A DNA stretch of 64,000 nt from Flavobacterium franklandianum (lineage in GTDB: Bacteria; Bacteroidota; Bacteroidia; Flavobacteriales; Flavobacteriaceae): assembly GCF_007097365.1 (NCBI RefSeq), contig NZ_VJZR01000015.1, positions 1 to 64,000 of the forward strand, in the 5' to 3' direction. The translations under genes were made by a program, and so were the position numbers. This document shows positions 1 through 64,000 of this stretch, piece by piece. The notes under the pieces were generated by a model. The model saw only the letters and a program-made list of their open reading frames with translations, was not told the DNA's origin and did not search any database. The stretch's first letter is position 1, and each line of letters begins with the position of its first letter.

Positions 1-93
1 CTCTAACCTCTAACCTCTAACCTCTAACCTCTAACCTCTAACCTCTAACCTCTAACCTCTAACCTCTAACCTCTAACTTCTAACTTCTAACTT
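1..93. repeat. Heptamer tandem repeat (ctctaac)n
   Basis: Consecutive copies of the 7-bp unit ctctaac run from the window edge, changing to ttctaac in the last copies (about 74-92), and stop directly at the TTG start of menC. The left end is cut by the window. The same 7-bp periodicity with other unit sequences occurs at 16990-17049 and 29842-29925, each touching the end of a gene. Confidence 0.9.
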
Positions 94-1137
94 TTGAAAG
101 CAACTTACCACAAATACATTCTCAATTTTAAACAACCTTCGGGAACGTCTCGCGGTGTGATGACCGTGAAAGAAACCTGGTTTATCATTCTAGAAAAGGA
201 CGGTAAAAAGGGAATAGGCGAGTGTGGCATCTTGAGAGGATTAAGCGCAGACGACCGACCTGATTATGAAGCCAAATTACAATGGAGTTGTGATAATATT
301 GAGCTTGGTGAAAACCAACTTTGGGAATTCTTAATCGAGTTCCCTTCGATACAGTTTGGAGTCGAAATGGCGTTCCAATCTTTGAGGAGTGAAAACCCTT
401 TTTTACTCTTTCCTTCGGACTTCACAAATGGAAAAACAAGCATCGAAATAAACGGTTTGGTTTGGATGGGCGAGGAGTCGTTTATGAAGCAACAAATAGA
501 GGAAAAACTAGCCGATGGTTTTCGATGTGTAAAACTCAAAATCGGCGCTATAGATTTTGATAAAGAACTGCAATTATTGCGTTTTATTCGGCAACATTTC
601 ACCCCAGAACAAGTCGAAATTAGGGTCGATGCTAACGGTGCTTTTGATGTAACTTTAGCTTTAGATAAGTTAAGTCAATTAACTGGTTTTAAATTACATA
701 GCATAGAACAGCCAATAAAAAAAAACAATACTGACAGGATGGCAGAGTTGTGTAAAATTACTCCAATTCCCATAGCTTTGGACGAAGAGCTGATTGGTGT
801 CTTTTTATTGGAAGAAAAGGAAGCTTTATTGCAAAAAATAAAACCCCAATACATCATTTTGAAGCCTAGTTTTGTGGGTGGTTTTCGAGGGACAAAAGAG
901 TGGATTTTACTCGCTGAAAAATACAATATTGGATGGTGGATTACCTCGGCTTTAGAGTCTAATATTGGACTAAATGCCATTGCACAATGGACGTTTTTAC
1001 AACAGAATTATATGCCACAAGGACTTGGAACAGGAGCTTTATATACCAATAATTTTGATTGTCCGTTGCTCGTTTCTCAAGGTCAATTGTGGTATGAAAA
1101 GGAGTTGGATTGGACCTTTGATTTTGATGTTTTTTAG
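94..1137 (+). CDS. menC: o-Succinylbenzoate synthase (MenC-like, enolase superfamily)
   Basis: Predicted to dehydrate SHCHC to o-succinylbenzoate in menaquinone synthesis, in the cytoplasm. The 347-residue protein has an enolase-superfamily cap domain (about 1-105) and a TIM-barrel part. The expected catalytic set is visible: the KxK pair K147/K149, metal ligands D179 (in RVDANGAF), E205 (in IEQP) and D230 (in ALDEE), and the second-side lysine K257 (in ILKPSF). The start is a TTG at 94 directly after the heptamer repeat; no ATG lies near it, so the true start is slightly uncertain. Dipeptide epimerases share the fold, but length and motif spacing fit MenC better. Convergent with the following kinase gene. 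Confidence 0.85.
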   Translation: MKATYHKYILNFKQPSGTSRGVMTVKETWFIILEKDGKKGIGECGILRGLSADDRPDYEAKLQWSCDNIELGENQLWEFLIEFPSIQFGVEMAFQSLRSENPFLLFPSDFTNGKTSIEINGLVWMGEESFMKQQIEEKLADGFRCVKLKIGAIDFDKELQLLRFIRQHFTPEQVEIRVDANGAFDVTLALDKLSQLTGFKLHSIEQPIKKNNTDRMAELCKITPIPIALDEELIGVFLLEEKEALLQKIKPQYIILKPSFVGGFRGTKEWILLAEKYNIGWWITSALESNIGLNAIAQWTFLQQNYMPQGLGTGALYTNNFDCPLLVSQGQLWYEKELDWTFDFDVF

Positions 1138-1352
1138 ATTTCAAAAATAATTCGATTATTCCGTTTTATTTGATTTTCAAGCGGGATACGTTCGGGATAA
1201 TCGGAATTTTTATTATTGGAAATCTGTGACCCGAGATCAAAGGTCGAATAGACGAAGTAATCATTGACTATTATTTCGTTACAATCTCTGGGTCTCTACC
1301 CCGAGGTAGTTTATTGCTTTGCCACGGGTCTCGCAATGACTATACTACTAGG
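1138..1352. repeat. Intergenic remnant of dispersed palindromic repeat
   Basis: The 215-bp gap between the convergent menC and kinase genes holds no ORF worth calling. At 1226-1345 it contains degenerate pieces of the repeat family seen at 27849-28007: a gtgacccgag-like segment and the block accccgaggtagttta (about 1299-1314), close to gccccgaggtggttaa at 27996-28011. It ends in a 'gccacgggtctcgcaatgac' segment (about 1321-1340). I see no clear terminator. Confidence 0.5.
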
Positions 1353-4300
1353 TTACTTTTTGAAATATTTACAAATCATCTTACTCAATGTGGTAATATT
1401 TACAGGTTTTGAGATATAATCTGTACATCCAGCAGCAAGTGCTTTGTCGTGGTCACTTTGCATTCCGTTAGCAGTTTGGGCAATAATCACGATGTCTTTA
1501 TTGAATTTTCTTATTTGTTTTGTGGCTTCATAACCTCCCATTTTTGGCATATTTATATCCATCATTACAAGATCGATATCCGGATTATTTCGGCAAGCTT
1601 CGATGGCTTCATAGCCTGTACTTACTTTCATAATATTATTGCTATAGGGTTTTACGGCAATGGTGATGAGTAGTTTTGAGATTGAATCGTCTTCGACTAT
1701 GAGTACTTTTAGATTATTAATTTCGTTTTCCTCTTTGATACTTATTTTTATATTATTGGCAACCATTTTATCTTTAAGTTCATATTCAGAATGGAAAGGT
1801 AATGTGAAATGAAAAGTGCTTCCAAGGCCTTCTTTGCTTTCGACCCATATTTTCCCTCCTTGTATTTCTACGTATGCTTTGGAAATGGCTAAACCTAAGC
1901 CAGAACCTTCGTGGCTTCGGCTTGTGGTGTCATTGGCTTGCCGGAATCTTTCGAAAATTATTTTTTTCTGAGAATCGGATATACCTATACCCGAATCTTT
2001 CACGAAAAACTCTAGGAACTTCCCTTTTTTTACACAACCAAATTCGATGGAACCATCATTTGTAAATTTGATGGCATTTTTTATGAGATTGGTGAGAATG
2101 GCATACAATTTTTCACGATCTGTTTTGATATAAGTATCTTTTGAAGACAATTCTTTGGTCAATAAAAGCGATATGTTTTTATGAGTAGTTTCAGGTTTAA
2201 AGAACGTTAGTAAATAATCAAACTGTTCATTTACATTAGTTTCAGATGCGGTTACTTCTATTTGTCCTGATTCTACTTTTGAAATATTGATAATATCATT
2301 GATAACATTCAGCATTCGTTTCCCGCTTTTCTCAATAATTTTTATGTATTCTTGTTGTACCTCCACTGATAGATTTTCGTCTTTCAGGAGTTCAGTAAAG
2401 CCCAGAATTCCGTTCATTGGGGTTCGAATTTCGTGGCTCATATTGGCAAGGAAAGCTAATTTTAAGCGGTCACTTTCTTCCGCTTTTTCTTTGGCTTTGA
2501 TTAATTGTTGTTCGATAAGTTTGCGTTCTGTAATATCTTCTTTGATAGCAATATAATGTGTTGTTATTCCTTGAGAATTTAAAATAGGGGAAATAGAGGC
2601 AGATTCCCAATAGAGCGTGCCATCTTTTTTCTTATTGTTGAATTCTCCAAACCATTCATTTCCAGAGACTAGAGTGTCCCATAGATTTTTGTATTCAGAA
2701 AAAGAGGTATGTCCTGATTTTAAAATACGAGGATTATTTCCAATAATTTCGTTATAGGAATAACCAGTAGTTTCTAGGAACTTTGGATTGACATATTCGA
2801 TAATTCCTAATGTATTCGTGATCATAATAGCCACTGGGCTTTGCTCAACCGCTTGTGACAGTTGTTTGATTTTTTCTTGAGTACGTTTGCGTTCTGTAAT
2901 ATCATGAATAATGACTTGAACTGCGTTTTGATATTCGAAGAGGGTAGGTATTGCTTTTAGTTCTGCATATACCGTTTCTCCCGATATTGTGATGAGTTTT
3001 TCTTCGACAATTTGAGACGCAATATTGCCCAAAACCAAATCTTTCATTCTTTGAATGACACTGTCTTTGCTTTCTGGATGAATGAATTCTAAAACGCTTT
3101 TTCCAATAATTTGGTCGTAACTATTTGCTCTCACTATTCGAAGCGCTTCACTATTTACATAAGTGATTTTGTCTTGAACATAGGTAACAATTCCATCGGG
3201 AGAGTTTTCTACTAATCCTCGATATTTTTCTTCGCTTTCTCGCAATGCTTCTTCGGCTTGTTTTCGCTCGGTTATATCGGTTACGATCCCAATTGTATTT
3301 GTAATTTTATTGTCTTTATCCTTAATGGCTGAGACGGATGATTCGCCCCAAAAAACAGTTCCATCCTTTCTTAAGTAACGATTTTCTATTTGATATTTAT
3401 CAATTTCACCACTGTTTATTTTATCCAACCACATCTGGCTTTTTTCTATATCATCTGGATGGGTAAAGCTAAAGTTTTTCATTTTACCAAACTCTTTTTG
3501 AGAATAGTCAGTCATTTTTAACCACCAATTGTTGAATTCCAAAAAATTTCCATCTGTATCGGCTAAAACAATTCCTGAATTGGCTAGGTTGAATATTTTA
3601 TTTAGTTTCTCTTGAGTCTTTTTTAGTGCCTTTTCATTTTTTTTCCGATTGGAAATATCACGAGCAGTTACAATTAGAACATCTTTGCCCTTATATTTTC
3701 CTTTGTTAGTAACCACATCTTTTGGAAAAATTTCACCATTTTTGCGTACCGCCCAAAATTCAAGTGATATTGGAATTCCATTTTCGAAAACCGATTGCAA
3801 GATTCTATTTACCTCTTCTAGATTATTAAGACCGGGTGCTGACACACTTTCAGGGCTTTTTCCTATGAGTTCTTCTCTAGAATATTGATACATTTTTTCG
3901 GCTCCTTTGTTTACATCGATAAAGGTTCCATTTTCGTCAATAACATAAATCGCTTCTGAAACTGAATCAAAAATAGATTGTAAATTATCTTTGTTTGCTT
4001 GCAATTCATTTTCAGCTATTTTGCGCTCTGTAATGTCCCTAGTAATATTCATCACAGCAGGTTTATTCTCATAATTGATTATAATGGTTTCTATTTCGAC
4101 AAATTTGTCATTGCCTTTTTTGTCTTTGATGGTAGTTTCAAAAGCTGTTTTTCCTTGTGCTAATAAAGCATTGATTCTCTCTTCTCGTATTGGATCTGGT
4201 ATTGTTTCAATATCTAAAATACTCAATGACAAGAGCTCTCTTTTGGTATAACCAAAAAGTGCTGTAGTAGCTGGATTTACTTCTATAAATTTACCGGGTT

Positions 4301-4415
4301 TCCCCTCAGAATCTAATCTAAACAAGGTAATACTATCTCTATTTGAATCGAAAAAAATACGATACTTATCATAGTTAGCAGGTATAGTTTCGTTTGTAAT
4401 TTTTTTTGTCTCCAT
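1353..4415 (-). CDS. Multi-PAS hybrid histidine kinase with C-terminal receiver
   Basis: Predicted cytoplasmic sensor kinase of 1020 residues. Reading order: about five PAS domains (roughly 16-135, 137-260, 262-390, 390-515, 515-645, several ending in the PAC-like D(I)TERK), HisKA with the H-box NMSHEIRTPMNGILGF near 660, HATPase with GSGLGLAISKAY, and a receiver domain (about 900-1018) with acidic DD, phospho-acceptor Asp in MMDINMP and KP near the end. No transmembrane segment or DNA-binding domain is visible, so output must pass to an HPt or other partner not in this window. The start at 4415 (METKK) is preferred over an upstream ATG at 4490 because the extra 25 residues look like translated AT-rich leader. 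The C-terminal 500 residues closely match those of the next gene, indicating duplication. Confidence 0.9.
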   Translation of the reverse strand: METKKITNETIPANYDKYRIFFDSNRDSITLFRLDSEGKPGKFIEVNPATTALFGYTKRELLSLSILDIETIPDPIREERINALLAQGKTAFETTIKDKKGNDKFVEIETIIINYENKPAVMNITRDITERKIAENELQANKDNLQSIFDSVSEAIYVIDENGTFIDVNKGAEKMYQYSREELIGKSPESVSAPGLNNLEEVNRILQSVFENGIPISLEFWAVRKNGEIFPKDVVTNKGKYKGKDVLIVTARDISNRKKNEKALKKTQEKLNKIFNLANSGIVLADTDGNFLEFNNWWLKMTDYSQKEFGKMKNFSFTHPDDIEKSQMWLDKINSGEIDKYQIENRYLRKDGTVFWGESSVSAIKDKDNKITNTIGIVTDITERKQAEEALRESEEKYRGLVENSPDGIVTYVQDKITYVNSEALRIVRANSYDQIIGKSVLEFIHPESKDSVIQRMKDLVLGNIASQIVEEKLITISGETVYAELKAIPTLFEYQNAVQVIIHDITERKRTQEKIKQLSQAVEQSPVAIMITNTLGIIEYVNPKFLETTGYSYNEIIGNNPRILKSGHTSFSEYKNLWDTLVSGNEWFGEFNNKKKDGTLYWESASISPILNSQGITTHYIAIKEDITERKLIEQQLIKAKEKAEESDRLKLAFLANMSHEIRTPMNGILGFTELLKDENLSVEVQQEYIKIIEKSGKRMLNVINDIINISKVESGQIEVTASETNVNEQFDYLLTFFKPETTHKNISLLLTKELSSKDTYIKTDREKLYAILTNLIKNAIKFTNDGSIEFGCVKKGKFLEFFVKDSGIGISDSQKKIIFERFRQANDTTSRSHEGSGLGLAISKAYVEIQGGKIWVESKEGLGSTFHFTLPFHSEYELKDKMVANNIKISIKEENEINNLKVLIVEDDSISKLLITIAVKPYSNNIMKVSTGYEAIEACRNNPDIDLVMMDINMPKMGGYEATKQIRKFNKDIVIIAQTANGMQSDHDKALAAGCTDYISKPVNITTLSKMICKYFKK

Positions 4416-4535
4416 ATAAAAATTTAATTTTTTTATTTTGATTATTTCTAATATACACTTTTGAATAAAATGTCCATAAAAGGACTTCAATTACCCAATT
4501 AAAACAACCTACATTATACCAACATTTAGAATCAA

Positions 4536-7500
4536 TTATTTGCTAAAATATTTTTGTATCAAATTCCCCAATGAGGTTATATCTATTGGTTTCGAAATAT
4601 AATCTGTACACCCTGCTGCAATGGCGTTGTCACGGTCACTTTTCATTCCGTTTGCTGTTTGCGCAATAATAATTAAGTCTTTGTTGAATTTTCGGATATT
4701 TTTCGTGGCTTCATAACCACCCATTTCTGGCATATTTATATCCATCATAACCAGATCGATGTCAGGATTATTGCGACAGGCTTCTATGGCTTCGAGGCCG
4801 TTGTTCACTTTTAAAATTTCTTTACTGTATGGTTTTACGGCAATGATAATCAGTAATTTAGATATGGCATCGTCTTCTACAATCAATACTTTCAGGTTTT
4901 TAATAGATTTGCTCTCTTTTACTACAGAAACCTCTTTTTCTACCGCAATTATTTTTTCGGATTTGTTTTCAACATTCAAAGGAATGGTGAAATAAAAAGT
5001 ACTTCCTTTTCCCTGTTTGCTTTCAACCCATATTTTTCCGCCTAGCATTTCAATATAAGCTTTTGAAATTGCCAATCCCAATCCTGAACCTTCATGAGTT
5101 CGGCTAATGGTTTCATCGGCTTGCCTGAATCTTTCGAAAATTATTTTTATCTGTGATTTTGAAATTCCCAAACCTGTATCTTTAATAAAAAATTCTAAGT
5201 GATTTCCTTTTTTTTCACAACCAAATTCAATCGAACCTTCATTAGTAAATTTTAGCGCATTTTTAACTAGATTGGTCAGAACAGCATAGATTTTTTCTCG
5301 ATCTGTTTTTACTAAAGCATCCTCTGATGCTAATTGTTTCGAAATATAAAGTTCAATTCCTTTTAGTTTAGCTTCAGGTTTAAAGAAAGTTTGAATGTAT
5401 TGTATTTGTTCATTAATATTGGTTTCTGACAAGGAAACTTCTATTTGTCCTGATTCTACTTTTGAAATGCTTATGATGTCATTGATAATATTTAGCATTC
5501 GCTTGCCACTTTTTTCAATAATTTCAATATATTCTTGCTGTTCTTTACCGGATAAGTATGGTTCTTTTAAAAGCTCAGTAAAGCCCAGAATTCCGTTCAT
5601 AGGCGTGCGAATTTCGTGGCTCATATTAGCAAGGAAAACTAGTTTTAAACGATCGCTTTCTTCGGCACGTTCTTTTGATTTGACCAATTCTTTTTCCGCA
5701 TCTTTGCGATGGGTGATGTCTTCTTTGATGGCGATAAAGTGAGTTGTTTGGCCATCGATGTTTACAATCGGAGAAATCGAAGCGGATTCCCAGAACAGTG
5801 TTCCGTTTTTTCTCTTGTTATGAAATTCGCCATGCCATTCTTTGCCTTTACTTATAGTATTCCATAACATTTTATATTCGTCAGTCGAGGTATAACCTGA
5901 TTTTAAAACCCTTGGATTTTGACTGACTACTTCCTCAAGAGTATATCCGGTGGTCTCGACAAATTTTGGGTTGACGTATTCAATTTCGCCTTTCGTATTT
6001 GTTATCACAATCGTAACGGGACTTTGCTCTACCGCCTGCGAGAGTTGTCGAATTTTTTCTTCGGTTATTCTGCGATCCTGTTCTATTTGAATTTTTTCAA
6101 GAGCAAAGGATATGTTTAGAATAATTTTTTCGAGTAATGAAATTTCTTGCTCTGACGAAAAAAAGTTGGTTTCATCAGAATACAAGTTGAACGCACCAAT
6201 TATTTTGTTGCGAACGATTATAGGAATCGAAATTACCGAATAATACCCCCGTTCTAGCGCATCTTTACGCCAGATTTTCATCATTTTATCTTTTGCAATA
6301 TCATTACAAATCACAGTTCTTCTTTCACGCATTGCAATTCCTGTTGGGCCTCTTCCTTCGGGAACATCTTGTTTTATAGTTATATTACTTTTTGCAAAGT
6401 ATCCATTTTCATATCCGCTATATGCTGCTGTAAGTATTTTATTATCATCATTGAGTAACCCAATCCAACTCATTCGGAATTTTCCAAAATTAACAGCAAT
6501 ATTGCATATCTCCTGAAATAATTCTTCTTGATTATGTGTTCTGATAATTAAATTATTGATTTGGCTAATTAAAGCATAAACCCGATTGATTTTATATAAT
6601 TCTATACTGGTTTGCTTGCGTAAAGTAATATCATGAACAATAATTTGAACCGCTTTTTTATGTTCAAAAAAGGTGGGAATTCCTTTAACCTCCACATCAA
6701 ATGGAGTTCCATCTACTCTTATAAATTTTTCCTCGACAGTTGTTGATATATAATTATCTGCAACGATTTCTTTCATTCTTTGGGTTAGCTCTTTAATACT
6801 AGCAGGATGTACAAATTGAAAAACGTGTTTGCCTATAATTTCTTCCTTACTTTTTGCGCCTAACATTCGAACGCCTTCACTGTTGATAAAAGCAATTTTA
6901 TCGTCTATATAAATCACAACACCATCAGGTGAGTTTTCTACCAGACTACGGTATTTTTCTTCACTTTCTTTTAAAGAATTTTCACTAATTTTCTTTTCAG
7001 AGATATCAAGTATATAGCCATGCCAAAGCACTGATCCATCATCAAGCTTTTGAGGTTTTGCATTACCGTAAAGATGACGAACTTCACCATCTTTTACCTT
7101 GATACAATATTCGTGTTTCCAAGGGGTCAAGTATTTTGCAGATTTCTGAATAGAAGCTACTAACGCCTCGTAGTCATCCGGATGAACAGTTGCAAATACT
7201 TTACTGGCATCTTCACGGACTTCTTCGGGGGTAAGGTCAAAAATTTCAGCGATTCCGTCACTGGCAAAAGGAAAACAGGAACTCCCATCAGGGCGCAACA
7301 AATATTGGTAAACGACTCCCGGCAGGTGGCTAGTAATAGTATTGAAAAGATTTAATACTACTTCCTTAGCTTTTTCTGCTTGTTTTTTTTCTGTAATATC
7401 CAGATGCGTTCCGGACATTAATAGTGGTTTGCCCTCTAAATCCCATTCATTTATTTTACCACGATCGAGAACCCAAATCCAATCTCCGTTTTTGTGCTTC

Positions 7501-9425
7501 ATTCTAGCTTCGTTCTCATAAAAATCAAGCTCTCCTTTGAAGTGCTTTTCTAATTTTTCATTAGAACATTTTAAATCATCAGGATGGGTATATTTTGTCC
7601 AGGTTTCGATAGAAACGGGAGCTAGTTCTTCTAAGGTGTAACCAATTATTTTGGCCCATTGATCGTTGAAAATTGTTGCTCCAGTTTGAATATTCCATTC
7701 CCAAGTTCCTGCTCCAGTGCCAATTAGGATTACAGCCAATCTGCGTTTTTCATTTTCCAAAGCTTTTTCTGCATTCTTTCGGTCTGTAATGTCAAAGATA
7801 GAACCTACCAGCGACTTGATTCCTGATTCTTCTATAAATCGGGTCTTGCTTGCAATGATGGTGAGTTCTACTCCTTTCACGGTAATTTTTTCCTCTCTAC
7901 TATCTGGAATGCCTGTATCAAGTACATCTCTGTCTATTTTGAAACAAAGCTCTATTTCATCTTTAGTAATGTTTTCGACTAGGGTTTTGCCAATTACACT
8001 TTCTTTATCAAAACCAAATAAATTATTAAAAGCGCTATTGGCATAGGTAATCCTGTGGTCGTTATCTTTGAGAAATATTGGATTTCCGGCCAATTCTAAA
8101 ATAGTTCGAATGCGTTCTTTTTCATCTCTCAATTTTTCTTCAGCCATTTTGCGATTAGTAATATCTCTGGCGATTAAAATAAAGTGTGTATCAAGAATGT
8201 TTTTACCTTTTATTGGTGAAACAGAAATTTCAAACCAAAATCTTCCTTGTTTCAAGTCTAGAGCATATTGTTTTCCTGCAGACCAGCCTTTTTTGTCGGC
8301 TTCCTCAATTGCCTCCATACACGTTTTTGCAACATCTGCAGGTAGAGTTTCTTGAAATGTTTTACCCATAAATTTTGATGGTGGAAGGGCAAGCAGATCT
8401 TCGTCATGGGTTTGATAATGATATATCTTTCCGTCAATCCCAACTTCAAATAAAATATCAGGTATAGATTCAAGGATGGTAGCCAAATTCTCTTGTACTT
8501 TTCTAATTTTATCTTCAGATAGTTTACGCTCTGTAATGTCTCGTATAATATACATTACCGCAGGTTCATCAAGATAGCTAATTAAAGTGGCTTCTATCTC
8601 AACATTTCTCTGGTTTCCTTCTTTGTCTTTGATAATTGTTTCAAAATTTATTTTTTCTTTAAACTTGTAAGTTTCAATTCTTTTATCGGTTACAATTTCA
8701 ATATCTTTAATACTCTGAGTTAAAAACTCCGCTTTAGAATAACCAAAAATTTCAGTTGTAGCTTTATTTGTTTCAATGAATTTACCTGGATTACCATCAG
8801 AATCTAGTCTAAATATGGTGATACTATCTCTGTTCGATTCAAAAAGAGCACGGTATTTTTCTTCACTAATTTTTATTTGAATTTCTGCTTTTTTGAGTTG
8901 GCTAATGTCTTGCATAGTAACCAAACATTGTTCTCCATCTTCGCTACTGATTCCTGAAAGATTTACATAAAAAGAGAGATTAGTCAACGATATCTCACAA
9001 GATTGTGTTGTTTTAGTCTCTAATAGTTTTTCGAGAAATATATTGAATATTGGTCTAGTTTGGTCAGACACAAAAAGGGCAAAACGTTTGTTTAATAATA
9101 GCGAACGTTCTTTTCCCAACAAATTTGCACATCTGAAATTGAGTTCTTTAATTTCTGCATCTTTCGAAAGTGTGAAATATCCAGAGGGAGCAAAATCATA
9201 TAAATTTGTGTATTTTTCGGCATCAGTATCTGCTTTCTTTTTTGCCAAAAGCAGTTCATCGTGCTGCATTTCGAGTTCGATCTGGTGTACTTCAAGCTCG
9301 TGAATAAGTTTAAGAATTTCGATATCAGAAATAGGTTTAACTTTTTTTATCGACTTGTTTTTAAGTTGTTCTTCGGCTTCTTGACGAAGGATGTCTGCTT
9401 CTGATGGGGTTGCTTTATCTTTCAT
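4536..9425 (-). CDS. Giant PAS/GAF hybrid histidine kinase with receiver
   Basis: A 1629-residue soluble sensor kinase. After a short helical N-terminus with heptad-like character it shows about eight PAS domains, a GAF domain (about 950-1110, between PAS 7 and PAS 8), HisKA near 1268 (NMSHEIRTPMNGILGF), HATPase (GSGLGLAISKAYIE), and a C-terminal receiver with MMDINMP. The PAS beginning YRALFESNRDSITIFRLD is nearly the same as the first PAS of the downstream kinase, and the HisKA-HATPase-REC part is also closely similar. It lies 50 bp downstream of the CheB-CheR gene and 120 bp upstream of the shorter kinase, consistent with one transcription unit read from 12.5 kb. Ligands of the PAS and GAF domains cannot be read from sequence. 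Confidence 0.9.
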   Translation of the reverse strand: MKDKATPSEADILRQEAEEQLKNKSIKKVKPISDIEILKLIHELEVHQIELEMQHDELLLAKKKADTDAEKYTNLYDFAPSGYFTLSKDAEIKELNFRCANLLGKERSLLLNKRFALFVSDQTRPIFNIFLEKLLETKTTQSCEISLTNLSFYVNLSGISSEDGEQCLVTMQDISQLKKAEIQIKISEEKYRALFESNRDSITIFRLDSDGNPGKFIETNKATTEIFGYSKAEFLTQSIKDIEIVTDKRIETYKFKEKINFETIIKDKEGNQRNVEIEATLISYLDEPAVMYIIRDITERKLSEDKIRKVQENLATILESIPDILFEVGIDGKIYHYQTHDEDLLALPPSKFMGKTFQETLPADVAKTCMEAIEEADKKGWSAGKQYALDLKQGRFWFEISVSPIKGKNILDTHFILIARDITNRKMAEEKLRDEKERIRTILELAGNPIFLKDNDHRITYANSAFNNLFGFDKESVIGKTLVENITKDEIELCFKIDRDVLDTGIPDSREEKITVKGVELTIIASKTRFIEESGIKSLVGSIFDITDRKNAEKALENEKRRLAVILIGTGAGTWEWNIQTGATIFNDQWAKIIGYTLEELAPVSIETWTKYTHPDDLKCSNEKLEKHFKGELDFYENEARMKHKNGDWIWVLDRGKINEWDLEGKPLLMSGTHLDITEKKQAEKAKEVVLNLFNTITSHLPGVVYQYLLRPDGSSCFPFASDGIAEIFDLTPEEVREDASKVFATVHPDDYEALVASIQKSAKYLTPWKHEYCIKVKDGEVRHLYGNAKPQKLDDGSVLWHGYILDISEKKISENSLKESEEKYRSLVENSPDGVVIYIDDKIAFINSEGVRMLGAKSKEEIIGKHVFQFVHPASIKELTQRMKEIVADNYISTTVEEKFIRVDGTPFDVEVKGIPTFFEHKKAVQIIVHDITLRKQTSIELYKINRVYALISQINNLIIRTHNQEELFQEICNIAVNFGKFRMSWIGLLNDDNKILTAAYSGYENGYFAKSNITIKQDVPEGRGPTGIAMRERRTVICNDIAKDKMMKIWRKDALERGYYSVISIPIIVRNKIIGAFNLYSDETNFFSSEQEISLLEKIILNISFALEKIQIEQDRRITEEKIRQLSQAVEQSPVTIVITNTKGEIEYVNPKFVETTGYTLEEVVSQNPRVLKSGYTSTDEYKMLWNTISKGKEWHGEFHNKRKNGTLFWESASISPIVNIDGQTTHFIAIKEDITHRKDAEKELVKSKERAEESDRLKLVFLANMSHEIRTPMNGILGFTELLKEPYLSGKEQQEYIEIIEKSGKRMLNIINDIISISKVESGQIEVSLSETNINEQIQYIQTFFKPEAKLKGIELYISKQLASEDALVKTDREKIYAVLTNLVKNALKFTNEGSIEFGCEKKGNHLEFFIKDTGLGISKSQIKIIFERFRQADETISRTHEGSGLGLAISKAYIEMLGGKIWVESKQGKGSTFYFTIPLNVENKSEKIIAVEKEVSVVKESKSIKNLKVLIVEDDAISKLLIIIAVKPYSKEILKVNNGLEAIEACRNNPDIDLVMMDINMPEMGGYEATKNIRKFNKDLIIIAQTANGMKSDRDNAIAAGCTDYISKPIDITSLGNLIQKYFSK

Positions 9426-9475
9426 AAACAGATACTATTTTTTGAAATATTATTTTTGGGATACTTGTGTATAAA

Positions 9476-12400
9476 TTATAAAATTGTATTGTTTTTTTTG
9501 AGGATATCTTCTGCCAGTTTTTTCTCTGTGATATCACGAATAAAACACTGAATTACTTTATGATTATCTACTTTATATTGATTACTAATGAACTCTACAT
9601 AAATCTTTTTTCCCTTAGCAGATTCTAGTGGCAAGTTTTCATATCGAATGATGCTTTTTTTCTGTAATTCAGTAAAGTTTTCTTTATTGGCAATGATGTC
9701 TTTGAGAAATCCAATTTCCCAAATTGCTTTTTCAAGAAATTCTTCTTTTGAATAGCCCAAAAGTTTAATTAAAAAAGGATTTACATCAGTAATTTTTCCA
9801 GTATCAGCATCCAGCATAAGAATTCCGTCTTTGGCGGATTCGAATAGGTGACGATATTGTGTTTCTCTATTTAACTCTAATGATTTATTAGCGTTCTTTA
9901 GTTCTAATTCTAGTTTTTTAAACTTTGTAATATTATTAAAGGTGAACACTAATCCATCAATATGATCATCAATAGTGCGGTATGGCATAATCTTTATATT
10001 AAACCATCTTTCATCAATTGTTTCGATTTCGTTTTCTATTGAAGTCAGGTTTTTGATAACTAATTTTGCGTTTGTTCCTATTTCTGGATATTTTAAGTCG
10101 GTAACCAAATCGGTAAAAGGTCTTCCAATATCGGAGGCACGTACTTTAAATATTTCAGTAATTGGATCAGTAAATCGGCGAATATTTAGTTCTTTGTCAA
10201 GAAAAAGTGTTGCTATTTCAGTACTATTAAGGAGGTTTTTCATATCATTGATTGACCGTGAAAAATCGGCTACCTTATTTTGAAGTTCGCTGTTTACAGT
10301 TTGTAATTCTTCATTGAGACTCTGCATTTCTTCCTTGGATGTTGTTAATTCCTCGTTAGTAGACTGTAATTCCTCATTTGTTGATTGCAGTTCCTCATTA
10401 GTAGATTTTAACTCTTCTTGCGAAGTTTGCATTTCTTCACGAACTGTTTGCAAGTCTTCAAAGCATTGATTGAGCTCCAGCTCCAGCTCCAGTTCTATCT
10501 TGTTTGAGGAAGTGCTTAGGTTAGCTGTTTTAAGATTATTTGCTACTTTAGATTCTACTATTTCAGAAACGTCATTAAAAACAACTAGAATCATATCTTT
10601 TATGGCTTCTGGTTTTTCCAGTCGTTGAATTGTAATGTCTACAAATTGATTTTTGCTATTTTCTATTTTTACATTTTTCAGTTTTACTGGATCATACGTT
10701 TTTAAAGATTTTTGAAAATTTGCTGGAAATACTATTCGTAAACCTTCACGAAGCATGGCATAAATATTCCAGTTTGCTTTTCCGGCAACGGGTTCCAGAT
10801 ATTTGCCAGTTCGACCGGTAATGTATATAATATCGCCTTTATCGTTGACCATAACACTGGCAGGCGTAAATTGCTGAAGCAAAATTTGATCAGCGAGTGT
10901 TTGTATATTTTCGACAACTTTTTGGGGCGACTTCATTTTTGGCGTTGTTTTGTTTGTTATTGAAAAAGAACTTGGAAAATCAAGTAGTCTCGATTCTCTT
11001 GGTATCAAAGAACGTTTAAATAGTTTTAATTTTGAGTCAATAACTTCAAAACCTTCATTACCATTACCTAGAGTTTCGGCTGAGCCCAGTATCATAATTC
11101 CTCCTTGGTTAAGGCTGTAATTAAAAAGGGCCATCAATTTATTTTGCAATTCAGATTCCATATAAATCAACATATTGCGACAAGTGAGGATATCGAGTTT
11201 GGTAAAAGGCGGGTCTTTTATCACGTTTTGTGGTGCAAAAACTATCATTTCTCTAATAGCAGCGTTCACACGATAGCCTTCATTATCCCCAATAAAAAAT
11301 TTGGAAATGCGTTCAGGTGAAACATCTGTAACTATGTTTTGATGAAAAACACCTTTTCGAGCTTTTTCTATAGCCTCATAGTCAAGATCAGTTGCAAATA
11401 TTTGCAAACTTAGGTTTTTATGGCTTTTAACTTTTGCTAATGTTTCTTTAAAAACAATAGCTAACGAATACGCTTCTTCACCTGTTGAACAGCCCGTTAC
11501 CCAAGCTCTTAATGTATACCCATTTGGTAGTTTTTCAAGCATTTCCGGAAGTACTTCTTCTCCTAGCTTTTTCCAGACTTCAGGATCACGAAAAAAGCTG
11601 GTAACGCCAATAAGTAATTCTTTAAAAAGTATTTCGGTTTCTTTAGGGTTTTCGAGCATTAATCGGACATAATTTTGGATTTTGTCTATTTTATGAATGC
11701 CTTTGCGTCTTTCGATACGGCGAAACAAGGTGCTATTTTTGTACATCGAGAAATCGTGACCCGTTTGTTCTCGGAGTAAGATGATAATTTTGTCAAGGTT
11801 GCTTTTATTTTTTATATCTAATTCTAAATCTATTTTGGCTTGCGGCATAAATTTAAGAAATTCTATTAGTTTAGTAGGTAATTCTTCTACAGGAGCAATG
11901 ATATCAGGAACTATTGCTTCAGTTGCCCTACTTGGCATACTATCGAATTTTGCAGTAGTAGGTTCTTGTACGAGAACGATTCCGTTTTTTTCTTTGATGG
12001 CTTTTACTCCTAAACTGCCATCAGAACCCATTCCGGAAAGTATAATTCCAATACTATTTTCCTGCCTGTCATTGGCCAGCGAACGAAAGAAAAAATCGAT
12101 AGGTAAGCGAATGCTGTGGGTTACTACTGGTGCAAATAAATATAATTTGCTATTAAGAATCGACATGCTTTTGTTAGGAGGAATCACATAAACGCAGTTT
12201 GGTCTTACTTTTTGACCATCCGTAACCTGAGAAACGGTCATAGAAGTCATTCTTTGCAACAACTCGGGCATCATACCTATGTGGTTTGGGTCAAGGTGTT
12301 GAATGATTATGAATGCCATTCCGTTATCATCAGGGATATTAGTAAAGAACTGTTCTAATGTTTCGAGTCCACCAGCAGAACAACCAATCGCAACTATAGG

Positions 12401-12490
12401 AAAATCAGTATTTCCACTATTATTAGGCTTGAAAATTTCAGATGGTATTGAAATCGAAAGTTCTTCCACTTTATTTTTATCTGTTTTCAT
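9476..12490 (-). CDS. CheB-CheR fusion with coiled coil and PAS domains
   Basis: A 1004-residue fusion. CheB methylesterase part (about 28-215) shows catalytic Ser in GCSAGG, His in IQHLDPNH and Asp in SGMGSDG. A CheR methyltransferase part (about 228-500) follows, with GVTSFFRD, the SAM site WVTGCSTGEEAYSLA and CRNMLIY. Then come a PAS-like region, a long coiled coil (about 663-747) built of repeated STNEELQ heptads, and two further PAS domains (about 745-870 and 880-1000). There is no kinase domain. No MCP, CheA, CheW or flagellar gene is nearby, so this is an orphan hybrid that presumably works with the adjacent PAS kinases rather than in classical chemotaxis. A GAG-CTx repeat encodes an ELELELEL tract around residue 665. 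Confidence 0.9.
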   Translation of the reverse strand: MKTDKNKVEELSISIPSEIFKPNNSGNTDFPIVAIGCSAGGLETLEQFFTNIPDDNGMAFIIIQHLDPNHIGMMPELLQRMTSMTVSQVTDGQKVRPNCVYVIPPNKSMSILNSKLYLFAPVVTHSIRLPIDFFFRSLANDRQENSIGIILSGMGSDGSLGVKAIKEKNGIVLVQEPTTAKFDSMPSRATEAIVPDIIAPVEELPTKLIEFLKFMPQAKIDLELDIKNKSNLDKIIILLREQTGHDFSMYKNSTLFRRIERRKGIHKIDKIQNYVRLMLENPKETEILFKELLIGVTSFFRDPEVWKKLGEEVLPEMLEKLPNGYTLRAWVTGCSTGEEAYSLAIVFKETLAKVKSHKNLSLQIFATDLDYEAIEKARKGVFHQNIVTDVSPERISKFFIGDNEGYRVNAAIREMIVFAPQNVIKDPPFTKLDILTCRNMLIYMESELQNKLMALFNYSLNQGGIMILGSAETLGNGNEGFEVIDSKLKLFKRSLIPRESRLLDFPSSFSITNKTTPKMKSPQKVVENIQTLADQILLQQFTPASVMVNDKGDIIYITGRTGKYLEPVAGKANWNIYAMLREGLRIVFPANFQKSLKTYDPVKLKNVKIENSKNQFVDITIQRLEKPEAIKDMILVVFNDVSEIVESKVANNLKTANLSTSSNKIELELELELNQCFEDLQTVREEMQTSQEELKSTNEELQSTNEELQSTNEELTTSKEEMQSLNEELQTVNSELQNKVADFSRSINDMKNLLNSTEIATLFLDKELNIRRFTDPITEIFKVRASDIGRPFTDLVTDLKYPEIGTNAKLVIKNLTSIENEIETIDERWFNIKIMPYRTIDDHIDGLVFTFNNITKFKKLELELKNANKSLELNRETQYRHLFESAKDGILMLDADTGKITDVNPFLIKLLGYSKEEFLEKAIWEIGFLKDIIANKENFTELQKKSIIRYENLPLESAKGKKIYVEFISNQYKVDNHKVIQCFIRDITEKKLAEDILKKNNTIL

Positions 12491-12811
12491 CTAGCAATAC
12501 TATTATTAAATTAAAGAATAAAATAGATTTGAATTAAAACTCAAAACTAATAACTGAGTAAGTCGAAAGTTTAAAAGTCTTATAGTCAAAAGAATAAATA
12601 TTAGGGTTATCGATTCAAAATCAATTAGTTACACTATTATGTCTAATTTTAAAACACGACATTATACAATGGTTAATACTTATTATTTATCAAATTTAAG
12701 CAATTATTCTTAAAATTATAGTGGTTTTTTAATAATTTTGACAGTGAATGGAATTATAAAAAAGTACTGTAGATATAAAAAATATGCTTGGTTTAGGTAA
12801 GCTTTACTATT
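12491..12811. other. Intergenic region, no gene seen
   Basis: About 320 bp of AT-rich sequence between the NTF2-like gene and the CheB-CheR gene. Apart from the candidate -7 box at 12542 I see no ORF, strong hairpin or repeat. Confidence 0.6.
12542..12549 (-). promoter_or_regulatory. Candidate -7 box for the signalling operon
   Basis: The minus strand reads TAGTTTTG, matching the Bacteroidota -7 pattern TAnnTTTG, about 52 nt before the CheB-CheR start. No TTG is seen at the usual -33 distance, so this is a weak call. Confidence 0.35.
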
Positions 12812-13291
12812 CTAAATTTGAATCTTTTTTTGACTGTAGTTTTTTAGATTCATTCGAGCCTGATTTTGAATTTTATTTTGCATAAATCCAGTCCAACCCA
12901 AAAGAAATCCCTTGATTCCTAGTGCTTGTTTGGACCATTTCCAAATGTCAAAATCATCGGTATGTTTAATAATCAAGCCATCTTTAAACAGGAATTTTGC
13001 TGAAATAGAATTTTCTATTTTGCGATTAGTTTTGCTAAAATTATATTTTACAATCCAAAAAGCGGAACCTAGATGTTCGTTCGCTTTTACTTGGGATAAG
13101 TCAATTTTTAAGTTTCCTTTGGTTCTTTCGATAAGCATTTTCCACATTTGACGCACTTCTTCGCCTTTTAATTGACCAAATGCAGGATCACTAAACTGTA
13201 CGTTTGGATGATAGTATTCGCACATTTGTTCAGCATCTCCATCTGAAAAAGCGGTGTAAAATTTATTTATGGTGGTTTCGTTTGGAGTCAT
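12812..13291 (-). CDS. NTF2-like (SnoaL-type) protein
   Basis: A 159-residue protein with the opening pattern of the NTF2/SnoaL fold: an N-terminal helix followed by FYTAFSDGDAEQMCEYYHP and the FSDPAFG segment, then alternating strands (IVKYNFSKT, ISAKFLFKDGLI, HTDDFDIWKW). Members of this fold bind or transform small molecules or act as binding scaffolds; the substrate cannot be told. The final 20-25 residues are rich in K, N and Q and probably disordered. No signal peptide. A -7-like box (TATTTTTG on the minus strand, 13340-13347) lies about 50 nt before the ATG. Confidence 0.7.
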   Translation of the reverse strand: MTPNETTINKFYTAFSDGDAEQMCEYYHPNVQFSDPAFGQLKGEEVRQMWKMLIERTKGNLKIDLSQVKANEHLGSAFWIVKYNFSKTNRKIENSISAKFLFKDGLIIKHTDDFDIWKWSKQALGIKGFLLGWTGFMQNKIQNQARMNLKNYSQKKIQI

Positions 13292-13440
13292 CTTTAAAAA
13301 ATATGTGTAAGTAAAACTAATAATTTATTTTAGATTTTACAAAAATATTTTTTTGGTGTCTAATTTTAGTAATCAAATAAGTATTTAATCGAATTTTAAG
13401 AACACTTCAATTGGTTTTGAAATCTAGTAATGAACATTTG

Positions 13441-14118
13441 TTATTGTATTTTCAATAATAAATTTGGATTGGGACAATTTTCTAAATAATATTCCAAATC
13501 ATTTTTGCTGCAAACCCCGGGATAATCGCTAAAATTTTTGCCAATATTTTTAATAATTTGAAAATGCAAATGCGGTGCATAACCACCATTTACAGACGAG
13601 TCGCCCAAAGTGGCTAGTTGTTGTTTTTTTTTGAAAAACGTATTAATTTCAATATCTTCAATACTTTCTGCTGATAAATGCCCGTATAAAGTATAGAAAG
13701 TTTGATTTTCAAGACTGTGTTTCAAGATAATTGTTGGCCCATAATTTCCAGCTCCCGTATTATAATCAAAACCATAAACGGTTCCGTCAAGAGCTGCTAA
13801 AACTGCTGTTCCGGCTTTGATCCACAAATCTATCCCAATGTGAATGTTTCGTTCGCTGGCTTGCTCATCATTAAAAAGAGCTTTTTGTTTGTATAAATTT
13901 CGCACCTCATTATATCCTCCAAAAGCCACTTTTGCCTTGTTTTTGCGAAGGTGGTCTTCGATAAAAGTTTCAAAAGCATTTGGATTTCTCAAGTCAACTT
14001 CAGATAATTCTGAATTTGAAACAGATAAATCAATAGGGGTATATTGCGAATAGGGAATGGAGTCGTCAATGACTTTTGAGTTGTCGAGCTTCGAAAAAAG
14101 GGTTTCTATTGTTGGCAT
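13441..14118 (-). CDS. M23 family peptidase-like protein without signal peptide
   Basis: The C-terminal two thirds (about 95-215) resemble the LytM/M23 zinc endopeptidase fold: HIGIDLW supplies the H-x(3)-D zinc ligands and HLHFQI the HxH motif, separated by the usual AGTAVLAALDGTVYGF and YGHLS segments. Such enzymes normally cut peptidoglycan peptide bridges outside the cytoplasm. Here the N-terminus (MPTIETLFSK) has no hydrophobic signal segment and no lipobox, so export is unexplained; a cytoplasmic or non-peptidoglycan role is possible. 225 residues. Lies 22 bp downstream of the CLC channel gene and probably is co-transcribed with it. Confidence 0.75.
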   Translation of the reverse strand: MPTIETLFSKLDNSKVIDDSIPYSQYTPIDLSVSNSELSEVDLRNPNAFETFIEDHLRKNKAKVAFGGYNEVRNLYKQKALFNDEQASERNIHIGIDLWIKAGTAVLAALDGTVYGFDYNTGAGNYGPTIILKHSLENQTFYTLYGHLSAESIEDIEINTFFKKKQQLATLGDSSVNGGYAPHLHFQIIKNIGKNFSDYPGVCSKNDLEYYLENCPNPNLLLKIQ

Positions 14119-14140
14119 ATTGATTATTACTAATTCTAAA

Positions 14141-15934
14141 TTATTCTATGGTCATCGATTTTAGTTTGGTTCTGTAGGCTTCAAGTGCAATTGATTTAGA
14201 AATAAACCCAAAATAGTCTCCATTTTTGATAACAGGCAAAAAGTGAACTTTTGTTTTTTCGAACTTGTTCATCACCGTTTCCATACTGTCGGTGGGGTAG
14301 ATAACATCGATTGGTTTTCTCATAATTTCTTTGATCAAAGTATATTTTACCCGATATTGATTGAAAATAATTCCTCTAACATCATTGAAATGTACCACAC
14401 CAAGCATTTTGTTTTCTTCATTAATAACCGCAAAAATTACCTGATTGGAATGCGAAATCAAATCTACTAATTTCTCCAAATTTTCATTTGGCAAAACGGT
14501 TAAATAATCGGTTTGAATAATAGAATTAGTGTCTAAAGTCGAAAGAATATTGGTGTCCTTGTTGCTGGTAAAAACGTTTCCTTTTTTTACTAAACTTTTT
14601 GTATCCAGCGAATGTTTTTCAAATCTTTTTGAAATGGCAAAACTAATAGAGGCTACAATCATTAAAGGAATCATTAGCGAATAACCACCTGTAATTTCGG
14701 CAATTAGAAAGATAGCGGTCAATGGAGCGTGAAACAATCCGCTAAGAATTCCCGCCATTCCTACCAATGTAAAATTGCTTATCGGTAAAGCTGTAAGTCC
14801 AGTTAAATTTAAAAATTTGGAAAAGAAAAAGCCAACATAAGAGCCTAAAAATAGAGAGGGAGCAAAGTTTCCTCCATTTCCTCCGCTTCCTAATGTGATG
14901 CCGGTTGCAAATACTTTGAGTAACATTGTTAATCCTACAAACAGTAGAAGCACCCAACTATTGTTTCTAAAACTACTGAACAAAGTGTTTTCAAGTAATT
15001 TGCCTGGGTCACTTTCGGATAATATTTTAATACTTTCGTAACCTTCACCAAATAATGTTGGAAAAATAAAAATCATTATGGCCAAAATCGAAGCCCCAAA
15101 AAAAGCTTTTTTGTAGGGGGTAAATCGGAGTCTGGCAAAATAATGTTCCACTCTTTGAAAATTTCTAGAATAATATACAGCAACAAATCCTGTACAAATT
15201 CCGAGTAATACATAATACGGAATGTTATGATAATCAAAAATTTGTTGTTGTTTGAAGGACAATAAAACCGTCTCGTCTAAGACAACTACAGATACTAAAG
15301 CGCCTGTTGCAGCTGCAATCATAATAGGAGTAAAGGCAGAAATACTCACATCGACCAATAACACTTCGATAGCAAATAAAACGCCTGCAATTGGCGCATT
15401 AAAAGCCGCTCCAATTCCTGCGGCAACACCACAACCTATGAGTAAAGTTCTGTCTTTGTAGCTTAATTTGAATCGTTGCGCATAGTTGGAGCCAAATGCT
15501 GCACCCGTTATTACAATAGGACTTTCTAAACCTGCCGATCCGCCTAGACCAACGGTAAGAGAGCTTGTTATGATTTGAGCATACATTTGTTTTTTTGGAA
15601 TAATACTGGCTTTTTTGGCAACAGCATATAATATTTGAGAAGTCCCTTTTTCGATAGTTCCGCCCAAAACTCTTTTGACTACAAAAACGGTAAGTAAAAT
15701 ACCGATAACTGGCAAAAGTACTTTGATGTATCCAAATTTAAAAAGACTAGTATTACTAGTAAGATAAGTGGCAAAAACAAATACCCAATGTGCAAAAGTT
15801 TTCAAAACTATTACCGCAAAAGCGGATAAAATTCCAACCAAAACGCTTGAAACAAAAATAAACTGCTTGCTAGTAAGTTTGTTTTGAGCTAATATGGTAA
15901 AATATTCAAGTTTCTGGATGATTTTTTTGAGCAT
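14141..15934 (-). CDS. CLC-type chloride channel/antiporter with CBS pair
   Basis: A 597-residue integral membrane protein of the CLC family. Roughly ten hydrophobic helices span residues 25-445. The anion-pathway motif that is GxEGP in E. coli ClcA appears as GSAGLESP with the gating glutamate at E137, and the second motif GxFxP appears as GNFAPSLF, preceded by GSGGNGG. Two CBS domains fill the C-terminus (about 465-590), as in many bacterial CLCs, and would sense nucleotides or ionic strength. Whether it is a channel or an H+/Cl- exchanger cannot be decided here. A TAGTTTTGC box lies just upstream (15955-15962). Confidence 0.88.
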   Translation of the reverse strand: MLKKIIQKLEYFTILAQNKLTSKQFIFVSSVLVGILSAFAVIVLKTFAHWVFVFATYLTSNTSLFKFGYIKVLLPVIGILLTVFVVKRVLGGTIEKGTSQILYAVAKKASIIPKKQMYAQIITSSLTVGLGGSAGLESPIVITGAAFGSNYAQRFKLSYKDRTLLIGCGVAAGIGAAFNAPIAGVLFAIEVLLVDVSISAFTPIMIAAATGALVSVVVLDETVLLSFKQQQIFDYHNIPYYVLLGICTGFVAVYYSRNFQRVEHYFARLRFTPYKKAFFGASILAIMIFIFPTLFGEGYESIKILSESDPGKLLENTLFSSFRNNSWVLLLFVGLTMLLKVFATGITLGSGGNGGNFAPSLFLGSYVGFFFSKFLNLTGLTALPISNFTLVGMAGILSGLFHAPLTAIFLIAEITGGYSLMIPLMIVASISFAISKRFEKHSLDTKSLVKKGNVFTSNKDTNILSTLDTNSIIQTDYLTVLPNENLEKLVDLISHSNQVIFAVINEENKMLGVVHFNDVRGIIFNQYRVKYTLIKEIMRKPIDVIYPTDSMETVMNKFEKTKVHFLPVIKNGDYFGFISKSIALEAYRTKLKSMTIE

Positions 15935-15954
15935 TTTTCTTTTTAAGAGTTATG

Positions 15955-15962
15955 CAAAACTA
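15955..15962 (-). promoter_or_regulatory. Candidate -7 box for CLC gene
   Basis: Minus strand TAGTTTTG, 21 nt before the ATG of the CLC gene, matches TAnnTTTG. A CAA (TTG on the minus strand) occurs at 15978-15980, somewhat closer than the usual 19-21 nt spacing. Confidence 0.45.
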
Positions 15963-15976
15963 CTACAATTTTAATC

Positions 15977-16645
15977 TCAAATTATATTTTTTAGCGCTTC
16001 TTTTGTGCTTAATGGTTTTAAATTGGTGTTGCTGACATAGTTTTTTACCGCTTGAGGATTTGTTTTTGCATATTCTCTCAAAGCCCAACCAATGGCTTTT
16101 TGAATGAAAAACTCATTGGAATTTTTATGTTTTTCGCATTCGGATTTTAGTAAATCGAAATTGGTTTTTTGTTTGTAACCCAATTGAAAAAGAATAGCAC
16201 TTCGGTTGAGCCATAAATTTTCGGAATTCGAAAAGCGCTCAATTACTTTTTTGGTTTCTAATGGGAATTCTAATAAATATTCGCCTAAAATATATTTGGC
16301 AATCGTGTCCACACTATCCCACCAAGAATTGGTGGTTAACAATTTCTCAATAAGATGAATGTCTTCTTTTTTGTAATTTCCTTTTAGTTGTTTGATTAGG
16401 ATTTCTATAGCGCAATAGTGAAATTCACGTTCGTTTTTTTCGAAAAGTTCCAATGCTATTGCTCTTGCATTTTCTAAAATTTCCAGTTGGTTTTCTTTGC
16501 AAAGGGTCTTGAAAATCTGTCTTCTATCTTCCGTTTTTATTCCAAAAAATGAAAAATGATTCCGCATATATTTTGCCATCGCCAACCCATTTTCAGGATG
16601 GCTTTCTTTATAAAAAGCGGTTTCTAAAGAGGATATAAAAATCAT
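15977..16645 (-). CDS. AlkD-like DNA alkylation repair protein
   Basis: A 222-residue all-helical protein of the DNA alkylation repair (HEAT-like repeat) family, predicted to excise alkylated purines. Family landmarks are visible: MAKYMRNHFSFFGIKTEDRR near the N-terminus, TNSWWDSVDTIAKYILGEYL in the middle (with the W and D characteristic of the active-site groove), and FIQKAIGWALREYAKTNP near the end. The ATG at 16645 (MIFISS) is chosen over 16669, whose eight extra residues are hydrophobic and not family-like. Its upstream region is a 98-bp repeat array, so the promoter is obscured. Confidence 0.85.
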   Translation of the reverse strand: MIFISSLETAFYKESHPENGLAMAKYMRNHFSFFGIKTEDRRQIFKTLCKENQLEILENARAIALELFEKNEREFHYCAIEILIKQLKGNYKKEDIHLIEKLLTTNSWWDSVDTIAKYILGEYLLEFPLETKKVIERFSNSENLWLNRSAILFQLGYKQKTNFDLLKSECEKHKNSNEFFIQKAIGWALREYAKTNPQAVKNYVSNTNLKPLSTKEALKNII

Positions 16646-16670
16646 ATTTACAAAAATTATAATTCCCACT

Positions 16671-16980
16671 TCGGGGGCTAGAGCGATGTCATTAAGTTAC
16701 CCTTTATTTGTCATTCTGACGAAGGAAGAATCTCGTGTTAGTTGCTCACGTTTGTTGAGATTCTTCCTTCGGGGGCTAGAGCGATGTCATTAAGTTACCC
16801 TTTATTTGTCATTCTGACGAAGGAAGAATCTCGTGTTAGTTGCTCACGTTTGTTGAGATTCTTCCTTCGGAGGCTAGAGCGAGGTCATTAAGTTACCCTT
16901 TATTTGTCATTCTGACGAAGGAAGAATCTCGTGTTAGTTGCTCACGTTTGTTGAGATTCTTCCTTCCTCAGAATGACAAA
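16671..16980. repeat. Three tandem copies of a 98-bp hairpin-forming repeat
   Basis: Units start at 16671, 16769 and 16867 with an exact 98-bp period. Units 1 and 2 are identical; unit 3 differs at two positions. Each unit holds an inverted repeat: the arm in unit 1 (16709-16734, ending gaagaatctc) pairs with 16757-16770 (gagattcttccttc) around a 22-nt loop (16735-16756). The array ends with a partner arm tcctcagaatgaca (16965-16978). A related element with an inverted loop lies at 39966-40067. No variable spacers exist, so this is not a CRISPR array. Confidence 0.92.
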
Positions 16981-16989
16981 ATCAATGGC

Positions 16990-17049
16990 AATGGCAAAAA
17001 AAATCTGAAATCTGAAATCTGCAATCTGCAATTTGAAATCTGCAATCTA
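16990..17049. repeat. Heptamer tandem repeat aatctga/aatctgc abutting ggt
   Basis: About eight units of a 7-bp repeat (aatctga, then aatctgc and variants) run up to and into the TAG stop codon of the gamma-glutamyltransferase gene (cta at 17047-17049 on the plus strand). Confidence 0.8.
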
Positions 17050-18729
17050 AAATCCCACCGCCGTATCATCTCCTCTTTTATCGGCTCCGCCTTCCAATTT
17101 TCCATTGGGTAATATCAAAATAGCATCTACTTTTCCAATTACTGGAGTTATTTTTTCGTTGATAATATAACCTTTGGCTTTCAAGTTTTCAAAGGTTTTG
17201 GTGTCGAAAGTATTCGGTTCAAAAGTGATTATATCTGGCAACCATTGATGGTGAAATCGGGGTGCGTTCACCGCTTCTTGCATACTCATTTTGAATTGCG
17301 AAACATTCAAAATAGTTTGCAAAACCGAGGTGATAATAGTGGAACCACCCGGAGTTCCCACAACCATAAATAATTTGCCCTTTTTCTCTACTATAGTTGG
17401 AGTCATCGAACTTAGCATTCTTTTTTGTGGAGCAATACTGTTTGATTCATTCCCAACTAATCCAAACATATTGGGCGTACCCGGTTTCACGCTAAAATCA
17501 TCCATTTCATTATTTAAGAAAAAGCCCAATTCATCACAATAATATTTAGAACCAAATCCGTCATTTAGGGTTGTAGTTGCTGCAATTGCATTGCCAAATT
17601 GATCTACAATAGAATAATGAGTAGTTTCGGTGCTTTCTTTATAAGTTACTTTTCCTTCCTTAACATCCGAAGATAAAGTAGCTTTCTCAAAACTAAAATT
17701 CGACATTCTTTGTTTTAAATATTTTTTGGAAATCAGCCCTTTTATTGGAATTTTTACAAAATCGGGATCACCAAGATAAACGCTTCTATCGGCATAAGCT
17801 CTTCGTTCGGCTTCGACAATTACTTGTATCGCTTCGGTTGAATTATGTCCCATTTGGGCGATATCATAGGGTTCAATCATTTTGAGAATTTCGGCCAAAC
17901 AAATTCCTCCGCTGCTAGGTGGTGGCATCGAAATGATTTTCAAATCCTTGTATTTAAAAGTGATTGGTGTTCTCCATTTGGCTTCATATTTTGCCAAATC
18001 TTCCATTGTGATGAGGGCACCTTTTTGTTGCAAATAATGAACTAATAGTTGAGCAGTTTCACCTTTGTAAAATTCGTCTCTTCCATTTTTTGAAATCCGT
18101 TTCAAAGTCGCTGCTAAAGCTAGATACTTTACCGTGTCATTTTCTTTGAATAGAATAGAAAACAAAGAGTTAGCGCTATTTACTTTTACAATGGCTTCGT
18201 GGTAATTTTTTAATTGATTTTCTTGCTTTTTGGTGACAATAACACCTCTTTCGGCTAAGGCAATCACGGGTTTCAAAATTTCTTCTATGGGTAAAGAACC
18301 TAATTTTTTGTGTACTGCAAAAACACCCGCGATAGTTCCGGGAACTCCAATAGCAAGCGGAGATTCTGTGCTTTTTCCTTTGATAACATTTCCTTTTTCG
18401 TCCAGAAACATATTTTTGGAAGCTGTCAAAGGTGCTTTTTCGCGATAATCCAAAGAACCTATTTCGCCATTCGCTTTTCGGTACACCATAAATCCGCCAC
18501 CGCCAAGATTTCCCGCAACCGGATAAGCTACCGCCAAAGCCAATTCGGTGGCAACCATAGCGTCAAAGGCATTGCCTCCTTTTTTCATAATTTCAACACC
18601 AATTTTTGAAGCTTCTTCCCGCGCTGAAACGACTATTGCTTTTTGAGTAACAAGACCTGTTTGTGCTAGGGTTAGTATTGAAAATAAATGAAAGAAGAAT
18701 AGGGAAATATTAAGGGCTGTTTTATTCAT
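17047..18729 (-). CDS. ggt: Gamma-glutamyltransferase (glutathione hydrolase)
   Basis: Periplasmic or surface N-terminal-nucleophile enzyme that removes the gamma-glutamyl group from glutathione and related compounds. 560 residues with a signal peptide (about 1-22, ending LTLAQ). The precursor would self-cleave before the nucleophile threonine of ETTHYSIVD (about T379), giving large and small subunits. [25 protein letters not shown] (oxyanion region) and the C-terminal [12 protein letters not shown] tail are typical. It overlaps the upstream ACP phosphodiesterase gene by 4 bp (ATGA), so the two are translationally coupled, although no functional link is obvious. The stop codon lies inside a heptamer repeat. 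Confidence 0.93.
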
Positions 18730-19310
18730 AAAGTCTGTATTTTCAAATTCGAATGTACTATTAATGTTGCAAAAAACGCTGTGAATTCAGCTTCAAATTC
18801 AGCGTAAAATGTTCTTAATTCGGAAACAGAAAGTCGCATAATCGAATCACGTTTCATTCGATTGTCCATTTTTTCTAAAATAAATGCAATCCCTTCTATC
18901 GTTTGGTAACTCATTAGCCAGTTTTGCTGTATCAAGTAAGGCACCATTTTTTGGGTCTTCTCATTCAGAAGATCGTAATTATCTCTCAATGATTGGTAAA
19001 AACGTTCTGTAAAATCGGCTAATGTTTCATCCGAATATTTACTCCAGTTTTTTGCCAAGAAATGGTCGTAAAAAATATCAACGATAATTCCAGAATAATG
19101 ATGATAATTGGCATGCAATCGTTTGGTACTTTGACGAAAAATAGGATGTGCATCAGTAAAAGTGTCTATTTCACGATGCAAAATAATTCCTTTTTGAATG
19201 TCCAATGGAAAAGCATCAAAGTTTTTCCCATGAATGCCATCGGCCATAAAATTGCCGATTTTCAACAAATCGTTGTCTCCAGAAAGATAGATGTGTGCTA
19301 GAAAATTCAT
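18726..19310 (-). CDS. Acyl carrier protein phosphodiesterase (AcpH-like)
   Basis: A 194-residue HD-like metal enzyme of the ACP phosphodiesterase family, which removes the 4'-phosphopantetheine arm from holo-ACP. The start [11 protein letters not shown], the FMADGIHG segment, [12 protein letters not shown] and [18 protein letters not shown] are the recognisable conserved blocks, with several H/D residues placed as metal ligands. Length agrees with the family. Lies divergently from glmM with 82 bp between the starts, and its stop overlaps the start of ggt by 4 bp. Confidence 0.85.
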
Positions 19311-19356
19311 TCGTCTAAAATAGGAATTTTAAATGATTATTATAAACTGCGTTTGT

Positions 19357-19364
19357 TATATTTG
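19357..19364 (+). promoter_or_regulatory. Candidate -7 box for glmM
   Basis: TATATTTG matches TAnnTTTG and lies 28 nt before the chosen ATG of glmM. Confidence 0.5.
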
Positions 19365-19392
19365 TATTCAAAATTCAAAATTCAAAAATCAA

Positions 19393-20793
19393 ATGACTTT
19401 AATTAAATCGATATCAGGAATTCGAGGAACTATTGGCGGAAAAGTAGGCGATAATTTAACGCCAGTCGATGCGGTAAAATTTGCTTCGGCTTATGGAACT
19501 TTTTTAAAAGCGGGAAGTGGGAAGTTAGAAGCGGGAAGAAAGTTAAAAGTAGTCGTAGGACGTGATGCTCGTATTTCGGGACCAATGATTCATAATCTAG
19601 TAGTAAATACATTAATAGGTTTAGGAATAGACGTGGTCGATTTGGGACTTTCGACGACACCAACCGTTGAAGTTGCTGTTCCTTTGGAAAGTGCCGATGG
19701 GGGCATTATTTTGACAGCTTCACACAATCCAAAACAATGGAATGCCTTGAAATTGTTGAATGAAAAAGGAGAGTTTTTGAATGGTATCGAAGGAGAGAAA
19801 ATCCTTCAAATTGCCGAAGCCGAAGCATTCGATTTTTCAGATGTAGATAATTTAGGCGAAATCATTGAAAATGATGCGTATATGGACATTCATATCGATG
19901 AAGTATTGAACTTGGCATTGGTAGATATTGAAGCGGTAAAAGCGGCAAAATTCAAGGTAGTTGTTGACGGAGTGAATTCATCAGGAGGTATTATTATTCC
20001 AAAATTATTAGAATTAATGGGCGTTGAAGTGGTGAAATTATACTGCGAACCCAACGGACATTTCCCTCACAATCCAGAACCTTTGAAAGAACATTTAACG
20101 GATATTTCGGAATTAGTAGTCAAGGAAAAAGCGGACTTAGGAATTGTGGTTGATCCCGATGTAGATCGTTTGGCATTTGTTTGTGAAGACGGTGAAATGT
20201 TTGGCGAAGAATATACTTTGGTGGCTTGTGCCGATTTTGTTTTGGGTAAAACGCCTGGAAATACAGTTTCGAATATGTCGTCTTCTCGTGCTTTGCGTGA
20301 TGTGACCAATTTGCATAATGGAAATTACGAAGCCAGCTCAGTGGGCGAGGTGAATGTAGTGGAATTGATGAAAAAAAATAATGCCATTATTGGTGGCGAA
20401 GGAAATGGCGGAATTATTTATCCGGAACTGCATTACGGTCGCGATAGTTTGGTGGGAGTAGCTTTGTTTTTGACGCATTTAGCCAACAAAAAGATGACTG
20501 TTTCTGCTTTGCGCGCTTCGTATCCAGAATATTATATGAGCAAAAATAAAATCGAATTGACGCCACAAATAGATGTCGATGCGATTCTTGTGGCAATGAC
20601 TGAAAAATATAAAAACGAAGACATCACTACCATTGACGGGGTAAAAATTGACTTTGCAGAAAACTGGGTACACCTTAGGAAATCGAATACCGAACCAATT
20701 ATTCGTATTTACACCGAAGCAGCATCTCAAGAAAAAGCCGATGTTTTGGCATTACGGATTATTGAAGAAATAAAAACAATAGCTGGAATTTAA
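19393..20793 (+). CDS. glmM: Phosphoglucosamine mutase (phosphohexomutase family)
   Basis: Interconverts glucosamine-6-P and glucosamine-1-P for UDP-GlcNAc and thus peptidoglycan and LPS. 466 residues in four domains. Visible sites: GIRGTIGG at the N-terminus, phosphoserine loop TASHNPKQWNALK (Ser about 110), metal loop DPDVDRLA, sugar-binding GEGNGG, and phosphate-binding RKSNTEP. The ATG at 19393 gives the family-like start MTLIKSISGIRG; the in-frame ATG at 19333 adds a leader-like stretch. Residues about 39-50 (KAGSGKLEAGRK) are encoded by a 7-bp-period repeat (19510-19544) and look like a repeat-derived insertion. A phosphomannomutase activity is an alternative, since family members overlap. 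Confidence 0.88.
   Translation: MTLIKSISGIRGTIGGKVGDNLTPVDAVKFASAYGTFLKAGSGKLEAGRKLKVVVGRDARISGPMIHNLVVNTLIGLGIDVVDLGLSTTPTVEVAVPLESADGGIILTASHNPKQWNALKLLNEKGEFLNGIEGEKILQIAEAEAFDFSDVDNLGEIIENDAYMDIHIDEVLNLALVDIEAVKAAKFKVVVDGVNSSGGIIIPKLLELMGVEVVKLYCEPNGHFPHNPEPLKEHLTDISELVVKEKADLGIVVDPDVDRLAFVCEDGEMFGEEYTLVACADFVLGKTPGNTVSNMSSSRALRDVTNLHNGNYEASSVGEVNVVELMKKNNAIIGGEGNGGIIYPELHYGRDSLVGVALFLTHLANKKMTVSALRASYPEYYMSKNKIELTPQIDVDAILVAMTEKYKNEDITTIDGVKIDFAENWVHLRKSNTEPIIRIYTEAASQEKADVLALRIIEEIKTIAGI
19510..19544. repeat. Heptamer repeat inside glmM coding sequence
   Basis: Five consecutive 7-mers: gcgggaa, gtgggaa, gttagaa, gcgggaa, gaaagtt. On the minus strand one unit reads ttctaac, which equals the unit at the end of the 1-93 repeat. 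It is read in frame as part of GlmM. Confidence 0.65.
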
Positions 20794-20813
20794 GAGCTTT
20801 CTTTTTAAAGTAT

Positions 20814-20849
20814 AAAACCCTTTCATAATTTATTTTAGAAAGGGTTTTT
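20814..20849. terminator. Bidirectional hairpin terminator
   Basis: Stem aaaaccctttc (20814-20824) pairs with gaaagggtttt (from 20838) and is followed by a T run; the leading A run serves the opposite direction. It sits between the convergent glmM and TonB-receptor genes. Confidence 0.85.
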
Positions 20850-20876
20850 CTTTTTAAAAATTATTTTAAAACAGCA

Positions 20877-23414
20877 TTAAAAATTCACTCTAAAACTGAT
20901 ATTTGGGGTTAAACCAAGTGATTTATTATCTACTTGAATCGTTTTATTAGAGTCATTTGGATTGACTTTGTAATACTGATTAATACTATTTTCATGATTG
21001 GTAGCATTTATTACGCCAGCTGTAAATACAGCTTTAATATTTGGAGAAAGATTGAAACTATAATTTAGTGAAGCGTCTAAACGCATAAAATCATCAAGGT
21101 TTTCTTTATTTGGTATGCCATAATTTACCATTGTACTATTTCCGTTTTGTACGGTTTCATTGCCTTCAACTGGTTTTGTGTACGGCTGACCATTTCTCCA
21201 AATACCACCTACTGCAATTTTTAGATTTTTAAATAGATTGTAGTAAAAACCCAAAGATACTGAATGTCTTATATCAACATTATTGGGAAAAGTTGAAGGT
21301 GTAAAAGAATCAAATTCATACTGATTTGTACTGAAAGTATAACTTAGCCAAAAACTATATTTATAATCTGTTTTATTGGCTAAAAATTCTAATCCTTTAG
21401 CGTTGTAACTTCCATTTGCGTTAGCGTATTGAAAGCTGTTATAAAACCCCTGATTAGAAGCTGTAATTCCATCAACAATTTTATAAAACCCTGTAGCCTC
21501 AATATTTAGTTTGTTTTGATTGAATTCAACCCCAAAAGAACCTTGTTTGCTAGTCGCAATGGGTATGTCTTTATCGGTGACTAAAACCCAACGTCTTTTT
21601 TCAACCCCTAAAAAATCATCTTCAAAATCAATAATTTGAGTAGTGGACTGGTTTTTATATTCACCTTCTAGCTTTAAAGCAAATTGATTAGATATTTTTT
21701 GTCTAATATTTATTCTAGGTTCAACTATAAGTTTTTCGAATTTTTGAAAATAATTCAAACGCAATCCTAATCTTAAATAGGTGTTTTTTTTATGGTATTC
21801 AACTTCTGAAAATAAGGCATGATTCAATAGAACGTCTTTTTTTGTACTAGTATATTTGGGGTTGTTAACGGTAGTTTGGTTCAACATTCCGGTTTCATTG
21901 AATTGATATCCAGCTAAGAGATTTAAATTATCATTTGGTTTATAATTGCTATTAAATTTTATTCCAGTTTCGAGAACTTCATTGGCCTCAGTTAAAAGCT
22001 GATCTGTTTCTATTCTGTAATCGGTAGCGTCTATATTGTATTTAGAAAAATAAGTAATAAGATTTGTACTTAGTTTAGGCGTCCATTGTCCTTTCCAATT
22101 CCCGCCATAGCCAATATTTTTTTGTGATAAATTGCTAATTTTAGATTCGGTTTCATTTGAGTTTATAGTATGGAGTTCTGAATAATCTAAAGCGTTATTG
22201 ATTCCAATAATAGTTGCTCTAAATTGATGATTTTCATTTATATCATAAAGTAGTTTTGCGGTATAATCATAAAAGTAAAAATCTGAAGAAGTATCCTTCT
22301 GGTCATTATTTGTATTGATTTCACTATCCTGAAAACTTCTTTCAAAATAGTTGGTATAGGTAGGAGATTGATATAAATCGGTAATGGAACGACGTCCTGA
22401 AATATGAAATTCTAATTTTTTTGTTATCGGAATTTCTAAAAAGGCATCCGAACTGATTAGATTAATTCCCGCTCCACCAGAAAAGACATTGGTAACATTG
22501 TCTTTGGTTTGCATATTAATTGTGCTCGAAACGCCATCACTATATTCAGCACTTGTTCCGTTTTTGCTAACGATTACTTTGTTCGTGAGATTGGGATTGT
22601 AAGCAGAAATTAATCCAAAGAAATGACCAGAGTGATACATTTTGATATTATCCCAAAGCACTAAATTTTGATCATTTGTTCCGCCCCGAACATTAATATT
22701 TGCGATGCTCTCATTGTTGCTTTCAACACCGGGTAACACCTGAATAGATTGTAAAATGTCGGGTTCAATTAGTCCAGGAAGTATGCCGAATTTTTTTGTG
22801 TTTAAAACGGTACTTCCATCTAAATATTTTTGTAATCCAGGGGTTAAATAGATGTTGATTAACACCTGATTTAACTCTTCGTTTTTAGTTGTAAGAATTA
22901 TTTCATTGCAATTATTTTGCGCTGAAAACAATTCATAAACCGCTATTTGTTTGGATTCAAATCCCAAATAGGATATGCTTATAATGAAGTTTAAAGGGAT
23001 GTTTTCGAATGTAAACTGGCCGTTTTTATCAGTAAGAGTACTCTTCTCAATTCCATTTACAAGTACAGAAGCACCAATTAGAGGTGTTTTATTTTCATCG
23101 GATAAAACAATGCCACAAACTGAAATTGTTTTGTTTATCACCGAAACGGTAACATATCGATTGTCTAGGGCTTTGAAATTTAATAGGGTTTTCGAGTTGA
23201 GATAATCTATTGTTTGTTGTAAAGTAAAGGCAGCATTGGGTTTTTCAATTGTAATGGCAGCAACATCTTCAACGGCATACGAAAATTTCACATTAAATTG
23301 TTTTTCAATGGAAACAATAACTTTTGTAAGTGCCACTTTCTTAGCCGTATTTTGTCCATAACAAATACTTCCTAAAAAGAGTAGCAGAAAAATGATTCCT
23401 TTATTTAACGCCAT
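20877..23414 (-). CDS. TonB-dependent receptor with STN signalling domain
   Basis: Outer-membrane receptor of 845 residues, last gene of a sigma/anti-sigma/receptor cassette. Signal peptide 1-20 (ending GSICYGQ); an STN-type N-terminal domain (about 25-105, KVIVSIEKQFNVKFSYAVED); a carboxypeptidase-regulatory-like beta-sandwich (about 110-190, VCGIVLSDENKTPLIGASV); plug (about 215-330, with INVRGGTNDQNLVLWDNI); then the beta-barrel ending in SFRVNF with a terminal Phe. The STN domain would transmit ligand binding to the FecR-like protein. The ligand is unknown; no SusD partner is adjacent, which argues against a classical glycan locus. The start overlaps the anti-sigma gene by 14 bp. Confidence 0.92.
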   Translation of the reverse strand: MALNKGIIFLLLFLGSICYGQNTAKKVALTKVIVSIEKQFNVKFSYAVEDVAAITIEKPNAAFTLQQTIDYLNSKTLLNFKALDNRYVTVSVINKTISVCGIVLSDENKTPLIGASVLVNGIEKSTLTDKNGQFTFENIPLNFIISISYLGFESKQIAVYELFSAQNNCNEIILTTKNEELNQVLINIYLTPGLQKYLDGSTVLNTKKFGILPGLIEPDILQSIQVLPGVESNNESIANINVRGGTNDQNLVLWDNIKMYHSGHFFGLISAYNPNLTNKVIVSKNGTSAEYSDGVSSTINMQTKDNVTNVFSGGAGINLISSDAFLEIPITKKLEFHISGRRSITDLYQSPTYTNYFERSFQDSEINTNNDQKDTSSDFYFYDYTAKLLYDINENHQFRATIIGINNALDYSELHTINSNETESKISNLSQKNIGYGGNWKGQWTPKLSTNLITYFSKYNIDATDYRIETDQLLTEANEVLETGIKFNSNYKPNDNLNLLAGYQFNETGMLNQTTVNNPKYTSTKKDVLLNHALFSEVEYHKKNTYLRLGLRLNYFQKFEKLIVEPRINIRQKISNQFALKLEGEYKNQSTTQIIDFEDDFLGVEKRRWVLVTDKDIPIATSKQGSFGVEFNQNKLNIEATGFYKIVDGITASNQGFYNSFQYANANGSYNAKGLEFLANKTDYKYSFWLSYTFSTNQYEFDSFTPSTFPNNVDIRHSVSLGFYYNLFKNLKIAVGGIWRNGQPYTKPVEGNETVQNGNSTMVNYGIPNKENLDDFMRLDASLNYSFNLSPNIKAVFTAGVINATNHENSINQYYKVNPNDSNKTIQVDNKSLGLTPNISFRVNF

Positions 23415-24315
23415 AATTGTATAAAATGACGGTTTCTTTTTGAATTCTAAAACTTAATTGAAGTGGAATTGTAACGGCTTGTAGCGCTATTTCCTTATTT
23501 GTATTGGTAAAACTTCCCGTAAATAGTTTGGATGTATTGATACCCTCCGTTTTAATTTTTATATTATATTGACGTTCCAGTTCTGCGATTACCTGATCTA
23601 ACGGAATGCTATTAAAACTGGATTCTTTTTCGATCCAAGAAGGGTTTTTGGCATTATAATCCTCGAGATTTTCAATCATTCCATTGATAACTCTAAACGT
23701 TTTTCCAGGAGGTAGTTTGATGGTTTTATTGTCGAAAGTTACACTCACTAAACCTTCGTAGCAATGCACTTCAAAATAGTTTTTACGCTCTTTTATATTA
23801 AATTGTGTTCCCAAAACTTTTACAATTCCAGAATTTGAGTTTACGCTAAAGGTTTTTCCTTTTTGTACTTTAAAATAAGCTTCTCCATCTAATCTTAGCT
23901 CTCTTTTATCGGCCCATTTTCGTTCGTTAAAAGATAATTTTGAAGTAGCGTTTAATATCACTTCTGAGTTGTCCGGAAGCAAAACTGTTTTTGTTTGTGC
24001 AATTTGAGTTTCAAATGATGTGGTGGCATTGAAATATAAAAAATAGGCTGTGGTGAGCATTACAACAAAAATCGCAGCTATTTTATACAATGGTTTTAGG
24101 TCTAAAGTTCTAACTTTAGATTTCTTTTTAGATTGGTTTCTGGCATAAAAAGCATCCAAAGCAGCTTGGATATCTACTTTTGGAGTTTCTAATTGTGATG
24201 CGTAATGAGCAATTTTTTCAAGTGTTTTAGAATTTTCAGATTGTTTCAAATCATCGATTTCTTCACTTGTAAGCTCATGGTTTAGCCATTTTAATATTTC
24301 TTTTTCATTTTTCAT
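23401..24315 (-). CDS. FecR-type anti-sigma factor
   Basis: Inner-membrane signal transducer of 304 residues. N-terminal cytoplasmic part (1-75) binds the sigma factor; one membrane helix about 78-98 (YKIAAIFVVMLTTAYFLYF); periplasmic FecR domain (about 110-215, with TKTVLLPDNSEVILNATSKL and KVLGTQFNIKE); and a C-terminal DUF4974-like region (SFNSIPLDQVIAELERQYNIKI) that would touch the receptor STN domain. It sits between the ECF sigma gene (61 bp upstream) and the receptor gene it overlaps. Confidence 0.92.
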   Translation of the reverse strand: MKNEKEILKWLNHELTSEEIDDLKQSENSKTLEKIAHYASQLETPKVDIQAALDAFYARNQSKKKSKVRTLDLKPLYKIAAIFVVMLTTAYFLYFNATTSFETQIAQTKTVLLPDNSEVILNATSKLSFNERKWADKRELRLDGEAYFKVQKGKTFSVNSNSGIVKVLGTQFNIKERKNYFEVHCYEGLVSVTFDNKTIKLPPGKTFRVINGMIENLEDYNAKNPSWIEKESSFNSIPLDQVIAELERQYNIKIKTEGINTSKLFTGSFTNTNKEIALQAVTIPLQLSFRIQKETVILYNYGVK

Positions 24316-24376
24316 TTGATATCTCTATGTTAATAAGACAACTAACTTTATAATTACCCTACAGTTCAATAACTAA

Positions 24377-24892
24377 TTATAGGTTCTCTATTTGAGCTTT
24401 TAAAATCTTTAATGCTCCAGACATTCTTTTTTCGACTGTTTTTTGAGAAATGTCAAGCAAATCAGCAATTTCTCTGTATTTTTTTCCTTCGATTCGATTT
24501 AATAAAAACACTTGACGTTGTACTTCACTCAAAGAAGCAATTGCGTTAGTCAGTTTTTGTTTGAATTCTTCTTCTTCCAATAAATATTCGGGACTTTGAT
24601 TGTTGATGTCTAAATTAGGAGCGTCTTTAGCATACTTCAAAACCACTTTTTGATGCTTGATGCGGTTTAGAAATAAATTATTAATGCTGGTAAATAAATA
24701 GGTTTTTACTTTAGTAAGGTCAATTTTGGAGCAATTCTCCCATATTTTAGTAAAAGCATCTTGTACCAAATCGAGTGCGGCATCACTATCCCCACATTTG
24801 TAATAAGCAAAATTTGTTGCAGATTGAACCTGTTTTAGGTAAAAAATCCTAAAGTGATTTTCGTCGCAAAGGTTTTTGTTTTCGTCGCTCAT
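24377..24892 (-). CDS. ECF RNA polymerase sigma factor (FecI-like)
   Basis: A 171-residue group IV sigma factor. Region 2 lies about 15-85 (LVQDAFTKIWENCSKID, then TYLFTSINNLFLNRIKHQ) and region 4 about 110-165 (LSEVQRQVFLLNRIEGKKYREIADLLDISQKTVEKRM, quoted here as the helix-turn-helix around residues 125-160). Expected to direct transcription of its own cassette and possibly of the divergent lipoprotein/protease operon. First gene of the sigma-FecR-receptor unit. Confidence 0.93.
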   Translation of the reverse strand: MSDENKNLCDENHFRIFYLKQVQSATNFAYYKCGDSDAALDLVQDAFTKIWENCSKIDLTKVKTYLFTSINNLFLNRIKHQKVVLKYAKDAPNLDINNQSPEYLLEEEEFKQKLTNAIASLSEVQRQVFLLNRIEGKKYREIADLLDISQKTVEKRMSGALKILKAQIENL

Positions 24893-25115
24893 TTAGAATT
24901 AATTCGTTTTTTGTAAGTTGTAAAAGTAAAATATTTTTACAAATTGCAATTAGAATAATAGTATTTGAATTATTTGAAAAATATCTTATTTGTAATTAAT
25001 TGGTATCTAATATGTTGTGAATTATGTTTTAAATTTTCACGTTTTTTTTAAATTTTCTGTAGGGAAAAAATAAAGTGGGTTGTCTTACTAACAGAAAGGC
25101 GTTTAAAAACATCGC

Positions 25116-25144
25116 TTGTAAATATAAAAAAAACATTAAATTTG
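25116..25144 (+). promoter_or_regulatory. Bacteroidota-type promoter, near-leaderless start
   Basis: TTG at 25116-25118, an 18-nt spacer, and TAAATTTG at 25137-25144. The ATG of the lipoprotein gene follows 5 nt later, so the transcript would be leaderless or nearly so. Confidence 0.55.
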
Positions 25145-25149
25145 AAATT

Positions 25150-26193
25150 ATGAGAAAATTAAAAATTATTACTGGAATTGCATTGATGACTATCTTAGGT
25201 TTTACATCATGCCAAAGTGAAATTGATAACGTTGAAGGAGATAATCCAAATACAAATTCTGCGAACTCAACAACAACTACTAATCTAAAACGTGCTTCGA
25301 TGTACGATGGTTCATCTGATGATTTTTTAGATGGAGCATCATGTTCTTCAATCGTATTACCAGCAGTTGCTAAAGTTAATGGTGTTCAGGTCTCTATTTT
25401 AACGCAATTAAATTACCAACAAGTAATTTCAATTTTGGGACAATCAAATACGAATCAAGATACTGTGGTGCTTCAATTTCCTTTAAGAGTGAAATTAAGT
25501 AATTATACTGAGGTAACGGCGAATAACCAAAGCGAGTATAATGCGATTCTAAATGCATGTTCATCAGCTCAAAGTGGTAGTCAAGATGCTGTCTCTACCG
25601 TAGATATCAGCTTTCCAATAACAATTTTAACGTATAATGCGACTTTAGTTCAAACAGGAAGTGTTGTTATTACATCCAAACAGGAATTGTATGCGTATAT
25701 GTCTAATGTAAGCAGTACTGAATTTTATTCTGTAAAATATCCAATTTCGACTACAATTGAAGGAGAATCAAAATCAACCGTAAATAGCGATGCACAGTTT
25801 CAATCGACTATAGATGCAGCAATTAAGGTAAAAGCAGCCAAAGCAGCTGCCGCCGAAAATTCTAAAAAATTAGAAACAATCTTGGTTAATGGAAAGTTCA
25901 AAGTAGATTCATTTATAAGCGCAGGGGTGAACTCGGCTACAAATTATAAAGAGTATACTTTGTATTTTGCTAATAATTTAGCTGTAACTGCCGTTACTGT
26001 TTTAAATACAACTGTAAACGGAACTTATGCTGCTAGCTCTGAAATAGATGTTTTACTAAAACTCAATTTTTCAGGAAACGCATCGTTTATTTTATTGAAC
26101 AATACCTGGAAAGTAACTAGTTTTACTTCATCAACAATAACAATGCAAAGTTCAACTAATGCAGCTGTTACCTTAGTCTTAAAACAAATTTAG
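25150..26193 (+). CDS. Secreted lipoprotein, family not recognised
   Basis: 347 residues beginning MRKLKIITGIALMTILGF with a lipobox TSC (Cys about 20), so it is predicted to be a lipoprotein. A low-complexity linker rich in N, S and T (about 27-50) is followed by two beta-rich regions: one with VNGVQVSILTQLNYQQVISIL and one with similar order, TYNATLVQTGSVVITSKQELYAYM (shown here by position, about 155-180), suggesting an internal duplication. A helical Ala/Lys stretch (IKVKAAKAAAAENSKKLE) joins a final Ser/Thr-rich beta region. The start at 25150 gives the signal peptide; the reading frame open from 25075 does not. First gene of a three-gene set facing the ECF cassette. Confidence 0.7.
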   Translation: MRKLKIITGIALMTILGFTSCQSEIDNVEGDNPNTNSANSTTTTNLKRASMYDGSSDDFLDGASCSSIVLPAVAKVNGVQVSILTQLNYQQVISILGQSNTNQDTVVLQFPLRVKLSNYTEVTANNQSEYNAILNACSSAQSGSQDAVSTVDISFPITILTYNATLVQTGSVVITSKQELYAYMSNVSSTEFYSVKYPISTTIEGESKSTVNSDAQFQSTIDAAIKVKAAKAAAAENSKKLETILVNGKFKVDSFISAGVNSATNYKEYTLYFANNLAVTAVTVLNTTVNGTYAASSEIDVLLKLNFSGNASFILLNNTWKVTSFTSSTITMQSSTNAAVTLVLKQI

Positions 26194-26281
26194 ATTATAA
26201 TTTGGCATACATTTTTTAGAACAGTTGCCTATTTTAAGTAACTGTTCTTGAAAATGAATTGATATTAAAATTAAAACAAAA

Positions 26282-27052
26282 ATGAAAAAAATAATTGTAT
26301 TTCTAACATTGGGTTTGTTCTTATTTGTGTCTTGTACCAAAGACGATGCGACTACTTCTGGAGATAGTATAAATCCGAATACAAATAAACAAGCAACAGG
26401 AAGTTCGTCTAATGATTTATTGTCGGACAAAAAGTTTTCTAGCATGGTTGTAGAAGTAGTCTATGTTCAAGGTTTTGAACCCTCTACCACTGCTATTAAT
26501 AATTTTGTGGCTTTTCTAACTGCGAGAACCTATAAACCAAACGGAATAAGTATTGTAAAAAGAGCCATTCCATCTACTGGGAAAGCAACTTTTACCAATG
26601 CAGAAATAGCAGAGATTGAAGATGCAAACAGAACAAAATTTAATACTTCAAATCAAATTGCTGTTTGGTTATTTTTTACTGATGGGAAATCTTCAAGCAA
26701 CACCAGTACTTCAGTTGTCTTGGGTACAGCTTACAGAAATACCTCTATGGTCATTTATGAGGAAACAGTTCATGGTTTGAGTAATAGCACATTTGAACCG
26801 AATAGAAGCGTATTAGAAACTACTATTATTAACCATGAATTTGGGCATATTTTAGGACTTACCAACTTAGGGACAGCTTTGCAAAGTAGTCACGAAGACA
26901 CTGAACATCCAAAACATTGTAATGTAGAAAGTTGCTTAATGTACTGGTCATCCGAAACCGGTCATGGTATTGGCAATATGGTTTCTAGTGGTTCGGCTCC
27001 ACAATTGGATGCGCAATGTCTTGCAGATCTTCGTGCAAATGGCGGAAAATAA
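26282..27052 (+). CDS. Lipoprotein zinc metalloprotease (metzincin-like)
   Basis: 256 residues. Signal peptide with lipobox FVSC (Cys 18), an N/S/T-rich linker, and a protease domain. The zinc motif is INHEFGHILGLTN: H185, E186 and H189 are present, but the position of the third metzincin ligand (normally H or D) is N195; a downstream His or Asp in SSHEDTEHPKH may replace it. CLMYW (Met 220) looks like a Met-turn. Membrane-anchored Bacteroidota metalloproteases of this type are known but their substrates are mostly unknown. Lies 88 bp after the first lipoprotein gene and 19 bp before the outer-membrane protein gene. Confidence 0.78.
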   Translation: MKKIIVFLTLGLFLFVSCTKDDATTSGDSINPNTNKQATGSSSNDLLSDKKFSSMVVEVVYVQGFEPSTTAINNFVAFLTARTYKPNGISIVKRAIPSTGKATFTNAEIAEIEDANRTKFNTSNQIAVWLFFTDGKSSSNTSTSVVLGTAYRNTSMVIYEETVHGLSNSTFEPNRSVLETTIINHEFGHILGLTNLGTALQSSHEDTEHPKHCNVESCLMYWSSETGHGIGNMVSSGSAPQLDAQCLADLRANGGK

Positions 27053-27071
27053 TTTATTAAAAAAATGAAAT

Positions 27072-27653
27072 ATGAAAACGATAAATCTAACAATAGCCTT
27101 ATTTTTGGGAATGGTATTCTCAATAAGCGCACAAGCAAATAGGACACATAAATCGAATGCAGGTATAAAAGGCGGTTATAATCTGGCTGCAGTAAATTTT
27201 GATGGACAAGGAGAAACTGAACAACGTCATAGCTTTCATATCGGGGTTTATGGGGAAGAATTTCTGAGTGATAGCTTTGCAATTCAACCGGAGCTAGTGT
27301 ATTCGCAACAAGGATATGTAATTACAAATAGTAGCGGAACGTTTACTCAAAAATTGAATTATATTAATTTGCCTTTAATGCTAAAAGCATATCCTTCTAA
27401 AAATTTATTTTTAAAAGCTGGTCCGCAAATAGGATTGGCCATTACGCACAAAGAGGAATACGAAGGACTTTTTAATAGTTCACAAGAATATGATCCTAAT
27501 AATTTTGATTGGGGAGTAAACTTAGGCGGTGGACTTAAAACAGATTCTGGTATCAGTTTTGAGGTGCATTATCATTTAGGTTTAGGCGATTTATATGATA
27601 ATAGCAAAGCATACAACCGAGTTTGGCAGTTTTCTATTGGTATTGATTTATAA
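27072..27653 (+). CDS. Outer-membrane beta-barrel protein (porin-like)
   Basis: 193 residues with a signal peptide (about 1-21, ending SISAQA). The mature part has the glycine/aromatic alternation of an 8-stranded OMP barrel: GIKGGYNLAAVNF, SFHIGVYGEEF, FAIQPELVYSQQGY, LNYINLPLMLKAY, NLFLKAGPQIGLAI, WGVNLGGGLKTDSGISFE and a final Q-F-S-I-G-I-D-L strand. It is the last gene of the set with the lipoprotein and protease and is followed by a clear terminator. Function unknown. Confidence 0.85.
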   Translation: MKTINLTIALFLGMVFSISAQANRTHKSNAGIKGGYNLAAVNFDGQGETEQRHSFHIGVYGEEFLSDSFAIQPELVYSQQGYVITNSSGTFTQKLNYINLPLMLKAYPSKNLFLKAGPQIGLAITHKEEYEGLFNSSQEYDPNNFDWGVNLGGGLKTDSGISFEVHYHLGLGDLYDNSKAYNRVWQFSIGIDL

Positions 27654-27669
27654 GATAAAAAAAAATATT

Positions 27670-27700
27670 AAAACGTTTCTAGTTCAGAAACGTTTTTTTT
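27670..27700 (+). terminator. Hairpin terminator after OMP gene
   Basis: Stem aaaacgtttct pairs with agaaacgtttt around a short loop and runs into a T tract (to 27701). Confidence 0.85.
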
Positions 27701-27737
27701 TGACCTTGTAGGTGTCAAATCGTTTAAAAACAGCTGT

Positions 27738-28190
27738 TTATTTAATGTAGTTCATGGTTATTAGTAAGAGAACAACCAAGATTCCCACGAGTCCAGTTAT
27801 AAAAAAGTAATCGGCAATAGTTTCAAATTTAATTTCGCGGTCTATACTTTAGGTTTAATTCTTCGAAGATCTGCTTCGTTTTTTTTTGCCACAGATTGCT
27901 TCGCCTGTTCGCTATTGCTCGAGTCACAGATTAAAAATGATTTTTGAAAATCGGTGAATCTACGGCTGATATTTTATTAATGCCTCTGTGACTCTGCCCC
28001 GAGGTGGTTAAATAGAAATAAAAGAAAAAATACACGAGCATGTAAGCAAAATGGCTATAACTGAAGTAAACTCATCAATGATGTGTATTTCTATTTTGTT
28101 TGAAATATGTAATGAAGTAATAATAAAAAGACAAAATCCTAAAAGATTTGCCGATGTAGTTAAAATATGTGGAGAAGTATTGTTGACCAT
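27738..28190 (-). pseudogene. Small membrane protein gene split by a repeat insertion
   Basis: Two minus-strand reading frames look like halves of one protein. The 5' part (28190-28008, 60 residues, starting MVNNTSPHILTTSANLLGF) has two hydrophobic segments and ends ...FSFISI at a stop. The 3' part (27848-27738) has no start codon and reads SIDREIKFETIADYFF followed by a third hydrophobic segment and ends MNYIK. Joining them at the shared S-I gives about 94 residues with three membrane helices. The 160 bp between (27849-28007) is a dispersed palindromic repeat in several reading-frame-closing pieces. A -7 box (TACTTTTG, minus strand, 28195-28202) still precedes the ATG. The joined family is not named here. 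Confidence 0.55.
27849..28007. repeat. Dispersed palindromic repeat inserted in a gene
   Basis: Contains gccacagattgcttcgcctg (27881-27900), continuing to 27919 as ttcgctattgctcgagtca, and the end block gccccgaggtggtt (27996-28009). Related pieces occur at 1226-1345, 36790-36840 (complement), 40014-40050 and 40092-40124 (complement). Confidence 0.7.
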
Positions 28191-28306
28191 TTAACAAAAG
28201 TAAAATTTATTGAATCCATTTTTGGAAAGTTATTCTTGTGTTTTTGTTAAATATGACTCATACAAATCTACGTACTATTTTCTGTGTGCCAAATAATGAA
28301 ATTAGG

Positions 28307-28314
28307 TATCTTTG
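28307..28314 (+). promoter_or_regulatory. -7 box that decides the start of the PLP enzyme
   Basis: TATCTTTG (TAnnTTTG). An in-frame TTG at 28312 lies inside this box, so translation is more likely from the ATG at 28333, 18 nt after the box. Confidence 0.6.
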
Positions 28315-28332
28315 AATCAAATTCGCAATACA

Positions 28333-29817
28333 ATGACCACCAAAGAAATGCCAACTCAATTAGAACACTACTTCCAGCAATTTCGCAAGAATATTATAGG
28401 AATAGATCAGGAATTTGTTTCACCTTACGGAAAACAAAAAATTATTTATACGGATTGGACCGCGAGTGGTCGTTTGTATCGTCCTATTGAGGAAAAAATA
28501 ATCAACGAAATCGGTCCTTTTGTAGCCAATACACATACCGAAACTACGGTTTCAGGAACAGCAATGACCATAGCTTACTACAAAGCTAGGACAATTATAA
28601 AGCGGCATGTCAAGGCTAATGAAGATGATATTCTTATAAATGATGGAACCGGAATGACAGGTGTAGTCAATAAATTTCAACGTATTTTGGGTCTGAAAAT
28701 CCCTGAAAACCTGAAAGATTTTATCAACATTCCTACACATAAGAAGCCGGTAGTTTTTATTTCGCATATGGAACATCATTCGAACCAAACTTCTTGGTTG
28801 GAGACCATTGCCGATGTAGAGGTGATACCATCAACCGAGGATGGTTTATTCAGCCTTGAAAACCTTAAAATTTTATTGGAAAAATATAAAGACCGAAGTT
28901 TCAAAATAGCTTCTATTACTTCCTGTTCGAACGTTACTGGAATTAAAACTCCTTATTATGAAGTTGCCAAATTGATGCACCAAAACAACGGACTTTGTTT
29001 CGTTGATTTTGCATGTTCAGGTCCTTATGTCGAAATTAATATGCATCCAGAGGATTCGGAAAGTTTCTTGGATGCGATTTTCTTTTCACCACACAAATTT
29101 CTTGGAGGTCCAGGAACATCGGGGGTTTTGGTTTTTAATAAAAAATTATACCAAAATCTGATTCCTGATAATCCAGGCGGTGGAACCGTTTTTTGGACAA
29201 ATCCTTGGGGCGAACACAAATACATTGACAATATCGAAGATAGGGAAGATGGTGGAACGCCAGGTTTTTTGCAAGTCATCAAAACGGCTTTGACGCTCCA
29301 ATTAAAGGAAAAAATGGGAATTGAAAATATACTAATACGCGAAAATGAACTAGTAGGTTATATTTTTTCGAACCTAGGAAATATTCCAAATATCAAAATT
29401 TTAGCAGCGCAACATCAAGAAAGACTTGGAGTAATTTCGTTTTACATTGACGAATTGCATTTTAATTTGGGCGTAAAGATATTGAATGACAAATTCGGAA
29501 TTCAAACTCGTGGTGGTTGTAGTTGCGCGGGAACATACGGTCATTTTTTATTGCATGTAGATCAGGAAACTTCGCACCAGCTAATCGACGAAATTACCTT
29601 GGGGGATTTATTGAAAAAGCCAGGTTGGATAAGAATGTCCATTCATCCGACAACTACAAATGAAGAAATAGAGTTCGTTTGCGAAAGCATAAAATCATTG
29701 GCAAAGAATCATCTAGATTGGGCGAAAGACTATTTTTATGATAAAAACACCAATGAATTTATTCATAAAAAGGCAGAATCATTCGAGAAAAATTTGGTTG
29801 AAGAATGGTTTAAATAG
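28333..29817 (+). CDS. PLP-dependent class V aminotransferase / cysteine desulfurase-like
   Basis: 494 residues of fold-type I PLP enzyme, class V. Visible: THTETTVSGTAMT (substrate entry), ISHMEHHSNQTSW (PLP-stacking His region), VDFACSGPYVEI (Asp binding the pyridine N), FFSPHKFLGGPGTSGVL with the Schiff-base Lys in SPHKF, and a Cys-bearing loop GGCSCAGTYGH in the position of the desulfurase active-site cysteine. It is some 90 residues longer than SufS, with an extended C-terminal part. Desulfurase, selenocysteine lyase or another beta-lyase activity are all possible. It stands alone, not next to suf genes. The ATG at 28333 is preferred because the upstream TTG overlaps the promoter box. 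Confidence 0.8.
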   Translation: MTTKEMPTQLEHYFQQFRKNIIGIDQEFVSPYGKQKIIYTDWTASGRLYRPIEEKIINEIGPFVANTHTETTVSGTAMTIAYYKARTIIKRHVKANEDDILINDGTGMTGVVNKFQRILGLKIPENLKDFINIPTHKKPVVFISHMEHHSNQTSWLETIADVEVIPSTEDGLFSLENLKILLEKYKDRSFKIASITSCSNVTGIKTPYYEVAKLMHQNNGLCFVDFACSGPYVEINMHPEDSESFLDAIFFSPHKFLGGPGTSGVLVFNKKLYQNLIPDNPGGGTVFWTNPWGEHKYIDNIEDREDGGTPGFLQVIKTALTLQLKEKMGIENILIRENELVGYIFSNLGNIPNIKILAAQHQERLGVISFYIDELHFNLGVKILNDKFGIQTRGGCSCAGTYGHFLLHVDQETSHQLIDEITLGDLLKKPGWIRMSIHPTTTNEEIEFVCESIKSLAKNHLDWAKDYFYDKNTNEFIHKKAESFEKNLVEEWFK

Positions 29818-29841
29818 TTTTCTTTAATCAAATTTTATTTA

Positions 29842-29925
29842 CTGACCACTGACCACTGACCACTGATCTCTGACCACTGACCACTGACCACTGACCACTG
29901 ATCTCTGACCACTGACCACTGACTA
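29842..29925. repeat. Heptamer tandem repeat (ctgacca)n between convergent genes
   Basis: Exactly twelve 7-bp units: three ctgacca, ctgatct, four ctgacca, ctgatct, two ctgacca, ctgacta. It fills most of the gap between two convergent genes and ends immediately at the TAG stop (29926-29928) of the minus-strand acyltransferase gene. Confidence 0.93.
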
Positions 29926-30795
29926 CTATCTCCTATGTTTCCAACGATTATGAGTCCATAAATAATGTTCTGGAGCTTCATGAATTTGTTGTTCAACTAA
30001 TTTTAGAAATTTATCGGTAATCTCATAGTTTGGAACTGCTGATGCATTTTCTGAAAGAACTTCAAAACTGGCTTCATAATAACCACGTTTTACTTTTTTT
30101 ACTTTTAAAAAAACTATGAACATATTGTATTTTTTTGAAAGCATTTCTGCGCCAGTATGAACAGGAACTTCTATTCCCATAAATTTTTGCCAATGAAAAG
30201 CAGTTGATACTCTGGGAGATTGATCGCTTGCAAAACCGTAAAGAGCTAATTTTTTATTTTTATTATTTTCAATGATTAATGGAATAGTTTCTTTAGTAGT
30301 AATAAGAGTAGCTTTGAATCTGGATCTAATATTACGAACTAGTTTGTCAAAATAGGGGTTGCTTAATTTTTTGTAAATGGCAAAAGCACTAAATTTAACA
30401 TAAGTATTCATAGAAATTGCCCATTCATAGCTAGCATAATGTGCCATCATCATTGCAATACTTTTATTTTGCCCCTCAAGTTTTTGATATACTTCTAGAT
30501 TGGTAAATACAAAACGTTTGCTTATTTCATTTTTTGATATGGTCATAGTTTTGATCATTTCGAGAAACATATCGCATAGATGTTGAAATGATTTTTTTTC
30601 GATGATTAATCTTTCTTGATCTGACAGATGAGGCAATGCCAATGCTATATTTTTGCGAACAGTTTTTTTTCTGTAACCAATTATATAGTAAACTATTAAG
30701 TATATGAAATCGGAAAAAAGATATAATAATCTAAAAGGCAACATCGAGATGCACCATAAAAAAGGGTAAACTATAAGGTAAATAATGAAACGCAT
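29926..30795 (-). CDS. Lipid A biosynthesis acyltransferase (LpxL/HtrB-like)
   Basis: 289 residues, predicted inner-membrane acyltransferase adding a secondary acyl chain to lipid A. N-terminal hydrophobic helices (about 2-42) anchor it. The catalytic HX4(D/E) motif is in MMMAHYASYEWAIS (H-Y-A-S-Y-E), followed by AIYKKLSNPYFDKLVRNIR, the LALYGFASDQSPR segment, a GAEMLSKKYN block and the C-terminal YLWTHNRWKHRR, all typical. A TATATTTG box (minus strand, 30813-30820) lies 18 nt before the ATG. The convergent neighbour is separated only by the heptamer repeat. Confidence 0.88.
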   Translation of the reverse strand: MRFIIYLIVYPFLWCISMLPFRLLYLFSDFIYLIVYYIIGYRKKTVRKNIALALPHLSDQERLIIEKKSFQHLCDMFLEMIKTMTISKNEISKRFVFTNLEVYQKLEGQNKSIAMMMAHYASYEWAISMNTYVKFSAFAIYKKLSNPYFDKLVRNIRSRFKATLITTKETIPLIIENNKNKKLALYGFASDQSPRVSTAFHWQKFMGIEVPVHTGAEMLSKKYNMFIVFLKVKKVKRGYYEASFEVLSENASAVPNYEITDKFLKLVEQQIHEAPEHYLWTHNRWKHRR

Positions 30796-30920
30796 TAACT
30801 AAATATTTTCAACAAATATAATTTAAATAAATCGTTCGGTGATTAGTTTAGAACTCTTGATGCGTTTTATAACCATAAATATTAATTAGATTTACATTTT
30901 TAATAAAATCCAAATTATTT

Positions 30921-31553
30921 ATGAGTACAATTTTTATTATTGCCGTAACTGTTTTATTCAGTTATAAAGGATTTAATGATCTACTATTTTTTCGAAAATA
31001 TGAATTCCATGTAGGTAGTATTCGAGCTGGTGAACAAATCCGAATGATTTCTTCAGGTTTTTTACATGCTGATTTGGGGCATTTATTTTTCAATATGTTC
31101 ACACTTTATATGTTTGCGCCTGTTGTGATAAACTATTTTGGGGAGGCTTCTTTTTTCTTAATTTATATGATTAGCCTTGTTTTTGGTAGTTTATTGACAT
31201 TGTTAATGCACAAAAATGATTATAATTATAGAGCCATTGGAGCATCAGGGGCGGTAACTGGAATTATTTATTCGGCGATTTTATTGCAACCTGATATGAT
31301 GTTGGGGTTGTTTTATGTAATTCCCATTCCAGCTTATCTTTTTGGCATTGGTTATTTATTGTATTCTATTTATGGAATGAAAGCCAAGAACGACAACATT
31401 GGTCATACGGCTCATTTTGGAGGTGCAATTGGAGGGTATTTGATAACAATAATAAAACAACCCGCAATGCTTACTGATAATACTTTTATGGTGTTGCTTT
31501 TGGCAATTCCAATTGTAATCCTTTTTATTATGTCTAAATTGGGGAAACTATAA
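30921..31553 (+). CDS. Rhomboid family intramembrane serine protease
   Basis: 210 residues with about six membrane helices. The catalytic dyad is visible: Ser 109 in AIGASGAVTG and His 165 in HTAHFGGAIGG; GHLFFNMFTLY supplies the conserved HxxxN (Asn 58). The minimal six-helix form without a cytoplasmic extra domain is common in Bacteroidota. Substrates are unknown. It lies 50 bp upstream of the SIMPL-domain gene and is probably co-transcribed with it. Confidence 0.9.
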   Translation: MSTIFIIAVTVLFSYKGFNDLLFFRKYEFHVGSIRAGEQIRMISSGFLHADLGHLFFNMFTLYMFAPVVINYFGEASFFLIYMISLVFGSLLTLLMHKNDYNYRAIGASGAVTGIIYSAILLQPDMMLGLFYVIPIPAYLFGIGYLLYSIYGMKAKNDNIGHTAHFGGAIGGYLITIIKQPAMLTDNTFMVLLLAIPIVILFIMSKLGKL

Positions 31554-31603
31554 TTGGCACAAGATTTGACTACTGATTTTTAAACATATAAAATTTTTAT
31601 AAA

Positions 31604-32296
31604 ATGAAAAAAGTAATTTTAATTCTTGCCTTAGTAATTATGGCAAATTCGTATGCACAAGATCACAAGCAAGTTCCAATGATTAATGTATCGGGCGAGG
31701 GCAAAGTAAAGGTAGCCCCCGACCAAGCGTTAATTTCAATTTCGATTGAAACTAAAGGAACAAAAGCGGAAGACGTGAAACGGGAAAATGACAAAAAGAT
31801 GGATGCTATATTAAAATTCATCAAAAAGTCGAATATTGCTCCAGACGATTTCCAAACGCAACGCATTTCTTTGAATCCAAATTATGATTATGAGAAAAAG
31901 AAATACAATTATATAGCCACTCAAACCGTTCAAATTCTATTGAAAGATTTGTTTAAATATGATACGCTAATGGAGGGTTTAGTGAATGAAGGAATCAACA
32001 GAATTGATAATGTAGAATTCAAATCTTCTAAAATGCTACCACTGCAATCCGATGCTCGAAAATTAGCCATAAAAGATGCAAAATCAAAAGCCGAAGATTT
32101 TGTTTCCGTTTTAGGACAAAAAGTAGGTAAAGCGATAGTGATATCCGATAATTCACAATCTTATATTCCACAGCCTAGGATGTACGCAATGAAGTCTATG
32201 TCGATGGATAAAGTAGAATCAGCTCCAAGAGAAACTTTGGCCATTGGCGAAATAGAAATTATTGCAAATGTTAGTGTAAGTTTTATTTTGGAATAG
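31604..32296 (+). CDS. SIMPL-domain (DUF541) periplasmic protein
   Basis: 230 residues with a signal peptide (about 1-18, ending ANSYAQ). The SIMPL/DUF541 fold is recognised from INVSGEGKVKVAPDQALISI near the N-terminus, DDFQTQRISLNPNYDYEKKK, the FKYDTLMEGLVNEGINRID block, ARKLAIKDAKSKAEDFVSVLG and the closing ANVSVSFILE. Family members form cages or act in the envelope, with no agreed biochemical role. Followed by a strong terminator; second gene of the pair with rhomboid. Confidence 0.88.
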   Translation: MKKVILILALVIMANSYAQDHKQVPMINVSGEGKVKVAPDQALISISIETKGTKAEDVKRENDKKMDAILKFIKKSNIAPDDFQTQRISLNPNYDYEKKKYNYIATQTVQILLKDLFKYDTLMEGLVNEGINRIDNVEFKSSKMLPLQSDARKLAIKDAKSKAEDFVSVLGQKVGKAIVISDNSQSYIPQPRMYAMKSMSMDKVESAPRETLAIGEIEIIANVSVSFILE

Positions 32297-32317
32297 ATTT
32301 TAGACCGTTTGAAAATT

Positions 32318-32349
32318 AAAAAGTCCTGAAAATTTTCAGGACTTTTTTT
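32318..32349 (+). terminator. Hairpin terminator after SIMPL gene
   Basis: Stem aaaaagtcctgaaaa pairs with ttttcaggacttttt, followed by further T residues. Confidence 0.88.
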
Positions 32350-32467
32350 GTGTCAATTATTTTGTGTCGACAAGTTTTATAATTTACGGTTGCTAAAGAC
32401 AGATTTATTAAAAAAAATCAGATTATTTTCAATGATCCTTGAGAGGAAGGAAACCTTGTATAAAAAT

Positions 32468-32513
32468 AAAAACACATTTTTAATGAAGAAGGCTTCTTAA
32501 AAATGTGTTTTTT
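32468..32513. terminator. Hairpin between SIMPL gene and tRNA-Tyr
   Basis: aacacatttttaa (32471-32483) pairs with ttaaaaatgtgtt (32497-32509), flanked by A and T runs, so it can stop the minus-strand tRNA transcript and any read-through on the plus strand. Confidence 0.75.
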
Positions 32514-32522
32514 TTATTATAG

Positions 32523-32603
32523 TGGGGAGAGCAGGATTCGAACCTGCGAAGTTCACACAGCAGATTTACAGTCTGCCCTCGTTGGCCGCTTGAGTATCTC
32601 CCC
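32523..32603 (-). tRNA. tRNA-Tyr (anticodon GTA)
   Basis: Read on the minus strand: acceptor GGGGAGA pairs with TCTCCCC plus discriminator A; the anticodon loop reads CTGTAAA with GTA; the T arm is GCAGGTTCGAATCCTGC. The long variable arm (total 81 nt) fits tRNA-Tyr. The CCA end is not encoded. Confidence 0.96.
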
Positions 32604-32633
32604 AAATCCACAACTATTTGTGGTAAGCGCTTG

Positions 32634-32663
32634 CAAATATAACAACAGTTTTTAGGTTTCCAA
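32634..32663 (-). promoter_or_regulatory. Promoter of tRNA-Tyr
   Basis: Minus strand: TTG (plus CAA at 32661-32663), 19-nt spacer, TATATTTG (plus 32634-32641). This is a full match to the Bacteroidota -33/-7 pattern, about 30 nt before the tRNA. Confidence 0.75.
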
Positions 32664-32720
32664 ATATTATTTGAACTAAATTTTTCATTAGTTTTTAATG
32701 TGTTGGTATTGAATTAAATA

Positions 32721-32746
32721 AAAAAATCTCCACGAGGGAGATTTTT
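32721..32746 (-). terminator. Terminator of the TlpA-like gene
   Basis: aaaaaatctcc and gggagatttttt form a stem around acga, ending in a T run on the minus strand, 22 bp after the TlpA-like frame. Confidence 0.8.
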
Positions 32747-32767
32747 TCATTTGTATAAATGTAGAAA

Positions 32768-33934
32768 TTATTTAGACAGAAGTGCTGCTATTTTCGCTTT
32801 AAGTTCTTCACCTCTTAAATCTTTTGCAACAACTTTTCCTGAAGCATCAAGTATAAAAGTGGCAGGTATAGACTGAACTTCATATTGAATTGCAATGGGC
32901 TCTTCCCAAAATTTAAGATTCGAAACATGAGTCCAAGTCAATTTATCTTTTGCAATAGCTTCTTTCCATTTTGTAGCATCTTTATCTAAAGATATCCCAA
33001 CGATATTTAATCCTTTTGAATGAAACTCTTTGTATAAAGCTACCATATTTGGATTTTCAGCCCTGCAAGGACCACACCAAGAGGCCCAAAAATCGACAAT
33101 TGTTACTTTTCCTAAGCTTTCTTTCAGACTAACAGTTTTTCCTTCAGGATTTGGTGCTGAAAAATCAGACCTTCATTTACTGTTTGCCGGTGCTTGAGCT
33201 GCTGGTGTTGCACTAGCTCCAACTGAGGGTGATTTTGCTTCTTTAATTTTTAACTCAATCGCTTTACCTGGTTTTGATGTTTTTAAAGATTCGTCTAGAC
33301 TTGAATAGATTTTTTCAACTTTTTTGACATCAATTGTTGGGTCATTCGACATTCCTTGTAAAATTAATACACTGATGAATGATTTAGAATGAGTTTCTGC
33401 ATAATCATTATATTTCTTTTTAGATTCAGTATTCACTCCTTCTTGAAGCGTACTATATTCCTTCATTAATTTATTGATGGTAGCAGTATCATTAGTTTGT
33501 TGGGCTTGAGTCATTATTGGGGTGTTTTTCTTTTGAAAATCCATTACCCCTTTTTGAACTGCAATAAGTTCTTCATTGAATTTTACAAATTCATCATTAT
33601 TGTATGTCCCTGAAACTTTAGATTTATTGATACTATCTTTATTAATAACGATTGTTATATCTCCATTTTCTAATATAAATGGAAATTTTCCTTGTACTCC
33701 CTCAACTTGCAACAAATGGAAAGCAGGCTCTGTTGCTTTTCCTGTTATTTCAAATTTTCCGTTTTCTACTTTTACGGTATCAATTGGAATTAATCCCCCA
33801 ACTGCATCTTGGACTTCCAAAATTATAGTTTTTCCGTTTTCAATTCCTGTTGCAGTTCCTGATATGGTGTACTTGGTTTTGCTACAAGAAATTAAAAATA
33901 CTGTAGCCGATAATAATAAAATTATTTTTTTCAT
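32768..33934 (-). pseudogene. TlpA-like thiol-disulfide oxidoreductase with in-frame stop
   Basis: One frame runs 33934-32768 (389 codons) with a single TGA at 33175-33173. Before it: lipoprotein signal (lipobox LISC, Cys 17), DUF4369-like beta domain (about 20-110), helical part and a Ser/Ala/Pro linker ending APANSK. After it: a complete thioredoxin-fold TlpA domain, DFSAPNPEG, VTIVDFWASWCGPCRAENPN with the redox CGPC, VGISLDKD, cis-Pro in SIPATFIL. The first ATG after the stop lies beyond CGPC, so re-initiation would give an inactive fragment. In the +1 frame the 20 nt around the stop read VNEGL, which suggests a small indel pair rather than a simple point mutation. Recent decay or a sequence error are both possible. 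A TACTTTTG box at 33963-33970 (minus) precedes the start. Confidence 0.8.
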
Positions 33935-33962
33935 TATGTTTTAGTTAATTGATTTAAGTCTG

Positions 33963-33970
33963 CAAAAGTA
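33963..33970 (-). promoter_or_regulatory. -7 box for TlpA-like gene
   Basis: Minus strand TACTTTTG followed by C, matching TAnnTTTG, 29 nt before the ATG. Confidence 0.5.
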
Positions 33971-34124
33971 TTTAAATAATTAAAATATCTGTAATTTTAT
34001 GACTTAAATTTTTGTTATAATTAATGTGGGATTAATTATTTAGTAAAAAATGTTCATAGATAGAGCATAAATAGATTTATCCATAAATTAAATGCAGAGG
34101 GAATAGAAATAAAAATGAATTAGA

Positions 34125-34364
34125 TTAGTTCAAGATTGAACTATTTTTTGATTCACATTCTTGAATATTGTATTCAGCGTGATCAATTTCATTTATGGTA
34201 ATTTTAATGTCCAAATTTACAGTTCTAAGTTCTTTATGTAAACTGGCACTCGATTCATTCAATTTGAGCTTCTCGTTTATTTCATCTCTTTGTTTTTCGA
34301 GTATTTCTAAAACGTCTTTTGCTTTTTGCCGTTGCGATTTATATAAGGTACAAGGATCTTTCAT
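34125..34364 (-). CDS. Small coiled-coil protein, function unknown
   Basis: 79 residues, almost entirely charged helix: ILEKQRDEINEKLKLNESSA and VNLDIKITINEIDHAEYNI show heptad spacing, consistent with a short antiparallel coiled coil. No signal or membrane segment. Two cysteines near the ends (CTLY, ECES). Not recognised; single-gene unit with about 190 bp of featureless DNA upstream. Could be a spurious frame, but the composition is protein-like. Confidence 0.55.
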   Translation of the reverse strand: MKDPCTLYKSQRQKAKDVLEILEKQRDEINEKLKLNESSASLHKELRTVNLDIKITINEIDHAEYNIQECESKNSSILN

Positions 34365-34455
34365 AATTACAATATCTTTATATTTTTTGGATTGCTAACT
34401 TACTTAAAATAAATATCCTACCCAATTCTAATGTTAAATTTTCGACAGAAAACAC

Positions 34456-34483
34456 AAAAACACCCCTAAAAGGAGTGTTTTTT
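34456..34483 (-). terminator. Hairpin terminator after J/KTSC gene
   Basis: aaaaacacccct pairs with aggagtgttttt (one mismatch), T-rich on the minus strand, 20 bp after the stop. Confidence 0.65.
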
Positions 34484-34503
34484 GTTAAATCTAATTATAA
34501 AAA

Positions 34504-34944
34504 CTAATCTTGGTTAAGTGTTTTTCTCCAAGTAAATGCATTTAAAATGTGTCTTTTTGCAAATCTTCCAGGTGAATCGGCGTTTACCATTTTTACATAA
34601 GTAGCTTTTGGCACACTAATGTACTCATAAACACTACCATTAGAGAAATTAATAATCAACCGCCCTTCAACAAATTTGTAATCTGTAATGGTCGATGTTG
34701 AGATAGTCTCTGTGTATTCTGGTAAGTTTGATTTGGTAGTTTCAGGATTGATACTGACCAAAAAGTGGTAGGCTTCAATAATTTTTTTACTGTTTTCTTC
34801 GGCAGCTTTCAAACCCTCATCATCACCTTGAAATTTATCTGGATGTGCATCTTTCATCGCATTGCGATATATGGTTTTCAAATCTTTTAATTCTACAGTT
34901 TTTTCTACATTTAGTAGCTTTCGGTATTCAACTATTTTTTTCAT
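34504..34944 (-). CDS. J-domain protein fused to a KTSC domain
   Basis: 146 residues. Residues 1-70 form a J domain with the essential HPD (KDAHPDKFQGDDEG) and the helix LKTIYRNAM, so it should stimulate an Hsp70 ATPase. Residues about 85-143 match the KTSC domain: EGRLIINFSNGSVYEYISVP, then the conserved SPGRFAKRHI. KTSC is named after a lysyl-tRNA-synthetase C-terminal extension and is thought to bind nucleic acid or protein. The fusion suggests a client- or ribosome-targeted co-chaperone; that is inference. A TACCTTTGC box (minus, 35013-35020) lies about 70 nt upstream. Confidence 0.85.
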   Translation of the reverse strand: MKKIVEYRKLLNVEKTVELKDLKTIYRNAMKDAHPDKFQGDDEGLKAAEENSKKIIEAYHFLVSINPETTKSNLPEYTETISTSTITDYKFVEGRLIINFSNGSVYEYISVPKATYVKMVNADSPGRFAKRHILNAFTWRKTLNQD

Positions 34945-35117
34945 AAAAGGGTAACTTGTTGTCTTTTAATGTGAAACCAATACAATAAAGGTTCAAAATC
35001 GACAATTTTTTGCAAAGGTACACTTTTTTTTAAGTTTTCAATTTTTGACTTAAAAAAAAACAGTAATTAGAATTTTTCGGGATGATTTTAGAAGCCTAAA
35101 ACAGTTAAAACAAAAAA

Positions 35118-35366
35118 CTATTGTTGTGGTTTATTATTGGCTTTATCGAAGTTCTTAGACTTTTTTGGATACTTGTTGTAGTTGATGTCGCTTGGATTTT
35201 CAATAACTGATTTAATGGTAATCAAGTCGCCAAGTTTGTGATTGGCCACCGCCATTTTATAATCCAATAAATATTCGCCACAAAAAAAGTTATTGTTTTC
35301 GTCTTGTTCCATTATTCCGGTATAAACTCCTTTTTGCATCATTTTTTCTTCTGAAGACTTGGTCAT
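35118..35366 (-). CDS. Conserved-looking small protein, unknown function
   Basis: 82 residues. GVYTGIMEQDENNNFFCGEYLLDYKMAV looks like a small beta domain (quoted in pieces: GVYTGIMEQD and FFCGEYLLDY), followed by a basic, disordered tail rich in N and K. The ATG at 35366 is chosen over a TTG two codons upstream. A TAACTTTGC box (minus, 35398-35405) sits 32 nt before the ATG and is back to back with the promoter of the divergent operon. Not recognised. Confidence 0.6.
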   Translation of the reverse strand: MTKSSEEKMMQKGVYTGIMEQDENNNFFCGEYLLDYKMAVANHKLGDLITIKSVIENPSDINYNKYPKKSKNFDKANNKPQQ

Positions 35367-35422
35367 AATCAATATGTTTTAATGAAATTCTTGGTTGCAA
35401 AGTTAATCAATTAATGTTTGTC

Positions 35423-35454
35423 TTGCATAGTTTTGCACATTCTGATTATCTTTG
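35423..35454 (+). promoter_or_regulatory. Promoter of the 35.5-36.8 kb operon, leaderless type
   Basis: TTG at 35423-35425, a 21-nt spacer, TATCTTTG at 35447-35454. The ATG at 35459 follows after 4 nt, so the first gene would be translated from a leaderless mRNA. Confidence 0.6.
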
Positions 35455-35458
35455 CCCA

Positions 35459-36001
35459 ATGGAGCAACTATTTCGACCATGTCCTAATTCTTTTAAAAAC
35501 ACCTTTTGTGTTTTCCAAGAAGTGCTTCCTATCCAAATTGAAAATTTGAAACTGCAATACGACAGTAAATCGGGTAGTAAATATTTTTATACCAAAGAAG
35601 GAATGTTTCGATGGTCAAATCATTGGGGAAGATTGGCTAATAGCAAATGGAGATTGGAGCCGATGGAACCCGAAACAGATTCTAAATTTAAAATTGGTTA
35701 TGCTGCCTGGAACGAATTTTATCCCGACAATGCCGATGAAGAATTGTATTATTTAGAAGCGAATTACAGCAAAAACACGGTCAATTACCAACACAAAAAT
35801 AATCCGAATTACAATTATAAAGCCATACTCAGAACTAGTTTTGAGACAACCAAAAAAATCAAGCAAATCCGGAATTTATTGACATTAACGTCTTGGGCAA
35901 AATACTTTGAATATGACGATTTAGTCGACTTGAGAAAAGAAATAATAGAACAATTGATTTACACCAATAAAACCTTGGACGAAATAAAAAGAGAACTATA
36001 A
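35459..36001 (+). CDS. Conserved flavobacterial protein, unknown function
   Basis: 180 residues, soluble, rich in aromatic residues: MFRWSNHWGRLANSKWRLEP, GYAAWNEFYPDN and LEANYSKNTVNYQH. The C-terminal 50 residues are helical (LVDLRKEIIEQLIYTNKTLD). The start at 35459 is placed just after the -7 box; the longer frame from 35414 would begin upstream of the promoter. First gene of a tight four-gene set; its TAA overlaps the ATG of the next by one base. No recognised family. Confidence 0.75.
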   Translation: MEQLFRPCPNSFKNTFCVFQEVLPIQIENLKLQYDSKSGSKYFYTKEGMFRWSNHWGRLANSKWRLEPMEPETDSKFKIGYAAWNEFYPDNADEELYYLEANYSKNTVNYQHKNNPNYNYKAILRTSFETTKKIKQIRNLLTLTSWAKYFEYDDLVDLRKEIIEQLIYTNKTLDEIKREL

Positions 36002-36153
36002 TGGGAAGAAATAACGAAAGAAATATCAAAATACACAACGATAAGTTGCACAAAGAACAGGATAAAGTAAAAGCGGCCAAAGTATTGCGCAAAGAAAAAT
36101 TGAAGCTAATCGTGAAAAAATTCAATGAAGATAAATCATCGGAAAATAATTAA
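36001..36153 (+). CDS. 50-residue basic protein
   Basis: A very short gene starting MGRNNERNIKIHND. It is strongly basic and helical (KVKAAKVLRKEKLKLIVKKF) with an acidic end (EDKSSENN). Support for it being real: start coupled to the previous stop as TAATG, and only 3 bp separate its stop from the next start. It resembles small RNA- or ribosome-associated peptides in composition only. Confidence 0.65.
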   Translation: MGRNNERNIKIHNDKLHKEQDKVKAAKVLRKEKLKLIVKKFNEDKSSENN

Positions 36154-36156
36154 TTT

Positions 36157-36390
36157 ATGGAAAAGAGTCAGTTTGAAGAATTAAAAAACGGGGTTCAGGA
36201 AATTATAGATTTAATAGTGGCCAAACACAATAAAGCAGCCAACAATAAACTATTGGAAATCAGCGAAAAACTCGATGATTTCTTAGATCATTCAGACGAA
36301 GACGAGGATCTAATCGAAATTAGTAAATACCAAGTTTTGCTAAATCAATTGTTTCAAAAAATCAATCCAGAAGAAGTAGAAGGTGAATAA
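36157..36390 (+). CDS. Small acidic helical protein
   Basis: 77 residues, acidic (DDFLDHSDEDEDLIEISK), helical, no membrane segment. Third gene of the operon; its last codons overlap the GTG start of the next gene by 8 bp. It might be a partner of the basic 50-residue protein encoded just before it; this is inference from charge and position. Family not recognised. Confidence 0.65.
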   Translation: MEKSQFEELKNGVQEIIDLIVAKHNKAANNKLLEISEKLDDFLDHSDEDEDLIEISKYQVLLNQLFQKINPEEVEGE

Positions 36391-36766
36391 TTCAGCGCTT
36401 TGTTTTTGTGGTTCGGCAATTTCTTTTCAAGCTTGTTGTCAAAAACATATCGATGGAAGGGAGAAAACTTCAACCGCTTTAGCATTAATGAAATCTAGAT
36501 ATTCTGCTTATGCCACGAATCAAGCAGATTATTTATGGGAAACAACTCATAGTTCACAGCGAAAATTCTATTCCAAAACCGATATTTCGCAGTGGGCTAC
36601 AGCCAATGAGTGGCAAAAACTCGAAATTATTTCCGCTACAGAAAATACGGTGGAATTTAAAGCCTATTATTTGGATGAAAACAAACTAAACCAAATTCAT
36701 CACGAATTTTCTACTTTCAAAAAAGAAAACGGAACTTGGTTTTATGTGGATGGTAAGTTTTATTAA
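36383..36766 (+). CDS. YchJ-like SEC-C/NTF2 domain protein
   Basis: 127 residues. N-terminal zinc-binding CFCGS...CC pattern (LCFCGSAISFQACCQKHIDG) as in SEC-C motifs, then the YchJ core: ALALMKSRYSAYATNQADYL and a four-strand NTF2-like sheet ending GTWFYVDGKFY. Members are widespread with unknown role. GTG start at 36383, chosen because it begins the CxC block at the right distance and overlaps the preceding gene by 8 bp. Last gene of the operon. Confidence 0.82.
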   Translation: MNNSALCFCGSAISFQACCQKHIDGREKTSTALALMKSRYSAYATNQADYLWETTHSSQRKFYSKTDISQWATANEWQKLEIISATENTVEFKAYYLDENKLNQIHHEFSTFKKENGTWFYVDGKFY

Positions 36767-37004
36767 AAGATTTTTGATTATAGATTAACAATTCTTGACC
36801 CGAGTCCCAGCCTGCGGACGAACTGGCGAAGCATTTTAAATTTTTGTATAAAGAAAATTGTTTCGTTTTCAGCGACTAGCAAATTTGCTCCCGAAACTTC
36901 GGGACTAAAATTTGCAATCTAAAATCACCAATCATTCCCTTTTAACTAAAAATTAATATATGTTTGGCTTCAGTTCTTTTTAAAATAATGTAATTTTAAA
37001 AAAT
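36767..37004. repeat. Intergenic region with palindromic repeat pieces
   Basis: Contains a complement of the gcttcgcc/ctcgggtca repeat (about 36796-36828) and, at 36888-36905, the palindrome ctcccgaaacttcgggac nested inside gcaaattt...aaatttgc. The same palindrome with one change lies inside purC at 63960-63977. Confidence 0.65.
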
Positions 37005-38123
37005 ATGAAAGATACCATCAAAAAAGGATTTTATTTCAAGACATACGAAGCGCCATTTCAGTCTCCGTTTGAGAAACTCTTTGCGATTTTCAAGGAGTTA
37101 ATCACGCATACTTCGGGAGATTTTGATGAAGCTATCGACTGGTTACGGGAATTAGACAAAGAATACAAACTCACGGATTCCGCATATACCATAGATGATT
37201 TTATCGAAGATTTAAAGAAAAAAGGATACATCCGCGACGAACTCAAAGACGATGGAACTACAGGAACAGGAATTACTGCCAAGACGGAAAGAGCCATTCG
37301 TCAACAAGCTTTAGACAATATTTTCGGAAATCTTAAACGTTCAGGAAGTGGCAATCATAAAACCAAACACGCCGGAAATGGCGATGAGCATACGGGAGAA
37401 TTTCGGGAATTTCATTTCGGTGACGGATTGGAACGAATTTCCTTAACCGAAAGTTTACGCAATGCTCAAATCAATAACGGAGTAGCCGATTTTATGCTAA
37501 CCGAAAACGATTTGGTGGTCGAAGAAACTCAATACAAATCCCAAATGAGCACGGTTTTGATGATTGACATCAGCCACAGTATGATTTTGTACGGCGAAGA
37601 TCGAATCACCCCAGCCAAAAAAGTCGCAATGGCACTGGCCGAATTAATCACGACGCGTTATCCCAAAGATACTTTGGATATTCTCGTTTTCGGTAACGAC
37701 GCTTGGACAATTGCCATTCGGGATTTACCGTATCTGAAAGTAGGTCCTTATCATACCAATACCGTGGCGGGCTTGCAATTGGCAATGGATTTACTCCGCA
37801 GAAAACGAAATACCAACAAGCAAATTTTTATGATTACCGACGGCAAACCGAGTTGCGTTCGAGAAAAAGACGGTTCGTATTATATGAACAGCAACGGCCT
37901 CGATGAATACATTGTCGATAAATGCTACAACGAAGCCCAACAAGCCCGAAAATTGCACATTCCCATCACCACTTTTATGATTGCCAAAGACCCGTATTTA
38001 CAGCAATTTGTAAATAAGTTTACCGAAGCCAACCAAGGAAAAGCATTTTATACCGGATTGAAAGGTCTGGGCGAAATGATTTTCGAAGATTATGAAACCA
38101 ACAGGAAAAAAAGAATAAAATAA
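37005..38123 (+). CDS. VWA-domain protein
   Basis: 372 residues, cytoplasmic. Helical N-terminal half with FDEAIDWLRELDKEYKLTD and a Gly/Thr/His-rich linker (about 115-130). The von Willebrand A domain occupies about 180-360 with a MIDAS motif DISHSM, the Thr in NTVAGLQLAMD and Asp in MITDGKPSC. Paired in the same direction with an AAA+ ATPase 256 bp downstream; VWA plus MoxR/Mg-chelatase-like ATPases commonly form metal-insertion or complex-remodelling machines. The partner substrate is not apparent. Confidence 0.88.
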   Translation: MKDTIKKGFYFKTYEAPFQSPFEKLFAIFKELITHTSGDFDEAIDWLRELDKEYKLTDSAYTIDDFIEDLKKKGYIRDELKDDGTTGTGITAKTERAIRQQALDNIFGNLKRSGSGNHKTKHAGNGDEHTGEFREFHFGDGLERISLTESLRNAQINNGVADFMLTENDLVVEETQYKSQMSTVLMIDISHSMILYGEDRITPAKKVAMALAELITTRYPKDTLDILVFGNDAWTIAIRDLPYLKVGPYHTNTVAGLQLAMDLLRRKRNTNKQIFMITDGKPSCVREKDGSYYMNSNGLDEYIVDKCYNEAQQARKLHIPITTFMIAKDPYLQQFVNKFTEANQGKAFYTGLKGLGEMIFEDYETNRKKRIK

Positions 38124-38134
38124 TTTTGGGCGTT

Positions 38135-38310
38135 ACCACAAGGGTCGGGCTATTCGTTTCAATCTTTTTTCGGCGAAAAGCCTCAAAAAGGATTTCCACT
38201 TCTATCCCGAACGCAAACTTTAACAATAAATCAATTGCAATAAAATTATAAAATAACGGACTATTATTTAGATGCAGTCCTAGCTCCCCTCTTGAGAGGG
38301 GCTGGGTTGT
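38135..38310. repeat. Palindromic repeats between the VWA and AAA+ genes
   Basis: Two elements. At 38129-38218, a GC-rich block beginning gggcgttaccacaagggtcg and ending ggatttccacttctatcccg has the look of a mobile structured repeat; it occurs once here. At 38281-38310, agctcccctcttgagagggg forms a perfect 16-bp palindrome core cccctcttgagagggg. I recall similar sequences scattered through flavobacterial genomes but cannot check it. Confidence 0.5.
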
Positions 38311-38379
38311 GTTTTTTCAAAAACCTGTTGTTCAAAACATATTTTAAACATTAATAACAATTTCAATTAAAAACAATCA

Positions 38380-39837
38380 ATGAACAACATAAACACACTA
38401 GGCGAATTAAAGAAATCAGGATACCAAAGCAAAAGTATCAAAGACGAATTGCGTCATAATTTACGAGAGAAAATCAAATCGGGACACCCCACATTCGAAG
38501 GTGTTCACGGTTTTGAAAACACGGTAATTCCAGAGTTGGAACGCGCTATATTATCACGTCATAACATCAATTTATTGGGACTTCGCGGTCAAGCCAAAAC
38601 CCGATTGGCGCGTAAAATGATTGAATTGTTAGACGAATACATTCCGTTTGTAACGGGTTCTGAAATTAATGATGATCCGTTGCATCCAATTTCTCGTTTT
38701 GCTAAAGATGTAATTGCTGAAAAAGGAGATGCCACTCCAATATCTTGGTTGCACCGAAGCGAACGTTTTTTCGAAAAGCTAGCAACGCCAGATGTTACCG
38801 TTGCCGATTTAATAGGCGATGTTGACCCAATAAAAGCGGCTAATTTAAAACTATCTTATGCCGATGATCGAGTGATTCATTTCGGTATGATTCCAAGAGC
38901 GAATCGCAGTATTTTTGTCATCAACGAATTACCTGATTTGCAAGCAAGAATTCAAGTAGCTTTGTTCAATATTTTACAAGAAGGCGATATTCAGATTCGG
39001 GGTTTCAAACTAAGAATGCCACTCGATATGCAATTTATTTTCACCGCAAATCCTGAAGATTATACCAATCGGGGTAGTATTGTAACACCATTAAAAGATA
39101 GAATTGGTTCTCAAATCCTTACACATTATCCGGAAACTATCAAAATAGCAAGAACGATTACAGAGCAGGAAGCTAAATTGGATGTTGTCCAAAGTGATTT
39201 GGTGTACGTTCCTTCATTAGCCAGAGATTTATTAGAACAAATCAGTTTTGAAGCCCGTGAAAGCGAGTTTATCGACAACAAAAGTGGCGTAAGTGCCCGA
39301 TTGAGTATAACCGCTTTCGAAAATTTATTAAGTACCGCCGAACGTCGTGCTTTGAAATCTGGAGTGGACAAAACCGTTTTACGTTTGTCTGATTTTATGG
39401 GAATTATTCCAGCGATTACAGGAAAAGTAGAATTAGTTTATGAAGGAGAGCAGGAGGGAGCAGCGGTTGTTGCGCAACATTTAATTGGTAATGCGATTCA
39501 CACCTTCTTCCCAGCCTATTTTCCAAAAATAGAAAAATTGGAAAAACCAGATGAAAAAACGCCATATTCAGACACTTTAGAATGGTTTTTTGCCGAAAGT
39601 GGTTTCGAATTATTGGACGATAGCTCGGACAAGGAATACAAAAATATTCTGGATGAAATTGCTCCATTAGAAATTTTAATTAAAAAATACCACCCTCAAT
39701 TAGCAAAAGAAGACAGTTATTTTATGAAGGAATTTATTCTTTGGAGCTTAGTAGAATATAAAAAATTAAGCAAAGACCGGGTGTCCGAAGGCTATCAGTT
39801 CAAGGATTTGTATGGCAGTTATATTAGTAAATTGTAA
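38380..39837 (+). CDS. AAA+ ATPase of the MoxR/Mg-chelatase type
   Basis: 485 residues. Walker A is GLRGQAKTRL and the Walker B region reads SIFVINELPDL, with Asn-Glu in place of the usual Asp-Glu; sensor 1 is IFTANPEDY and an arginine segment follows (TPLKDRIGS). The C-terminal third is helical with a long lid. Functional partner of the VWA protein upstream, forming a predicted ATPase/VWA pair. The Asn in Walker B may be usual for this subfamily, since the second acidic residue needed for hydrolysis is kept. Followed by a strong terminator. Confidence 0.88.
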   Translation: MNNINTLGELKKSGYQSKSIKDELRHNLREKIKSGHPTFEGVHGFENTVIPELERAILSRHNINLLGLRGQAKTRLARKMIELLDEYIPFVTGSEINDDPLHPISRFAKDVIAEKGDATPISWLHRSERFFEKLATPDVTVADLIGDVDPIKAANLKLSYADDRVIHFGMIPRANRSIFVINELPDLQARIQVALFNILQEGDIQIRGFKLRMPLDMQFIFTANPEDYTNRGSIVTPLKDRIGSQILTHYPETIKIARTITEQEAKLDVVQSDLVYVPSLARDLLEQISFEARESEFIDNKSGVSARLSITAFENLLSTAERRALKSGVDKTVLRLSDFMGIIPAITGKVELVYEGEQEGAAVVAQHLIGNAIHTFFPAYFPKIEKLEKPDEKTPYSDTLEWFFAESGFELLDDSSDKEYKNILDEIAPLEILIKKYHPQLAKEDSYFMKEFILWSLVEYKKLSKDRVSEGYQFKDLYGSYISKL

Positions 39838-39843
39838 ATTATA

Positions 39844-39875
39844 TAAAGGGTTTGGTTGTGTTCCAAACCCTTTTT
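39844..39875 (+). terminator. Hairpin terminator after AAA+ gene
   Basis: aaagggtttgg (39845-39855) pairs with ccaaaccctttt (39863-39874) and ends in T residues. Confidence 0.88.
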
Positions 39876-39928
39876 AGTTTCTCGAATAATCAAATAAATT
39901 AAGTTTAAAAAAATCTGCGACCCTAGCG

Positions 39929-40130
39929 GTCAATGTCATTAAGTTAAGGGATTTTGTTGATGATTTTGTCATTCTGACGAAGGAAGAATCTCAACAAACG
40001 TGAGCAACTAACACGAGATTGCTTCGCCTGTTCGCTTTCGCTCGAGTCCTCATTCGTCAGAATGACAAATAAAGTTGAAATTAATGATATTGCCCGAGCG
40101 GTAGCGAACAGACAAAGCAATCTGAGGTAA
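39929..40130. repeat. Composite hairpin repeat with inverted loop
   Basis: Shares the gtcattaagtta lead and the 26-nt arm (39966-39991) with the array at 16671, but the 22-nt loop (39992-40013) is the exact reverse complement of the loop there. The right arm is interrupted by the gcttcgcctgttcgct element (40021-40050) before closing with cattcgtcagaatgaca (to 40067). A complementary copy of the same element follows at 40092-40124. Fills the gap between the AAA+ and transporter genes; no ORF is called in it. Confidence 0.8.
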
Positions 40131-40206
40131 AAAATAACTCAAGCGTTTGTTATAATAGTAAGGCGTATTCATATAAATACTAATTTTACCAGGAAATTAT
40201 CAATCT

Positions 40207-41058
40207 ATGGTATTCCTGATTTTAAGTATTATTTGCAGTGTGAGTGTTGGAGCAATCTTTAAAGTAGCACGCAATTATTCCATTAATGTTACGCAAATTG
40301 TTGCTACAAATTATTTCTTTGCATTGGCACTTTGTTACTTCTTTTTCAGTCCAGACCTTACTACCGTTGGAACCAATGCTCCTTGGGCAATATATATAAC
40401 ATTGGGGATTTTGTTGCCGTCCATTTTCCTTGTTTTGGCGGCTTCCATAAAACATTTGGGAATTGTAAAAACCGATGCGGCACAACGCCTTTCGTTATTC
40501 ATTCCTATTTTGGCAGCTTGGCTAATTTTTGGAGAAAAATTCAATGCCCTAAAAATAACCGCTTTTGGGATTGCTTTTCCTGCCTTGCTCCTTATTTTAA
40601 CCAAACCTACAGACAATACTAAAAACAAATGGATCTATCCGGCCTTGGTTTTACTTGGATTCGGATTGATTGACATTCTGTTCAAACAAATTGCCTTATT
40701 TACGAATTTGCCCTATACCACTTCCTTGTTTGTCGTTTTTACAATGGCTTTGACAATAATGGTCTTGGTTGTTGCATTCGAAATGGGCTTCAAAGAGGCA
40801 AAATTAAATCCTAAAAACCTGCTTTTTGGAAGCTTGGTAGGTGTTTTCAATTTTGGCAATATTCTGTTCTATTTGAAAGCACATCAATCCTTTGCCGAAA
40901 ATCCTTCGACTGTTTTTGCGGGAATGAATATGGGTGTAATCATCCTAGGCAGCTTAACGGGCATCTTTATTTTTAAAGAAAAACTTTCCAAAATGAATTA
41001 TGTGGGTTTGTTTTTGGCTTTAATAGCGATTGTATTAATTGTATTGTCCCAGCAATAA
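40207..41058 (+). CDS. EamA/DMT-family transporter
   Basis: 283 residues with ten hydrophobic helices and two EamA halves (about 1-135 and 145-281). The first half ends with AWLIFGEKFNALKITAFGIA and the second with TGIFIFKEKLSKMNYVGLFL, the conserved (F/W)xE(K/R) signature of the drug/metabolite transporter superfamily. The substrate is unknown. It is convergent with the deamidase-like gene (8 bp between stops), so it does not belong to that cluster. Confidence 0.85.
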   Translation: MVFLILSIICSVSVGAIFKVARNYSINVTQIVATNYFFALALCYFFFSPDLTTVGTNAPWAIYITLGILLPSIFLVLAASIKHLGIVKTDAAQRLSLFIPILAAWLIFGEKFNALKITAFGIAFPALLLILTKPTDNTKNKWIYPALVLLGFGLIDILFKQIALFTNLPYTTSLFVVFTMALTIMVLVVAFEMGFKEAKLNPKNLLFGSLVGVFNFGNILFYLKAHQSFAENPSTVFAGMNMGVIILGSLTGIFIFKEKLSKMNYVGLFLALIAIVLIVLSQQ

Positions 41059-41066
41059 TACCCAAA

Positions 41067-41927
41067 TTACTTACTGTTATTGTTGATGATTTCGTTTAAG
41101 GAAGCGAGAGAGGCTTGCCATTTGTTGAGATTCAAAAAATAAAGTTCTCGGTATTTGGTGATGATATTTTGATGTTTGAATTGAAAGTCGTTATTCATTT
41201 CGTAATTCCAATTATTGTCCCTGAAAATGGTTTCAAAATTGAAGACATTGCCCACCAACATTTTATAATCATCAACCAAATCTAAATTGATTTTTGAATG
41301 AAGTAACGGCTTAATTTCAGAATTATAAAAAGCCATAGCGGTTTCGTTTACAGCCAATCCTTGTTCGATCCAATGTTGCTCTAAAGCGGCATCTTCGTAT
41401 TTGAAAAAATCCGTAATCAACTTGTCCGAAAACCAATCGGGTAGCTGAACATTGGGTTGGATGGCCGTAGAAGAACCATTCGAATGGTTTTGAATTTGCG
41501 AATTGGGAATCATCGAGGAATTGTACAAATACCAGTCCGAATCCATAATCAAATAAATGAGTTTTCGGGTTCTGAGTTTGGCAAGCCAAGTCCTATAACG
41601 CACTATATTTTTAGGAAATAATCCTGGGTCAATAACCATTTTGCGTACTTTATTACCAATTCGAACTTGAAGAATTGGCGCCACGTGATAACCCCAATCG
41701 ATTTTTCCGGTCGGGGTAATATTTTTTTTATCGGTAAATGAGATCAAACGGGAGCTATTCATTGAATACACCATCGGCGCAAAGGCCCATATTTTGCCAC
41801 ATTGATAGCCTTTAGTTTCTAAATAAGTTCGGATATAATGTGAAATATTATGGCAATTGGCTTGCTGATACCCAAATGGTAATTCCAATTGCATAATTTC
41901 AGCAAATAGAATGTTGGCAGTTTCCAA
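41067..41927 (-). CDS. Protein-glutaminase-like Cys-His-Asp enzyme
   Basis: 286 residues, no signal peptide. The N-terminal half has the order and spacing of the protein-glutaminase (protein glutamine deamidase) catalytic triad: Cys 25 in ANCHNISHYIRTYL, His 81 in WGYHVAPILQV, Asp 100 in KMVIDPGLFP. The secreted Chryseobacterium protein-glutaminase has C/H/D in the same kind of blocks (YHVA, IDP). The C-terminal half (about 140-286) is helical and aromatic-rich with no recognised family. Last gene of a minus-strand unit 67 bp after a transglutaminase gene. I infer a cytoplasmic deamidase or thiol hydrolase acting on the product or target of the cluster; a peptidase or amidase is an alternative. 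Confidence 0.6.
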   Translation of the reverse strand: METANILFAEIMQLELPFGYQQANCHNISHYIRTYLETKGYQCGKIWAFAPMVYSMNSSRLISFTDKKNITPTGKIDWGYHVAPILQVRIGNKVRKMVIDPGLFPKNIVRYRTWLAKLRTRKLIYLIMDSDWYLYNSSMIPNSQIQNHSNGSSTAIQPNVQLPDWFSDKLITDFFKYEDAALEQHWIEQGLAVNETAMAFYNSEIKPLLHSKINLDLVDDYKMLVGNVFNFETIFRDNNWNYEMNNDFQFKHQNIITKYRELYFLNLNKWQASLASLNEIINNNSK

Positions 41928-41994
41928 ATCTATTACAGAAGCTTTTCTAGGCGTTAAAAGTGGGATTTTTTTGATGGGAAATATTTTATAAAAT

Positions 41995-42864
41995 TTAAAT
42001 CAAAGGTATAACATCCACTTCAACTTTCACCTTATGATCGCCAGAACTAAAAATAATTCCTTTCATCGGCGACACATCGGCAAAATCTCTTCCGTAGGCC
42101 GTAACAATATGGCGTTGTTGCGGAATCATATTATTGGTAGGGTCAAATTCGCACCAGCCCATCTCTGGAATGTAAACCGATATCCAAGCGTGTGAAGCGT
42201 CGGAACCTTCTAGTTTTATTTTTCCTTTTGGTGGCAAAGTTTCGATATAGCCGCTTACATATTTTGCGGGAATACCAACACTTCGTAAACTGGCAATTGC
42301 TAAATGGGAAAAATCTTGGCAAACACCTTTTCGCTCTTTAAGCACCGTTTTTAGTGGTGTATTGACATTGGTTGCACCCGATTTAAACTGAAATTCGGTG
42401 TATATTTTTTTGATTAAATCCCAAACGGCTTCAAAAAGGGACACATTAGGAAGCAAACAAGTTTCGGCAAAAGCCACAATTTCTTCATCCCAACTAATGT
42501 ATTGACTCGGCAATTGGTATTGCAAAACTTCGGTTTTGAGGGCTATGTCGGTTTTAAATTTTTCTCTGGCTTCCTCACAAGTAATAGTGTTAAAAAGTTG
42601 TACAGCATTGTTAAGCACTTCAACCTCACTCGAAACAATAACTTTTAGTGACTTATGCGATTCGTGAAGCGAAAAATAATGTTGAATGTTTCCAAAATAA
42701 TCCGTGCGAGAATATATTTTTGCAGGTTTTGGCTCTATCTCTAATTTGAAATTATGGCATATTTGTTTGGCAGAATTTCGAGGTTGAAGGCACAGAATAC
42801 TTTGGTAATTATGTACTGAATTTACGTACGTATAAAGAGTTTGATGTCTTAATTTATATTTCAT
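41995..42864 (-). CDS. Transglutaminase-like protein (short)
   Basis: 289 residues. An N-terminal beta domain (about 1-85, starting MKYKLRHQTLYTYVNSV) typical of bacterial transglutaminase-fold proteins, then the core with Cys 172 in RKGVCQDFSHLAIASLRSVG, His 215 in SDASHAWISVYIP and Asp 231 in EFDPTNN. Many members act as cysteine peptidases rather than cross-linkers. It overlaps the ATP-grasp gene by 11 bp, so the two are translationally coupled. It would act on amide bonds in the same pathway. Confidence 0.88.
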   Translation of the reverse strand: MKYKLRHQTLYTYVNSVHNYQSILCLQPRNSAKQICHNFKLEIEPKPAKIYSRTDYFGNIQHYFSLHESHKSLKVIVSSEVEVLNNAVQLFNTITCEEAREKFKTDIALKTEVLQYQLPSQYISWDEEIVAFAETCLLPNVSLFEAVWDLIKKIYTEFQFKSGATNVNTPLKTVLKERKGVCQDFSHLAIASLRSVGIPAKYVSGYIETLPPKGKIKLEGSDASHAWISVYIPEMGWCEFDPTNNMIPQQRHIVTAYGRDFADVSPMKGIIFSSGDHKVKVEVDVIPLI

Positions 42865-45445
42865 CGGAGTCGTTGTTTTCTATGGTGTCTAAAACGGAAT
42901 GTTGCATCACAGAATGGTTGAAATACAAACTCGATAAATTGTTGGAAACATTGCAAATTAATTCAAAAACTTTGGAGAGCGTTTCGTCTAATTCGAAGCG
43001 AAATTGAGTTTCTGAATCGACTAATATGAGATTATCGGCATCGATTAATTTGACAATTGTACTGGCTTCCAAAGCTGATTTCTCGGCAATACTCAATCGA
43101 TGAGTGTCGTTTGTTTTGGGTAATTTCGAAAGATAATACGAAAGCGTATCCAATAAATAAGAAAGCGTGTAAGGCAAGTTTTTTTCTAAAAAAATCATAC
43201 TGATAACGGCTTTCAAACTCAAATGTGATTTGTAAATATTGCGATATTGTGCCAATAAATGATGATTTTCTAAAATGGCTTCCATCAAAAGAGCCTCTTC
43301 TTCTTCGGTTTTTTTAAAATTCAAAGTAGAACGAAAAACAGAGAGTAGAGATAAAATTCGCTCTACATTTTTTCCTGCTTCCAACAAATAAAATCCATTG
43401 TCCCGAGGCAAAGTTTCGTTGATATTGCCATAAAATGAAAACAGTCGAATGTGTAATTTATCCAAACCGTGGTTTACATAATTAATGTTGTTGGTATTGA
43501 TGTTTTTTAAAGCATAAAGACTATCCTCGACCAAGTTGATGATGCGTCGGGTATCGTGATTCCATTTTTCACTCACCTGATTAATGGTGTTAAGCAGCGA
43601 TTGCAAATTATAGACTACCGAACCCGGTTTTGTAGGATCATTAATCAAAAACAATAGTTCGGCAATGGGGTCTTCAAAAATGGCTTCATTATCAAATTCT
43701 TCCCCTTTTTTTGGCTCTTTGCCAACAAATCCGGGATAAGTTTGAGTCAAGTGCGTTAATGATTTTAATAAAACTACTAAAAATTCGGGCTGTTTATTGC
43801 CGTGTTTGGTTACGTTTTCGTTGAGTCTGTTCAGAATTATTTTAAGAAAACTACGCAACGCCATGGTTCTTTCGCACAAACGCCCCAGCCAAAATAAATT
43901 TTCAGCATTTCGGCTCGTCAACGAGTTATTGAGTTGATTATTCGTGTTTTTTCGTTCAACCGGTTTCTCTAAATATTCTGTTGGTGTATCCGAAATAATC
44001 CAAGTATCTTTTGAGATACCGCCCAATTGGTTCGAAATTTCAAACTTTCCTTTTACGGCGGAACTTCGGGTCAAACCACCTTGCATCACTTTGTAGTCGG
44101 TACCATCAGCAATCAAAAAAGCGCGAAGAGCTGCAAAACGAGGTTCTATGACTCCATCGATAAAGGAGGGAGTTGTCGATAAACTCACTTCTTCTTGCGC
44201 CACATAATCTTTTGGACTTTCAAGAATCAGATTTTTTAATTCGGCGAGTTTTTCTATAGTCAACAAGCGTCCGTAAATGGATCTAAACCCTTGTTTCCGA
44301 TTGGTTTTCTTAATGATTAACTTGGGTAAATTTTCTAAAACAAATTTCAACTCTTTGGCTTGACCACACCACCAGGTAGCCACCGAGCTCATTAGTAAAG
44401 GCTCTTTTAATAAAAACTTACAGGCATTTTGCATAAATGCCATCAATCCATAATTTTCTAAAACACTCGTTCCAGGAGGATTCATAACCGCAACATTTCC
44501 TAAACGAATTACTTGTAATAAACCCGGAATTCCTAGCAAAGAATCTCTACGCAATTCTAGTGGATCACACCATTCATCGTCCAAACGTTTGATAATAACA
44601 TCCACTCGTTCCAGTTGGTCAATCGATTTTAGCCATACAAAACCATCTCGAACCAACAAATCGTTTCCTTGCACAAGTGTGTATCCTAAATAAGAAGAAA
44701 GGTACACGTGTTCAAAATAGGTTTCGTTTCCAGGTCCCGGAGTCAGGAAAACGACATTTGGATTTTCATTGCTATTGTTTCCGAGGGAGTCAACCGTTTG
44801 TTGCAATTGACTAAAATAGGGTGAAAGTCGCTTTCTATAGGTTTTTTTATTGAGCTCTGGAATCACCTTACTCATTACAATTCTATTTTCAAGAGCATAT
44901 CCCGCCCCAGAAGGAGCTTGGGTTCTATTGTCTAATAGCCACATTTTTCCATCAGGACCACGAGCTAAATCAACGGCATAATTGAGTAATTGTTTGTCGT
45001 GTTTTTGTCTAATGTCAAAACAAGGTAAGAGAAAACCCGAGTTGTCAAAAACCAATTCGGCTGGAATAATGGCGTTTTTAATCAATAATTGAGGTCCGTA
45101 AAGATCTTTCAAAATCAAATCCAACAATCGTGCTCTTTGCTTTAAACCTTCTTCTATGGTTTTCCATTCCGATTCGTGAATCAGAAACGGAATAGGATCC
45201 AGTTTCCAAGCACGATTCGACTCTTTATTAGAACCATAAACATTATAAGTAACTCCGTTTTCCTTTAATTTCTTTACAATTTCCTGATTGCGTAATTCTA
45301 GTTCGTCTATGCCTATATCTTCTAAAGTATCAAAAAGACCCTGCCAATAGGGCTTTACTTGACCATTTTGGTCAAGAACTTCGTCGTAAGTATTGATGCT
45401 TTCTTTATAGGTTTGGAGTAATCCCAATGAATTATCTTGAATCAT
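42854..45445 (-). CDS. Circularly permuted ATP-grasp fused to alpha-E domain
   Basis: 863 residues. N-terminal 480 residues match the circularly permuted ATP-grasp family (DUF404/DUF407): LDNRTQAPSGAGYALENR, VFLTPGPGNETYFEHVYLS, YTLVQGNDLLVRDGFVW, RLDDEWCDPLELR and NPPGTSVLEN. From about 510 the all-helical alpha-E domain (DUF403) begins with the NLFWLGRLCERTMALRSFLK repeat-like helix. Together these are predicted in comparative-genomic work to form peptide or amide bonds. In other genomes the two domains are often separate genes; here they are fused. It is transcribed with the transglutaminase it overlaps by 11 bp. Confidence 0.88.
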   Translation of the reverse strand: MIQDNSLGLLQTYKESINTYDEVLDQNGQVKPYWQGLFDTLEDIGIDELELRNQEIVKKLKENGVTYNVYGSNKESNRAWKLDPIPFLIHESEWKTIEEGLKQRARLLDLILKDLYGPQLLIKNAIIPAELVFDNSGFLLPCFDIRQKHDKQLLNYAVDLARGPDGKMWLLDNRTQAPSGAGYALENRIVMSKVIPELNKKTYRKRLSPYFSQLQQTVDSLGNNSNENPNVVFLTPGPGNETYFEHVYLSSYLGYTLVQGNDLLVRDGFVWLKSIDQLERVDVIIKRLDDEWCDPLELRRDSLLGIPGLLQVIRLGNVAVMNPPGTSVLENYGLMAFMQNACKFLLKEPLLMSSVATWWCGQAKELKFVLENLPKLIIKKTNRKQGFRSIYGRLLTIEKLAELKNLILESPKDYVAQEEVSLSTTPSFIDGVIEPRFAALRAFLIADGTDYKVMQGGLTRSSAVKGKFEISNQLGGISKDTWIISDTPTEYLEKPVERKNTNNQLNNSLTSRNAENLFWLGRLCERTMALRSFLKIILNRLNENVTKHGNKQPEFLVVLLKSLTHLTQTYPGFVGKEPKKGEEFDNEAIFEDPIAELLFLINDPTKPGSVVYNLQSLLNTINQVSEKWNHDTRRIINLVEDSLYALKNINTNNINYVNHGLDKLHIRLFSFYGNINETLPRDNGFYLLEAGKNVERILSLLSVFRSTLNFKKTEEEEALLMEAILENHHLLAQYRNIYKSHLSLKAVISMIFLEKNLPYTLSYLLDTLSYYLSKLPKTNDTHRLSIAEKSALEASTIVKLIDADNLILVDSETQFRFELDETLSKVFELICNVSNNLSSLYFNHSVMQHSVLDTIENNDSDEI

Positions 45446-45514
45446 TTGTTAATCTTAATGAATTTCTTTTTTTAGCCTTGCAAAATACTAGTTTTTAATG
45501 GAACAACAATTAAT

Positions 45515-45727
45515 TATTAAATAAAACGGACCCTCGCTTTTAAAAAGTAAGCCACAGATTCACAGATTTTAAAGAGAAATTAATTTATGAGATGAATTCT
45601 TGGTTTTAAAAAACGCTTAAAACTATAATATTAAAACCAATTTTTATTATTTAAAATCTGTGAATCTGTGGCGTTTTATTCTTTACAGTTTTATTCTATT
45701 TTAAAAGCGAATGTCCTATTAAATAAA
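45515..45727. mobile_element. MITE-like element with TIRs and 11-bp duplication
   Basis: Terminal repeats ggaccctcgcttttaaa (45528-45544) and, inverted, tttaaaagcgaatgtcc (45700-45716) match at 14-15 of 17 positions. A perfect 23-bp inner inverted repeat (45551-45573 with 45650-45672; core cacagattcacagatttta) encloses 76 bp. The direct repeat tattaaataaa flanks it at 45515-45525 and 45717-45727, as a target-site duplication would. No transposase ORF. It lies between two genes of the amidoligase-like cluster. Confidence 0.7.
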
Positions 45728-45823
45728 CTATCTCCTTTGCAACTTTTTTAGATACTTTACCCTCCACTAATTAGTATTTATTCATTTTTATCTGTGTAAA
45801 TTTGTGCAATCTGTGTCGAAAAA
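45728..45823. repeat. Remaining intergenic sequence with aatctgtg-type repeat
   Basis: The 96 bp after the MITE-like element hold tctgtgtaaatttgtgcaat (45791-45810) followed by ctgtgtcg, a degenerate form of the cacagatt motif also seen at 27882, 45553, 49623 and 50560-50575. No gene. Confidence 0.5.
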
Positions 45824-48800
45824 CTATTTCTTAGCCACCCAATAATGCCTTAAATCCAAGGTGTTCGGATATTCAGGATTAATCAATTCTATTGGTGTAT
45901 CGGGTTTTAAATTGGTTTTGTTTTCAGCCACAAATCGCGATACCGTCGGCGTATCAATAACAGGTGCACTTTGTTCCTTGGTGGCCGATGGAGTATGTCC
46001 AAAATCCCAAAAACGACTGATTTTCCGCGATTCGGCTTCGTAACTGTTTACAGGAACAGTTTCATAACTTCGTCCTCCGGGATGCGAAACAAAATAAGTA
46101 CAACCGCCAATTACTTTGTTGTTCCAAGTATCGACAATATCAAAAACCAACGGCACATCAACCCCAATATTAGGATGCAATGCTGATGGTGGATTCCAAG
46201 CTTTATAGCGAATTCCAGCTACATATTCACCTTTCGTTCCCGTACTTCGCAACGGAATTCTACAGCCTTTACACAATAAAATATGACGATCTGGAATAAT
46301 CCCCGATATTTTAACTTGCAACCTTTCTAATGAAGAATCCACAAAACGAGCTGTGCCGTTACTGGATAATTCCTCTCCCAAAACGTGCCAAGGTTCTATT
46401 CCCAAACGAATTTCCAGTTGGATATTATCAACCGTAATGCCTCCGTGATGCGGAAACCGGAACTCAAAAAAGGGATCAAACCACGAGATGTCAAAATCAT
46501 AACCCGCGTCTTTCAAATCATTCACCACATCAATCATATCGAGATAAGCAAAGTGCGGCAACAAGAATTTATCGTGCAATTCAGTTCCCCAACGCACTAG
46601 TTTTTTTTCGTAGGGAGTTGCCCAAAATTTGGCGACCAAGGAACGCACCAATAGGTTTTGAACCAAGTTCATATGTTTGTGAGGCGGCATATCAAAAGCA
46701 CGTAATTCCAATATTCCCAAACGTCCGGTTGGGGAATCGGGAGAATACAATTTGTCGATGCAAAATTCAGTTCTGTGTGTGTTTCCTGTAATGTCGGTGA
46801 GTAGATTTCTAAAAATTCGATCGACCATCCAAAAAGGAATTTCTTTGTCTTTCGGAATTTGTTCAAAGGCAATTTCCATTTCATACAAACGCTCGTCACG
46901 ACCTTCGTCAATTCGGGGCGCTTGGCTCGTTGGCCCAATAAAAGGCCCTGCAAAAAGGTAACTCAACACCGGATGATGTTGCCAATAGGTAATCAAACTG
47001 CGCAACAAATCGGGTCTTCTCAACAACGGACTGTCTTCTGGTTTGGAAGCTCCAAGCGTAACGTGATTTCCACCACCAGTTCCTGTATGACGTCCATCGA
47101 CCATAAATTTATCGGTTCCCAAACGAGAAAGAAAAGCTTCTTCATACAAAGCGGAGGTGTGATCTACAATTTCCTGCCACGATTTGGCTGGATGCACATT
47201 CACTTCGATAACACCTGGATCGGGAGTCACCATCATTTTTTCGATGCGGTAATCAGTTTCGGGTTGGTAACCTTCAATACGAACGGGCATTTGTAGTTTT
47301 TCGGCAGTCGTTTCTACAGAGGCTATTAGGTCCAAATAGGTTTCCAAATAATCCGTTGGAGGCAAGAAAACATAAATAATGCCATCCCGCTCTTCCACAC
47401 ACATGGCTGTCGAAAAAGTTTCTACTTCAAATAATAGTGACTCTTCTTCTTCTTCTTCTTCTTCTTCGTCCTCTAATTTTGGAGCAACGTGCGCTTTGTA
47501 AGCAGCTGATGTGGTTCCATAACGTTCTTCCAAAGATTGATGATAATCGCCCAATGGAGGTAACTCTTCGAATAAACTTCTCGAAACGGGTTGTTCTCTT
47601 TTGTTTTTAGACACTTTGGGCAACGATTCCAACGGCAAACGCAAGCCAACAGGGGAGTTCCCGGGAATCAAATAACATTGTCCTCTTCGGAATTCCCATA
47701 CACAACTGACCCAATTGTGGGTTTCGTGAATCCATTTTAAGGGCAACACAAACCCTGAAGGATTGTTCAATCCTTTTTCCAATAATTTAGCCAAAGTATG
47801 GCGCTGAACAGAATCTTTGAGATTAACAGTTAGCGGATCTAAATTGACAGGTAATTTCCCTTCTTCCAAAGCCCAATAAATAGGGTCTTCGTAGGTAGGA
47901 TTTATATTTTTGGTATCAATGCCCAAGTATTTTGTCAGTTCAATGGCAAAACGTTCGGCATCGTGAAAAGTAAATTTTTTGCCGTCCTCTTTGGCAATCA
48001 AAGCGTCATTTTTCCACAATGGCAATCCGTCTTTTCTCCAGTACAAAGCATATTGCCAACGCGGAAATAATTCGCCCGGATACCATTTTCCTTGACCAAA
48101 ATGCAGCAAACCGCCATGGGCAAAACGACCTTTCAATCGGAGTGCCAAGTCGTAAGCGAGTTTGCGTTTCAAAGGGCCATCGGCAGTAGAATTCCACTCA
48201 GGGGATTCAAAATCATCGATAGAAACAAAAGTAGGTTCGCCCCCCATTGTCAATCGGACATCGCCTTCAATCAAGTCTTTTTCGACTACATTACCTACCT
48301 CCATAATGTCCTCCCATTGCTTTTCAGTATAGGGTTTGGTCACTCTTGGGTCTTCATAAATTCGGGTTACCGTATTGTCAAATTCAAATTCTACTTGACA
48401 AATTTCAGTAGCACCCGTTACGGGAGCGGCACTTTCATAATCGGGAGTACAACTCAGCGGAATATGGCCTTCGCCAGCAAAAAGTCCGGAAGTAGGGTCG
48501 AGTCCAATCCATCCCGCTCCAGGCAAATACACTTCGACCCAAGCGTGCAAATCGGTAAAATCATTTTCGGGACCCGATGGACCGTCGAGCGATTTCACAT
48601 CGGAAGTTAATTGTACTAAATAACCCGAAACAAATCGAGTCGCCAAGCCAATACTACGCAAAGCTTGAACCAACAGCCAGGCAAAATCTCGACAGGAACC
48701 GCTTTGTATTTCCAATGTTTCTTCACTGGTTTGTACACCTACTTCGAGCCGGATATTGTAATTCAGGGTTTGAAATACCAATTGATTGGCATAAACCAAA

Positions 48801-49234
48801 AAATCAACTGTTTTTAAGTCTTTTACTTGAGACAATTGCGCCACAAAAGCATCAAATTTATCCCCTTTTTCTTTTACTTCTAAATACGGAAATAATTCTT
48901 TAAACAAATTGTTATCATAACTAAAAGGAAAGGTTTCGGCATATTCTTCGACAAAAAAGTCAAAGGGATTAATCACTTTCAGTTTGGCAATGACTTCTAC
49001 TTCGACCCTTAATTCGGTTGTAGGTTCGTTAAAAACAACTCTCGCCTGATAATTCCCAAAAGGGTCTTGCTGCCAATTGATAAAATGATTTTCAGGATAA
49101 ATCTTAAAGGAATAACCTTCAATAACAGTTCGAGAATGAGAGGCTGGTCTAAGCCTAAAAATATGAGGAAATAGCTTTACACTCCGATCAAATTTGTAAG
49201 CTGTTTTATGTGAAATGGCTATTTTTATGGACAT
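45824..49234 (-). CDS. Transglutaminase-DUF2126 fusion
   Basis: 1136 residues from the ATG at 49234 (MSIKIAISHKTAYKFD); an upstream in-frame ATG at 49384 adds 50 residues that look like leader. Residues 1-300: beta domain plus transglutaminase core, Cys 171 in SGSCRDFAWLLVQALRS, His 220 in DLHAWVEVYLP, Asp 236 in LDPTSG. A second region from about 340 carries the DUF2126 landmarks RLTMGGEPTFVSIDD, HFGQGKWYPGELFPRW, DGRHTGTGGGNHVTLG and GPFIGPTSQAPR; in the literature DUF2126 is grouped with glutamine-synthetase/GCS-fold amidoligases. An acidic insert with nine consecutive Glu, encoded by a GAA microsatellite (47441-47466), lies near residue 595. Probably first gene of the cluster. Confidence 0.88.
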   Translation of the reverse strand: MSIKIAISHKTAYKFDRSVKLFPHIFRLRPASHSRTVIEGYSFKIYPENHFINWQQDPFGNYQARVVFNEPTTELRVEVEVIAKLKVINPFDFFVEEYAETFPFSYDNNLFKELFPYLEVKEKGDKFDAFVAQLSQVKDLKTVDFLVYANQLVFQTLNYNIRLEVGVQTSEETLEIQSGSCRDFAWLLVQALRSIGLATRFVSGYLVQLTSDVKSLDGPSGPENDFTDLHAWVEVYLPGAGWIGLDPTSGLFAGEGHIPLSCTPDYESAAPVTGATEICQVEFEFDNTVTRIYEDPRVTKPYTEKQWEDIMEVGNVVEKDLIEGDVRLTMGGEPTFVSIDDFESPEWNSTADGPLKRKLAYDLALRLKGRFAHGGLLHFGQGKWYPGELFPRWQYALYWRKDGLPLWKNDALIAKEDGKKFTFHDAERFAIELTKYLGIDTKNINPTYEDPIYWALEEGKLPVNLDPLTVNLKDSVQRHTLAKLLEKGLNNPSGFVLPLKWIHETHNWVSCVWEFRRGQCYLIPGNSPVGLRLPLESLPKVSKNKREQPVSRSLFEELPPLGDYHQSLEERYGTTSAAYKAHVAPKLEDEEEEEEEEESLLFEVETFSTAMCVEERDGIIYVFLPPTDYLETYLDLIASVETTAEKLQMPVRIEGYQPETDYRIEKMMVTPDPGVIEVNVHPAKSWQEIVDHTSALYEEAFLSRLGTDKFMVDGRHTGTGGGNHVTLGASKPEDSPLLRRPDLLRSLITYWQHHPVLSYLFAGPFIGPTSQAPRIDEGRDERLYEMEIAFEQIPKDKEIPFWMVDRIFRNLLTDITGNTHRTEFCIDKLYSPDSPTGRLGILELRAFDMPPHKHMNLVQNLLVRSLVAKFWATPYEKKLVRWGTELHDKFLLPHFAYLDMIDVVNDLKDAGYDFDISWFDPFFEFRFPHHGGITVDNIQLEIRLGIEPWHVLGEELSSNGTARFVDSSLERLQVKISGIIPDRHILLCKGCRIPLRSTGTKGEYVAGIRYKAWNPPSALHPNIGVDVPLVFDIVDTWNNKVIGGCTYFVSHPGGRSYETVPVNSYEAESRKISRFWDFGHTPSATKEQSAPVIDTPTVSRFVAENKTNLKPDTPIELINPEYPNTLDLRHYWVAKK

Positions 49235-49687
49235 AAGGAAGTGTTTTTTATAACATGATTTGATAGATACAAATATTGAAAAAAAATCACTAATTATCGA
49301 ATTTATATGATAATAATTAATTGTATTTGTGTAGAAATAACTCCAAATCGATATTTCTAGGTTTCGATATTGAGAATAACGCAAATTGAATCAAATTGTA
49401 TTAAAAACAAGCAAGTTTGCTAATAAAACAACTTTTTCACAAAAAACAGAAAGTTCAAAAAGGAGTAACACCTTTTGGATGTCTTTTTATTTTATCAAAA
49501 ATTGTAGTAGGTGTAAATTTATGATAATTCGTGTATTCGTGGCCCATATTTTTGTATAGCTATCATAAAGTCACCTCTTTGTATGGACTAAAATCCGTAA
49601 ATTTCTATTTATAAAAAAATATGAAATCTGTGGCTAAACTATCAAAAATTAGTTCAAATCCTAAATTACATCACATTGCATTCGTGT
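49235..49687. other. Intergenic region upstream of the amidoligase cluster
   Basis: About 450 bp. It presumably holds the promoter of the cluster, but I find no exact TAnnTTTG match in the right strand. A weak hairpin aaaagg...ccttttt (about 49458-49477) followed by T residues lies downstream of the GYF gene, and an aaatctgtggc piece of the cacagatt repeat is at 49622-49634. No gene seen. Confidence 0.5.
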
Positions 49688-50410
49688 CTATTTCGGTATT
49701 TTCTCCATTTCCAATTTCAACTGATCGGATTCGTTTTTTAGTTTGTTTATGATGTTTTTATAAGAATCAATATTTTTTTGCAAGAAATCCATTTGTTTCT
49801 TTTTTTCTGAGGCAGATCTCAAAAGCTTGAAACCAGCGGCTTTTTGTAGTTTTTTCTCTGTTTCATCCAAATTGTTTTGGTACTCTACTATAAGTTGCTC
49901 AATTTTCGTAAGCCTGTTGCTGGCAGTTTCTTTTTTCGTATTAGCCATTCTTCGGGCATCAATTTGCTCTTGTATGACCGCCTGAATTTTTTCTTCTTCC
50001 AATTGTTTTTGTTTCAATTCCAATTGATAATTTTCAATTTCGGTTTTATGATTTTTGATTTTCAACTCTCGGCTTCTATTTTCTTCAATGGTTTTCAAAA
50101 CTGAGATGCCAATCAATATCACAACAGTTGCACAAACTATTAAAAAGGCATTTTTAGACAAGCCTAGAATTTTGCGTGCTTCTTTATTGGTCTCCACTTT
50201 AGTTGCCAGTTCGGGAGTTTCAAAGAGTGGAAAGGCCGGAGGATTTACGGTAAAAAGTTGGTTGAGTTCAGGGATTTCACCAGCCGTTTTCCAGTGCAGC
50301 ATACCATCAAACCATACAGGGCTGGTTTTGGTAATATTTTTAGCTTTCAATTCTTCTATATCAAAAGGACCGCTGCTTTCAGTTCCGTTGTGTAGATAGT
50401 ATTTTTTCAT
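49688..50410 (-). CDS. GYF_2-domain membrane protein with coiled coil
   Basis: 240 residues. N-terminal GYF_2-like domain (about 1-52): YYLHNGTESSGPFDIEELKA and SPVWFDGMLHWKTAGEI carry the GPF and W signature used to bind proline-rich partners. One membrane helix about 88-107 (NAFLIVCATVVILIGISVL). The rest is a long charged coiled coil (about 110-238) with KLQKAAGFKLLRSASEKKKQ in the middle. Type and orientation suggest the GYF domain and the coil lie on opposite sides of the membrane. It has its own promoter at 50449-50478. Partner unknown. Confidence 0.8.
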   Translation of the reverse strand: MKKYYLHNGTESSGPFDIEELKAKNITKTSPVWFDGMLHWKTAGEIPELNQLFTVNPPAFPLFETPELATKVETNKEARKILGLSKNAFLIVCATVVILIGISVLKTIEENRSRELKIKNHKTEIENYQLELKQKQLEEEKIQAVIQEQIDARRMANTKKETASNRLTKIEQLIVEYQNNLDETEKKLQKAAGFKLLRSASEKKKQMDFLQKNIDSYKNIINKLKNESDQLKLEMEKIPK

Positions 50411-50448
50411 AAAATAGGGCTGTAGTATTGCAGTTGAATCGTTTTTTT

Positions 50449-50478
50449 CAAAGCTACAATCATTTTTTGATATAGCAA
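50449..50478 (-). promoter_or_regulatory. Promoter of GYF-domain gene
   Basis: Minus strand TTG (plus CAA 50476-50478), 19-nt spacer, TAGCTTTG (plus 50449-50456), 39 nt before the ATG. Full -33/-7 match. Confidence 0.7.
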
Positions 50479-50683
50479 AATTTTAAGTGACAGCTAGGAC
50501 TATTGTTTTGAAAAATCAACAATGCAATAACTCACAACTCACCATCAAAAAGCCGCGCAAATCTGTGCAAACTGTGGCCAGAAATCACATCACGCATTCA
50601 ACTTGGCATTATCCGCGTTCGAATATCCACAACCTACAACTCCCTACGATTAACCAATTAACACATAACTCCCAACAATTCCT

Positions 50684-50691
50684 TAATTTTG
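50684..50691 (+). promoter_or_regulatory. -7 box for DUF1826 gene
   Basis: TAATTTTG (TAnnTTTG), 37 nt before the ATG. Confidence 0.45.
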
Positions 50692-50727
50692 TACCACATC
50701 AAGCAACCAACTTCTTGATTACCTACT

Positions 50728-51426
50728 ATGAGAAATACATTTTCTGGCAACAGCCAAATCGGAATAGTCTCCACTTTTTCTGAACTGGTACATACCGATT
50801 TTAAGGAAGCAATGAATGCCCTTTGCTGGTACCGAAATTTGGAAGGCGACTTTGCAGCGATTGTTGAGCAACTGCAATTAAAAGAAAACATAACCGAAGT
50901 ATTTCCTAAAGACCTATTGGCACTCCAACTATCCGAAAAGGGGAATAGCGCAAGGGAAATAATCTTAAATGATTTCCAATTATTAACCGATTTCGGAGCT
51001 TCACCATCTCTTAATTTATTGAAGTGTTACGAACGAGATGAGGAGTTCGATTTCATCTCCACCGATGTGTATTCGTTTCATATAGATCGTTCGCCCATTG
51101 CAACGGATACTTTTTTGTGTACCTACCACGGAGCGGCAAGTGATATAATTGCTAATGCCCAAACGGAACAAAAAATACTAATTCCTGAAATCCGAAAAAA
51201 ACTGACAGCACTACACAACGGCTCAGCGGAGGAATTGGAAGACTTTTTGAAGGAAAACTATTTCGATTTGCATTATCAAGCCCAACCTCATTCAACCCCT
51301 ATTAATTTAGGATTAGGACATCTTTGGCGTCTGGCGGTGGATCATCCAGAACAACAGGTGCTCCCTTGTATTCACAGAGCACCAATAGAAAAAGAAGGGG
51401 AATATCGTTTGTTGTTGATTTGCTAA
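50728..51426 (+). CDS. DUF1826-like protein
   Basis: 232 residues, soluble. Matches what I know of DUF1826: an N-terminal FSELVHTDFKEAMNALCWYR helix, a middle LLTDFGASPSLNLLKCYERD segment, HIDRSPIATDTFLCTYHG with clustered His and Asp (possible metal site), and the C-terminal GHLWRLAVDHPEQQVLPCIHRAP. Function is not established. The His/Asp/Cys-rich motif order could suit a metal-binding or oxygenase-like fold; that is inference. Divergent from the GYF gene. Confidence 0.7.
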   Translation: MRNTFSGNSQIGIVSTFSELVHTDFKEAMNALCWYRNLEGDFAAIVEQLQLKENITEVFPKDLLALQLSEKGNSAREIILNDFQLLTDFGASPSLNLLKCYERDEEFDFISTDVYSFHIDRSPIATDTFLCTYHGAASDIIANAQTEQKILIPEIRKKLTALHNGSAEELEDFLKENYFDLHYQAQPHSTPINLGLGHLWRLAVDHPEQQVLPCIHRAPIEKEGEYRLLLIC

Positions 51427-51608
51427 AATGCAAACTAATTACAGTTTTGAGGAATAATCCGAATTAATAAATTGAATGCGTTGTTACAATTGGAAGAAAA
51501 ACAGCATTGAAAACGCTTCGAACTGAATTCTAATTAAAGTAGGCACTCGTCAAAGATGATCACCAGAGGGTATTTTAACTCGTTTATTTGTTGTTTTGTG
51601 TTGTTTTA

Positions 51609-53003
51609 CTACTTTCCGATACAGAAGTTAGCAAAGATATTTCCCAGCAATTCATCATTGGTAACCTGACCCGTAATCATTCCAAAATGGTACAAGGCTT
51701 CTTTAATATCAATTGCCATTAAGTCGCTGGAAAGGTTGGTTTCCAATCCATATTTTACTTTCTGAATCTCGTCCAAGGCTTTTAATAATGAGTCGTAATG
51801 TCTTGTATTGGTGACAATTGTCTCATTATTTCGCAAAGCACCCGTATTCACAAAGGAAAGTAACTGCTCTTTCAACGCTTCAACGCCAATATTTTCTTTG
51901 GCGGAAATTAAGTTAAGGTTCAGTATTTCAAATTTCAGATGTTCCGCCTCTTTTTCAGAAAGCAAATCCGATTTGTTTCCAACAACAAGTAAGGGTTTCA
52001 ACGGAAACTGATTCTTAATTTTTTCAATTTCTATTTGGTTCATTTGCAAACTGCCATCTGCCGACTGCAAACTACTGTCTAATAAATAAATAACGACCTG
52101 TGCTTGCTCTATTTTTTCGAAAGTCTTCCGAATGCCAATGCTTTCAATATGGTCATCCGTTTCCCGAATTCCCGCCGTATCAATGAATCGGAAGCCAATT
52201 CCCCCAATCACCAATTCGTCTTCAATAGTATCCCGAGTGGTTCCCGCAATATGCGAAACAATGGCACGTTCTTCGTTCAACAAAGCATTCAAGAGAGTCG
52301 ATTTCCCCACATTGGGTTCGCCCACAATCGCCACAGGAATCCCATTTTTGATGACATTCCCCACCGCAAAAGAGTCGATCAAGCGTTTCAACACAAACTC
52401 AATCCGATTCAATAATTCACGAAATTGGGTTCTGTCGGCAAAGGATACATCTTCTTCGGCAAAGTCCAATTCGAGTTCAATCAAGGAAGCAAAATTCAAT
52501 AACTCTTCTCTTAGTTTGGCAATTTCGTTAGAGAAACCACCTCGCATTTGTTGCATTGCTATTTGGTGCGACGCTTCATTATCCGAAGAGATCAAATCGG
52601 CAACAGCTTCAGCTTGCGACAAATCGAGTTTACCGTTCAAAAAAGCACGTAAGGTAAATTCTCCAGGGTTCGCCATTCGGCAGCCTTTGCGAAGCAATAA
52701 CTGAATTATTTGCTGCTGAATATAAGTAGAACCGTGACAGGAAATTTCGATGGTATTCTCACCTGTATAGGAATGAGGTCCTTTGAAAATGGAAACCAGC
52801 ACTTCATCCAAGGTTTTTTGATGATCAATAATATGCCCCAAATGCAAAGTATGCGATTTTTGCTGGGTTAAATCTTTGTTTTTAATGGATTTGAAAACCG
52901 TATTGCCTATGGTAATGGCTTCTTCGCCAGAAATCCGAATAATGGCAATGGCTCCAGCTCCTGAGGGTGTGGCAAGCGCCACTATAGAATCGTTGTGTAA
53001 CAT
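51609..53003 (-). CDS. mnmE: tRNA modification GTPase MnmE
   Basis: 464 residues. With MnmG it makes the cmnm5 modification at wobble U34 of several tRNAs. N-terminal formyl-THF-binding domain (about 5-120, DSIVALATPSGAGAIAIIR), helical domain, inserted G domain with G1 GEPNVGKST, G3 DTAGIRE, G4 GNKSD, and the C-terminal zinc-like signature ending FCIGK. ATG at 53003 chosen: 20 nt after a strong -7 box and matching the family start; the frame open to 53087 passes through the promoter. In the G domain, about residues 309-320 are encoded by a 7-bp-period repeat (52045-52079). Confidence 0.94.
   Translation of the reverse strand: MLHNDSIVALATPSGAGAIAIIRISGEEAITIGNTVFKSIKNKDLTQQKSHTLHLGHIIDHQKTLDEVLVSIFKGPHSYTGENTIEISCHGSTYIQQQIIQLLLRKGCRMANPGEFTLRAFLNGKLDLSQAEAVADLISSDNEASHQIAMQQMRGGFSNEIAKLREELLNFASLIELELDFAEEDVSFADRTQFRELLNRIEFVLKRLIDSFAVGNVIKNGIPVAIVGEPNVGKSTLLNALLNEERAIVSHIAGTTRDTIEDELVIGGIGFRFIDTAGIRETDDHIESIGIRKTFEKIEQAQVVIYLLDSSLQSADGSLQMNQIEIEKIKNQFPLKPLLVVGNKSDLLSEKEAEHLKFEILNLNLISAKENIGVEALKEQLLSFVNTGALRNNETIVTNTRHYDSLLKALDEIQKVKYGLETNLSSDLMAIDIKEALYHFGMITGQVTNDELLGNIFANFCIGK
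52045..52079. repeat. Heptamer repeat inside mnmE coding sequence
   Basis: Five consecutive 7-mers on the plus strand: tgcaaac, tgccatc, tgccgac, tgcaaac, tactgtc. Read on the minus strand they code for a polar loop (DSSLQSADGSLQM) between the G3 and G4 motifs. Confidence 0.6.
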
Positions 53004-53021
53004 AGTATTTCGTATTGGGGG

Positions 53022-53029
53022 CAAAGGTA
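53022..53029 (-). promoter_or_regulatory. -7 box that decides the mnmE start
   Basis: Minus strand TACCTTTGC (TAnnTTTG), ending 18 nt before the ATG at 53003; it lies inside the longer open frame and argues for the shorter protein. Confidence 0.55.
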
Positions 53030-53146
53030 CTAAATCTGTAGAAGTTTCTATTTTAAAATATTTGAAAGCATTTTGGGCGTAAACCAATGCTACATGAATA
53101 CGTTGTTTTGGGTCTAAATATCGCCCTAGATAAATTCATTTTTTTT

Positions 53147-53271
53147 AAACGCATAGAAACATAGTTTTTAGTAATTTTAGTAAGACGCTTCGCTTGACTA
53201 TAGTAAATCATTGCTATGTGAACCCATTAATGGGCTATCCAACTCTTTTTTTTCTATGATTCTATGCGTTT
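53147..53271. repeat. Palindromic element between mnmE and MutS-like gene
   Basis: aaacgcatagaaacatag (53147-53164) pairs with ctatgattctatgcgttt (53254-53271) with one mismatch, enclosing about 89 bp that include gacgcttcgcttgactatag. No ORF. The rest of the 434-bp gap shows only the -7 boxes. MITE- or REP-like; single copy in this window. Confidence 0.7.
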
Positions 53272-53412
53272 CAATTTTACTATTTCTAAAAAATTAATAA
53301 TTATACCCTAAAGGTTCTAAATGGTTCTGCTTTACGATCCATCCAATGTAAAAATAGTACAATGCAATAGGACTATTGGTTATAAACTATGGGTATTATA
53401 CCGCTCAATCCC

Positions 53413-53420
53413 TATATTTG
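53413..53420 (+). promoter_or_regulatory. -7 box for MutS-like gene
   Basis: TATATTTG, 17 nt before the ATG at 53438. Confidence 0.5.
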
Positions 53421-53437
53421 TATATTATTAGAAAAAA

Positions 53438-55210
53438 ATGGAACCATACCAATCGAGAATTCTTACTTATTCGCAGGAATTAACCAAAACCAAAACCCAA
53501 TACAATACCATAAGTTTGCTGCGCTTGGCGAGTATTCTGCTCTTTTTAATTTTGGGCTATTACTACATTAAAGAAAGCAATATGTTGCTTTTAGTACTTG
53601 CGATTTCCTTTTTGGTCGCTTTTTTCCTCTTGATGCGATGGCATTCTAAGTTGCTTTTTCAAATAAAAATGATGGAGGCCTTGCGTTCCATAAATTCCAA
53701 CGAAAAGGATTATTTAGAAAACAACCAACTTCCTTTTGAAAACGGGGAGGAGTTTATTGATTTTCAACATCCTTATGGGTATGATTTGGATATTTTTGGG
53801 AATCATTCCTTATTTCAAAATTACAACAGAACCGCCACTTATATTGGTAAGAAAACATTAGCCCATCAATGTGTACACTTGCTGTCGAACGAAGAAATCA
53901 TGCGCAATCAGCAAGCTATAATGGAGTTGGCCGATAAATTAGATTGGCGTCAGGAGTTTTTGGCTTTGGCCAAAATAAGTCAGGACACAAAACAAGCCTA
54001 TGAAACGGTATTGAAATGGAGTACACACAACAGCACACCATTGTCGAAAGTAAGTGTTGGGATTTCGATTATTTCGCCTTTCCTATTTCTGGGTTTTGCA
54101 TTGTCTTATTGGATTACATCGAATGTAATATATTTAAACTTCTTGAGCTTTGTATTTGTATTTAATCTAGGTTTTTTAGGTCGGTATATGAAAAGAATGC
54201 AAGTCGAAATCGCCCATTCCTCTAATATTGATACAATCATTTCGGACTACGGATTGTTGCTTCAAAAAATTGAAAATGAAGACTTTAAAGCAGATAAATT
54301 AATTCATTTGCAAAAGCAGTTGACTTATCAAAAGGAAAAGGCCAGTGTTCATCTCAAACAGTTAGCCAGTTTGTTTTCGAGTATGGATACGATTCAAAAT
54401 TTAATAACAGGAGTTATATTCAACGGAACATTTTTATTCAATCTGCAAATCTTTAAAGCCTTGATCGTATGGAAAAATCAACACGCCGCAGTACTTGAAA
54501 ATTGGTTGGTGGTGATTGGCGAATTCGAAATGCTCAACAGTTTGGCGAATGTTTCCTATAACAATCCCGACTTTGTTTTCCCTGTTTTGAATGATCATTA
54601 TGAAATTTCGTTCTCGAATTTGAGCCATCCGTTGCTTGCTAAAAAAAGTAGGGTAGGGAACGACATCGATTTTCAACCACAATCTTTTATGATTTTGACC
54701 GGTTCGAATATGTCGGGCAAAAGTACTTTTCTGAGAAGTCTGGGCATCAATATGGTTTTAACAGGAATGGGAGCAGCGGTCTGTGCTACAAAGGCCAAGG
54801 TGCATCCAATACCTGTTTTAGTTTCAATGCGCCTCGCCGATTCTTTGTCGGATAGCGAATCTTATTTCTTTGCCGAAATCAAGCGGTTGAAACAAATCAT
54901 GGACGAACTCGACCACCAACCTGCATTTGTTTTATTAGACGAAATCCTAAGAGGCACCAATTCTGATGATAAAAGAAACGGCACCATCGAAGTGATTAAA
55001 AAAGTGATTGCCAATAAAGCCATTGGTGCCATTGCAACGCACGATATTGAAGTTTGCTTAACTACAAACGAATTCCCAGACATTCTAATCAATAAATGTT
55101 TTGAAGTCGAAATAAGAAACAACGACTTGCATTTTGACTTCGTTTTGCGGGATGGTATTTGTAAAAACAAAAGCGCTACTTTCTTGATGAGGAAAATGGG
55201 CGTTATTTAA
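53438..55210 (+). CDS. Membrane-anchored MutS-family ATPase
   Basis: 590 residues. Two adjacent hydrophobic segments near the N-terminus (about 26-67, with LFLILGYYYI and LLLVLAISFLVAFFLL) and another pair about 205-245 place it in the membrane. The C-terminal 180 residues are a MutS-type ABC ATPase: Walker A TGSNMSGKST, the LADSLSDSESYFFAEIKR stretch, Walker B FVLLDEILRGTNSDDK and the H-loop GAIATHD. The mismatch-recognition and connector domains of MutS1 are missing; only a lever-like helical region lies between. So it is a MutS paralogue unlikely to do classical mismatch repair. Function unknown. Confidence 0.85.
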   Translation: MEPYQSRILTYSQELTKTKTQYNTISLLRLASILLFLILGYYYIKESNMLLLVLAISFLVAFFLLMRWHSKLLFQIKMMEALRSINSNEKDYLENNQLPFENGEEFIDFQHPYGYDLDIFGNHSLFQNYNRTATYIGKKTLAHQCVHLLSNEEIMRNQQAIMELADKLDWRQEFLALAKISQDTKQAYETVLKWSTHNSTPLSKVSVGISIISPFLFLGFALSYWITSNVIYLNFLSFVFVFNLGFLGRYMKRMQVEIAHSSNIDTIISDYGLLLQKIENEDFKADKLIHLQKQLTYQKEKASVHLKQLASLFSSMDTIQNLITGVIFNGTFLFNLQIFKALIVWKNQHAAVLENWLVVIGEFEMLNSLANVSYNNPDFVFPVLNDHYEISFSNLSHPLLAKKSRVGNDIDFQPQSFMILTGSNMSGKSTFLRSLGINMVLTGMGAAVCATKAKVHPIPVLVSMRLADSLSDSESYFFAEIKRLKQIMDELDHQPAFVLLDEILRGTNSDDKRNGTIEVIKKVIANKAIGAIATHDIEVCLTTNEFPDILINKCFEVEIRNNDLHFDFVLRDGICKNKSATFLMRKMGVI

Positions 55211-55377
55211 TATCAAATTCTTTTGAATTGGTTTTCTATACTCATAATCCATTTTAAACTCTTGAACTCTTAAACTTTTTGTAGTATTAAAGTTATCATA
55301 AACATCTCCTAATAGGCATTGATTTTTTTCGTTTTATACTTACCTTTAAGGAATAAAATCACTTAAACTTCATAAAG

Positions 55378-56208
55378 ATGAAAAAGATTTTGTTTCCCAC
55401 CGATTTTTCCGAAGCTGCAGACAATGCTTTTGTTCACGCTTTGGAGTTTGCTAAAATTGTGAATGCCGAACTCGTTTTATTGCACACCTTTGAATTGCCT
55501 GTTTACGACAACCAATTTTTTCCTGAAAATTACAATGTCCTTTTTGATTCGCTTCAATTGTCCGAATTTGAAATGTTTAAAGACGAAATCCCAAAGCTTC
55601 ACGCTATTGCCGAAAGGCGAAATCTCGATCATATAAAAATGAGCCACAGATTGATGGACGGTAGTTTGATTTTCAACATCAAAAAAGCCATCGAAGAAGA
55701 AAATATAGATTTTATTGTGATGGGAACTTCTGGAGCCACTGGTTGGGAAGCCTTTTTCTTGGGAACCAATACGGGCAATGTTTTGACCGCTGTCGATGTG
55801 CCTGTTTTGAGTGTTCCATTAGAATCAGAATTCAAGAAAATTGAAACTATTGGTTTCACCACTCGATACAGAGCTAAAGACAAAAAAGCCCTTAAAGAAG
55901 TGCTGAAAATTGCCAAAAAAACACACGCAAAAGTAAAATGTTTATATGTAAAAACAAATGATTCCGATGTTTCATCCGCTACCATAAAACAATGGGAAGA
56001 TGAATTTGAAGGGGAGCCGATTCAGTTTTCAATCATTCCAAGTGACGATGTGCATGACACCATTTTAGATTTTATTTTATTCAAAGACCTTGATGTATTA
56101 GCGATGCTTACATACAAAAGAAATTTTTTCGTTGAATTATTTAAACCAAGTTTAACTCAGAAATTTTCAAATAGATTGAACATTCCAGTTTTGGCAATGC
56201 ACGAATAA
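55378..56208 (+). CDS. Universal stress protein, tandem UspA domains
   Basis: 276 residues, two UspA-like halves. The first (about 1-148) begins MKKILFPTDFSEAADNAF and carries the ATP-binding signature GTSGATGWEAFFLGTNTGNV; the second (about 155-275) is degenerate and lacks the G-x2-G-x9-G motif, ending NRLNIPVLAMHE. Cytoplasmic; expected in stress or growth-arrest adaptation. Stands alone and is followed by a terminator shared with convergent dnaN. Confidence 0.88.
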   Translation: MKKILFPTDFSEAADNAFVHALEFAKIVNAELVLLHTFELPVYDNQFFPENYNVLFDSLQLSEFEMFKDEIPKLHAIAERRNLDHIKMSHRLMDGSLIFNIKKAIEEENIDFIVMGTSGATGWEAFFLGTNTGNVLTAVDVPVLSVPLESEFKKIETIGFTTRYRAKDKKALKEVLKIAKKTHAKVKCLYVKTNDSDVSSATIKQWEDEFEGEPIQFSIIPSDDVHDTILDFILFKDLDVLAMLTYKRNFFVELFKPSLTQKFSNRLNIPVLAMHE

Positions 56209-56227
56209 TATCATTTAACCATAAAAA

Positions 56228-56262
56228 AAAAGCCACAATTTCAATTGAAATCGTGGCTTTTT
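56228..56262. terminator. Bidirectional terminator between usp and dnaN
   Basis: aaaaagccacaatttc and gaaatcgtggcttttt form a stem with one mismatch around a short loop, with A and T runs on both sides. Confidence 0.85.
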
Positions 56263-56289
56263 AAATATAAATTGGTTTGGTTAGTTCAC

Positions 56290-57408
56290 TTAGTTATTGA
56301 GCATTACAGGCATTACCAGCATTGTCACCGTTTCTCCTTCTTCTAATCCATCTACTGGAGTTAGGATTCCGGCTCTGTTGGGCAATGACATTTCGAGCAT
56401 AATCATATCAGATTGTAAGTTGGTCAACATTTCTGTCAAGAAACGAGAGTTGTATCCTATTTGCATATCGTCGCCTTGATAATCACAAGTCAAACGCTCT
56501 TCGGCTTTATTCGAATAATCAATATCTTCGGCAGAAATATTCAATTCGGCACCCGCAATTTTCAACCGAATTTGGTGCGTAGTTTTGTTAGAGAAAATCG
56601 CAACACGACGAACTGAATTCAAGAATTGTGTTCTGTCAATCATCAATTTGTTTGGATTTTCTTTTGGAATTACCGCTTCATAATTTGGATATTTTCCGTC
56701 AATCAAACGACACATTAGTACATAATTATCGAAAGAAAAAGTAGCATTCGAATCGTTGTATTCAATTTTTATTTCGGCATCTGAAGACCCTAAAATATTT
56801 TTCAAAATAGTCAAAGGTTTCTTTGGCATAATGAAATCGGCCACTTGAGAAGCCGTTACATCCGTACGAGCATATTTAACTAATTTGTGAGCATCAGTAG
56901 CCACAAAAATCAAACCTTGTGGAGAAAACTGAAAGAAAACACCAGACATAACCGGGCGTAAATCATCGTTTCCAGCAGCAAAAATAGTTTTGCTAATGGC
57001 AGTTGCCAAAACATCGGCAGGAACTAAAGTTACTGATGGTTCGTCTAAGTTTACTGCTTTAGGAAACTCTTCTCCTGGAGCATAAGCCAAAGCATACTTT
57101 CCAGAATTAGAACTAATTTCTATGGTGCTATTTTCTTGAACAGTGAAAGTCAAAGGTTGTTCCGGAAAAGTTTTGAGGATTTCCAAAAGCAATTTGGCAG
57201 GAACAGCAACACTTCCTTTGCTGGTAGAATCGATGTCTAAGGTGGCGGACATTGTAGTTTCTAAATCCGAAGCCGAAACCGTTAATGTTTTATGATCCAA
57301 TTCAAAAAGGAAGTTGTCTAAAATAGGCAACGTATTGCTACTGTTGATCACATTTCCTAAAACCTGTAATTGTTTTAATAAGTACGAACTCGATACTATA
57401 AATTTCAT
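56290..57408 (-). CDS. dnaN: DNA polymerase III beta sliding clamp
   Basis: 372 residues, usual clamp length, three repeated domains. Recognised from MKFIVSSSYLLKQLQVLGNV, LPILDNFLFEL, the KYALAYAPGEEFPK loop, DLRPVMSGVFFQF, ATDAHKLVKYA and the C-terminal TMLVMPVMLNN that shapes the peptide-binding pocket. It is not next to dnaA here; it lies beside the gliding genes. A TATATTTG box on the minus strand (57478-57485) is about 70 nt before the ATG. Confidence 0.95.
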   Translation of the reverse strand: MKFIVSSSYLLKQLQVLGNVINSSNTLPILDNFLFELDHKTLTVSASDLETTMSATLDIDSTSKGSVAVPAKLLLEILKTFPEQPLTFTVQENSTIEISSNSGKYALAYAPGEEFPKAVNLDEPSVTLVPADVLATAISKTIFAAGNDDLRPVMSGVFFQFSPQGLIFVATDAHKLVKYARTDVTASQVADFIMPKKPLTILKNILGSSDAEIKIEYNDSNATFSFDNYVLMCRLIDGKYPNYEAVIPKENPNKLMIDRTQFLNSVRRVAIFSNKTTHQIRLKIAGAELNISAEDIDYSNKAEERLTCDYQGDDMQIGYNSRFLTEMLTNLQSDMIMLEMSLPNRAGILTPVDGLEEGETVTMLVMPVMLNN

Positions 57409-57477
57409 AAGAAGATTATATTTATTTTATTTTTTGGTATTTACTTTGTCTTTATATTCAAAGTACGCTACAGTCTA

Positions 57478-57485
57478 CAAATATA
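57478..57485 (-). promoter_or_regulatory. Candidate -7 box for dnaN
   Basis: Minus strand TATATTTG matches TAnnTTTG; no -33 TTG at the usual distance. Confidence 0.4.
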
Positions 57486-57524
57486 TCGTAAACTATCGTA
57501 AGAATAAAACTTTTTTTATTAACA

Positions 57525-59210
57525 TTACTTAGCATATTTTTTCTTTCTAAGAAAGGTAAAAACTAGCCCAAAAAGCCCTAAAATAAGCAGTGGAAGCCCG
57601 ATAGTTAGGATTTGTGTCGTGGTATAACTTTCGTAAACTTTTTCTTTATCTAATAAAGGCAAATCGAGGTCTTTGCTTCGAATGTTAATAAGTCCTGTGT
57701 CATCCAATAAATAATTGACACAATTCATCAAGAAATCCTTGTTGTCATACAAATTCGCAGAACGTTGGTCGTAACCCAATTCTACAGGTTGAAAGTTTTT
57801 ATCCAATTGGTTTCGAATTAAATCGCCATCCGAAATCACAATCATTTTATTATCCTTTCCTTTTGCTTCAAATGTTTTCTGGTCAAAAGGCAACACCCGA
57901 TTTTCGAACATCGAATGGAACGAACCTTCTAGCAAAACCGAGAGTGGAATATTTCCCGTATTCAAATAATGGCTTGGAGCCGTTTCTTCCTCGACGATAT
58001 TCAAATTTATTTCCACAGGCGAACCAATTCTCTTCGAATATTGAGACGATTGTAGCAAGACCGTTTTCTTAATTCCATTCTTTAAGGTATCGATTCCACT
58101 TGCAAAATCGAACTTGATTCCACCTAAATTTTTTACAATAGGATGTTTACTGATGGGATAAACTTGTGGTGCAAATTTCCAATTGAATTCCTGATATTGT
58201 GTGGCACTTCCTTGTTCGCCTGTCGCCAGTTTTACGGGGCTTCCTTGCTCGTCTTTAACTAAATCAGGATTGATTCGAAACCCGTATTTGAAGAACATAT
58301 CGTTCAAATTCAAATCTCTTGGAAAGGCTAAAGTAGCACCATAATCATTATACAAACTGTCCATTTCCATATTCACTTGATCCACTAACCAGAGTGTTTT
58401 TCCACCATTGACGATGAATTGGTCTAAGACTTGTTTCTCGGCATCCGTGAAGGTTTCTGTTGGTTTGGCAATAATAGCCAAGTCGTATTTTTGTAAAGCG
58501 TCCAAACTTCCCATTGGGTTTTTAGCTACTGAATCCAAAGTGAAAGGACCTATGTGGTAACTTTCTCGAACCTGCATCAGGAATTTGGCAATTTGTACCT
58601 CTTGAAGTTCGCCGTTTCCTTTGATTATGGCTACTTTTTTCTGCTTGTCTTTGGTGATTTTATTGATGCCATCAGCAATGGAATATTCCAAATGTTGCAC
58701 CGAACCAATCACTTTTTGGGTACTCGAAGCACCCATTATATTTTTCAACAAAGGGATATTGACCTCCTTATTGTTGTAAACGGCTATCGCCCAAGGAAAA
58801 ACCATCGCTTGTGATTGTTTCCCTTTGTCGTCAACGGTGATGTTTATTGGCGTGAGTCCTTTTATATACAACTCTTTGATGTTGTCCATACTTTCGTCTT
58901 CATTTTCCAATGGATCCACGAATTCGAAAATAATATTCTTGTTATACGCTTGAAATTCTTCGAATAAATCTCGGGTTTCGCTTTGCAAACGCTTGAATTC
59001 AGCCGGTAAATCGCCTTGCAAATAGATTTTTACATACAACGGATTTTGCACTTGCTTGATGATATTCAAAGAAGCGGTCGAAAGCGTGTATCTTTTGTCT
59101 TTGGTTAAATCAAAACGATGGAAAAAATAGCCGCTTACTACGTTTAAAACCAGTAAAATGCCAATGAGAATCAGTAAAGATTGTATGTTGTTTTTCTTGG
59201 AAGTTGTCAT
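57525..59210 (-). CDS. gldG: Gliding motility ABC transporter component GldG
   Basis: 561 residues. N-terminal membrane helix (about 12-32, LLILIGILLVLNVVSGYFF), a large periplasmic part of the ABC-type uncharacterised transporter family (KRYTLSTASLNIIKQV, VKIYLQGDLPAEFKRLQ, KVAIIKGNGE, VNGGKTLWLVDQV, IVISDGDLIRN) and a C-terminal helix (about 535-553). With GldF and GldA it forms an ABC transporter described in Flavobacterium johnsoniae gliding. Its ATG overlaps the gldF stop as TAATG. No gldA is in the window. Confidence 0.92.
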   Translation of the reverse strand: MTTSKKNNIQSLLILIGILLVLNVVSGYFFHRFDLTKDKRYTLSTASLNIIKQVQNPLYVKIYLQGDLPAEFKRLQSETRDLFEEFQAYNKNIIFEFVDPLENEDESMDNIKELYIKGLTPINITVDDKGKQSQAMVFPWAIAVYNNKEVNIPLLKNIMGASSTQKVIGSVQHLEYSIADGINKITKDKQKKVAIIKGNGELQEVQIAKFLMQVRESYHIGPFTLDSVAKNPMGSLDALQKYDLAIIAKPTETFTDAEKQVLDQFIVNGGKTLWLVDQVNMEMDSLYNDYGATLAFPRDLNLNDMFFKYGFRINPDLVKDEQGSPVKLATGEQGSATQYQEFNWKFAPQVYPISKHPIVKNLGGIKFDFASGIDTLKNGIKKTVLLQSSQYSKRIGSPVEINLNIVEEETAPSHYLNTGNIPLSVLLEGSFHSMFENRVLPFDQKTFEAKGKDNKMIVISDGDLIRNQLDKNFQPVELGYDQRSANLYDNKDFLMNCVNYLLDDTGLINIRSKDLDLPLLDKEKVYESYTTTQILTIGLPLLILGLFGLVFTFLRKKKYAK

Positions 59211-59935
59211 TACGATTTAATGGATTTTAAATTATAAAAAGTAAAGGAAAGAAACAAGACCGTAATGCTCACAAAATAAATAACATCACGACTATCAATC
59301 ACGCCACGACTCATACTTTTAAAATGATCCTGCATTCCAATACTTGAAATGAGCCCTTGAAAACTAGGAACTATAGTTGCCAAACTTTCGAATCCAAAGT
59401 AGAAGAAAAAACACAAAAACACCGAAACGATGAAAGCGACAATTTGATTTTCGGATAGGGTGGAAGTGAAGATTCCAATGGCGGAATAAGCTGCAATCAA
59501 GAATAATAATCCAAAATAAGAACCCATAGTGCTGCCCATATCAATGTTGCCCTCGGGCGAACCCAAACCAGAAATGACACAAACATAAATAAAAGTTGGA
59601 ATAATTGCCATAACGATCAACAACATTGAACCCAGAAATTTTCCGTTGACGATTTGCCAAATGCTTAAGGGTTTGGTCAACAACAATTCCAATGTTCCCT
59701 GCTTCTTTTCATCCGAAAAACTGCGCATTGTCACAGCAGGAATCAGGAAAATCAGAATCCACGGTGCCAACGTAAAAAACGGACTCAAATCGGCAAAACC
59801 GCTGTTCAAAATGTTGTATTCTCCTTCGAAAACCCAAAGGAATAATCCATTCCCGATCAGGAAAACGGCAATCACCAAATAACCGATTGGCGAACCAAAA
59901 AAGGATTTTATTTCTCTTACTACTATTGATTTCAT
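59210..59935 (-). CDS. gldF: Gliding motility ABC transporter permease GldF
   Basis: 241 residues, six membrane helices, ABC-2 permease type. MKSIVVREIKSFFGSPIGYL at the start, the FSDEKKQGTLELLLTKPLSI segment typical of ABC-2 permeases, SMLLIVMAIIPTFIYVCVIS, and LSENQIVAFIVSVFLCFFFY. Directly coupled to gldG. Presence of this pair supports a gliding or formerly gliding Bacteroidota host. Confidence 0.92.
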   Translation of the reverse strand: MKSIVVREIKSFFGSPIGYLVIAVFLIGNGLFLWVFEGEYNILNSGFADLSPFFTLAPWILIFLIPAVTMRSFSDEKKQGTLELLLTKPLSIWQIVNGKFLGSMLLIVMAIIPTFIYVCVISGLGSPEGNIDMGSTMGSYFGLLFLIAAYSAIGIFTSTLSENQIVAFIVSVFLCFFFYFGFESLATIVPSFQGLISSIGMQDHFKSMSRGVIDSRDVIYFVSITVLFLSFTFYNLKSIKS

Positions 59936-59963
59936 TTAAATTTTTTGTTTAAAAAGTTTAAGA

Positions 59964-60026
59964 GTTTAAAGGTTTAAAATTGTTCCTCCTATAAAACAAC
60001 TTTAAACTATTTTAAACAACATTAAA
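59964..60026. repeat. Direct repeat copy A at the end of the monooxygenase gene
   Basis: A 63-bp segment beginning gtttaaaggtttaaaattgt is repeated at 60343-60405 with about ten differences; both share the middle caaaacaac-type block (ataaaacaac here) and the ttaaac tail. It reaches into the last codons of the small monooxygenase gene. Confidence 0.8.
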
Positions 60027-60318
60027 CTAAACTAACCACTTTGTCAACGCTCCACGCTTCGGGTTTGTCGTTGAATAACTTCTTTGTAAATGCCCAAACT
60101 TCATTAAAAAGCTCCGATTTTCTATAGTTTTCCAAGTCGTCTTCGGTTTCCCAATAACTGTAGGTAAAGAAAATAAATGGGTTGGTTTTGTCCTGATACA
60201 ATTCCAATAAACGGTTTCCCGGTGCGTTTCGTATTTTGTCTTTTATGATTTCGAAGTTTTCCAGAAAAGCCGGAATGTTTTCTTCGTGAAAGGACATTTT
60301 TACTATTCGTATAAACAT
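60022..60318 (-). CDS. Antibiotic-biosynthesis-monooxygenase-like (ABM) protein
   Basis: 98 residues, ferredoxin-like ABM fold: FIRIVKMSFHEENIPAFLEN, then GNRLLELYQDKTNPFIFFTY and YWETEDDLENYRKSELFNEV. Such small dimers act as oxygenases, haem-degrading enzymes or ligand binders; no cofactor-binding residue can be assigned. It is flanked on both sides by two copies of a direct repeat. Confidence 0.82.
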   Translation of the reverse strand: MFIRIVKMSFHEENIPAFLENFEIIKDKIRNAPGNRLLELYQDKTNPFIFFTYSYWETEDDLENYRKSELFNEVWAFTKKLFNDKPEAWSVDKVVSLV

Positions 60319-60342
60319 GTTTTTTGGTTTAAAGGTTTAATA

Positions 60343-60405
60343 GTTTAAAGGTTTAAAATTGTTCTTCCCACAAAACAACCTTAAACAATCTTAAACAAAT
60401 TTAAT
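60343..60405. repeat. Direct repeat copy B at the end of the SAM-adenosyltransferase gene
   Basis: Second copy of the 63-bp repeat at 59964-60026, here running from an extra gtttaaag unit (60326-60342, 8-bp spacing) into the 3' end of the next minus-strand gene (stop at 60391-60393). Confidence 0.8.
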
Positions 60406-61218
60406 CGTTATATTATCCCTATAATTCAACCCCAACAAGCTATTGGCCGAGCCAAATTTTGATGGATTGCTCTTGAAAATAGCTATTTCCAAATAACCTG
60501 CTTCGTTGAAAATCGCCAGTTTTTCGCCTTCATAATTCTTGAGAGGATATTTATCAGAAATCGCAATCGCAGAATAATTGGGCAAAATCGTTTTGATATT
60601 TTTGGTTCTCAATACAATTTCATAAGGTCTTCCTTTGGCGATTTCCAAGAATTGTTTTTTCGAAATATTCGTTACCGCATTCCCAAAATGATCAATGTAA
60701 ATCACATAGCCTTTTATCGAACTTCCGTCAGTAGCAGTAACAGCCTGCAATTCGGTGACTTGTTTGATGGCTTTTATTTCTTTGCCAATCACGTTCAGTA
60801 AACCGCCTTTGGCAATGTGGCAAGCGACTTTGACAAAAACATCCAAATCGGTGGCATCACTGGGCAAACGATCGTGTATGTTGATGGTCACTATTTTTTG
60901 GGGAACAATTTTTTGCGAAAGCATACTCAAAATGCCATTATCGGCGGCAATAAAATAATGATCGTTCCATTGCATTACAATATGTTGGTTCTCTTTGTTC
61001 AATTCCATATCCACGCCAATGAGATGCACAGTACCTTTTGGAAAACTAGAATAAGCCGCTCCAATAATGTAACTGGCTTCTACTGTGTTGAATGCGTCGA
61101 TGTAGTGCGAAATATCAATAATAGTAGCCTCGGAATACTCAGATAAAATTTTCCCTTTCAACGCACCAACAAAGTGGTCTTTCAAGCCGTAATCGGTAGT
61201 AAGGGTAATTATTGACAT
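60391..61218 (-). CDS. SAM hydroxide adenosyltransferase-like (DUF62) protein
   Basis: 275 residues, two-domain fold related to chlorinase/fluorinase. N-terminal domain (about 1-165): MSIITLTTDYGLKDHFVGAL with the Asp that binds the ribose, the DISHYIDAFNTVEASYIIGA segment, FIAADNGILS. C-terminal beta-barrel (about 175-275): GYVIYIDHFGNAVTNI and EGEKLAIFNEAGYLEIA, typical of the family. Family members hydrolyse SAM to adenosine and methionine; halogenase activity is unlikely. Divergent from phoH. A TAGCTTTG box (minus, 61277-61284) lies about 58 nt upstream. Confidence 0.88.
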   Translation of the reverse strand: MSIITLTTDYGLKDHFVGALKGKILSEYSEATIIDISHYIDAFNTVEASYIIGAAYSSFPKGTVHLIGVDMELNKENQHIVMQWNDHYFIAADNGILSMLSQKIVPQKIVTINIHDRLPSDATDLDVFVKVACHIAKGGLLNVIGKEIKAIKQVTELQAVTATDGSSIKGYVIYIDHFGNAVTNISKKQFLEIAKGRPYEIVLRTKNIKTILPNYSAIAISDKYPLKNYEGEKLAIFNEAGYLEIAIFKSNPSKFGSANSLLGLNYRDNITIKFV

Positions 61219-61276
61219 AAAATTGTTTATAAATAAAATGCGAATGCAAGCTAAAACTCATTAAATTTGAGAAATG

Positions 61277-61284
61277 CAAAGCTA
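61277..61284 (-). promoter_or_regulatory. -7 box for SAM-adenosyltransferase gene
   Basis: Minus strand TAGCTTTG matches TAnnTTTG in the divergent 106-bp region shared with phoH. Confidence 0.4.
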
Positions 61285-61324
61285 ATAATTATCAGCGATT
61301 AATTAATAATTAAAACTATACCAT

Positions 61325-62275
61325 TTGAACGAAAGAATCATCGAGCTCATAGACATCGCTCCAAAAGATTTTTGGGGCGCTCAAGACACTCATCTTGAAA
61401 TGATTAAAAAGTATTATCCCAAACTGAAAATTGTAGCTCGAGGAACCACCCTGAAGGCTTTTGGCGAAAAAGAAGTTTTAGATGAGTTTGAAAACCGATT
61501 CAACCGCTTGATGCTTCATTTTACCCGTTACAACAACATTGACGATAATGTAATAGAACGCGTGCTACAAAGTACCATTCAGGAAGACGCCAAAGGTTTT
61601 GGTCACGACAAAATCTTGGTACACGGTGTTGGTGGAAAAATCATCAAAGCGATGACACCCAATCAGCAGTTGTTGGTGGACACAATGGTCAAAAACGATA
61701 TGGTTTTTGCTGTTGGTCCAGCTGGAACTGGGAAAACCTACACAGGTGTTGCTATGGCGGTAAAAGCCTTGAAAGAAAAACAAGTCAAACGAATTATTCT
61801 AACTCGTCCCGCTGTCGAAGCTGGAGAAAATCTTGGTTTTCTGCCTGGTGATATGAAGGAAAAACTGGATCCGTATATGCAACCTTTGTACGATGCTTTG
61901 CGTGATATGTTGCCCAATGAAAAGTTGGAAGATTATCTTTTGAAGGGAATTATCCAAATTGCCCCCTTGGCATTTATGCGAGGACGAACTCTGGACAATG
62001 CCTTTGTAATTCTGGATGAAGCCCAAAACACAACCCATTCTCAAATGAAAATGTTTCTGACTCGTATGGGAAAAAACGCCAAGTTTATGATTACCGGTGA
62101 CCCAGGCCAAGTCGATTTACCAAGACGAACGATTTCGGGTTTGAAAGAAGCCATTTTGGTTTTGAAAGATGTAGAAGGAATTGGAATCATTTATCTGGAC
62201 GACAAAGATATTGTGCGCCATCGATTAGTAAAAAAAGTGATTGATGCGTATAAACAGATTGAGAATCACGATTAG
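61325..62275 (+). CDS. phoH: PhoH-family ATPase
   Basis: 316 residues. KH-like N-terminal part (about 15-90, PKLKIVARGTTLKAFGEKE) and the PhoH P-loop domain: Walker A AVGPAGTGKTYTG, LTRPAVEAGENLGFLPGDM, MRGRTLDNAFVILDEAQNTT (Walker B DEAQ), GDPGQVDLP. Likely an RNA-linked helicase/ATPase in ribosome maturation or RNA turnover. TTG start at 61325, no suitable ATG nearby; the N-terminus starting MNERIIEL is family-like. Confidence 0.92.
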   Translation: MNERIIELIDIAPKDFWGAQDTHLEMIKKYYPKLKIVARGTTLKAFGEKEVLDEFENRFNRLMLHFTRYNNIDDNVIERVLQSTIQEDAKGFGHDKILVHGVGGKIIKAMTPNQQLLVDTMVKNDMVFAVGPAGTGKTYTGVAMAVKALKEKQVKRIILTRPAVEAGENLGFLPGDMKEKLDPYMQPLYDALRDMLPNEKLEDYLLKGIIQIAPLAFMRGRTLDNAFVILDEAQNTTHSQMKMFLTRMGKNAKFMITGDPGQVDLPRRTISGLKEAILVLKDVEGIGIIYLDDKDIVRHRLVKKVIDAYKQIENHD

Positions 62276-62377
62276 AAAAGTTGTTTATTAGAATGTTTAA
62301 AAAATCGTTTTGTACAAATCTGTAAAGAAATGTGTAGCACGATTTTTTACATTCAGCAAATTCTGTTTTCACAGTAT

Positions 62378-62513
62378 CAATTGCCTCCAGCTTCAGCTGG
62401 AGGGATAAAATTGGTTTGGTTTTTAATGGCTTTAGCCAAACAGCATACTGTTTTTGGCTAAAGCCAATTCTACATTAATTCCATATTTCTGCAGCTGAAG
62501 CTGGAGGCAATTG
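62378..62513. repeat. Nested palindromic element
   Basis: Outer arms caattgcctccagcttcagc (22 bp, 62378-62399) and the exact inverse at 62492-62513; the left arm itself is part palindrome (cctccagcttcagctggagg). Inner arms tggctttagccaaacag and ctgtttttggctaaagcca (62427-62443 and 62448-62466). Fills most of the 396-bp gap between phoH and the HAD gene; no ORF is called there. Confidence 0.85.
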
Positions 62514-62671
62514 AAATTTATGAATTTGATGAATCTGGTTTGTTTTATTATCCTTTTGGAATGTTAATTTAATAATAAACTTGCTTAACAACTGCCAGTT
62601 TGACTCTTGATTGTTTGTGCTTTCAACTCTAAACCCTTAAATTTGCCATTCTATAAACGGAGATTAAAAAA

Positions 62672-63484
62672 ATGAGTATAAAAGAAAGATTTAAAGTAAT
62701 CATTAGCGATTTAGACGGGACATTACTCAACAACGAACACCAAATTTCCGAATATACTAAGACTGTTTTCCAACAACTACACCACGAAAAGTATTTAATA
62801 ATTGTGGCTACAGGCCGTCATCATCTCGATGCAATGCCACTTTTGGAAGATTTGGGCTGCCCATTTTATTTGGTCACCTCTAATGGAGGTCGGATTCATT
62901 CACCTGAAAAAGAACTTATTTATTCGTTTGACATAAAAAGTGATGCTATAAAATCGATTTTGGATTTAGATATCGATCCCGAGTTTACGACTGTTTTGTT
63001 CAAAGAAAAAGTTTGGCAAACCAACAGGGAAAATAAAAAGTTGAACAGTTTTCAAACCGTGATGAATTATCCTTTTGAAATTGTTGATTTTAAAACGGTT
63101 GAAGATTTAAGCGCCATAAAATTATTTTTCACTCACAACGACCATCATAGATTGGTGGAACTCAAAGACGAAATTATGAAAAACCATTCCGATGCATTTC
63201 ATTCTGCTTTTAGTCTTCCGTTTTGTTTGGAATTTATGGACAAATCAGTCGATAAAAGTGTTGCCATTTTAAAAATTTTAGAAATAGAAAATCACACTTT
63301 CGAGGAATCAATTGCTTTTGGCGATGGTTTTAATGACGAAAGAATGCTTATTGCCGCGGGAAAATCTTTAATTATGGAAAATGCTGTCGAAAGTTTTAAA
63401 AACAAACTCCCCCAATTAGAAGTGATTTCTTCCAATAATAATGATGGTGTTGCTAGATATTTATCAATGCTACTTTTGTCTTAA
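62672..63484 (+). CDS. HAD-superfamily phosphatase (Cof-type)
   Basis: 270 residues, class IIB HAD hydrolase. Motif I is ISDLDGTLLNNE with nucleophile Asp 13 and acid Asp 15; motif II Thr in IVATGRH; motif III Lys in KSVDKSVAILKIL; motif IV AFGDGFNDERML. The C2 cap lies between about 85 and 190. These enzymes dephosphorylate sugar phosphates, FMN or PLP; the substrate cannot be told. It stands 70 bp before purC in the same direction. Confidence 0.88.
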   Translation: MSIKERFKVIISDLDGTLLNNEHQISEYTKTVFQQLHHEKYLIIVATGRHHLDAMPLLEDLGCPFYLVTSNGGRIHSPEKELIYSFDIKSDAIKSILDLDIDPEFTTVLFKEKVWQTNRENKKLNSFQTVMNYPFEIVDFKTVEDLSAIKLFFTHNDHHRLVELKDEIMKNHSDAFHSAFSLPFCLEFMDKSVDKSVAILKILEIENHTFEESIAFGDGFNDERMLIAAGKSLIMENAVESFKNKLPQLEVISSNNNDGVARYLSMLLLS

Positions 63485-63522
63485 TTAATATCGAATGATG
63501 CTTTTTGGCTCGAAAATATTCC

Positions 63523-63530
63523 TAAATTTG
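63523..63530 (+). promoter_or_regulatory. -7 box for purC
   Basis: TAAATTTG, 23 nt before the purC ATG. Confidence 0.5.
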
Positions 63531-63553
63531 CATTTATAAAATAATACTTATAC

Positions 63554-64000
63554 ATGAACACAATAACTACAACGAATTTCAATTTTCCGAATCAAAAATC
63601 AGTGTATCGAGGCAAAGTAAGGGAAGTTTACAATATCAACGACGAACTTTTGGTTATGGTAGCCACCGATAGGCTTTCGGCTTTTGATGTTGTTTTACCA
63701 AAGGGAATTCCGTACAAAGGACAAATCCTAAACCAAATTGCTACCAAATTTATGGAACTGACCCAAGATATTGTTCCAAATTGGTTAATTGCAACTCCAG
63801 ATCCAAATGTGGCTGTTGGTCATTTATGTACACCTTTTAAAGTAGAAATGGTGATTCGTGGATATGTTTCAGGTCACGCAGCTCGAGAATATGCAGCGGG
63901 AAAAAGACAAATTTGTGGAGTTACAATGGCCGAAGGATTAAAGGAAAACGATAAATTCCCTCCCGAAGCTTCGGGACCGATCATTACGCCAACCACCAAA
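63554..64000 (+). CDS. purC: SAICAR synthetase, 5' part
   Basis: Makes SAICAR from CAIR and aspartate in purine synthesis. 149 codons are present and the frame is open at the window edge. Visible: [61 protein letters not shown], then GLKENDKFP. At 63960-63977 the palindrome ctcccgaagcttcgggac is read in frame as PPEASG between KFP and PIITPTTK; the family normally has a single residue there (as in FPxPIxTP), so about four residues appear inserted. Confidence 0.93.

Follow-up and report, generated by a model that had tools for sequence, protein, structure and literature searches.

A palindrome within purC belongs to a dispersed 16-bp unit

The purC gene of Flavobacterium franklandianum carries a short palindromic sequence within its reading frame, which raises the question of what this sequence is and how it entered the gene. 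We addressed it in a window of 64,000 nucleotides (positions 1 to 64,000 of contig NZ_VJZR01000015.1), where the features concerned are as follows:

63554..64000, + strand: purC (SAICAR synthetase), truncated at the end of the window; match to NF009251 at 494 bits (cut-off 371)
63961..63976, no strand assigned: 16-bp element, TCCCGAAGCTTCGGGA, inside purC, read (C)CT-CCC-GAA-GCT-TCG-GGA = P-E-A-S-G
36889..36904, no strand assigned: 16-bp element, variant TCCCGAAACTTCGGGA, between two genes

As a preliminary description of this DNA had reported, the 18-mer in purC (ctcccgaagcttcgggac at 63960-63977) and that between genes (ctcccgaaacttcgggac at 36888-36905) match at 17 of 18 positions, with 1 difference. 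With up to 3 mismatches allowed, the window contained 4 matches compared to a shuffle mean of 0.01, and none of 100 shuffles reached 4. The expectation that the 18-mer recurs beyond these two copies was borne out for its 16-bp core, as the exact 16-mer TCCCGAARCTTCGGGA occupied 17 places (24 strand-matches, 10 + 14) in the 3.8-Mb genome, with 0 matches for a reversed-pattern control. All 24 strand-matches of the 14-mer CCCGAARCTTCGGG, at 17 places, extended to TCCCGAARCTTCGGGA. Because the 14-mer and 16-mer counts are equal, the repeated unit in this genome is 16 bp, TCCCGA-NNNN-TCGGGA, and the C at either end of the 18-mer belongs to the flank. A looser pattern, TCCCGA-N{2,30}-TCGGGA, was found at 42 places in the same genome versus 3 for its control, with 32 of the 42 being 16 bp long, and at 269 places in genome G121 versus 5 for the control. 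The central four bases, read on either strand, were AGCT in 66 and AACT in 55 of 151 unique copies (those gathered from the compared loci, excluding viral ones), and the exact forms of the palindrome contain no stop codon in any frame.

We also observed a separate repeat-like word, GCCTGCGGACGAACTGGCG, at 36810-36828, approximately 60 bp from the intergenic copy. It is single in the window and, among 446 loci, was present only in the two covering these positions; words of this kind occur in Flavobacterium.

The purC copy adds four residues to the enzyme

The purC open reading frame (ORF) beginning at 63554 encodes 149 amino acids within the window, and the whole ORF is intact with 319 amino acids (L018:1093-2052). 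Around the element, PurC reads K-F-P-[P-E-A-S-G]-P-I-I-T-P, with five residues in place of the single one (often E) found in relatives, for a net gain of four. The in-frame insert had been given as PPEASG; extra residues are indeed present where the family has one, but that count includes a proline that relatives share. A strict motif search recognized PurC in 35 of 81 loci, and the fuller count is an anchor-based comparison with 80 relatives, in which the net length was +12 nt relative to 78 and +9 nt relative to 2. Relatives without the palindrome therefore do not share the extra residues, an outcome that would have undermined the proposed insertion: 78 of 80 lack four and 2 of 80 lack three. 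At the empty site, 4 nt are replaced, as in ttccc[GGAA]cc of L060, and in an HMMER alignment the solved PurC sequences 3r9r and 6yvq lack exactly these four residues.

The only other PurC with extra residues, from L051, carries the same palindrome. In a structural model of this protein (mean pLDDT of 90.6), residues 137 to 141 lie in a short turn or helical segment flanked by two short strands, with pLDDT values of 83 to 85 for the block. Our PurC tree placed the F. franklandianum protein among Flavobacterium. Since the L051 protein is 89% identical to it and also groups with Flavobacterium rows, the record label of L051, Bifidobacterium breve, is probably wrong. Another metagenome-assembled genome (MAG), L067, labeled Sphingobacterium thalpophilum, has a PurC that falls among Flavobacteriaceae, and on these sequence placements L067 and L051 are probable mislabeled MAG records.

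Copies within genes are read through in all three frames

The palindrome is not peculiar to purC. Following the proposal in the preliminary description to count copies genome-wide and list those in coding sequences with their frames, we inspected 33 copies in the F. franklandianum genome (17 exact, 14 of 15 other 16-bp forms with C34:128710 left out, and L145 and L222, which have an arm mismatch), and 15 were inside long ORFs, all readable through and with all three frames used. These genes encode PurC, an epimerase-like protein, an acyl-CoA-ligase-like protein (L008), a TonB receptor, LeuRS, the L145 product, ArgRS, an M1 peptidase, IleRS, a dihydroorotase-like PyrC, the L214 product, TatD, orotidine-phosphate decarboxylase (PyrF), an ATP-grasp-like protein (L219), and a DUF2400 protein. 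The labels for L008 and L219 are weak matches below curated cut-offs, and the mevalonate, kynureninase, Sir2, GT9, PurL, and E2 labels come from Pfam matches. Translated readings were of PEASG and SRSFG types, with PTLRD in IleRS.

Different in-frame inserts from other short repeats were also observed, namely SPLTPKGGI in LeuRS of G014 (L203) and inserts of ERSEA or ERSAA types in PyrF of G010 and G007 (L271 and L272). Several short-repeat families may behave like the 16-bp palindrome.

About 4 bp of target are replaced by 16 bp

To compare lengths, we measured the distance between conserved anchors for 23 coding copies (15 from F. franklandianum and 8 from other genomes) against relatives, after excluding 8 relatives with the pattern in the segment and 7 without anchors. 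A gain of 12 nt was the commonest net length in 20 of the 23 copies and was found in 174 of 207 copy-relative pairs. The exceptions were the epimerase-like gene (+27 in 7 relatives, +12 in 2, and 0 in 1), diphosphomevalonate decarboxylase (+33 in 4), and L145, whose only comparison was with its own sequence rather than with an independent relative. Among the zero net lengths, some belong to relatives in which that position holds a worn copy, for example L164 for TonB and L191 for the epimerase-like gene.

When the spacer of the empty site was left free from 0 to 11 nt and all loci were scanned for the best ungapped alignment to the 24 nt flanking either side, each of the 21 coding copies tried gave a best-fitting spacer of 4 nt, corresponding to 16 nt in and a net +12 nt. 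In LeuRS of G015, for instance, ggtca-[16]-ggaatg compares to an empty ggtca-TAAT-ggaatg. An intergenic copy in G188 likewise reads ttgcg-[16]-ttgcg versus an empty ttgcg-AACT-ttgcg. Across six intergenic copies, the nucleotides lost numbered 4, 4, 5 (with 4 as the runner-up), 3, 5, and 5; L258 and L002, two of the six, are situated within tandem repeats of 7 nt, and L212 was ambiguous and not counted. The loss of exactly 4 nt is thus rejected as an invariant, as intergenic copies lose 3, 4, or 5. Because these losses vary, filtering by reading frame accounts at least in part for the constancy of +12 in genes. From these alignments, about 4 bp are swapped for 16, with the frame likely selecting 4-nt events within genes. 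The intergenic losses of 3 to 5 nt are too variable to name a precise chemistry. We also rejected the central four bases as captured target, since the centers are mostly AGCT or AACT and the replaced bases are different ones (for example, GATC, AACC, AATC, and TCAC).

Target preference and recurrence at the same nucleotide

Considering both sides of the 151 copies, position -3 was a pyrimidine in 252 of 302 sides and position -1 was T in only 10 of 302, with A..C as the commonest neighbor pair (65 of 151 copies). In the closest filled and empty pairs, the empty relative mostly had the same neighbors, so that the flank bias mainly reflects target preference. Direct repeats of at least 3 nt flanked 37 of 151 copies compared to about 20 expected, a mild excess. 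Most copies (132 of 151) were without a paired flanking base, and pairing of -1 with +1 was observed 19 times versus 49 expected. Since the flanks do not pair, insertion into preexisting hairpin loops is rejected as a general rule.

In two genes, the element was present at the same nucleotide in nonsister genomes. For LeuRS in G000 and G015 and for TonB in G000 and G005, a tree with carriers in one clade was rejected (p-AU of 0.0205 and 0.0156, respectively), with the groups for both tests having been named after the trait was seen. The simplest reading of these trees is that a preferred site was hit more than once; an old loss or a local transfer could also account for the same-site copies. 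For PurC, the two carriers were together in 0% of 200 bootstrap trees and no starred branch forces their separation, and a single origin of both copies is possible from these sequences.

Distribution across genomes

With one genome compared per species, the exact palindrome was detected in 91 of 199 genomes of the genus Flavobacterium, at 1 to 143 strand-matches in carriers. At the level of the order, it was present in 31 of 296 genomes, many of them from the genus Flavobacterium, and the top count outside the genus was 14 strand-matches (G221). With regard to a possible phage origin, a viral collection included 22 stretches with the palindrome. Scoring across 398 genomes took 2 candidates per genome and is therefore not a census. 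A search of an open-access library returned no report of this palindrome, including its three 14-letter forms.

Some copies lie in unusual contexts. In L014 (G000:C35:36703-39716), positions 1400-2340 contain tandem units of approximately 383 bp, each with an ORF for a GIY-YIG domain (PF01541) and a 3' tRNA-Phe fragment, adjoining an intact tRNA-Phe; the palindrome is in the T-arm of two of the tRNA-Phe fragments, where 5 tRNA bases are missing. A copy around position 1500 of L007 (G000:C11:138819-141832) is shortly downstream of tRNA-Cys, after ...ccggttc, a T-arm-like context as in the tRNA-Phe fragments, and G007 (L027) has three copies in the same context, 104 bp apart. On G000:C23, a contig of 9.6 kb that contains small ORFs, two copies about 0.9 kb apart (L011 and L012, at 3.4 and 4.3 kb) have near-identical surroundings that are suggestive of a cassette array. 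Three copies at the ends of contigs C6, C18, and C35 (L005, L010, and L016) share one repeated stem-loop-like stretch, which is probably a repeat that breaks the assembly. Finally, L397 (G588) has an 18-bp form, TCCCGATAGCTATCGGGA, at the site of L239 and L375, where G075 has a 16-bp form and G530 a 15-bp form.

Possible origins of the palindrome

The comparisons above show that the palindrome in purC is a copy of a unit dispersed in Flavobacterium, and that copies come in by replacement rather than by plain insertion. In the mechanism that we consider likely, about 4 bp (3 to 5) of a preferred target would be lost in a break and the 16-bp palindrome joined in, changing the length by +11 to +13 bp. 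The copies surviving in genes would be those of +12 at a spot that the protein tolerates, and the absence of stop codons from every frame of both strands of the palindrome would permit their survival; frame-breaking copies would persist outside genes. An insertion enzyme may spread the palindrome, or the repair of breaks may capture it, and it may be selfish rather than useful to its host. We favor a small selfish element moved by a putative enzyme. More tentatively, and at somewhat less than even confidence, the palindrome could be a mobile element that is active or was so until recently, and one of the shortest that can be conceived, for which a putative site-choosing enzyme swaps about 4 bp of target and repeatedly adds four residues to proteins, in some cases at an identical nucleotide in separate species. 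Against mobility, no donor enzyme was found and no movement was seen with one genome per species. The main rival is capture by end-joining, in which a cellular nuclease would cut preferred sites, a few bases would be trimmed, and repair would trap an abundant, self-annealing 16-bp fragment with no dedicated enzyme. The self-complementarity of the unit and the loss of 3 to 5 nt outside genes with no constant value, which resembles trimming, are consistent with such capture, but the strong flank bias and reuse of the same nucleotide point to a site-choosing step and such a fragment has no known source, so that we regard end-joining capture as rather unlikely.

The remaining explanations are taken in descending order of probability. 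The palindrome could represent two fused inverted ends and hence the footprint of a larger, departed transposon, but target bases are replaced without duplication at the sites seen, and no larger element bearing these ends was encountered among the loci inspected, making a footprint very unlikely. A short palindrome in high copy recalls REP elements moved by a RAYT (Y1) transposase, and Y1 genes are common, with matches in 144 of 199 genus genomes and 6 matches in the F. franklandianum genome. The association is weak, however, with the palindrome occurring in 71 of the 144 genomes that have a Y1 match versus 20 of the 55 that have none (Fisher p of 0.11). These 20 carriers without a PF01797 match indicate that a Y1 transposase is dispensable in the genomes in their present state. 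Carriers without a match include G004 (46 strand-matches), G054 (26), and G029 (11) and, by elimination from the listing, G090, G128, and G188, whereas G185, G112, G022, and G099 have 8 to 9 Y1 matches and zero copies. We therefore find movement by RAYT highly doubtful. One fixed word in many copies with biased flanks might also suggest a functional site, such as a protein-binding or uptake sequence whose enrichment is due to selection and not to movement. We give this idea very little credence, since copies enter as length changes (+12) and not as substitutions, so that the empty-site comparisons largely refute it, and since all three frames are used and strand-matches range from 0 to 143 between species of one genus. 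The least probable explanation is local template switching, by which an imperfect hairpin in the vicinity would be made perfect. Its product would be a palindrome, and a few copies are within longer inverted repeats (for example, L045 and L269), but the same letters occur at unrelated sites and the unpaired flanks largely refute it.

The 16-bp palindrome contributes small insertions to proteins. The simplicity of the rule, 16 bp in and about 4 bp out, makes the insertion chemistry testable. Because the same site apparently can be hit twice, caution is warranted in using indels of this kind as markers of shared ancestry.

Comparison with known palindromic elements

Small palindromes and hairpin elements of fungal mitochondria are very short and mobile; they are organellar, and their sequence is unrelated to the Flavobacterium palindrome. 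Among bacterial systems, REP elements are described in the available text of PMC3733652 as short palindromes of 20 to 40 bp in high copy, with a GTAG or CGTC tag and with some copies within genes. The Flavobacterium palindrome is similar in its high copy number and presence in genes, but its unit measures 16 bp, a Y1 match is absent from several of the genomes with many copies, and no terminal GTAG or CGTC tag was found in the flank composition of its copies. Miniature elements of the MITE type, as covered in the accessible portions of PMC2229807 and PMC10969869, are likewise nonautonomous repeats with inverted symmetry that are sometimes fused in frame. MITEs are larger and most duplicate their target, whereas at the best empty sites of the Flavobacterium palindrome we found no target-site duplication and a loss of 3 to 5 nt instead.

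The closest resemblance drawn in the preliminary description was to the Rickettsia palindromic elements (RPEs). In the available parts of PMC2229807 and PMC10969869, RPEs are palindromic repeats found between genes and in frame in conserved protein genes, where they are readable and apparently tolerated, and the former gives their length as 105 to 146 bp. This likeness holds for how the two work, as the Flavobacterium palindrome is also both intergenic and in frame within conserved protein genes. It does not extend to membership in the RPE family: RPEs comprise several families with a long stem-loop in an obligate intracellular alphaproteobacterium, whereas the Flavobacterium unit is a fixed 16-bp word that takes the place of about 4 bp. 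The accessible text of a review (PMC10969869) draws its examples of palindromes lying in frame in bacterial genes chiefly from Rickettsia, and the element described here is a far smaller one, residing in Flavobacterium tRNA synthetases and in enzymes of purine and pyrimidine synthesis.
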